A stretch of 29,044 nucleotides of DNA from a virus. Location of the stretch: IMG/VR virus record IMGVR_UViG_3300035698_007992, positions 1-29,044 of that record. One strand, written 5' to 3'. Below the pieces are notes generated by a model. The model ran no database searches. It saw only the letters and a program-made list of their open reading frames with translations, and had not been told where the DNA came from. A program made the translations under genes and the position numbers. Shown here piece by piece: positions 1 to 29,044 of this stretch (within the stretch, counting starts at the first letter, position 1; each line of letters starts with the position of its first letter).

Positions 1-481
1 GAGAAGCTGTAGTAGAAACAACAGCAATACTTCCAGCAAGTCCGCTTGCTAAGAAAATTGCACTTCCTATAAAGCCAGAAAAAGTTGCAGAAAAAGAGCT
101 GTCATAAATAATTCCTTTTCTAAGCATCTGTGCTGCTGAGTTATCACTCGTGTAAGAGTTCATTGCAAGTGCAAGAACACCAGTTGTTGCTGAATCAGCT
201 ACATCTGCACGTTCCCAAGTTCCTGAAGCAGTCAAATGCATTACATTCATAAACGAACAATCAGAACCAACTATTTGGCTATACTCAATCCAACCCTTTG
301 CAGTCTTGTCTGTTGTTATTTTCATAGCACTTGGTTGTGCCCAGAAATCTCCTGGGTTCGCAAATTCTGATTCCATTATTGTTACTATAATATCTCTTAA
401 ATCTTGAGGGGAGATGTTCCCTGTTACATTATCAGCTGCTAATGCTAATATCTGCGCTCTAGTTCTTTGTGTATCAGCCAT
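1..481 (-). CDS. Virion protein, 5' part only (tail or capsid-cement-like)
   Basis: Translating the minus strand from ATG at 481 gives an open frame of 160 codons that runs off the left edge, so the C terminus is missing. AGGAGG lies about eight bases upstream. The N terminus (MADTQRTRAQILALAADN) is followed by a segment with SPQDLRD and ESEFANPGDFW. From about residue 60 there is a Gly, Ala and Ser-rich beta region (VGSDCSFMN, then ADSATTGVLALAMN, then SGFIGSAIFLASG). That second half resembles small capsid-cement or DUF2190-like virion domains, judged by pattern only. It follows the gp48-like baseplate gene by 20 bases, the place where Mu-like phages keep tail fibre genes, so it may be the base of a fibre or an accessory virion protein. 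Its role is inferred; that it is a real gene is well supported. Confidence 0.75.
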   Translation of the reverse strand, partial: MADTQRTRAQILALAADNVTGNISPQDLRDIIVTIMESEFANPGDFWAQPSAMKITTDKTAKGWIEYSQIVGSDCSFMNVMHLTASGTWERADVADSATTGVLALAMNSYTSDNSAAQMLRKGIIYDSSFSATFSGFIGSAIFLASGLAGSIAVVSTTAS

Positions 482-501
482 TTTAATTTCCTCCTATTAT
501 T

Positions 502-1338
502 TTAAAAGAATCCATCTGAAAAACCATCTGGTTCAAATGAACTTCCATTGTGTGTGTCAAAAGACAAATCAAATCCATGATCAAAACCTCCTATCAAGTA
601 CTCTCCATTATACTCATGCATTGCATTAAAACCTATGTCAAATCCTTCATCAAAACCAACTATTGGAATGGTGTCATCATTAACCGGCATTGCATTAAAA
701 CCTATGTCAAATCCTCTATCAAAACCAATTCCATAATAATCATATAAAGCCATCATATGTGCTGGTTTTAACTCATCTATTTTATTTATTAAAGCTCGTA
801 ATAATGCATTCCTTGTCTGTGACCAACTGGGGTCCATCGAAAGCATCATGTCAAAGCCATTACTAAATCCTGTACCAAAACTTTTTTTATCTCCTTGCGC
901 ATCTGATCTAACTAAAAAGAAAAACAAATTATCAAGTCCACCACAAGCATCTCCTGCTCTGCTAACACCTGCTATAAAAGGAATAAACTCATATATATAA
1001 ATAGTGTAATTTATAGCACCTGCAATTTCTATGAAATAATTTTTATATTGTCCACCTACTGCTATTTGTCTAGCAAATACTGCTGCTTGCCTGTCTGCTA
1101 AAACTGTTTCTGGTTCAGTTATTCCATAATCTTTTTCATGCTCTGTTATGAGTTCAACTGCTCGCCTTGGGTCTCTTTCCTTTAATAAATCATAAGATCT
1201 TCCATCCACTCTAGACAGTTCATCAGAAACAGAAAGAAGAAGTTGATCTATTACAGAATCAGGATCTTTTGTTATTGCTTTCCCTGGAGGAAGTAATGAT
1301 TTAAGTAGTTTCTTATACTCTTCTGCAGATCTACCCAT
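502..1338 (-). CDS. Mu gp48-like (YmfQ/DUF2313-type) baseplate protein with repeat tail
   Basis: This 278-residue protein is the last wedge component in the Mu order gp46, gp47, gp48. The start at 1338 is chosen because GGAGG precedes it and it overlaps the end of the gp47 gene by eight bases; the longer frame reaching 1410 would add an unsupported hydrophobic leader. The N terminus (YKKLLKSLLPPGKA) is typical of gp48/YmfQ proteins, which start near the baseplate end of the tail and have a run like LLPPGxA. The middle carries RDPRRAVELITEHEKDYGI, also usual for the family. The family is commonly about 180-210 residues. Here the last 74 residues are an added tail of GFDxGFDxGF repeats (see the repeat entry). 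Family assignment is by motif and position; the function of the tail is unknown. Confidence 0.85.
   Translation of the reverse strand: MGRSAEEYKKLLKSLLPPGKAITKDPDSVIDQLLLSVSDELSRVDGRSYDLLKERDPRRAVELITEHEKDYGITEPETVLADRQAAVFARQIAVGGQYKNYFIEIAGAINYTIYIYEFIPFIAGVSRAGDACGGLDNLFFFLVRSDAQGDKKSFGTGFSNGFDMMLSMDPSWSQTRNALLRALINKIDELKPAHMMALYDYYGIGFDRGFDIGFNAMPVNDDTIPIVGFDEGFDIGFNAMHEYNGEYLIGGFDHGFDLSFDTHNGSSFEPDGFSDGFF
526..726 (-). repeat. In-frame 69-base (23-residue) tandem repeats in the gp48-like gene
   Basis: Three units each begin GFDxGFD: GFDRGFDIGFNAM, GFDEGFDIGFNAM and GFDHGFDLSFDTH. The first two units are 23 residues and the third about 21, followed by a terminal GFSDGFF. At DNA level a 29-base stretch is identical at 618-646 and 687-715, exactly 69 bases apart, which points to recent duplication or gene conversion. 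A related GFSNGFDMML sits further upstream in the protein, suggesting the motif was present before expansion. Confidence 0.9.
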
Positions 1339-2431
1339 AATTCCTCCATGTAATTTCACCAAAAACAGGAACTCTATTGATAGGAATAGCAATATCATCA
1401 TCTGGTACATTGAGTTTGTGGACAGTTAAACTTGCAGCAGATCCGACTGCTGCACTTATATCAGAATAATATTGTGTTTCACCTGGACCACCAAAATTTA
1501 ATAAATAATCTTCAAGTTGAGCAGTAACTTGTGTTCTTACGGCAGAATTGTTTGGACTAATACTTATATCAAAATCAACTGCATATAAACTAAGAACTAC
1601 CATATGTAGGCCCGCTTTTGCCCCTACTGGCACACCAATAGTAAGACCTGTAGTTGGATCTATGTGTTCTATTAAATATTCTTTTGTACTCTCCATTTCA
1701 TCAGTACTTGGAATTATACTAGCGTCATTATCTCTAACATATGCAACACCAATTGTTCCTCTTCCTTGATATTGAGGAAAAACCCAAACCCTAGTATTAC
1801 CAGATATTTCTAATGTCCAACTTGCATAATCAAATTCAGCACCGCCATGTGGAGGAGTTCTTTTTCTAGTTAAGACTCTGCTACGATATGATTCATCTTC
1901 TTCTTCCTCTGTTCCACCATCTATACCAGCAACACCGACAGTTATTTTAGTATCAACACCAGCTATTGGTGATATGAAACTAAGTAAGATTCCGCTGTCA
2001 TCATTATATTCACTTCCTGCATCTTTAGCTGTAAAATCAACAGAGAAAGTTCCAGTGGCTCCAACACTAACCTCTTCATCAGTCAAATAAGTATAACCTG
2101 CACTGCTTTCTAATTCAGTTTTAGCTGGGATAACTGCAAGATAAGTTCCTGTCCCAGCTCCGGTTCCTGTTGCCTTTTCTGTCTCTGTTTTCACAACACC
2201 ATATTCATTTCCCTGTGTCTCCAGATTATCTGTGTTAGCAGTAAGCACAAACAACTGATCTTTCTGATATTCTAAAAAGCCATATAAAAGATGAATACTC
2301 CCTGCAAAAACCCTAGCAAATATTTTTGCCAAACTTCTTCTAAGTAAAGAGAAAGCATTTTGTATTCTTGACTTCATATCATTTTGTACTCTTGTGTCTA
2401 TTTCTTCTAATGTAGGTCTATCAAATGGCAT
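1331..2431 (-). CDS. Baseplate J-like protein (Mu gp47)
   Basis: This 366-residue protein is the baseplate wedge protein of the gpJ/gp47 family, which forms the ring linking the tail hub to the tail fibres. Visible family features are the N terminus (MPFDRPTLEEIDTRVQNDM), a central threonine and glycine-rich beta region with GTYLAVIPAKTELES, then the conserved GGTEEEEDESYRSRVL near residue 175, the typical point where the family has D/E-rich residues followed by YR.R, and HGGAEFDYASW soon after. Length is close to the usual 350-390. AAGGAGG precedes the start. It overlaps the gp48-like gene downstream by eight bases and follows the gp46-like gene by 14, which fits the Mu baseplate order. Confidence 0.95.
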   Translation of the reverse strand: MPFDRPTLEEIDTRVQNDMKSRIQNAFSLLRRSLAKIFARVFAGSIHLLYGFLEYQKDQLFVLTANTDNLETQGNEYGVVKTETEKATGTGAGTGTYLAVIPAKTELESSAGYTYLTDEEVSVGATGTFSVDFTAKDAGSEYNDDSGILLSFISPIAGVDTKITVGVAGIDGGTEEEEDESYRSRVLTRKRTPPHGGAEFDYASWTLEISGNTRVWVFPQYQGRGTIGVAYVRDNDASIIPSTDEMESTKEYLIEHIDPTTGLTIGVPVGAKAGLHMVVLSLYAVDFDISISPNNSAVRTQVTAQLEDYLLNFGGPGETQYYSDISAAVGSAASLTVHKLNVPDDDIAIPINRVPVFGEITWRNYG

Positions 2432-2445
2432 ATTTTAAACCCTCC

Positions 2446-2904
2446 TTAAGCAACTTGTGCATTCCACAAATCATCAAATTCATATACTTCAATAGTTCCG
2501 TCTTTCTTTTTTAGCTCAACAGATATAATCAATATTGGTGTTGTTGCAGTTCCTTCTCTTGTAACTTCTACTTCAACACCAGCAACGACACCATCATCTA
2601 CCATCCATTCTAATGCGTCTTGTGCATATTCTTTTGCTGCATTTATAGTTTCTTGTGTTGTTTTCGCCCGATCTAATAACCATAATTTAGAACCAATCTG
2701 ATCATCTTCCTCAAGCAAGTCACCCCACCAACCTTTTTTATCATTTATATCATCTAAATCATCATCGTCATCAGCTCTTCTGTCTAAAAACAAACTAAGA
2801 ATAACAGCTGTCTCTAATCCCGACTCTCTAACAAAGTCTTCTTTTTCAAAGGAGATATCTCCTTGCATCAGCTCTTCTTCCCATATTATTTTCATATCAC
2901 TCAT
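2446..2904 (-). CDS. Mu gp46-like baseplate protein
   Basis: This 152-residue protein belongs to the GP46 family, equivalent to the gpW/gp25-type wedge component of contractile tails. The family signature is clear: GWWGD at residues 58-62, then IGSKLWLL at 70-77, followed by a helix with YAQDALEWMVDDG and a beta-strand end. An acidic run of Asp residues near 45-52 precedes the GWW motif and is longer than I would expect. The start has an AAAGGT Shine-Dalgarno sequence. It sits between a small unknown gene and gp47, as in Mu. Confidence 0.93.
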   Translation of the reverse strand: MSDMKIIWEEELMQGDISFEKEDFVRESGLETAVILSLFLDRRADDDDDLDDINDKKGWWGDLLEEDDQIGSKLWLLDRAKTTQETINAAKEYAQDALEWMVDDGVVAGVEVEVTREGTATTPILIISVELKKKDGTIEVYEFDDLWNAQVA

Positions 2905-2914
2905 AATTATACCT

Positions 2915-3136
2915 TTATGTAATAGGATAAATACTTGTTATAGTCACAGCACTTAATACATATGTATTAGTTGCTACACCATATGTGGTTATGTGAGATA
3001 CAATAGCATTTCCCATAGCTCTCATTATTAAAGTTTGATCTGCAACACTAGCATCATGAACATCCTCAAGACCACTTAATGCTGCTTGGATATCCGCCCT
3101 GATTGCATCCCCTAATATATCTCCATTCATTGCCAT
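2915..3136 (-). CDS. Small conserved baseplate-region protein of unknown function
   Basis: This is a 73-residue protein. The start at 3136 is preferred over the longer frame from 3205, because AAAGGTGG lies six bases upstream and the longer form would run back into the gp45-like gene. The N terminus (MAMNGDILGDAIRADIQAAL) looks like a small protein often found between gp45-like and gp46-like genes in Mu-type tail modules; this is recollection of pattern and not a named family. The rest is a helix with DASVADQTLIMRAMGNAIV, then a beta end. No membrane segment is seen. Position suggests a baseplate or hub accessory protein. Confidence 0.8.
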   Translation of the reverse strand: MAMNGDILGDAIRADIQAALSGLEDVHDASVADQTLIMRAMGNAIVSHITTYGVATNTYVLSAVTITSIYPIT

Positions 3137-3138
3137 GA

Positions 3139-3663
3139 TTAACCACCTTTTAATTTTAAAATGCCCGCTACATTTCCACCATGAGTTATTCCAGTAAGTG
3201 GGCAAGTTTTCATAACATTTGGAGCAAATAAGCTGGCATCCCCTGTGTCTAAAGTTATTCCATCACTTCCCATAGTAACTTTGTTTCCGTTTTTGTCTTC
3301 TATTTCTATTCCATTTGAAGTGAGAGTTATTTTATTTTCTTCTTTATCATATATTCTAACTTCTCCTTCTTTTAAATCTTTCGGTCTGCTATCTCTGTGA
3401 TGTGTTTTTAAAGCAATTCCTTGATCCCTATTCCCGTTTATAAAGGCAATCGTTACTTCTGTGCTGCCATCAACAGGAGGATTAGAAATAAATCCATAAT
3501 CATTTGGACTTTCAACATCTGTAATAGTTTCATCTTTAAGGCCTATTACTTGTATTTTCATCGTCTTTTCTGAATTATTAACCGCTGATAGTATTGCTCT
3601 GCCCACTAACAAAAATATTTTTCTTCTTATAGGGGCGAGTGCTCTGCTTATCCCTTCCATCAT
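3139..3663 (-). CDS. Mu gp45-like baseplate assembly protein V / spike
   Basis: This 174-residue protein is the central spike of the baseplate (gpV/gp45 family), which punctures the outer membrane. An OB-fold region spans roughly residues 35-105, with the family-like NDYGFISNPPVDGSTEVTI. It is followed by a beta-helical stalk with KITLTSNGIEIEDKNGNKV and MGSDGITLDT, and a C-terminal CPLTGITHGG. The histidine in THGG may help bind a metal at the spike tip, as in gpV; this is inferred. Its ATG overlaps the stop of the gp44-like gene by four bases, indicating translational coupling with the hub. Confidence 0.92.
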   Translation of the reverse strand: MMEGISRALAPIRRKIFLLVGRAILSAVNNSEKTMKIQVIGLKDETITDVESPNDYGFISNPPVDGSTEVTIAFINGNRDQGIALKTHHRDSRPKDLKEGEVRIYDKEENKITLTSNGIEIEDKNGNKVTMGSDGITLDTGDASLFAPNVMKTCPLTGITHGGNVAGILKLKGG

Positions 3664-4757
3664 GAGTCAAACCTCGTCTTTATTTTTATGTCGCCTGCTT
3701 CACCTGAAAAAATATCCTTGTCTGCTAAAGTTAATATTGTTGAAGTTTCTTGATATTTATCATTTTCATTTTCTCCAGTATCATACAAATATTTTGCTTC
3801 AATTATTAGTAATGTTTCATTAACATCAAGCAATTTGTCTTCAACTTTAACTAATTTGTTGATTCCCCATATGTCACCATTGCTTTGTGTCCAACTTGGT
3901 ATCTTATATTGTATGAGTCTACTAAGTCCTGCTCTGAGCCTTGCTTCCCACCTAGCTCTACTTTTGCATCTCCCTGTGTCAGCTTCTCTGTCCATAAAAA
4001 TAATATTTGGTCTGTTCCTGCTAACTACAGCATCATTAAAAGTGAAACTACAGTTGATATAATCTGACAAACTTTTTTCATCAGTTCCTATGCCATAACC
4101 TTTTGCTGTATAATTACTAAATCTATCCCTATCTGATTGAAGATATGAGCCACTACTAGCATTTACATTATATTGTATTGGGTCATTTGTCTTCCCTGTT
4201 TCAGTAGCTTTTGTCAAAGTCAACTTGCCATCTCCAAGACTTATTGGGATCACTCCTATATCTCTACACAGATCTATTATTAAATCTGCTACAGACACAC
4301 CTTCACTTGCCTTAAAGGTCTCTATCGTGGTTAAAACAGTGTTTTTGGCACTGTCCTCAACTGTGACTTCAATAGAAAAAGGAGTACAGAGTTTCTTTAT
4401 TATAGCAACTACAGTTTGCTTCTTAAATTCATTATTACTTCCAGTATAAGGGCAATCAACTAAATCTGCTGTCTTGTCTCTCCCTACAAACTGTAAACTA
4501 AAATCGCCTTCTCCATATTTTATTGGTATTTTATCAATATATCCGTCACAAATAGTTGTGTTTCCGATGACAGCTTTTGCTTCTGCTCCCATCTTGATTT
4601 TCCATTTTTCAAAATCACCTTCTGTATAATCAAAGGTTTCAAATGCAAATTCTCCTGCAATTTCAAGCATACTTTTCTTAATATACATATGTGACCAGTT
4701 AACATAATTATAATTGTTAACATTAAGAGAAAAATTATCAAGAACTTTTGTGGTCAT
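3660..4757 (-). CDS. Mu gp44 / gpP-like baseplate hub protein
   Basis: This 365-residue protein is the trimeric hub that connects tail tube to spike (gp27-like fold; late-control D relative). Evidence is its place between gpN-like and gp45-like genes, its length (Mu gp44 is about 380 residues), and the family-like beta-rich N terminus with FAFETFD and IGNTTICDGYIDKI. There is also a middle GVSVADLIIDLCRDIG segment and QFVGRDKTADLVDC, the usual hub motif G-RD-t-DLvDc. The gene begins at a TAATG junction with the gpN-like gene and ends at an ATGA junction with gp45, so the three are probably translated as a coupled set. Confidence 0.92.
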   Translation of the reverse strand: MTTKVLDNFSLNVNNYNYVNWSHMYIKKSMLEIAGEFAFETFDYTEGDFEKWKIKMGAEAKAVIGNTTICDGYIDKIPIKYGEGDFSLQFVGRDKTADLVDCPYTGSNNEFKKQTVVAIIKKLCTPFSIEVTVEDSAKNTVLTTIETFKASEGVSVADLIIDLCRDIGVIPISLGDGKLTLTKATETGKTNDPIQYNVNASSGSYLQSDRDRFSNYTAKGYGIGTDEKSLSDYINCSFTFNDAVVSRNRPNIIFMDREADTGRCKSRARWEARLRAGLSRLIQYKIPSWTQSNGDIWGINKLVKVEDKLLDVNETLLIIEAKYLYDTGENENDKYQETSTILTLADKDIFSGEAGDIKIKTRFDS

Positions 4758-6076
4758 TAGTCTTCCAGTATCCTTATTTCTTCATTACCTGGAATAAATC
4801 CAGGGTGTTTTATTATTGTTTTATTTTTATTAAATATTTCAGAACATCTGTCTAAATCTAAATATTTATCATACGAGAGCACCAAAGTGGATGAGATGTC
4901 ACTTGGGCTTTCATAATCTATCTCTTTTGTTAATGTATTTGATATGTTAGTCATTTCAACAATAAAAGAAGTTTTCATTTCTTCTGCTGCCAAAAACATA
5001 TCAGTGTTATTTATCTCTAATTGATTGCCAAGCCTGTTCTCCATGTAATCATCAAATGCATCAAGGACATCTGCAAGAAGACTTAGTAATTGATTTTGGC
5101 TGCTAAAATTTATTCTTATACCAACCCTTGTTGCAAATATTAAAAGTTGTAATTTAATTGTATTTATACATATGGTCAAATTGTCATCTTGTGTCTCCAT
5201 AACTGACCCAATCTCTTCTTCTTTAATAGCTTTAACTGCTGCAAGCATTTGAGAAACAACCGAAACACCTAAACTTTCTGGTATTGAATCACCATCTAAA
5301 GTATAAGAATTTCCCCTAGTTGTACCACTGCACCCACCTACAACCCCTGAATTTACAGCATCTCCCGCCATTCCTACCAAGTTACCAAAGCTTTCTGATG
5401 CTGCTTGAAGTGTTTCAAACAACTCACAAGGAGCATTAAGCACCAATGCCAATGTATTTATTGCTGTTCCTATGGCTCCTGTTGCTGCATTTACAGTAGA
5501 CCTCACAACATTATTTACGCTACTAACAGCGGTTTGTATCTTTAACAGAACACTTGTCAATGGACTGATTAAGTTCTGTACAAAAGATGCTGTAACATTC
5601 ATTATATTTATAAAACTATCTATTGACAAGTTATTAGCTGCAACAGCTTTATCATCAATTATCTTTTTAGAATCTTTTGTTTCTCCTGGAAATAAAGAAG
5701 TTTGCTCTAAATCAAATTCAATATCAAATTTAGCAATGCCTCCTTCATCAAAACTTTCCGCTATTGCCCAACGACTTGCATGAACTCTTAATCTGCCGTG
5801 GAAAGGATGTATCAAAGTCCCTGGACCACGAACGTTTTGGAGTTTGTCTAAGAGTTTATCCCTCTGCTGGAAATAATCAAAATTATTCTCGGCATTCTGT
5901 ACAACAAAAGCATTTATGGTAAATTTAACCAACGTTGGCCCTTGATCTACTGTAACAGTTCTTTTCTGCCAGCGTTCTATTTCTTTTATTCTTCTGCCAC
6001 CGGAAGTCTGCGTTTTTATAACACCAAAACTAACTCCTCTCCAACTAGCTGGCTGTAAATTGTCTTTCCAGTCCAT
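4757..6076 (-). CDS. Mu gpN-like (DNA circularization N-terminal domain) tail protein
   Basis: This 439-residue protein is a baseplate/tail component of the family named for its DNA circularization protein N-terminal domain (Mu gpN), now understood as a distal tail structural protein. The domain spans about residues 1-130: LQPASWRGVSFGV, then TSGGRRIKEIERW, and RGPGTLIHPFHGRLRVH, the family's GPG-LiHP-hG signature. The rest (150-420) is helical, and the C-terminal part resembles no family I can name. The start has GGGAG upstream and follows the tape measure by eight bases, as expected in the Mu order. Confidence 0.93.
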   Translation of the reverse strand: MDWKDNLQPASWRGVSFGVIKTQTSGGRRIKEIERWQKRTVTVDQGPTLVKFTINAFVVQNAENNFDYFQQRDKLLDKLQNVRGPGTLIHPFHGRLRVHASRWAIAESFDEGGIAKFDIEFDLEQTSLFPGETKDSKKIIDDKAVAANNLSIDSFINIMNVTASFVQNLISPLTSVLLKIQTAVSSVNNVVRSTVNAATGAIGTAINTLALVLNAPCELFETLQAASESFGNLVGMAGDAVNSGVVGGCSGTTRGNSYTLDGDSIPESLGVSVVSQMLAAVKAIKEEEIGSVMETQDDNLTICINTIKLQLLIFATRVGIRINFSSQNQLLSLLADVLDAFDDYMENRLGNQLEINNTDMFLAAEEMKTSFIVEMTNISNTLTKEIDYESPSDISSTLVLSYDKYLDLDRCSEIFNKNKTIIKHPGFIPGNEEIRILED

Positions 6077-6084
6077 TTTACTCC

Positions 6085-7731
6085 CTACCTTGTGACCGCA
6101 CCAAGTTCTGGCCCTGTAGCTACTTTTATATTACTTTTTCCCTGTCTTTCTTTCCACTTATCAACAACTAAATTTCCGTCTTTCATAATTCTTAAAGTGA
6201 TATCTGTTTTAGACTGAGACAGTCCAGTCATCATAGCTTTCAACTCAGAGTAATCAAGAACCTTTTTGCCATCCTTTTCCCTAACTTTAAGACCAAGTCC
6301 TGGCATACTATCAACACCAGCTATTTGCATTTGTTGAAGAAACATTTTTCTGGTCCCTTTTCCTTCCATTAAATTTTGCTTTGTGTACTTTCCTTTCTTC
6401 CCGTGTTCAAGAAACTTCATTGCTTGAGCTTTTTTATTTATTGCATTTTTTCCTGATAATGCATTATACATATCAACAGGAGCTGTTTTCATATACCTAA
6501 AAATATTTTTATAAGTCTTTGCTTCAAAAAGAGACCTTAAACCTTTAACAGATTCACCAACAGCCCACATTAACTTGCTAAGAAGCGGCAACACAATATC
6601 ACCAACAACTTGAGCAGTTACCATCAAAGTCGCTTTAAACTTCTCCCATTCGTGTCCTGTTTTATTAACACCATTAGCAACTTCATCAAATGCAGTATCT
6701 AATGCACCAGTGCTATTTTTCATTTGCAGTAATTTTTTATCAAAATCATCTGTTTGTTTTCCTGTTAAAGCAAATACTGCTGTCAATGCTTCAGCTCTTC
6801 CAAATAATTTAGCTGCTTCTGTTTCACTTCCACCTGTTTGTTTCGCTAGCATCCTCAAAGACTCTGTCATGCCATTTTCTTTTACCATCGCTGCAGCACT
6901 TTCATACCCAAGTTTTTTAACATTAGCAGTCATAGATGATGTAGGTTTCAACATTGCTTTTAATATTGCTGCCATCTGAGTACTGACTTCTGCTGCTCCC
7001 CCAGTAACTCCTGTCAAAGTAGCAAAACCAGCAAATAATTCTTCTTGTGAGATCCCTAATTTAGCAGCGAAAGGAGTAACGCGTCCAATGCTTGCTGCTA
7101 ATTGAGGAAAATCTGTCTGCCCTAATTTAACAGTCATAAATGCTAAGTCCGCTGCTTTCTTCATTGCTATCGCTGATGTGTCTCCATAACCTTTTGTAAC
7201 TGCAGAAGTAAGAGCAATGGCATCAGTGGTAGTAGCCATACCAGCGGCAGCAGCTTTTGCATTAATCTTTAACTGATCTAATGATTCACCACTATCTCCA
7301 AATGCAGATATTACTTGATACAAACCACCAGCAAGATCATCTGTTGATCTTCCTAATTCTTGCGCCATATCTTGAACACCTGATTTAAGAGCGAGCACTC
7401 TTTCTGTGCTTCTTGGTATTAGTGTTGCTATATTTGCCATTGATTTATTAAACTTCATAGACATATTGATAATAGCAACTCCAAGAGCAGCAACTCCAAG
7501 TCTCATAGGAATTACACTGCCCAAACTATTTTCCATCCCTTTTGAAAATTTCCTCATTCCAAGCCTTGCTCGTCTTGCACCAGAAGCAACTTTTTTACCT
7601 AAAGAAGCACCTAATTTTGAAGCAGAAAGAGAAGCTCTTTTCATAGACGCAGAAGCTCTTCGCATTCCTTCGGAAAGTTTCTTTGTAGTGGCGTCAAATA
7701 AAACACTTACTTTAAATTGTTTATCGCCCAT
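6085..7731 (-). CDS. Tail tape measure protein
   Basis: This 548-residue protein sets tail length and is ejected ahead of the DNA. The N terminus (about 1-75) is strongly basic with repeated Arg, Lys, Ser and Ala (SMKRASLSASKLGASLGKK). The conserved TP901-type core follows from about residue 85 to 350: KFNKSMANIATLIP, AQELGRSTDDLAGGLYQ, TDFPQLAASIGRV and GITQ/ISQEELFAGFATL. A hydrophobic segment with VVGDIVLPLLSKL lies near 375. At roughly 1.5 angstrom per residue the tail would be about 80 nm, a rough inference. It starts four bases after the stop of the frameshifted chaperone extension, the usual arrangement. Confidence 0.94.
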   Translation of the reverse strand: MGDKQFKVSVLFDATTKKLSEGMRRASASMKRASLSASKLGASLGKKVASGARRARLGMRKFSKGMENSLGSVIPMRLGVAALGVAIINMSMKFNKSMANIATLIPRSTERVLALKSGVQDMAQELGRSTDDLAGGLYQVISAFGDSGESLDQLKINAKAAAAGMATTTDAIALTSAVTKGYGDTSAIAMKKAADLAFMTVKLGQTDFPQLAASIGRVTPFAAKLGISQEELFAGFATLTGVTGGAAEVSTQMAAILKAMLKPTSSMTANVKKLGYESAAAMVKENGMTESLRMLAKQTGGSETEAAKLFGRAEALTAVFALTGKQTDDFDKKLLQMKNSTGALDTAFDEVANGVNKTGHEWEKFKATLMVTAQVVGDIVLPLLSKLMWAVGESVKGLRSLFEAKTYKNIFRYMKTAPVDMYNALSGKNAINKKAQAMKFLEHGKKGKYTKQNLMEGKGTRKMFLQQMQIAGVDSMPGLGLKVREKDGKKVLDYSELKAMMTGLSQSKTDITLRIMKDGNLVVDKWKERQGKSNIKVATGPELGAVTR

Positions 7732-7734
7732 CAG

Positions 7735-8246
7735 CTATTCTCCTATAAATTTTGCTGCCCCTTCTGCCCAAAATAAAAAATCTTCAAAGTAAAAATTCAT
7801 TATCTCTTCTGCTGAAAACTTAAAAACATTAGCAACACCCCATATCGAATCGTTTAAATCATTAAGATATGAAGTGTCTTTTAGAAAAAACCATATAACT
7901 TTCTAACCTTATCCAAAATATTATTGATGTCTTCAACATCCAGTTCCTCTAAAAACTTGACATCAATGTCGGTAAGTATAGAAATAAATGGTAAAAAAAC
8001 AATCGGATTAAAATTTGGATCAGCCTCACTATCAAATAATTCAGAGGGTATTCCACGCAAATGTTTCACTCTTAATCTTGGAGGAAAAACAAATTTTTCA
8101 ATTTCTAAAATATCACCTGCTTCAGTAGCAACTGAAATTGGATATTTTAAATCAAGTGTTGTTTCTTCAAGAATTTCTTCAATAAGCTCTTTGGCTTCAA
8201 CTCTATTCCTGTGACTGCTTCTTCTAACTATCTTTTTCTCTTCCAT
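7735..8246 (-). CDS. Frameshifted tail assembly chaperone (long form)
   Basis: Predicted -1 frameshift product of 170 residues: 121 from the upstream frame (8246 to 7884), then 49 from the -1 frame (7884 to the stop TAG at 7737-7735). The shift occurs at T TTT TTC just before the zero-frame stop. The extension begins LKDTSYLNDLNDSIWG and continues FSAEEIMNFYFEDFLFWAEG, then stops four bases before the tape measure start. An aromatic/acidic helix ending with a W is what such C-terminal extensions look like (lambda gpGT, P2 E+E'). The extension has no usable start codon of its own except an internal ATG at 7800 that gives only 21 residues, so frameshifting is the likely way it is expressed. Confidence 0.85.
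7841..7890 (-). promoter_or_regulatory. -1 programmed frameshift site: slippery T TTT TTC with downstream stem
   Basis: On the minus strand the zero frame reads TAT GGT TTT TTC TAA. The heptamer T TTT TTC (7890-7884) fits X XXY YYZ and sits directly before the stop TAA (7883-7881), so a pausing ribosome can slip back one base and read CTA AAA GAC in the -1 frame. Twelve bases further on, CATATC (7871-7866) can pair with GATATG (7846-7841), a weak 6-bp stem with a 19-base loop; whether it stimulates the shift is uncertain. Confidence 0.8.
7881..8246 (-). CDS. Tail assembly chaperone, short form (Mu gp41 / P2 gpE type)
   Basis: This 121-residue protein, with start ATG at 8246, has AAGGA seven bases upstream; the longer reading from TTG at 8264 is less likely. 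The charged N terminus is followed by YPISVATEAGDILEI and PPRLRVKHLRGIPSE, then a helical end with FLEELDVEDINNILDKVRKL. This fits the family 'phage tail assembly chaperone proteins E, 41 or 14', which bind the tape measure protein during tail assembly. It lies between tube and tape measure, as required. The normal stop is immediately after the frameshift heptamer; both short and long forms are expected. Confidence 0.85.
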   Translation of the reverse strand: MEEKKIVRRSSHRNRVEAKELIEEILEETTLDLKYPISVATEAGDILEIEKFVFPPRLRVKHLRGIPSELFDSEADPNFNPIVFLPFISILTDIDVKFLEELDVEDINNILDKVRKLYGFF

Positions 8247-8276
8247 CTCAAAATCCTTTTTCAAATTTCTTTTTTA

Positions 8277-8666
8277 CTATTGCTTGCCTTCTACCCAGAA
8301 AGCTCCTTCAAATCTGACGGTGACTTCTCCTTCACCACCAGTAAGCTCCATATTATTAGTACAAGTCGCACCATCCATAGTATAGGTTTTACCAACTCCA
8401 CCAGCAGCTTTGTATGCAATCGTTCCGTTGCCATTTATTGCTGCAAGATCAGTCAAGCTGACATCATCTCTGTCTGTGATAGTTACTTCACAAAAGGCTG
8501 GAATAGGCTCTTCTGTGAATCCATGAAGACCGCCATCTCCAAGTACAGCCTTTCTTTCAAAAGCCGGCATTCCTGAAACACATAGTCCTCCAGCTTTTGC
8601 ACCAGCTTTATTAAGTAATTTATTACCATTTACAACAACTTCAATTCTTCCTGTTATCTTAGCCAT
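8277..8666 (-). CDS. Tail tube protein (Mu gpM-like)
   Basis: This 129-residue protein forms the inner tube of the contractile tail. The N terminus MAKITGRIEVVVNGNKL, with GRIEV.VNG.kL, is typical of Mu-type tube proteins. The middle has PAFCEVTITDRDDVSL and the end has the family-like EGEVTVRFEGAFWVEG. Length is close to the usual 115-125. AAAGGAGG precedes the start, and the sheath stop is 12 bases upstream. Sheath then tube is the standard order. Confidence 0.94.
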   Translation of the reverse strand: MAKITGRIEVVVNGNKLLNKAGAKAGGLCVSGMPAFERKAVLGDGGLHGFTEEPIPAFCEVTITDRDDVSLTDLAAINGNGTIAYKAAGGVGKTYTMDGATCTNNMELTGGEGEVTVRFEGAFWVEGKQ

Positions 8667-8678
8667 CTCTTTCCTCCT

Positions 8679-10178
8679 TTACAGAATAAACTGAATCAAT
8701 CCAGCAAGTATCCTAAACTGGTTGACAAGGTCAGGTGGTAGTAAAACATTAACTCTATTCTTATCACCTGAATCTCTTTCAATTATTAAATTTGTAATAA
8801 ACTCATCAAGATTTTCTATCAATCCTTTTTCTCTAAGCAAAGTAAAAAGAGCAACTGTCTCATCCTTAACTGTTCCAGGATTTGCTACATTAGTTCCGGG
8901 CTGAATAGGAAAATCATTATTCGCTAATTTGAATCTAGGAATTATAAATCTTGTGAGCATTCTTGCCTTATATTGATATCTTATTTCAGCTAAAGTAGCT
9001 AAAGTTTGAATGTCCAAATAACTAGCATCCGGAACTCCTGCTGCATTTGTCTGATATGTAGTTGCACATCTTTCAATAAGAACATTACCAACAGTGTCAG
9101 TTATCCAAGTTGCAATGCCATCATATAACAAAATGTTTCTTTCGCTCTTTATAAAACGATCTCCTTCTGTCGGAGCTAATATTCCTTTAAGTTTCAGATA
9201 ATGTAATGGTCTTGCAGGATCTTGATTAAGATTAAATCCAGCAATAGCTGATAAAGCAGCCGCCCATTCTTCAGCAGTTGTTGGTGATTCATACGCGGAC
9301 ATTATTGTATTGTGTGGGCTATTTCTGCTATTCCCAAGTGTTGATGAATCAGCAAGGCTTTTATTAGCTGCTGTAAATCCATGTCCTTGAAGATCAACAA
9401 GTGGTCCATATCTTTCCTCTAATAAATCCTCAATAGATTTAAGATTAGTTGCATCTGTATAAGGTTGACAAATATAATGAAATTGTTCTTCACCTATTAC
9501 AGCCCATGCATCTTCAAGATCTGGATCAGTTAATCCCCCAGCCATATCTGTAATTGTAGCACTATCTCCGAAGTTAACTGGCGAAGATTCTCCGGCATAA
9601 TAATTTTCTCTGATATCAATTGCATTACCAAGTGTTCCAGCATTGACAGCAATTAAATTAAGAGCACTAGCAATATTCGTTGATGCTATTACAGGAAGTG
9701 TTGAATCTGCATTTACATTGGCAACAACTGCACTGTTTGCATCAGTGGTAGACCATCCACTATTTAATGTAGTATAACACTTAATACCACCAAGTAATAA
9801 ATTAAAAACTTCTGTGCCACTCATACTAAAACCAGTTGCCGAAAGAGCAATTGAAAATTGAATCGTTGCACTTGCTTTTACTGCAGCACCTGCATCATCT
9901 AATGCAATTGCTTTTAATTCTGTATTTGGATTGTTCTTCTTAAAAATATTACACATTCTAGCCAATACAGATCCAGGACCAAAAAACCCATCAGCAAGTC
10001 CATCACTAGTAATACTTAAAACTGTTTCTGCTGGTGCTGTTCCACCAGAAATTTTCTGTCCTACTATTAAGGCTTTATGGGGATTGGCAAATAATCCTTG
10101 TAAAGCTCTGGAATTATCTATTTCTAAATAAGCTCCAGGTGTCCTTAAAGTATCAGGTACGTTATTAAAACTAATCAT
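8679..10178 (-). CDS. Contractile tail sheath protein (Mu gpL-like)
   Basis: This 499-residue protein polymerises around the tube and contracts to drive injection. The start at 10178 is chosen because AAAGGAGG lies six bases upstream; it overlaps the DUF2635 gene end by eight bases. The N terminus has ISFNNVPDTLRTPGAYLEIDN, shortened here to the key residues: an FNxVP start and a PG.Y.E motif, both hallmarks of Mu-type sheaths. The middle has a long insertion-like region rich in Ala and Thr. The C-terminal domain has a ERCATTYQTNAAG strand and LATLAEIRYQYKARM, where the conserved R-Y sequence links sheath subunits. Its presence shows this is a myovirus. Confidence 0.95.
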   Translation of the reverse strand: MISFNNVPDTLRTPGAYLEIDNSRALQGLFANPHKALIVGQKISGGTAPAETVLSITSDGLADGFFGPGSVLARMCNIFKKNNPNTELKAIALDDAGAAVKASATIQFSIALSATGFSMSGTEVFNLLLGGIKCYTTLNSGWSTTDANSAVVANVNADSTLPVIASTNIASALNLIAVNAGTLGNAIDIRENYYAGESSPVNFGDSATITDMAGGLTDPDLEDAWAVIGEEQFHYICQPYTDATNLKSIEDLLEERYGPLVDLQGHGFTAANKSLADSSTLGNSRNSPHNTIMSAYESPTTAEEWAAALSAIAGFNLNQDPARPLHYLKLKGILAPTEGDRFIKSERNILLYDGIATWITDTVGNVLIERCATTYQTNAAGVPDASYLDIQTLATLAEIRYQYKARMLTRFIIPRFKLANNDFPIQPGTNVANPGTVKDETVALFTLLREKGLIENLDEFITNLIIERDSGDKNRVNVLLPPDLVNQFRILAGLIQFIL

Positions 10179-10416
10179 GCTTTCCTCCTTTCTCCTTTTC
10201 AACTATAACTTCTTGTAATTTAGGTTTTGCAACCTTTACTATAGGAGCTTTATCTGTAATTTTGATTGTTCCTTCTTTTAATCTACGTCTCCAATACCTG
10301 CCTTTTGGTCCAACCCAAGGAACATACCCACCTTTATCAGGCAATATTATTCGTGGCTCTCCAGGAAATCTGTGCATGACTCCCTTTTTTGGTATTGCAT
10401 ATTTTTGTTTAGACAT
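10171..10416 (-). CDS. DUF2635 protein (Mu gp38-like)
   Basis: This 81-residue basic protein lies just before the sheath gene, the usual position of DUF2635/Mu gp38. The family pattern is a core with GGYVPWVGPKGRYWRRRLKEG, here given by its key residues: a V/P-rich loop followed by YWRRRL.dG. It has an added charged C terminus of about 25 residues (VAKPKLQEVIVEKEKGG). AGGAGG precedes the start. The molecular role of this family is not known to me; conservation next to sheath suggests tail assembly or an early sheath/neck role. Confidence 0.9.
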   Translation of the reverse strand: MSKQKYAIPKKGVMHRFPGEPRIILPDKGGYVPWVGPKGRYWRRRLKEGTIKITDKAPIVKVAKPKLQEVIVEKEKGGKHD

Positions 10417-10426
10417 ATTATCCTCC

Positions 10427-11104
10427 TCAACTTAACAATTTTTTAAATGCCCTAGCAAATCCAGAATCATAACCACCAAGATTAGGGTCATCATTTATGT
10501 CTGTACTTTGTGCATCACTTATATCTATATAATCACCAGCAGGTAATTTCCCTGTATATGGTGGAGTAATTCCAGGTGTTACCATAAATTCGGCATATAC
10601 TTCATTAAAAGCAGGAATTTGACTTGGTTGCACTCTCTCTCCCACTGGTTTTTCTTCAACATAACCAAATCCCGATTCATCACTTACTATCCTTGAATAT
10701 GTAGTGAAATCGTATCTGTACCAGATCCAAGCCGGATTAAATTCAAGCAATCTTCCTCTGTCATATGCTATTGTGTTTTCATACCCAACATCAAAGTTAA
10801 TAAGTACCTTAAATAATTCATTTCGTATTCCATGTAATCTATCATATGCAGCAAGACCTGTTTTGTCATTTAAGTTGGCATCATTTTTTAATACAGCAAT
10901 GACAGTAAATCTTTCTTTTATTTTTTGGTTTGCAGAAGTGTCATTGCTATCTTCTCCTGCTTCTTCATCATATGGTATTACAAAAGCAACTTCATTTGTT
11001 AATGTGTTATTCTTTACAGCGGATAATTCTATAATACCACCAATTTTATCACCAAAAGAAGTACCACTTAATCTCAATGCAAGTATTATTGTTGAAAGTT
11101 TCAT
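10427..11104 (-). CDS. Putative tail terminator / completion protein (Mu gp37-like)
   Basis: This 225-residue protein begins at an ATGA overlap with the gp10-like gene and is followed by DUF2635. In Mu the gene at this point is gp37, a tail terminator-like protein, and the pattern here agrees: an N-terminal helix (MKLSTIILALRL), GGIIELSAV, a strand with NEVAFVIPYDEEAG, then KERFTVIAVLKN and a helix with YDRLHGIRNELFKVL. The middle strand EFNPAWIWYRYDFTTY also suits the family. The last 70 residues (Pro and Asp-rich, DYIDISDAQSTDI) seem extra. Identification is by position and secondary-structure pattern. Confidence 0.75.
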   Translation of the reverse strand: MKLSTIILALRLSGTSFGDKIGGIIELSAVKNNTLTNEVAFVIPYDEEAGEDSNDTSANQKIKERFTVIAVLKNDANLNDKTGLAAYDRLHGIRNELFKVLINFDVGYENTIAYDRGRLLEFNPAWIWYRYDFTTYSRIVSDESGFGYVEEKPVGERVQPSQIPAFNEVYAEFMVTPGITPPYTGKLPAGDYIDISDAQSTDINDDPNLGGYDSGFARAFKKLLS

Positions 11105-11565
11105 TTAAGTGCCTCTCCCATCGCTGCTGATGCTGAATCAACTAATCTATCTACAATTCTATCTTCTTCCTCTTCATATGCAGGCTGTAACCACTTTCTA
11201 TTAAGACCTCTATTTTCAGGATCTTCTAAATATAAACCATGCATTTGAGTTGCTCCAATTTCTACTTGTAATGTTTTAGGATCATCAAATAAAATAGAAT
11301 TAACTAAATCACCACTATCAATTGCAGGTGGATTTCCTCTCATAGAAGGGTGGTGGCTTTTGTTCCCTCTTTTATAAAAATGACTGGCCCTAGGAGTATT
11401 TCGCATAGATAATTTTATCTTAGTAACTAAATCATTACCTATAATTTGCATCTCTGTATGAACATTGGAGCGTACTTCTTCAGTTGCACTCTCAAGCCTT
11501 CTTGCTAGTTTTTCAAGAGTCTTATTAAACTCACCAGCCTTTACTTTTATATTAAAATCACCCAT
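11101..11565 (-). CDS. HK97 gp10-like head-tail / tail completion protein
   Basis: This 154-residue protein has the usual pattern of the HK97 gp10 family: an N-terminal amphipathic helix (EFNKTLEKLARRLESATEEV), a middle with SMRNTPRA, and the PAIDSGDLVNSI motif (P-v.tG.L..Si in the family). It then has EIGATQMHGLYLE and WLQPAYEEEE, the usual Y...lE and RP...pal parts. It is separated from the adaptor gene by one base and overlaps the next gene by four (ATGA). It acts in the neck or in tail completion. Confidence 0.9.
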   Translation of the reverse strand: MGDFNIKVKAGEFNKTLEKLARRLESATEEVRSNVHTEMQIIGNDLVTKIKLSMRNTPRASHFYKRGNKSHHPSMRGNPPAIDSGDLVNSILFDDPKTLQVEIGATQMHGLYLEDPENRGLNRKWLQPAYEEEEDRIVDRLVDSASAAMGEALK

Positions 11566-11566
11566 G

Positions 11567-12007
11567 TTATTCTCCGGACCCTCTTTCTTCCATTTCGCTC
11601 GCTAATATATTAACCCATTCTCTGTGAACTTCATCTTGTTGTGCTCCGTTTATTGCCATTCTTCGTCCTCTGTCTTGAGAACTTTCCTCCACAAATATAA
11701 AATAATTAGACTTAATTGCATTTATATCAGAGATAGAATCGAATCCTTTTGAAAAAGCTATTGTAAAAGATCGACCTAAACAACTGACTGCACTCTTTCT
11801 CACACGAATCATATGTGAGTTTCCTTCCTCAGAAGTATTAATTCCTCGTATGGCTTGGATAAATATACTCTTTTTATCAGACTTAACTTCTGCCCATATG
11901 CGTAATAAAGTGGTATACTCTCTTTCAAGACTACCACTCCCAACCGGAGCATTAACTCCTTTTTGTATTTGTATACGCTGTTTTAATTTAGGTAACATCC
12001 AACTCAT
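11567..12007 (-). CDS. Head-tail joining / stopper protein (SPP1 gp16 type)
   Basis: This 146-residue protein is beta-rich, with the start of the head-tail adaptor family: L.qRI.Iqkgvn (LKQRIQIQKG) and then REYTTLLRIWAEVK, which matches the w...WaeV pattern. SHMIRVRKS and later FIFVEESSQDRGRRMAI fit the remaining strands. Such proteins close the portal and link to the tail terminator. It begins at a TAATG junction with the Cys-rich gene. Its neighbours are gp6-like and gp10-like genes, which supports the role. Confidence 0.85.
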   Translation of the reverse strand: MSWMLPKLKQRIQIQKGVNAPVGSGSLEREYTTLLRIWAEVKSDKKSIFIQAIRGINTSEEGNSHMIRVRKSAVSCLGRSFTIAFSKGFDSISDINAIKSNYFIFVEESSQDRGRRMAINGAQQDEVHREWVNILASEMEERGSGE

Positions 12008-12300
12008 TATACAGGACCTATCTTTAATTCTTTCAATTTATTTATTGCTCCCTTTCCTTGAATAACCTCACCAGTTAATAATTGAACATATGCATCTAAA
12101 TCACTACCATGCCCACAACAAGCATTCATAACACCTCCAATAGTGCCTAAACAATTATCATGTCCTTCTTTAGTTCCACCTTTGCCACAATTACCACAAG
12201 CTCTAGCAGGATTTTTAGTAACAGTTTCTTTTGTGTCTGAATAAACCCAAACACTATTTTTATAAATAATAGTATGTCCTCTCCATTTAGAGCTTATCAT
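12007..12300 (-). CDS. Small cysteine-rich, probably metal-binding phage protein
   Basis: This 97-residue protein carries CGNCG, then GHDNCLGTIGGVMNACCGHG, and ends with AYVQLLTGEVIQG. Two CxxC/CC pairs with nearby His strongly suggest zinc binding. The pattern (H-D-x-C-L-G-x-x-x-G-V-x-x-A-C-C-G-H-G) is one I recall from small hypothetical proteins of many tailed phages. Lying inside the connector gene group with 1-base overlaps on both sides, it could be a virion-assembly factor, but a regulatory role cannot be ruled out. Confidence 0.8.
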   Translation of the reverse strand: MISSKWRGHTIIYKNSVWVYSDTKETVTKNPARACGNCGKGGTKEGHDNCLGTIGGVMNACCGHGSDLDAYVQLLTGEVIQGKGAINKLKELKIGPV

Positions 12301-12899
12301 TACATAAACCTCATCACTTTAAAAAAGTTAAGTGTGGCAAATGCCTCTGGAGGAGGTTCTTCTGTGATAACTCTGTTCTCATAAATATTCATAGCCCATA
12401 GCATTATTCCTGTTCGTATTGGTCCAGGTATGTCATCTCTATCTGTACCATATCCAGCTACATAATCTATTATAATGCCACCTTTATCTCTGTCATAATT
12501 ATATGGCACAGAAGTACCAAATTTAATTACAACCTTTCCAGGAACAGCATCAGTAAGCAAATAATAATTATCAGAATCATATTCGTATTCGGTTCCATCT
12601 TCATCAACAGTCGCAATCTGTGTAACACTAATCAATGGAGGTAGGGGCAACTCAATTGTTTCATATGCCCAATAATCCATCCTAGCTCTAACTGTTCTTG
12701 TGATTAAAGATCTTCTAAGGTATTGCTCAACACAGATTCTTGCAGACTGTATGAAACCAACCAGCAAAGAGTCTTCATCAACACCATCTATTTTGCCAAA
12801 AAATTTAAGCTCTCCGACAGTAACAGGTTCTACAACTGGCTCAGAATAAATTGAATATTCCATATTACCATTTTTTGAATACTTTTCTCCAGAGATCAT
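12300..12899 (-). CDS. HK97 gp6-like head-tail connector (adaptor)
   Basis: This is a 199-residue protein with ATG at 12899. A GTG at 12908 would add three residues, but the AAGGTGG sequence is better spaced for the ATG. It has the family pattern: TVGELKFFGKIDGVDEDSLL, reduced to its keys V...E...f.kid..ded.ll, an amphipathic helix ICVEQYLRRSLITRT, and the strand IELPLPPLISV, where the family has an LP.pPl.sv motif. Further on come DYVAGYGTDRDDIPGPI and a C-terminal helix. It binds under the portal as a 12-mer in relatives. Its stop forms a 1-base overlap with the Cys-rich gene. Confidence 0.9.
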   Translation of the reverse strand: MISGEKYSKNGNMEYSIYSEPVVEPVTVGELKFFGKIDGVDEDSLLVGFIQSARICVEQYLRRSLITRTVRARMDYWAYETIELPLPPLISVTQIATVDEDGTEYEYDSDNYYLLTDAVPGKVVIKFGTSVPYNYDRDKGGIIIDYVAGYGTDRDDIPGPIRTGIMLWAMNIYENRVITEEPPPEAFATLNFFKVMRFM

Positions 12900-12920
12900 T
12901 GCACCCACCTTTATTCTATT

Positions 12921-13196
12921 TTAAGCATTGTCAGCAATAAAATTTTTATTTCCATTTTCACCTGCGGCTTTATTCACAGGTGCTGCTGATTTTGCCTTGA
13001 TTTTTTTCATGTCTTTTTCCGTAATAGGTGCAGTCTCAATTGTGACTTTTTTGAAAGTGCTTTCCGCAATACCTAAATCATCAACAAAGACTTTACTAAG
13101 ACTTTCTGGCATGTCATAGATTTCATCTTTTTTATAAAGATTAACTGTTAATCCATTAGGTGATCCAGGCATTGTCTTATTCATTTTTATTTTCAT
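12921..13196 (-). CDS. Small unknown protein of the head region
   Basis: This is a 91-residue protein. The start at 13196 is chosen because AAAGGAG precedes it; the longer frame to 13268 would overlap the upstream gene and has no ribosome site. The N terminus (MKIKMNKTMPGSPNGLTVNL) is followed by YDMPESLSKVFVDDLGIAE. The pattern of 'm..t..gsp.G..v..ykkGe.Y.mPe.La..Fv..g.A' is common in small head-region proteins encoded beside connectors. The C terminus is Lys and Ala-rich and probably disordered. Likely a neck or capsid accessory protein; function unknown. Confidence 0.75.
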   Translation of the reverse strand: MKIKMNKTMPGSPNGLTVNLYKKDEIYDMPESLSKVFVDDLGIAESTFKKVTIETAPITEKDMKKIKAKSAAPVNKAAGENGNKNFIADNA

Positions 13197-13216
13197 ACTA
13201 CTACTCCTTTTATTTT

Positions 13217-13732
13217 TTATGCATCTGCTTGTAATGTGACTTGTCCAGAAACACCCACCACAGACCACTCATCAGTATCAGTTGCAAGCAACTTAACAAT
13301 AGCATGACTTGCAGCTGATTGGTGCATCATTATGGTAGAAACGCCACCACTTAAAAGACCAATTACTGTAACGCCACTTAATGTAGAAACTAATACACTA
13401 CCTATACTTCCACCGCCTCTTGTCATAAGAGTCATTTCTTGACCAATATTACAAGATGGCAACCAAGCTGATGCATTAGATGCTGCATCAGTAATTGAAA
13501 AAACAACCAAGCCTTGAAGAGAAGGTATTGTTGTTACTGATAATGCACCCACAGAATTTATAATAATTGTGTTCTGTGCTCTTGCATATAATGCTCCTTT
13601 TAGCTCAGCACCAGAGATTCTGAATGATTCGTCTCCAGTATAAAAAGCAAAATAACCATCATCCTGAACATAAATTTCTTCGGCTTCTTGACTTCTTCCT
13701 ACTTTGGCACTTCTATATGTCTGGTCTCCCAT
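13217..13732 (-). CDS. Putative virion surface / head decoration protein
   Basis: This 171-residue protein has AGGAGG upstream of its ATG. A charged N-terminal stretch (MGDQTYRSAKVGRSQEAEE) gives way to a strand (YFAFYTGDESFRISG) and then a beta-rich, Gly, Ser, Thr and Val-rich domain with SNASAWLPSCNIGQEMTLM, ending SVVGVSGQVTLQ. The composition is that of a head fibre or decoration protein. Lying between capsid and connector genes supports a virion role. I recognise no specific family. Confidence 0.65.
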   Translation of the reverse strand: MGDQTYRSAKVGRSQEAEEIYVQDDGYFAFYTGDESFRISGAELKGALYARAQNTIIINSVGALSVTTIPSLQGLVVFSITDAASNASAWLPSCNIGQEMTLMTRGGGSIGSVLVSTLSGVTVIGLLSGGVSTIMMHQSAASHAIVKLLATDTDEWSVVGVSGQVTLQADA

Positions 13733-13748
13733 GTTTTCCTCCTTTACA

Positions 13749-13773
13749 TATGGGGAGATTCCTGCTCCCCATA
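13749..13773. other. Strong intergenic hairpin (9-bp stem, 7-base loop)
   Basis: TATGGGGAG (13749-13757) pairs perfectly with CTCCCCATA (13765-13773), with a 7-base loop. It lies in the 79-base gap between the virion proteins at 13812 and 13732, the largest gap in this part of the operon. Read on the minus strand it is followed by TGTAAAGGAGG, not a T run, so it does not look like a complete intrinsic terminator for the operon. On the plus strand it is followed by AT-rich sequence with five Ts. It may stabilise or process the messenger downstream of the capsid gene. Confidence 0.7.
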
Positions 13774-13811
13774 ATATATTTTTACTTCATCATTATACTC
13801 GTTATGCTTTA

Positions 13812-14312
13812 TTACGAGTTAGCTGGATCATTTACAGGCCAATTATTTGGCAATCCACAAACAATCATAGCTGAGATACTAAAAGCAGAAGCTGCAGCAA
13901 CTTGTGAAAATCTTGCTCTCAACCAACGTTTCGGACCTCGATACCCAACATAATACATAGCAGATGCATCTGTATAAGATGCAAGGCTTTGAAATATACC
14001 AGAGTTGAGAGTAGAATACACACCATTTGCTCCTGTAACAGAATGAATCATTTGAGAAGCATAAACCTCTGACCAAGTAACAGCACCAGTTGTTGCATTA
14101 GAATTTCCATGTTCTAACATTAACTGTCCTCGCTGAGTTGCACCCATTGCTCCACCACTTGCACATCCACCCACATTAACAACTAATGTAGCAGTCTGAA
14201 AATCACGTACATCAACAGCATCCCCTTCTATTGAAGCAGCAGCAGTTAATTGTGGTCGAAGTGTTTGAAAAAAACCAAAATTACTATATCCATCTAATTT
14301 AATTGCACTCAT
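13812..14312 (-). CDS. Putative virion structural protein next to major capsid
   Basis: This 166-residue protein begins 12 bases after the capsid gene with GGAGGTGAGAA upstream. It has alternating short strands and is rich in Ala, Gly and Ser: FQTATLVVNVGGCASGG, then QRGQLMLEHGNS, GAVTWSEVYASQM and YYVGYRGPKRWLRARF. The pattern (a beta-sandwich with 'LEhsdd...W..v') looks like small virion proteins encoded just after the capsid in many phages. Immediate proximity to the capsid gene suggests a major decoration or stabilising protein, but I cannot name the family. Confidence 0.7.
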   Translation of the reverse strand: MSAIKLDGYSNFGFFQTLRPQLTAAASIEGDAVDVRDFQTATLVVNVGGCASGGAMGATQRGQLMLEHGNSNATTGAVTWSEVYASQMIHSVTGANGVYSTLNSGIFQSLASYTDASAMYYVGYRGPKRWLRARFSQVAAASAFSISAMIVCGLPNNWPVNDPANS

Positions 14313-14323
14313 TTCTCACCTCC

Positions 14324-15733
14324 TTACGCTGAGATCTTGCCAAGCTTAATAGCTTGATAATTTATAACATCACCACCAACTCTTTTCCTTGTATAAAATT
14401 CAATAAAAGGTTTCTGAGTAAACGGATCTCTTTGAGTTGATATTCCTAATCTATCAACGATCATATATGCTTCCTTCCAATCTGCAAGAGCAACTGATAA
14501 TGCATTTGCTGCAACTGCGGGCATTGTTGGTGACATTCTTATAGGAAGCCCCAAAATTGTTGCCATTGCATCTGTAGTAATTCCAGGTTTCCAAATATAA
14601 TCACCATCACCTGTCTTTAACTTAGTTGTTTCACGAACAGTTGATCTATTCATTAACCAAGTACCACGATTTAAATACTGCTCAACCATAGAATACTTCA
14701 TATCAATAAAACCATCTGGTGTTAACTTAGTTGCATGAAGCATTGGAATTTGTTCAATAACACCATAATTTCCATCTTCACCATTTGGCCAAGTTAAGAA
14801 CCCACGTGGTTTACCAACACCATCACCAGAAATAAATGAAGCTGCCTCCATACGTCCCATCTTAGCACCGACATGTTTTCCAAGCCAACTCTCAATATTG
14901 ATTGCAGAATCTTCTAAAAGAGTCTGAGTCAAACGAGTTCTTGCAGCTAAAGAAAAAACATTGATTCTTTTCTTCTTTAACTGAGGGGTTCCACTTTCGC
15001 CGATTATAACTGTTTCACCACCTTCCCATTTAGCATCTGCTTCATCAAAATCAACAAGCCATTCAATGCTTCCGGTTGATATTGTTTCTATTGAAGCCAA
15101 TGATCGCATAGGATCTACTTCAAACATTCTTTCAATAATCCTATTACCCATAGCAGTAGGAACTACAAAACCACCATCGGGATCACTACCAACTAACATA
15201 GATTTAAGCATTTCTGGGACAGTTTTTAATGTTTTCTCATCACCAAGTCTTGCCCATGCTTCAAAATTCTTTGCATACAACTGATATTCTTCCATAGAAA
15301 TGACAGTGTCTTCTTTTTGATTCATTGAAAATTTAGCGCCATGATCTGGCACTTGAGTAGCTCGTAATGAATTATAAAAATCCTTTACATCCTTTTCAAT
15401 TTTCTCTGCATCTTTACCTGAAGCCATAGCTGGTCGTTTACCTGCTATTTCAATCTCATCAAGTCTTTTAGTAATACTTGTGTTGAGTTCTGCAATATCA
15501 CCATCAATTGCATTCTGTCTTGTTGTGATATCTTCAGAAAGCTTTTCAACCTTTTCTGTAACAAGAGTGTCAACATCATTTTTATCTAATACTTTTTTCA
15601 TTTCTTCATGGCTTTTTCTAAGCTCATTGTAATTTTTCTTGCTGTTGTCACCAAAACTTTGGATACTATCAAATACCGCTTTAGTTACATCAGGCTCATT
15701 ACTATTTTTGATTATTTCTTCTATTCCTGGCAT
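14324..15733 (-). CDS. Major capsid protein, HK97 fold, with N-terminal delta domain
   Basis: This 469-residue protein has a helical, coiled N-terminal part (about 1-130, with NYNELRKSHEEMKKVLD and ITKRLDEIEIAG), matching the HK97 scaffolding delta domain. The fold begins near residue 180: VGSDPDGGFVVPTAMGNRII, with the family hallmark GG.lvP......i. Later come TGSIEWLVDFDEADAKW, the ARTRLTQTLLEDSAIN helix and FISGDGVGKPRGFL, the classic G-g.g.P.Gil pattern. The nearby protease probably removes the delta domain before expansion. AGGAGG lies before the start. Confidence 0.97.
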   Translation of the reverse strand: MPGIEEIIKNSNEPDVTKAVFDSIQSFGDNSKKNYNELRKSHEEMKKVLDKNDVDTLVTEKVEKLSEDITTRQNAIDGDIAELNTSITKRLDEIEIAGKRPAMASGKDAEKIEKDVKDFYNSLRATQVPDHGAKFSMNQKEDTVISMEEYQLYAKNFEAWARLGDEKTLKTVPEMLKSMLVGSDPDGGFVVPTAMGNRIIERMFEVDPMRSLASIETISTGSIEWLVDFDEADAKWEGGETVIIGESGTPQLKKKRINVFSLAARTRLTQTLLEDSAINIESWLGKHVGAKMGRMEAASFISGDGVGKPRGFLTWPNGEDGNYGVIEQIPMLHATKLTPDGFIDMKYSMVEQYLNRGTWLMNRSTVRETTKLKTGDGDYIWKPGITTDAMATILGLPIRMSPTMPAVAANALSVALADWKEAYMIVDRLGISTQRDPFTQKPFIEFYTRKRVGGDVINYQAIKLGKISA

Positions 15734-15775
15734 ATCCTTTTCCTCCTAATTTTAAATAAATCTATTTGTGTCAGT

Positions 15776-15792
15776 GTGTTCCTCCAGAACAC
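15776..15792. other. Small hairpin between protease and capsid genes
   Basis: GTGTTC (15776-15781) pairs with GAACAC (15787-15792) around a 5-base loop. On the minus strand, the sense strand here, it forms just after the protease stop and before the capsid ribosome site, in a gap of about 60 bases. No T run follows, so it is not a terminator. It could affect relative capsid expression, but six base pairs may be chance. Confidence 0.4.
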
Positions 15793-15793
15793 T

Positions 15794-16522
15794 CTACGCT
15801 TTAAGATTTATGTTGTCTCCTTTTCTGATCTCATCTAGCAAAGTAAGAATAGATCCTGCTGTATATGCTTTTTTAGCTTGCTCAACTACTTCCAAAATAC
15901 CAGCGTTACCTTGTTCTTTTTCTGCTACTAAAGCATCTTTACAGAGACTTGTTATATATTTCGCTTGATCAATACTCAACCCTGCCTCCCGCAGAGCGGA
16001 ATCGAGTTCACGAGGTGTACTTGCGTCTTTAAATGACTTCACTCCAGTTATTTGTGCACCTGTATTAGCTGGGAAAGTAACTAGAGATATTTCCCACAAG
16101 TTTACTCTTTTAATAGTTGTGATTCCTGTTTTAGGATCGAACTCACTCCCACCTTTTGGTGTGTCATACCCTATACTCAACCCTCTAATTGCAGGTGGCT
16201 CCATCTTCATTAAAACATGTGCATCATGCCCTAATCGTGTTTCTAAGGCAAGTTGGCCTTCAACTTTAAGCCCTCTGCTATTCTCAATAAGAGAAGTCCA
16301 TACTCCTGGTATTTCATTAGAACTGTGCTGCCACAGCATAGCGATACCAAAACCATTTCTCCCTCCCTTACTAATCGTTTCTAAGAATGCTCCTTTTTCT
16401 ACAACATCACCATAACTATCAGGTTTGCCACCAAAAGTAGATCCATATCCTTTAAAAGATCCGTCATCACTCACATCTTCTTTCTTTATTTCAAATGGCA
16501 CTTCTAAATATTTCTTTTTCAT
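15794..16522 (-). CDS. HK97-type prohead protease
   Basis: This 242-residue protein cleaves the capsid delta domain during maturation. ATG at 16522 is chosen because GGAGG precedes it; the longer reading to 16660 would overlap the upstream gene. Key residues visible: H66 in LWQHSSNEIPG and S116 in RGLSIGYD, the usual His and Ser of the family, and E145 in NLWEISLV, the conserved strand. The fold begins with GSFKGYGSTFGGKPDSYGD, a normal start. The last 75 residues are helical and may be removed by self-cleavage. It lies directly upstream of the capsid, as in HK97. Confidence 0.96.
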   Translation of the reverse strand: MKKKYLEVPFEIKKEDVSDDGSFKGYGSTFGGKPDSYGDVVEKGAFLETISKGGRNGFGIAMLWQHSSNEIPGVWTSLIENSRGLKVEGQLALETRLGHDAHVLMKMEPPAIRGLSIGYDTPKGGSEFDPKTGITTIKRVNLWEISLVTFPANTGAQITGVKSFKDASTPRELDSALREAGLSIDQAKYITSLCKDALVAEKEQGNAGILEVVEQAKKAYTAGSILTLLDEIRKGDNINLKA

Positions 16523-16538
16523 GTCACATCCTCCATCA

Positions 16539-17381
16539 TTATGCCACAGCCTTTGCTGGTATATATTTTCTTGCTGATCTCCAAATAGCAACAGCAACAG
16601 TGTGAAACAATTGTGAGCACCTACATCTACAGATATTTCCTGCACTACCAGCTGGATCACCTGGATATTCTAAACTTTCTCCTGTATTTACAAAATACTC
16701 TTCTTGTCCAACTCTTTCTCCATCTGCTGCACGATGATTAAATCCTTTGCTACCACCACGAACTCTTTCATCCCCTGCAGTCATCCATTCCTTTTCATAC
16801 TTTAATCTGGAAGCATCCATTGCTTTATTCAAACTCTTCATAGCAACTGTGTGTGTCTCTGTCCTTGCTATATTTAAAGACCTTGCTATATTTACTATTA
16901 AACTTTTCTTTCTTATATCTCTAGCAATCTCAACACTAGACTTCCCATCCATTCTCCCCACTGTAATAATTCGTCTTATCGCTTTAACAGTAGTTCTGTT
17001 TATGCCTTTTATTTTATTGCCCATTTGAAAACGCATCCAATTGAACATGTGAGAAATATATTCAGCAAAAAAAGATTTGGTTTCATAGCCTCCAACTGAC
17101 TTACCTATGTCTTCAATTTCATCAAGTAATAACTTACCAAATTGAAGTATAATCCTTTTATAATTCACTTCAAAAGACTTACGAAATAATAAAGATTTAT
17201 TATAAATAGCTTGATCAATATCATCGCTGCCCATAGCGACAAGTCTAGCAGCTTCATAATATTGAGATTTAATAGCTGCATATACAGTTTTATAAAACAT
17301 TCTTTCATACTTAGTCATCATGCTAAGTACAACAGTTTGTGCTCTTGCCTTTTCTATAACTGTAGTTGCATTTATTAACAT
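16539..17381 (-). CDS. Mu gpF-like head morphogenesis (minor capsid) protein
   Basis: This 280-residue protein has the Mu F-like domain near its C terminus: NIARTETHTVAMKSL, then WMTAGDERVRGG, HRAADGERVGQEEYF, YPGDPAGSAGNICRC and RC again. This matches the family order (ARTE...W...D.rvR..H..dG..v.....PgDp..p....NCRC). The N-terminal 150 residues are helical and probably contact the portal. It is involved in head assembly and may be injected. The start is two bases after the portal stop. The domain's Cys residues (ICRCRC) are a family trait. Confidence 0.93.
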   Translation of the reverse strand: MLINATTVIEKARAQTVVLSMMTKYERMFYKTVYAAIKSQYYEAARLVAMGSDDIDQAIYNKSLLFRKSFEVNYKRIILQFGKLLLDEIEDIGKSVGGYETKSFFAEYISHMFNWMRFQMGNKIKGINRTTVKAIRRIITVGRMDGKSSVEIARDIRKKSLIVNIARSLNIARTETHTVAMKSLNKAMDASRLKYEKEWMTAGDERVRGGSKGFNHRAADGERVGQEEYFVNTGESLEYPGDPAGSAGNICRCRCSQLFHTVAVAIWRSARKYIPAKAVA

Positions 17382-17382
17382 A

Positions 17383-18759
17383 CTAATTTCCGTTTAATCC
17401 TATCATATCTTTTGCTTCTTCTTCTGTATATCCTTCATCAATAAGCAATGCCAATTTAGCATTATCTTGTGCGTCACTATCGTCTATATCACTTTCAGGT
17501 AAAACAGTTGGATCACTTGCTGCATCTATAGGAAGCATGGCAGCCGGTTTCCACAACACCTTACCTGCTGGTATTTCTTCACAACCAACTGCTTCACGTT
17601 TTTCATTATCAGTAAGAAAATCTGCTTTCTGTACTCGCGCCCAAATTTCCGCTCTTTTTCCATTAAGTGCGGGAATATTATCTATATCGAAATCTAAAAA
17701 CATCTCTTCGTCTTCTTCAAATAACCAATAATTAAATTCAGCCTTAAATTGTTTTAAATAATAAATTACTGTGTCTTCCCAGAATACTTGTCTGGCTTGC
17801 TCAAAATTAGCAAAGGTTTGATCTCCTTTTATATTCAACAATTGAGCAGGCACACCAAAAGCAGTTGCTATCATTCTCGCTTTGTCTCTATTGCCTTCAA
17901 TAAAATCCATCTCAGTAGGATTAAACCCATATGGTTTTGCATCTTTTATATCATCAAAGATAAGAGTTTTGCCGGCTGCTTCTGGACCGACATTATTTTC
18001 TAAATCTTTCTTTACTCTTTTATATTGCTCATCTCCTAACATCCTTTCATATATTAACATCAGTCCTGGGCGAGCTTGGTTATCTAACAACTTCTTATGC
18101 CATTCAACTGCTGCATTATTTGTATCTATTTCTCTTGCAGCCGGTTCTACAATACTAGCTCCATAATAATCATTTATTGGATGAAAAAACTTAATGTGTA
18201 ATAAATCACAATTGCCTGTCTTAGGATCGACTTCATATACTTGTTCTTCACTACCACTATCTGCTTTATACACATATTTCACCACTTGCTTTGTTATAGG
18301 GTCTTTCTTTATTGTTACTTTATCAGGTCTAAGACAATACATCTCTTTCGGCACACCACTATTTGGACCACCTGTTGGACTGACTTTTGTTAAATATGTA
18401 TTCCCAGCAATTAACAAAAAAGCAACTGCATCATAATTCAGCGAACTCCATGATGCTCTTGGATTAGCTCTTCTAAGCAAAGATTTAATAGGGTGTTTCA
18501 CTACTTCTATTCTTTTACCATCAGCAGTCTTTTTATAAACACTCCAACCAACAGAAGAAACAGATTTTGCTATTAAATCTATACATCTAAAAGACACAAG
18601 ATTTTTTAAATAAGTCTCTTTAGCAAAGTTCTCATAATCTTTTTGTGGCCATACTGCTTGTGCTTCTGTATTAGTTATGGCCATTCCATATTGTTTGCTA
18701 TCAACAGATCTACCTGCTCCAGTCTTCTTACTAAATATTTTTTTTATGCGCCCAAACAT
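17383..18759 (-). CDS. Portal protein (HK97 family)
   Basis: This 458-residue protein forms the dodecameric DNA entry channel. The start at 18759 has GGAGG six bases upstream; the alternate reading to 18783 would overlap the upstream gene. The family start MFGRIKKIFSKK is followed by FRCIDLIAKSVSSVGWSVY (C.....a..va.lp..v), HPIKSLLRRANPRASW, LIAGNTYL and YCLRPDKVTI. The central LLHIKFFHPINDYYGASIVEPA is typical, as are IATAFGVPAQLLNI and NFEQARQVFWEDTVIYYL. Length is usual. The C-terminal 40 residues are acidic. Confidence 0.96.
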   Translation of the reverse strand: MFGRIKKIFSKKTGAGRSVDSKQYGMAITNTEAQAVWPQKDYENFAKETYLKNLVSFRCIDLIAKSVSSVGWSVYKKTADGKRIEVVKHPIKSLLRRANPRASWSSLNYDAVAFLLIAGNTYLTKVSPTGGPNSGVPKEMYCLRPDKVTIKKDPITKQVVKYVYKADSGSEEQVYEVDPKTGNCDLLHIKFFHPINDYYGASIVEPAAREIDTNNAAVEWHKKLLDNQARPGLMLIYERMLGDEQYKRVKKDLENNVGPEAAGKTLIFDDIKDAKPYGFNPTEMDFIEGNRDKARMIATAFGVPAQLLNIKGDQTFANFEQARQVFWEDTVIYYLKQFKAEFNYWLFEEDEEMFLDFDIDNIPALNGKRAEIWARVQKADFLTDNEKREAVGCEEIPAGKVLWKPAAMLPIDAASDPTVLPESDIDDSDAQDNAKLALLIDEGYTEEEAKDMIGLNGN

Positions 18760-18761
18760 GG

Positions 18762-19142
18762 TTACCCTCCAGACACCGACCAACCCTCAATAACTACTCC
18801 CATAATTGTAGTATTTGAGATGTTGACAGAAAGAACTAAATGATCATCTGCTTGTAACAAAAATCCTTTTTTATCACTTGCTATAAATCTATAATCAGTG
18901 CTTCCACTTAAAGGATGACTGATTATAGTATAATTAAATTGAGATCCTTTAGCAGCAGAAACATACAATCGCAATGTCTCAGCACTACCTACTGCAGAAG
19001 CTGCATGGAATCTAAGCTCCATAAATACTTTTGGAACAGCCTCATCAATTGATTCAAAGATTCGCTCACCTGTAGTTGCACCTTTATAAAATTGAAATTG
19101 ATCCCATAAATTATTAACTACATATTCTTTTTCAAAACTCAT
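18762..19142 (-). CDS. Small beta-rich protein of unknown function
   Basis: This 126-residue protein overlaps the end of the spanin-like gene (ATGA) and ends two bases before the portal start. It is predicted to be all beta, with SFEKEYVVNNLWDQFQFYKG, then VFMELRFHAASAVGSAETL, AAKGSQFNYTIISHP and LVLSVNISNTTIMGVVIEG. The fold looks like a jelly-roll virion protein rather than a lysis protein. No signal or membrane segment. Its position between lysis and portal genes does not settle its role. Confidence 0.65.
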   Translation of the reverse strand: MSFEKEYVVNNLWDQFQFYKGATTGERIFESIDEAVPKVFMELRFHAASAVGSAETLRLYVSAAKGSQFNYTIISHPLSGSTDYRFIASDKKGFLLQADDHLVLSVNISNTTIMGVVIEGWSVSGG

Positions 19143-19501
19143 TTTCTGCCTCCAATAAGTATGCCACCAACAAGACCTATAAAAAGACCAACCCCAACTG
19201 CTTTAATATCATCTTTTATGGTTCTTTTTTCTTGCATATCTATATACTCTCTCATCTCTTTATTCAATCTCATATTAGCCAAAACAATATGATTACACTT
19301 TGTGTATTTCTTAAAACATTCAGCCTCAAGTCTTGCAAGCTCTTTGTTCTCATCCTGTAGAGTTGCAAACTCTTCTCCACAACTACTTTTTATTGGTTTT
19401 ACGCTTTTTTCTTTTTGCAAAGAATTGCATTCGCTTGTTACTATAATCATTATAATCATCAACAACAGACTCATTGTCTTTTTTAATTTCATCCAAGCCA
19501 T
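19139..19501 (-). CDS. Spanin-like protein, N- and C-terminal hydrophobic segments (o- or u-spanin candidate)
   Basis: This is a 120-residue protein. The start at 19501 is chosen because AAGGAG is placed seven bases upstream; the longer frame to 19591 would begin inside the upstream gene without a ribosome site. A hydrophobic N-terminal signal (MSLLLMIIMIIVTSEC) ends at Cys25, followed by a charged helical middle and a Gly-rich hydrophobic C terminus (residues 101-117, AVGVGLFIGLVGGILIGG). N-terminal Cys plus C-terminal membrane segment fits a u-spanin; overlap with the upstream gene fits an o-spanin. The lipobox is not canonical (Glu at -1). Cys are at 25, 41, 62 and 69. Confidence 0.65.
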   Translation of the reverse strand: MAWMKLKKTMSLLLMIIMIIVTSECNSLQKEKSVKPIKSSCGEEFATLQDENKELARLEAECFKKYTKCNHIVLANMRLNKEMREYIDMQEKRTIKDDIKAVGVGLFIGLVGGILIGGRK

Positions 19502-19664
19502 CTTTAATCTCCTTCTTTTTTGCTTTTGTCTTTTCATCATCTTTACCAAAAAAAGCCATGCTAGCGATAGAGATGATTGCAAACAATGCACCTATACCTA
19601 ATACAAATAAGAAAAAACCGCTTTTAATCTTTTTACCTAAGTTCTTAATCTTATCAATCAACAT
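19383..19664 (-). CDS. i-spanin-like protein, one N-terminal membrane segment
   Basis: This 93-residue protein begins at ATG 19664 (a GTG at 19673 would add three residues). It has an inner-membrane helix at about 15-38 (SGFFLFVLGIGALFAIISIA) followed by a charged, probably coiled region (KKKEIKDGLDEIKKDNESVV) and a strongly basic end (FFAKRKKRKTNKK). Its last 119 bases overlap the next gene in a different frame, a layout well known for Rz/Rz1 pairs. It starts inside the end of the holin-like gene. Inner-membrane spanin is the best reading; another membrane protein of lysis is possible. Confidence 0.7.
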   Translation of the reverse strand: MLIDKIKNLGKKIKSGFFLFVLGIGALFAIISIASMAFFGKDDEKTKAKKKEIKDGLDEIKKDNESVVDDYNDYSNKRMQFFAKRKKRKTNKK

Positions 19665-19926
19665 AGTCTTCACCGTTTTTATTTATACTCTTTCTACTTA
19701 CAAGCCACTTTTGAGCAACATTACCTATTATAAAAACAGTAAACACCCACACAAGATGGTCTCCAGTAAATCCTTTAGCATCTCTAATATGCATTGCAAC
19801 TCCTAAAGCAAGCACTATAAACTTTCTTGAAGAAGCACGCCTTCCTATATTACCAAAAAACTTTTTGATCTTTCCTCTGGCCTCTGCTTTTGCTTTCTTT
19901 TCTTGTTCTGTTTTTAATTTACTCAT
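19654..19926 (-). CDS. Holin-like small membrane protein
   Basis: This 90-residue protein begins at an ATGA overlap with the endolysin gene, a standard lysis arrangement. A strongly charged N terminus (about 1-30) precedes a hydrophobic segment at 35-47 (KFIVLALGVAMHI), a short loop with KGFTGD, and another hydrophobic segment at 57-71 (HLVWVFTVFIIGNVA), then a polar tail. Two membrane segments and position support a holin (class II-like) that lets the M23 enzyme reach the wall. No sequence family is certain. Confidence 0.7.
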   Translation of the reverse strand: MSKLKTEQEKKAKAEARGKIKKFFGNIGRRASSRKFIVLALGVAMHIRDAKGFTGDHLVWVFTVFIIGNVAQKWLVSRKSINKNGEDYVD

Positions 19927-20594
19927 ATCAATCCCCTCATTGCTCTTTTAATATTAGCGGCTTCATTAGCTATCCACTTATGCGGATCGGTATTGTTCCA
20001 TTTGCCAAATTTAAAAAGCCTTACTTCAAAATGTAAATGTGCCCCTAAGCTATAACCAAAATTTCCAACAGATGCAACACGCTCACCACATTTAAGAATG
20101 TCTCCTACACTTAATTTAGTAAGAGGCTCGACATGCTTAAAATAAAACCTTACTTTTGTATCATGTAAACTTTCAGCAACAATATAAGGTGTCCAAGCTC
20201 GTCCTTTAGGTGCACTAGATGGCACATATTTTTTTAACTTCTTATTATACACAAACCGACATGGATATTCATAATCAGGTTTACATATTTTCTTTATTAT
20301 AACATCAGTTGGTGCTATACAATATTTATTGTGTCCTGTATAATCTGTACCATTATGCCACCTGCGTCTGCCAAGCAGCATTCTAAATCCATATTTACTT
20401 GTCACTCTACAGATATTAACAGGGAAACAAATATTGTATTTATTAGCAGGCTTCTTGCTATTAAATCTTATTTTATTAACAACCTCTGTAGGCAAGGAGT
20501 CATAATCGGTAATTGTTTCATGAGGATTATACCAGTTCTGTTCTTCCGGATTATGGATTATTCCATTTAGTGCATCTCTAACTGCTTGTAACAT
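19923..20594 (-). CDS. M23 family metallo-endopeptidase (endolysin)
   Basis: This 223-residue protein cuts peptide cross-links in peptidoglycan. The start at 20594 is chosen for AAGGAG six bases upstream; the longer reading to 20618 would overlap the upstream gene. Zinc and active-site residues visible: H80 and D84 in HNGTD (HxxxD), preceded by SKYGFR at 66-71; H154 in YFKHVEPL; and H186 and H188 in GAHLHFEV. The core glycine loop SVGNFGYSLG is present. A loop at about 105-135 is longer and more basic than usual (KKLKKYVPSSAPKGR). There is no signal peptide, so export needs the holin. The sole wall-cutting enzyme seen in the window. Confidence 0.93.
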   Translation of the reverse strand: MLQAVRDALNGIIHNPEEQNWYNPHETITDYDSLPTEVVNKIRFNSKKPANKYNICFPVNICRVTSKYGFRMLLGRRRWHNGTDYTGHNKYCIAPTDVIIKKICKPDYEYPCRFVYNKKLKKYVPSSAPKGRAWTPYIVAESLHDTKVRFYFKHVEPLTKLSVGDILKCGERVASVGNFGYSLGAHLHFEVRLFKFGKWNNTDPHKWIANEAANIKRAMRGLI

Positions 20595-20604
20595 TCTTAT
20601 CTCC

Positions 20605-20949
20605 TTACGATAAAGCAACTATAGCGCCAACAACAGTTGTTATTAACACAATAGCTCCACCGATTATTTTCATCCAGCGCACTAATGCTTCATTGCTGCT
20701 GGTCTTGACTCTCTCAATATCTCCATCTTTCATACTATGCAAAATGGTCTTTGTTGCTTCTTTCAATATGTCAATCTCTATCTTTATATCTTTTTTTAAG
20801 TCTTCAAATTTATCATTATTGTCTCCAATACAATCTCTCATATCATCAACAGCTTTGACTAAGCTATCTATTTTATTAAAAGCTTTCTCCCATGCAATTA
20901 TAGATTTCTCTTGTATTCCTAACACTCTATCAAAATTATCACCATTCAT
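20605..20949 (-). CDS. Coiled-coil protein with C-terminal membrane anchor (XhlA-like)
   Basis: This is a 114-residue protein. ATG at 20949 is used because GGAGAA lies about seven bases upstream; the ATG at 20970 has poorer context. It has a helical, charged region (about 10-80: IEIDILKEATKTILHSM and others) followed by one hydrophobic C-terminal segment (IIGGAIVLITTVVGAIVALS). This layout is that of haemolysin XhlA-type proteins encoded beside lysis genes. It lies directly upstream of the M23 gene (11-base gap). It may help holin function or lysis timing; family assignment is by layout only. Confidence 0.65.
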   Translation of the reverse strand: MNGDNFDRVLGIQEKSIIAWEKAFNKIDSLVKAVDDMRDCIGDNNDKFEDLKKDIKIEIDILKEATKTILHSMKDGDIERVKTSSNEALVRWMKIIGGAIVLITTVVGAIVALS

Positions 20950-21115
20950 TAGCTTTCTCCAGTAGCTCATCAGCCCAATTCTCTAACTTAGTCAACCAAC
21001 CTTTTATTTTAACTTCATTAGAACAATTAGCTCCTTGCATTTTTTTATTATATGCAAAATCTCTATCTCTGCTTCTTCTATCTACACTAGATGAGCTACT
21101 TTTGATGGTTCCCAC
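20939..21115 (-). CDS. Small possible gene just after the large terminase
   Basis: A 58-residue open frame starts at GTG 21115, four bases past the terminase stop, with AGGAG ten bases upstream. It ends inside the start of the XhlA-like gene. The N-terminal half is Ser, Arg and Asp-rich (SSSSSVDRRSRDRD); the C-terminal half is an amphipathic helix with KIKGWLTKLENWADELLEKA. It is in the same frame as the terminase, separated by one TGA. No membrane segment. Alternative: an internal ATG at 21040 gives 33 residues but lacks a ribosome site. It could also be untranslated. Confidence 0.5.
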   Translation of the reverse strand: MGTIKSSSSSVDRRSRDRDFAYNKKMQGANCSNEVKIKGWLTKLENWADELLEKANEW

Positions 21116-21118
21116 AGA

Positions 21119-22531
21119 TCATACACTCCTTGCTCTAGGAACCCCACCAAGGCTGAGTTCATTATAAGCACCAGAGGCAGCATCAACTTGATCTTTAAAC
21201 TTGCCATCTGGAAAAACTTCAACTTCGTCTAAAAAATCTTTCACCCATGGGCCATTTACTAAATACACATTCCCTGCTTCTGCTTGACTCGCAAATGGAC
21301 CAGCTTCACTTATCTTACTTCCAATTTTCTTATCTTCTCTAAAATCAAATTCTGGTAATATGTTCCTATGGAAATGATCCATCACATGAACACCTGAACT
21401 TCCTGGCTCTTGCTCCATCCTTATCGGAAAACCTCTTCCATCCATATCTGCTGTCTGTCTTACTATTACTTCAACATTTCTAGGACTTAATCTTGCTCTT
21501 ACAACAGAGTCTATAAAGTATTGGCCATAATTAGTTCGATACATTCTCAATCCAACTGTATAAGCTGGATCTTTTTTTGGGTCTTCTTCTGTACTTGCTA
21601 AGTCCCATCTTCTCAATCCATAATAAACTTCTTCAGCTGGTGGCATTTTATCAACTATCTTAAACCATGCCCGACTAAAAAATCTACCTGCTGTTTGTAC
21701 TTCCCAGTCTCCATCTTCTAATTGTTTCCTTGTAATAGGATCTAATTTAGCGAGTGTTTTCCTATACTCCTTGGCATCTATATGAGGATTATCTGCTATC
21801 TTAGAAGGGATATATACAACACCCTTTTCCCTAGTTTGCTCATCTACATATTTATCCTTTACCCAACTACCTCTCTCTAATTGCTCTAATCGTGGTGGAT
21901 TAGATGCTGCTCTAAATCTTATTGGTAAATTTTTATATGCTTCATAATAAGATTGAAGCTCTTTCTCTTCCGTATCCTCAAATAATGGAAATTTTCTAAG
22001 ATCTTTTAAATAAGATTCAGGCATTTTCTTTCTTAATCTGGAGAACAAATAATTTGCTTGGTGCTCTCTTGTTCCTACAACTTCATCTATACCAACGAAT
22101 TGATAAGCTGGTCCTTGATAATTAAAATGATCTCTTGGGCCATCTAAATAACCAAAACTAAGTGTAGCAGTACTGGGAAATCTATATGCTTTCATTTCTC
22201 CTTCCCAGCGAGCATCTGTTCCAGCAAGCCACTCATTAGCGCGATCAAGAAGCCCTTCTGGTTTTACTAAATTAGCATATGTATCTCTTAATAACAATGC
22301 ATTATATCCTGGAACATCTACATATTGTAATGCCGCCATTAAAAGTGCATCTGATTTACCACCACCTGCTGCTCCTCCAAAGAACGCATCAAGACAATTG
22401 AGCAACAAAAAAGCAGTTTGCTTAATTGATGGATCATGTGGATTATAGTGTGTCATCTTAGGGACTAACATATTTTTAATAAAGTCACTACCCTTGATTA
22501 CATCAGCTAATTTTGTTATATCTACTTGCAC
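21119..22531 (-). CDS. terL: Terminase large subunit (ATPase and nuclease)
   Basis: This 470-residue protein packages DNA into the head. Start is GTG at 22531 with AAGGAG about ten bases upstream. The ATPase half shows a Walker A, GGAAGGGKS at 52-60; Walker B, FVGIDE at 145-150; and the coupling SNPP at 210-213. The nuclease half (from about 300) begins with RRWDLAS, containing D310 as a metal ligand; a late Asp in KDQVDAASG is a likely second acid. Order and motifs match the Terminase_6 type. Length is usual. It follows the fibre gene by 14 bases and is the first packaging gene after a 4.4-kb appendage module. Confidence 0.96.
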   Translation of the reverse strand: MQVDITKLADVIKGSDFIKNMLVPKMTHYNPHDPSIKQTAFLLLNCLDAFFGGAAGGGKSDALLMAALQYVDVPGYNALLLRDTYANLVKPEGLLDRANEWLAGTDARWEGEMKAYRFPSTATLSFGYLDGPRDHFNYQGPAYQFVGIDEVVGTREHQANYLFSRLRKKMPESYLKDLRKFPLFEDTEEKELQSYYEAYKNLPIRFRAASNPPRLEQLERGSWVKDKYVDEQTREKGVVYIPSKIADNPHIDAKEYRKTLAKLDPITRKQLEDGDWEVQTAGRFFSRAWFKIVDKMPPAEEVYYGLRRWDLASTEEDPKKDPAYTVGLRMYRTNYGQYFIDSVVRARLSPRNVEVIVRQTADMDGRGFPIRMEQEPGSSGVHVMDHFHRNILPEFDFREDKKIGSKISEAGPFASQAEAGNVYLVNGPWVKDFLDEVEVFPDGKFKDQVDAASGAYNELSLGGVPRARSV

Positions 22532-22545
22532 TCTTGCTTTGCTCC

Positions 22546-24378
22546 TTATTCTATATCTGTTAATCTAGCAACATCTGCATCTGTTGGAACTATCTTTGAT
22601 ACATTTATTCCAAAATCTATTATTTTAAATCTTACTGTTGCACCTTTTATTATATCCCAATAAACAACTCCATGTTGTTTATTATATACTCCTTTCATAT
22701 CCTTACTGGCATAAATAGCTGATCCACTGTCTTCCGGCATACTTGTAATACTTGCAAACGCTTCAACACTATCTACTGGATCACCTCCACTATAGCAATA
22801 TTCATATACTCTCGTAGTAAGAGTTGAACCACTAGGAGCTAAAAAAAAAAGAGTATTGCCTGTGTATTCCTGATCCATATTTGCTGATACTGCCAAACTT
22901 TCAGGATCTGTAAAACTATACCCTGCCTTTTTCAATTTGACTTTATAACTGCCGGCATCCATAGAAGGAGTTATTTGCCCCAAACTATTTGATGTTCCAT
23001 AGGTCAATAATGTGGTCAGTGTGCTATTCCATATCTGGATACTGACATCAGGAACTGCATTATCATCTTGATCAACAACCGAAATAGTAACCGTAAAAGC
23101 TCCTGTAATCGTTATAGCACTTACTTTATCACTTATTGCTTCTAAACTATCATCTCCAGTTACAAAGGTTGCTCCTTTAGCATCTACAAGACTTGCAATA
23201 ATTGTGTCCTGTTTTGCTTCAGTTGCATCGCCACCTGTTCCACTAGGTGCTTGCTCCAAAGCATTGGTTGTATAACGATATACCGCACCATCAAGTTCAA
23301 GAGCAGTGTCTAATTTATTAGCTATAACTAATAATGCGTCTACAATAACATCAACAATTGCTAAATTAGCTGCAGTTGATAAAGAAGCATCAACAATAGC
23401 AGTATCACATTGTGCATTAACTTGTGCTTCAGTTACTGTAGATAATCCAGATTGAATTTCTGCAATAGCATCTGCTGCAAGTTTTGCTGCAGTAATAGCA
23501 TCATTCGTTAATCCCACAGAAGTTAAGCCAGCACCCGCTCCACCAATTCTTGCAAAAGAATCACCTGTTTGTGCGACATGAGTTCCCACTGCTAGTGTTC
23601 CAACAATACGAGAAAGCAATGTTGTAATATTTGAGTTCAATGCAACCGCTCCCGCACTGAGATTGTCTAAATATCCCGCCCTTGCACTAGATAATCTAGT
23701 TAGGAGCGTATCAATATCTGTCGGAATGTTAATAGAATTAAGCTCGTCTAAATATCCTGCTCGTACTGCTGTCAGTCTTGTTTCTAACTCATCGACAAGA
23801 GCTTCAATTGCAGAGTTACCATATGTTCCATTATTTACGATTGCATATCCATCACCAGTTTGTGGTTCATGAGTTCCTGTTGCTAATGTACCAATTATTC
23901 TACTTAATATTGTATTTATATCAGCCCCATTGTCATTTGCTGTTTGAGAAGTATCATTTACTTTAGTAACATTAACATTTAATTCATCACCACCATCTAT
24001 TAAAGCATTGTTTAAAGCAACTGCCCTAAATCCTATTATAGGACTACGCCAAGGCAATACTCCTGTACAATATCCTGTAAACCACCCAAAACCTTCAGCA
24101 TCATTATTTATACTAGCACCACCACTAGCTGGTATTTCAATACTATACATTCCATCACCTTGGTGAGTCCAATCATAATCACCACCAGTTGTGGGAGTAA
24201 CTGCTGTCTGCGTATATACACCACCAGTAGTTACAAAATTCCATACTAAATCCATTCCTGCTTGATCATATGTAATCGCAACTTCTCTAGTCTTAAAATC
24301 TGTATCATCAATCAGTGACAAAATATTTATAGGCACTTCTGAAAGTGCTATGTCTACATCAATATATATATTTGGCAT
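22546..24378 (-). CDS. Fibre-like protein with repeats and Ig-like domain
   Basis: This is a 610-residue Ala, Thr and Asp-rich protein. The N-terminal domain (about 1-125) has MPNIYIDVDIALSEVPIN and FGWFTGYCTGVLPWRSPIIG, probably a structural domain. A long helical repeat region follows (about 155-360) with duplicates: TILSRIIGTLATGTH and TLLSRIVGTLAVGTH, each followed by xxQTGD; and AVRAGYLDELN and SARAGYLDNLS. At about 430-500 there is an Ig-like or carboxypeptidase-regulatory domain: VDQDDNAVPDVSIQIW and AGSYKVKLKKAGYSF. The C terminus is beta-rich. A receptor-binding or adhesion role is inferred. Confidence 0.75.
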   Translation of the reverse strand: MPNIYIDVDIALSEVPINILSLIDDTDFKTREVAITYDQAGMDLVWNFVTTGGVYTQTAVTPTTGGDYDWTHQGDGMYSIEIPASGGASINNDAEGFGWFTGYCTGVLPWRSPIIGFRAVALNNALIDGGDELNVNVTKVNDTSQTANDNGADINTILSRIIGTLATGTHEPQTGDGYAIVNNGTYGNSAIEALVDELETRLTAVRAGYLDELNSINIPTDIDTLLTRLSSARAGYLDNLSAGAVALNSNITTLLSRIVGTLAVGTHVAQTGDSFARIGGAGAGLTSVGLTNDAITAAKLAADAIAEIQSGLSTVTEAQVNAQCDTAIVDASLSTAANLAIVDVIVDALLVIANKLDTALELDGAVYRYTTNALEQAPSGTGGDATEAKQDTIIASLVDAKGATFVTGDDSLEAISDKVSAITITGAFTVTISVVDQDDNAVPDVSIQIWNSTLTTLLTYGTSNSLGQITPSMDAGSYKVKLKKAGYSFTDPESLAVSANMDQEYTGNTLFFLAPSGSTLTTRVYEYCYSGGDPVDSVEAFASITSMPEDSGSAIYASKDMKGVYNKQHGVVYWDIIKGATVRFKIIDFGINVSKIVPTDADVARLTDIE

Positions 24379-24390
24379 AATATTCTCCTT

Positions 24391-25383
24391 TTATTGTTGC
24401 TGTGCATATGTATACCACGGATTTCCGCTACTTACTATATATTCATCGCATCCTATATCCCAAATAGAAACCCTAGCTTTTCCGTCTATATCGTCTGAAT
24501 ATAAACCTGAAGCTGGATTGTCAGTCCCTCCATTTTTACAACCACTAGCATCACCAGAGGTTAAATGAAGATCTCCATTAGAAGAATCAGTAAAACCAAA
24601 AGTTGCACTTGTTATATCGTGTGCACCTCCTGTTGTTGTACCTAAATCAGATGCATTATAATCACTACTTGTCCATGTACCAGTATCTACTACAGCAATT
24701 AAATTATGAAATATACAATTTATAGCTTTTGTTGTTCCTGCTGATCCATAAAGACCATTATAACCAGTACTAAGTGTCACGTTATATAAATTAAGTGTTG
24801 CTCCAGCATTATGTATTAAAGAATTTGCAGCAGAAGCATTTGTCCTGTTTCCATTCCATATTACAGAATTATATACATTTACTGTCCTGGCACTATCACA
24901 ACCGAATACTCTTTCTCTATAAGTTCCATTATTTGCTGATTTTATTATGACTTTGTCTAAATTTGTAACACTACCAGATGGCAAATTATCAATATGAATA
25001 ACTTTTTGATAATTTGCATTTATAGACGTTAATTCTACTTGAAGACCAGTTAAAGTTATGAATGCATCATATAATTGTAATACATTTTGATTTGCGGCTT
25101 GTAATCGATAAGCAGCAGCATTCCATTTTCCTTTATGATCGTCTTCATTTATTACTTCAATATTATAAATAGCTGAAGTTGTCGAACCGTCAAAACTTAC
25201 AGCAGTAGTGTCAGCAGTTCCAGCACTGCTTTTAACATGGAATACAATATTATCTGTATCTGTTACAAAATCTTTTTGTTCTGCTGCTTCTGCTGCATTT
25301 AAACTATTATAAGCATTCGTCCAATCAACACCAGTTCCTGTACCAGAAGCATCTGGATCTATATATACATCAATTTGTGACAA
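24391..25383 (-). CDS. Right-handed beta-helix protein (short)
   Basis: This is a 330-residue protein. Start is TTG at 25383 with AGGAGG six bases upstream; the first 14 bases overlap the end of the longer beta-helix gene. The N terminus has VYIDPDASGTGTGVDWTNAY, the typical entry of parallel beta-helix spike proteins. Repeating strands with VNVYNSVIWNG, LNLYNVTLSTGYNG and KAINCIFHN form the coils. The end IWDIGCDEYI is like the common 'DiGAdEy' terminus. No signal peptide. Likely a tail spike or adhesin that binds or cleaves surface glycan; no catalytic residues could be assigned. Confidence 0.8.
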   Translation of the reverse strand: MSQIDVYIDPDASGTGTGVDWTNAYNSLNAAEAAEQKDFVTDTDNIVFHVKSSAGTADTTAVSFDGSTTSAIYNIEVINEDDHKGKWNAAAYRLQAANQNVLQLYDAFITLTGLQVELTSINANYQKVIHIDNLPSGSVTNLDKVIIKSANNGTYRERVFGCDSARTVNVYNSVIWNGNRTNASAANSLIHNAGATLNLYNVTLSTGYNGLYGSAGTTKAINCIFHNLIAVVDTGTWTSSDYNASDLGTTTGGAHDITSATFGFTDSSNGDLHLTSGDASGCKNGGTDNPASGLYSDDIDGKARVSIWDIGCDEYIVSSGNPWYTYAQQQ

Positions 25384-26932
25384 GGATTACCTCCTCTGCA
25401 AATTGATATGCCCCTCTATCATTAGTAGTTCTATCCACTCCAACAATATCTGTTTCATAATTACAATTGATATCTTGAGTTAATATCACACCATTTAAAG
25501 TATTTCTTATTAACTTAAAATTATTACTTATAGCATCTTCAAATATATCAATTGTGTCAATTTGATTATTTGAACCATCACCTGAAGCTATATCTATGTT
25601 ATTTAAAAAATAATTATAATCTATAATACCGTTTATCCATCTTACTCTTGCACAATTTGCCCAAATGTTATTATAAACTAAATTATTTTCAAATCCATTA
25701 CCATTAAAGCCTGCATTTGTTCCTTGTAAATTATATGCAGTATTATGATACACTCGACAATCACCTGATATTTCTCCACCATTTATAGTAACAATGCCCA
25801 TCCCAATACCACTACCGCTTTGACCTGTATTTGGATAAGTAGCAGAATAAAAGAAGATATTATTATATACTTTCCAACCCGAACCAGCTACAATAAAAGC
25901 GGTGCCCTCTATATCTTCCCATATATTGTTTCTAATGATAAAATCAGGGCAATGCCCACCTGTTTGAATACCTTCTCCATGATAAACTGCATCATTATGA
26001 TTCCGTGCTACATAACAATTTTCAACAATTCCATTACTTGAGTTATAAAAATAAATAGGTATGCCAGGAATATCATGGAAATAACATTCCTTTATTAAAC
26101 AATTATTTGTTTTAGCTTGTGAATGAACTTGGAATCCTCTACCACCACCATCGGTATTATCACAACCTTTATGTTCGACTTCACTATTCATTATAAACAA
26201 ATTCTCAAAAACTCGTCCTAAATATGTAGTATCTACAACTAAAAACAAAGAATCAATGTCTGATGTGTTTGTATAAAATTTGAATCCAAGCCAAAATGAT
26301 CCATCTATAACATAATAACCTTCATTAAATTCAAATATAGCCGTTCCAGTTGAACAAGAATCGAGTTGCTGAAATATAGCTTGTCCTTGTAAATAGTCAG
26401 TTTTGTAATCTGTGGCTGGGCCATGATCTGAAACAGTAGCTTTTTTTATTATGATTTCTTCCGTTCCATTCTCTGTATCATTAAATACTTTTGGACCATA
26501 TGCCCCAGTTGCGATATAATAAATAACACCCCTAATTAAATTATCAGGAAGAGTAGTATAAGCATTTGTCCAATCTTCTCCAGTCCCTAAACCAGTAGCA
26601 CCAGATCTGACATATTTATATATTCCTAAATATTCTTTAACTTCTTTCTTAAAAAGATTAATTTTTGTTTTATCTTTTTCTTCATACTTTCCATTTATAA
26701 AATTAAGACTTGTTATATCAATATTATATGTTCTTTTTTTTAATAATTGTGTGGGAGTTTCAAAAAAAGGAGAAATATCAGCAACTAAAGAATCATCAGG
26801 AATAGATAGAACCTTAAAAACATTTGTATTAAATCCCCTATTCTCCCAATAACCATCAGAGCGTATTTCAACAATATCACCTTTTTGATAAGTTGTCTCA
26901 TATCCTCGATTATATATTAAATATTCAGACAT
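25370..26932 (-). CDS. Right-handed beta-helix (pectate-lyase-like) protein (long)
   Basis: This 520-residue protein has an N-terminal domain of about 110 residues (YQKGDIVEIRSDGYW), then YVRSGATGLGTGEDWTNAYT, nearly the same entry motif as the neighbouring shorter gene. From about 170 to 480 there are parallel beta-helix coils with short repeats such as NNCLIKECYFHDI, NGIVENCYVARNH and IIRNNIWEDIEG, typical of pectate-lyase-like spikes. It ends NDRGAYQFAEE. It lacks a signal peptide. The extra N-terminal domain may bind the particle. Likely a spike or depolymerase; no catalytic residues assigned. Confidence 0.82.
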   Translation of the reverse strand: MSEYLIYNRGYETTYQKGDIVEIRSDGYWENRGFNTNVFKVLSIPDDSLVADISPFFETPTQLLKKRTYNIDITSLNFINGKYEEKDKTKINLFKKEVKEYLGIYKYVRSGATGLGTGEDWTNAYTTLPDNLIRGVIYYIATGAYGPKVFNDTENGTEEIIIKKATVSDHGPATDYKTDYLQGQAIFQQLDSCSTGTAIFEFNEGYYVIDGSFWLGFKFYTNTSDIDSLFLVVDTTYLGRVFENLFIMNSEVEHKGCDNTDGGGRGFQVHSQAKTNNCLIKECYFHDIPGIPIYFYNSSNGIVENCYVARNHNDAVYHGEGIQTGGHCPDFIIRNNIWEDIEGTAFIVAGSGWKVYNNIFFYSATYPNTGQSGSGIGMGIVTINGGEISGDCRVYHNTAYNLQGTNAGFNGNGFENNLVYNNIWANCARVRWINGIIDYNYFLNNIDIASGDGSNNQIDTIDIFEDAISNNFKLIRNTLNGVILTQDINCNYETDIVGVDRTTNDRGAYQFAEEVILVTN

Positions 26933-26935
26933 TCT

Positions 26936-27157
26936 TTACATAACCTCAAATACTTCATCTCTAAATTTTGTATTCAAACACACAATTTCTAAATTAACTG
27001 TTTTTAATCTTTCGTTTAATTCCAAGATATTCTTTCTCTGCTCTTCCATAACTACTGAGTTTTTTGACTTTCTCGCTCCATTTGCTTCAATCTTACGAAA
27101 CAAAGCAGTGCGTATTTTCTTTTTTTCTTCTATATCTTTAGCTATATCTTGCAACAT
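26936..27157 (-). CDS. Small helical protein downstream of small terminase
   Basis: This is a 73-residue protein. ATG at 27157 is used because AGGAG is seven bases upstream (a GTG at 27160 is next to it). It is almost fully helical and charged: QDIAKDIEEKKKIRTALFRK, then EEQRKNILELNERLKTVNLE, likely an antiparallel coiled coil. It lies 23 bases after the small terminase and four bases before the long beta-helix gene. No recognisable family. Possibly a chaperone or terminase accessory; inferred from place only. Confidence 0.65.
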   Translation of the reverse strand: MLQDIAKDIEEKKKIRTALFRKIEANGARKSKNSVVMEEQRKNILELNERLKTVNLEIVCLNTKFRDEVFEVM

Positions 27158-27180
27158 CACTTAACTCCTAACAACCTTAT

Positions 27181-27894
27181 TTATTGTAACTCCCTTTCTT
27201 GCTCTTCTTGGGGCGGTATGTATTTAGTATTATCTGGTAATTGTATTGCGCCTTGTTCTAATAGTATGTTAAGCACCTCTGCCATTTCATCATCGCTCTG
27301 CACCTTAACTACTGTAGTTGTTCTTTCTTCATTTATATTATGTGTGGTACTTTTAACACTGGCATCTAACTTCCTAGACCAACCAAACCTATTCTGCATA
27401 TTCATCATGTATAAGGTATTATTAAAATCTTTATTATGGAGATTAAGTCTTCCCATTTCCATCCACCATGCTTCAGATAACTTCTGACCTTGCTTTACGG
27501 CATATAAGAACTCAGGGTGTAACTTCATCCAGTTATGTAATGTACCCCAGCTTATCTTTAAGTCAATTGCTACTGCTTCTAAACTCTTTCCTTGACTTAG
27601 CGCTATAATAGTAGCTTTAATATGTAGCTCGGGATTGTACTTAGATGGCGCACCTGTTGTATATTCTTTTACTATAGCAGACTCTAAACATTCTAATGCT
27701 AATTCTTCTACTAATTCATTATCTATACAACTAGTATCAGGTAATCTAATATCTTTAACTTTTACTATTTCTTTAGTAGTTGCTTTCTTTTTTACTGATT
27801 TCTTTGTGGTTTTCTTTTTAGATACAGGTTTACTTTCTTTATTAAAGAGGTTTTCTATCATATTACCGAATGTATTTTTATTGCTATTTGACAC
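27181..27894 (-). CDS. terS: Terminase small subunit
   Basis: This 237-residue DNA-recognition protein starts at GTG 27894 with AGAGG upstream. A Lys-rich N terminus (KKTTKKSVKKKATTK) precedes a helix-turn-helix region: GAPSKYNPELHIKATIIALS, then LEAVAIDLKISWGTLHNWMKL, with the usual 'PSkYtPel...a..Gks...iA..L.is..Tl..W...hpeF'. Next is HPEFLYAVKQGQKLSEAWW, and FNNTLYMMNMQNRFGW with the family's 'l.N....W'. The C terminus is acidic and may contact the large subunit. It is the first gene of the leftward operon; the large subunit lies 4.6 kb downstream, an unusual gap. Confidence 0.88.
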   Translation of the reverse strand: MSNSNKNTFGNMIENLFNKESKPVSKKKTTKKSVKKKATTKEIVKVKDIRLPDTSCIDNELVEELALECLESAIVKEYTTGAPSKYNPELHIKATIIALSQGKSLEAVAIDLKISWGTLHNWMKLHPEFLYAVKQGQKLSEAWWMEMGRLNLHNKDFNNTLYMMNMQNRFGWSRKLDASVKSTTHNINEERTTTVVKVQSDDEMAEVLNILLEQGAIQLPDNTKYIPPQEEQERELQ

Positions 27895-27914
27895 AATTTT
27901 ACCTCTATTTACAT

Positions 27915-27943
27915 AATATAATAAACTATATCGGAAAAGTAAA
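27915..27943 (-). promoter_or_regulatory. Candidate promoter of the leftward late operon
   Basis: On the minus strand, TTTACT (27943-27938) and TATATT (27920-27915) are separated by 17 bases. The -10 differs from TATAAT by one base, the -35 matches TTGACA at four of six. The transcript would start near 27908, about 14 bases before the terS GTG. It is one of two identical-hexamer promoters in this gap. Read by the host sigma-70 type polymerase if correct. Confidence 0.65.
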
Positions 27944-27955
27944 GTCTTTTTTCCG
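27932..27955. promoter_or_regulatory. Inverted repeat, possible operator
   Basis: CGGAAAA (27932-27938) and TTTTCCG (27949-27955) form a 7-bp inverted repeat with 10 bases between. It covers the -35 region of the leftward promoter. A second pair, CCGTA (27953-27957) and TACGG (27979-27983), continues the CGG/CCG pattern. A repressor or activator binding site is plausible. As RNA it could also form a stem, but the A/T-rich stem and its place upstream of both transcripts favour protein binding. Confidence 0.45.
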
Positions 27956-28005
27956 TATGCCCTCGTTTTATCAGTACTTACGGAGCATTTTTTCTATGTT
28001 TTTTG

Positions 28006-28034
28006 TTTACTTTATTTGTTTGTTCTGTTATATT
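28006..28034 (+). promoter_or_regulatory. Candidate promoter of the rightward cassette
   Basis: TTTACT (28006-28011) and TATATT (28029-28034) are separated by exactly 17 bases, the same hexamers and spacing as the leftward promoter. Transcription would start around 28041, about 26 bases before the ATG at 28067, with AAGGAG (28054-28059) as the ribosome site. Confidence 0.65.
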
Positions 28035-28066
28035 AGTATTATAAAGAATAAAAAAGGAGAACAATA

Positions 28067-28813
28067 ATGACTAATTTAAAAAACTATTTAAACGATGGAG
28101 CTGATTATCAAGCTCAAAGTGTATTAGCTTATTTAAGAACACATTTAATTATAGAAGAAAGTGGGAATGACAAATTTAAAAAATACTACCCTATGATAAA
28201 AGCAGGCAGATGGGAAAATTGTCGTGAACAAGGTTATGTCTTAACGATGAATAAGCAAAGAAATGGAGAAAGATTAAATATTGCTTTCTTTGAACACAGA
28301 AATTCTGATGATTTGTGTGCATTAAGTTGGCATCAGAATACAACAAACACACCTACTATAGATACGGCAGATTTTAAAAACGAATGTTATTCTGATAAAT
28401 ATGATGTATCTTTTCGTGTTGCATATATGGAAATAATGAAAATGTGTGAATGGATAATAAAACAATTTTCAGAAGAATGGCAAAGCAATGATTCAATAAA
28501 ATGGAAGCTGAAGGATAATGAAAAGGTAAAGTTACCTAGCTTGGATGATTTATCTAACTTGGATGGTTTAGTAGGTAAAAAATGGTTTTTTAGGACTACC
28601 ACATATCACATGGTAGGCAGGGTTATAAAAAGAATTGGTGATTTTATACAACTTGAGAATGCTTTGTGGGTAGCGGATTCTGGTCGATTTACAAATGCAA
28701 TTAAAGAAGGGAAATTAAACGAAGCAGAACCAGTGGGATTGTGTTTTATAAATTTAGATTCAGTAACAGATTTTTTTCCTTGGTCACACGATTTACCAGA
28801 AAATCAAAAATAA
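28067..28813 (+). CDS. Unknown protein, two-part, upstream partner of the Ser-X repeat protein
   Basis: This 248-residue protein starts with AAGGAG eight bases upstream. It is soluble, with no signal or membrane segment. The N-terminal part (about 1-140) is mixed, with YQAQSVLAYLRTHLII and a Trp-rich helical stretch (MKMCEWIIKQFSEEWQ). The C-terminal part (about 165-240) is compact: GKKWFFRTTTYHMVGRV, then FIQLENALWVADSGRF and SVTDFFPWSHDLPE. This C-terminal block looks like a conserved domain ('GkkwffRT.tyh..Grv....gdf..le...WvadsGrf'), which I recall from phage hypothetical proteins but cannot name. Its stop overlaps the start of the repeat gene (TAATG), so the two are probably coupled and may act together. 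Confidence 0.8.
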   Translation: MTNLKNYLNDGADYQAQSVLAYLRTHLIIEESGNDKFKKYYPMIKAGRWENCREQGYVLTMNKQRNGERLNIAFFEHRNSDDLCALSWHQNTTNTPTIDTADFKNECYSDKYDVSFRVAYMEIMKMCEWIIKQFSEEWQSNDSIKWKLKDNEKVKLPSLDDLSNLDGLVGKKWFFRTTTYHMVGRVIKRIGDFIQLENALWVADSGRFTNAIKEGKLNEAEPVGLCFINLDSVTDFFPWSHDLPENQK

Positions 28814-29028
28814 TGAAAACAGCAATAAAAATCAATATGTCTTGGTCTAGATCTGGGTCTGGGTCTAGATCTGGGTCTGGGTCTGGGTCTAGGTCTAGGT
28901 CTGGGTCTAGATCTAGGTCTTGGTCTGGGTCTGAGTCTTGGCCTGGGTCTGAGTCTTGGCCTAGGTCTGGGTCTGAGTCTGGGTCTGGGTCTGGGTCTAG
29001 ATCTAGATCTTGGTCTGGGTCTAGGTAA
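28813..29028 (+). CDS. Low-complexity Ser-X dipeptide repeat protein
   Basis: This is a 71-residue protein. ATG at 28813 shares its A with the upstream TAA stop; a longer in-frame reading from 28741 is unlikely because it lies within the upstream gene. After a 9-residue leader (MKTAIKINM) come 31 dipeptides, S-X with X = G (13), R (10), W (5), E (3); the first residue is Pro instead of Ser in two. Every Ser is coded by TCT, and X is always GGG, AGG, AGA, TGG or GAG, each one or two base changes from GGG. It has no hydrophobic segment and would be disordered and positively charged. The frame is open for all 31 units and ends at TAA. Translation by coupling to the upstream gene is likely. Function unknown; nucleic-acid or phage-particle binding are possible. 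Confidence 0.75.
   Translation: MKTAIKINMSWSRSGSGSRSGSGSGSRSRSGSRSRSWSGSESWPGSESWPRSGSESGSGSGSRSRSWSGSR
28840..29025 (+). repeat. Diverged hexanucleotide repeat, 31 units of TCT-NNN (mostly TCTGGG)
   Basis: Thirty-one contiguous 6-base units with no insertion or deletion. The first triplet is TCT in 29 units and CCT in two; the second triplet is GGG, AGG, AGA, TGG or GAG. Units are in frame with the gene at 28813. Constant TCT together with variation almost only in the second triplet suggests expansion by slippage of a TCTGGG unit followed by substitution. The plus-strand triplets are largely G-rich, which also gives potential for unusual DNA structure. Confidence 0.95.
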
Positions 29029-29037
29029 AAAATTAAA

Positions 29038-29044
29038 AGAAGGA
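29038..29044 (+). promoter_or_regulatory. Ribosome binding site of a following plus-strand gene
   Basis: AGAAGGA ends exactly at the window edge, 10 bases after the stop of the repeat gene. It is a good Shine-Dalgarno sequence, so a further gene in the same rightward operon probably begins just outside the window. Confidence 0.6.

What the first reader, a model, noticed from the sequence alone, without database searches (positions are those of the whole stretch)
28813..29028. Ser-X dipeptide protein built from a diverging hexamer repeat
After a 9-residue leader the gene is 31 perfect-phase units of TCT-NNN. The Ser codon is TCT in 29 of 31 units, while the second codon takes only GGG, AGG, AGA, TGG or GAG. 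The unit keeps Ser constant and varies charge or aromaticity (G, R, W, E), as if the X position were being diversified. There are no frame-breaking indels over 186 bases and a proper start and stop, so the protein product seems selected. Alternating Ser and basic or aromatic residues could bind nucleic acid, mediate phase separation or decorate the particle. Such repeats are also slippage-prone, so unit number may vary between relatives and act as a switch.
Basis: partly seen in the sequence, partly recalled or inferred. Interest (0 to 1): 0.85.

Follow-up and report, generated by a model that had tools for sequence, protein, structure and literature searches.

The report
Phage Sm-fold gene with hypervariable dipeptide-repeat partner
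Many uncultivated phages carry a small gene pair in which an Sm-like protein sits beside a gene encoding a long string of serine-arginine, serine-glycine and serine-tryptophan whose order changes rapidly while its composition stays constant; the reported repeat gene is one copy of this apparently undescribed module, probably a nucleic-acid-binding or condensate-forming low-complexity protein.

Summary
The repeat is exactly as described (ATG 28813, MKTAIKINM, 31 units of TCT-NNN, TAA at 29026-29028). It is no isolated curiosity. The C-terminal ~75 aa of the upstream protein (ORF 28067) is the constant partner of such arrays: 57 of 78 mixed-X arrays found by DNA alone have this domain in the locus, against 0 of 10 pure hexamer microsatellites; in reverse, 75 of 80 loci found by the domain alone carry an (S-[RGW])n array nearby. 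AlphaFold gives it an Sm/LSm fold. The arrays are translated: zero in-frame stops where about 76 are expected, almost no frameshifts, and Ser encoded by TCT, TCG, TCA, AGC or AGT, uniform within an array but different between arrays, with R, G and W near one third each. Only the first base of X varies freely; between near-identical phages arrays are rearranged while flanks stay identical. A sister class, (G-[YSD])n arrays beside DUF6948 proteins (89 of 96), occurs in cultured phages: Ymer and Amona differ at 0 of 3,039 flanking bases but have different arrays. I infer a composition-selected, order-indifferent sticker-and-spacer polypeptide working with an Sm-fold partner. Function is not shown. 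No description found in the open literature searched.

The parts
28813..28839 (+). Start codon and 9-residue leader MKTAIKINM of the repeat gene
   Evidence: relatives have short, often hydrophobic leaders just before the array
28840..29025 (+). 31-unit (Ser-X) array, X = G 13, R 10, W 5, E 3; two units begin with Pro (CCT)
29026..29028 (+). TAA stop directly after the last unit
   Evidence: in 59 of 95 relatives' arrays the stop follows immediately
28811..28815 (+). TAATG overlap: stop of ORF 28067 and start of the repeat gene
   Evidence: 142 of 189 ATG-led arrays have the ATG overlapping a stop codon
28571..28810 (+). C-terminal Sm/LSm-fold domain (called CTD here), the conserved partner
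   Evidence: pLDDT 95.9; Z 9.3 to Sm proteins
28067..28486 (+). N-terminal domain of the same ORF (PHROG 6319, unknown function); occurs without the Sm-fold domain elsewhere
29038..29044 (+). AGAAGGA, probable ribosome-binding site of a further gene cut off by the record's end
   Evidence: by inspection

Best explanation
The ORF is a translated gene, one member of a widespread phage two-gene module: a small Sm/LSm-fold protein plus a low-complexity dipeptide-repeat protein, (S-[R/G/W])n. SHOWN: real coding array; near-constant pairing with the Sm-fold gene in either order; conserved amino-acid composition but not order; rapid in-phase turnover of units. INFERRED: the polypeptide is disordered or loosely beta-like and acts through bulk chemistry (Arg and Trp as stickers, Ser and Gly as spacers), binding nucleic acid and/or the mildly acidic Sm-fold partner and building a multivalent ribonucleoprotein assembly or condensate, probably early in infection, comparable in logic to the Arg/Gly-rich tails of eukaryotic Sm proteins. 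INFERRED: slippage and unequal recombination homogenise the arrays (hence one Ser codon per array), while selection on composition keeps X mixed. The sister class (G-[Y/S/D])n with DUF6948 would be the acidic/tyrosine version of the same design.
For: Pairing: 57 of 78 mixed-X arrays versus 0 of 10 pure microsatellites have the CTD (Fisher p 1e-5); 73 of 80 CTD-selected loci have an array adjacent (55 downstream, 13 upstream, 5 both), 2 more within 2.5 kb, and 2 of the 5 remaining are cut by the contig end. Coding: 0 stops in 3,066 X positions versus about 53 TAG and 24 TGA expected; of 224 arrays with 5,618 units essentially one true frameshift and one in-array stop, the other junctions being gene-to-gene; Ser codon classes TCG 37, TCT 22, AGC 18, TCA 12, AGT 4, TCC 2 arrays with R, G, W about one third each. 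Fold: both CTD subtypes modelled at pLDDT 96-97 and the top PDB matches are Sm/LSm domains. Composition not order: X order mostly random-like. Partner chemistry: CTD median pI 5.1-5.5, arrays on average +9.6. Sister class: 89 of 96 (G-[YSD])n arrays follow a DUF6948-like gene, one in-frame fusion of that domain to its array (L249), and a rare N-terminal motif shared by both partner families.
Against: No direct evidence of RNA binding, ring formation, complex formation or phase separation. The classical Sm1/Sm2 residues are not recognisably conserved and sequence profiles find no Sm protein in the PDB. Profile-profile similarity between the CTD and DUF6948 is weak (probability 31 percent), so their kinship rests on fold and the N-terminal motif. 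The single in-frame fusion is in the sister class. About a quarter of mixed arrays have no CTD within the fetched DNA.
Confidence: 0.45

Rival explanations
1. A neutral hexamer microsatellite or assembly artefact that happens to be open in frame.
For: The repeat is slippage-prone; two of three frames of TCTNGG are open by nature; most loci are short-read metagenome contigs; pure hexamer microsatellites exist in the same collection.
Against: Absence of stops, frame retention and stop at the array end, synonymous Ser codon classes with the same amino acids, the constant gene partner, and the sister class in isolated cultured phages.
Confidence: 0.03
2. The array works as RNA or DNA: for example NGG codons that cause peptidyl-tRNA drop-off and throttle translation, a G-rich structure, or a recombination hotspot.
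For: X codons are almost always NGG, and 5' NGG codons are reported to lower expression by peptidyl-tRNA drop-off (PMC12204400, abstract). Near-identical phages differ inside the arrays.
Against: The nucleotide sequence differs between classes (TCT, TCG, TCA, AGC, AGT units; AGA and GGA in TCA arrays) while the amino acids do not; the sister class uses GGC-TAC, GGC-TCC and GGC-GAC, with no NGG in X.
Confidence: 0.1
3. A targeted diversification system (like a diversity-generating retroelement, or another mutator) randomises the first base of X.
For: Only position 4 of the hexamer is free (major allele about 0.46 versus 0.74-1.0 elsewhere in the five main classes); between near-identical phages 65 differences at position 4, 20 at 5, 2 at the synonymous third Ser base; Ymer and Amona arrays differ with 0 of 3,039 flanking differences.
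Against: Adenine-specific mutagenesis is excluded by AGC and AGT arrays that keep their A. Unit deletions and internal duplications show ordinary slippage or recombination, which shuffles X without touching the uniform Ser codon. No mutator gene was looked for systematically.
Confidence: 0.15
4. A cationic, tryptophan-rich membrane-active or toxin-like peptide, with the Sm-fold protein as regulator or antidote.
For: Small overlapping gene pair; Arg and Trp in one polypeptide, net charge +9 in the window; order-independent activity would fit antimicrobial chemistry.
Against: Half of all residues are Ser; some phages carry 8 to 15 copies (L031, L016); the sister class is acidic and Gly-rich; gene order is not fixed.
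Confidence: 0.12

Closest known systems
Sm/LSm/Hfq proteins, including eukaryotic Sm proteins with Arg/Gly-rich tails
   Same: Predicted fold of the partner; an Sm fold associated with Arg-rich low-complexity sequence (the tails are from general knowledge)
   Different: The low-complexity part is usually a separate hypervariable gene made of Ser-X; no canonical Sm sequence motif hit; ring and RNA binding untested
DUF6948 (Pfam PF22253) phage proteins
   Same: Structure matches among viral models, same position beside a dipeptide-repeat gene, shared N-terminal motif in some members
   Different: The CTD is not matched by the Pfam model; DUF6948 arrays are G-[YSD] instead of S-[RGW]
Low-complexity regions of prokaryotes and phages (survey PMC6821194)
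   Same: Low-complexity, repeat-encoded
   Different: That survey reports aromatic residues and arginine as heavily under-represented in such regions; here Arg and Trp make up about 60 percent of X
Diversity-generating retroelements
   Same: Variation concentrated at one codon position in a constant scaffold
   Different: Adenine specificity not met; variation lies inside a tandem array with unit gains and losses
Contingency-locus microsatellites (phase variation)
   Same: Unit number differs between close relatives
   Different: Units of six bases keep the frame, so no on/off switching; composition appears selected

Membership tests
Sm/LSm superfamily (partner protein) | Five-stranded Sm-type barrel | tested here: met
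   AlphaFold pLDDT 95.9 and 97.1 for two subtypes; top Foldseek PDB rows are Sm/LSm domains; VIA-align Z up to 9.3, 1.7 A over 60 residues. Predicted, not solved.
Sm/LSm superfamily (partner protein) | Recognisable Sm1/Sm2 sequence motifs | tested here: inconclusive
   No PDB sequence match to profile A1 and one insignificant match to A2; subtype B shows an Sm1-like GKLVGVN..VLLED stretch by eye
Sm/LSm superfamily (partner protein) | Hexameric or heptameric ring that binds RNA | not testable with these tools
   needs biochemistry
DUF6948 (PF22253) | Score above Pfam gathering cut-off | tested here: not met
   No DUF6948 match for any of 23 CTD members at E up to 1; six of seven tested partners of G-X arrays do match
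Diversity-generating retroelement target | Variation confined to positions that are adenine in a template | tested here: not met
   AGC and AGT arrays keep their A at 0.98-1.0 while X1 varies
Diversity-generating retroelement target | Reverse transcriptase and template repeat nearby | not tested
   not searched systematically
Neutral microsatellite | No coding constraint (stops and frameshifts accumulate) | tested here: not met
   0 stops of about 76 expected; about 1 frameshift in 5,618 units
Phase-variable contingency locus | Unit changes switch the reading frame | tested here: not met
   Changes are whole hexamers in the pairs compared
Toxin-antitoxin module | One product is toxic alone and neutralised by the other | not testable with these tools
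   needs expression tests

The most novel reading that the evidence does not exclude
Phages possess a dedicated mechanism that randomises one nucleotide per hexamer in these arrays, producing an ever-changing library of polypeptides that an Sm-fold ring uses as interchangeable multivalent tails, for instance to build a replication condensate or to escape a host factor that recognises the peptide.
Probability: 0.12. Interest if true: 0.95.

Novelty: categorically new. Interest (0 to 1): 0.8.

Why it matters
A gene pair present in at least several hundred viral contigs (389 stretches with one partner subtype by a single peptide pattern) has escaped annotation, probably because its second gene is low-complexity and gets masked. 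It offers a natural experiment on how composition, not order, can be the selected property of a protein, and on how tandem arrays are homogenised at neutral sites yet kept diverse at one site. If the condensate reading holds, it would be a phage-encoded Sm-type ribonucleoprotein system with its own disordered partner; cultured phages of the sister class make it testable now.

Tried and rejected
Pfam and PHROG scans of the repeat protein: nothing. Sequence search of the PDB with both profiles: nothing useful. Literature: no paper mentions DUF6948; searches on dipeptide or hexanucleotide repeats in phages gave unrelated work, mainly C9orf72; only open-licence papers are searchable. A term search of the Ymer-genus paper (PMC11445585) found no mention of glycine or hypervariable sequence. 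Apparent fusions of S-X arrays to the CTD turned out to be arrays lying upstream in another frame. Host assignment failed: genome contigs gave 14 MAG contigs from many phyla, mostly phage-sized, and only two uncultivated GenBank phages carry the S-X class. Phase switching rejected because indels are multiples of six.

Full report
WHAT IS THERE. The ATG overlaps the TAA of ORF 28067-28813. The window is an IMG/VR virus record of 29,044 bases with terminase, portal, HK97-type capsid and contractile-tail genes on the minus strand; the two plus-strand genes are divergent from them and the record ends 16 bases after the array.

THE ARRAY IS WIDESPREAD AND HAS A PARTNER. In these loci, in-frame (Ser-X) ORFs recur with X mainly R, G, W. 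A profile started from the C-terminal part of ORF 28067 found relatives in 60 of 102 loci with arrays, typically ending 17-100 bases before the first unit. Arrays with mixed X have the domain in the locus in 57 of 78 usable cases; pure hexamer microsatellites in 0 of 10 (Fisher p 1e-5). The reverse test is independent of the repeat: 389 viral stretches encode the domain by one peptide pattern, 80 were kept, and 75 of these have an (S-X) array nearby: 55 downstream, 13 upstream, 5 both sides, 2 within 2.5 kb; of the five without, two are cut by the contig end. The only two GenBank phage records found with the domain (MW202573, MW202825, uncultivated, Manatee Spring) also have the repeat ORF next to it.

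THE REPEAT IS A PROTEIN-CODING GENE. (a) Ser codons: 95 arrays from domain-selected loci fall into classes TCG 37, TCT 22, AGC 18, TCA 12, AGT 4, TCC 2; within an array the codon is nearly uniform, between arrays it differs, and TCN and AGY are not linked by a single synonymous change. R, G and W stay near one third each, also where the codons are AGA and GGA (means 0.36, 0.29, 0.27). (b) Stops: 3,066 X positions inside arrays hold no stop; from the rates of the same changes in other X codons about 53 TAG and 24 TGA would be expected from TGG. (c) Frame: 224 arrays with 5,618 units contain about one true frameshift and one in-array stop; the other phase changes are junctions between successive repeat genes, each with its own start and leader. 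(d) The stop follows the last unit directly in 59 of 95. In L031, successive genes each show AGGAGA, ATG, a leader, the array and TAG.

HOW THE ARRAYS EVOLVE. Within arrays the major allele has a frequency of roughly 0.97, 0.97, 0.96, 0.46, 0.92 and 0.95 at positions 1-6 (the third X base falls to 0.74 in TCA arrays): the free base is the first of X. The order of X is mostly random-like: 21 of 95 arrays have excess internal repeats, and neighbours are slightly less often equal than expected (ratio 0.89). Between near-identical phages arrays differ by whole units (L150 44 versus L152 24 units with flanks about 99.8 percent identical) and by X: 65 differences at position 4, 20 at position 5, 2 at the synonymous third base of Ser, 97 unit gaps over 442 aligned units. 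Alignments of rearranged arrays are uncertain, so these counts include shuffling as well as mutation. The logical point stands: the same turnover that homogenises the synonymous site leaves X maximally mixed, so X diversity is actively maintained, by selection on composition or by targeted mutation. AGC arrays that keep their A exclude adenine-specific mutagenesis.

THE PARTNER HAS AN SM FOLD. The window's domain with 22 relatives gives an AlphaFold model of pLDDT 95.9; Foldseek's top PDB rows are Sm/LSm proteins (best E 1.4e-3) and VIA-align gives Z 9.3 at 1.7 A over 60 residues. A second subtype, related by profile comparison (probability 97), was modelled independently with the same outcome. 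Sequence searches do not reach Sm proteins, so I claim the fold, not family membership. The domain is mildly acidic (median pI 5.1-5.5), the arrays strongly basic (mean +9.6). Neighbouring genes are varied, mostly DNA replication, recombination, methyltransferase and HNH genes, with no fixed neighbour, so the pair appears to travel as a unit.

A SISTER CLASS. Structure matches among viral proteins included DUF6948. A DNA search for G-[YDS] hexamers gave another 120 stretches, and 89 of 96 usable arrays follow a DUF6948-like gene. There the unit is Gly (nearly uniform codon) plus Y, S, D or N. One member, L249, is a single ORF with the DUF6948 domain and the array fused. A short motif before the domain (of the form D-L-T-[LI]-G-[QE]-x-K-x-L) occurs in 5 of 64 CTD and 17 of 99 DUF6948 members and in only 5 of 19,519 ORFs of the first set, those being the CTD genes, which suggests common descent although direct profile similarity is weak. 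This class is in cultured phages. Seven Pectobacterium phages of the Ymer genus (PMC11445585) have repeat genes of 162 to 270 bases, differing by multiples of six; Ymer and Amona agree at all 1,768 upstream and 1,271 downstream bases compared but their arrays differ widely, including Phe units present only in Ymer. They were assembled from short reads, so re-mapping is advisable, but a different composition cannot arise from misordering.

MECHANISM. What is selected is a chemistry: half Ser, about one sixth each Arg, Gly, Trp, in any order, 24-92 residues in the sampled arrays. Such sequences are expected to be flexible and multivalent, with Arg and Trp as stickers for nucleic acid, acidic surfaces and each other. 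Together with an Sm-fold partner among DNA-metabolism genes, an RNA- or DNA-binding assembly or condensate is the most economical reading; I give about 0.45 to that as a whole and about 0.95 to the statement that this is a translated gene paired with an Sm-fold protein. Rivals (RNA-level role, targeted mutator, membrane-active or toxin-like peptide) are listed with their tests.

NOVELTY. I found no description of the pair or of DUF6948 function in the open literature searched. A survey of prokaryotic and phage low-complexity regions reports aromatic residues and arginine as strongly under-represented (PMC6821194), the opposite of this composition. No known kind of system that I can name consists of an Sm-fold protein with a separately encoded, hypervariable, composition-conserved dipeptide-repeat protein.

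Noticed in passing
L016 and L031:1628-3155: About 15 and 8-10 successive repeat genes in tandem, each with its own leader (MITKR..., MRYLFEGS/MRYLIVGS) and stop; in L031 the block is followed by a queE-like gene.
   Followed up: partly
window 28067-28486: The Sm-fold domain is fused here to an N-terminal PHROG 6319 domain; several relatives match only that N-terminal part, while most CTD genes elsewhere are stand-alone.
   Followed up: partly
L359 (Chlorobiaceae phage CV-1-33) and L362 (Monoglobus pectinilyticus plasmid, 335 kb): DUF6948-like genes followed by Gly-X arrays with unusual X (E, K, N); the plasmid also carries phage-type recombination genes nearby, suggesting a phage-plasmid.
   Followed up: no
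leaders listed: Leaders of many S-X genes share a hydrophobic motif such as ILxNxNTLW or MFIYLxxY directly before the first Ser; another group begins MIKKSIYKRNIW or MVTKRTKYR.
   Followed up: no
window 502-1410 (-): The baseplate-wedge-like protein ends in imperfect repeats of GFDxGFDIGFNAM, a second small in-frame repeat in this phage.
   Followed up: no
L225 (Isosphaeraceae MAG contig of 649 kb): The only CTD plus S-X array found on a large bacterial contig, possibly an integrated prophage that could reveal a host.
   Followed up: no
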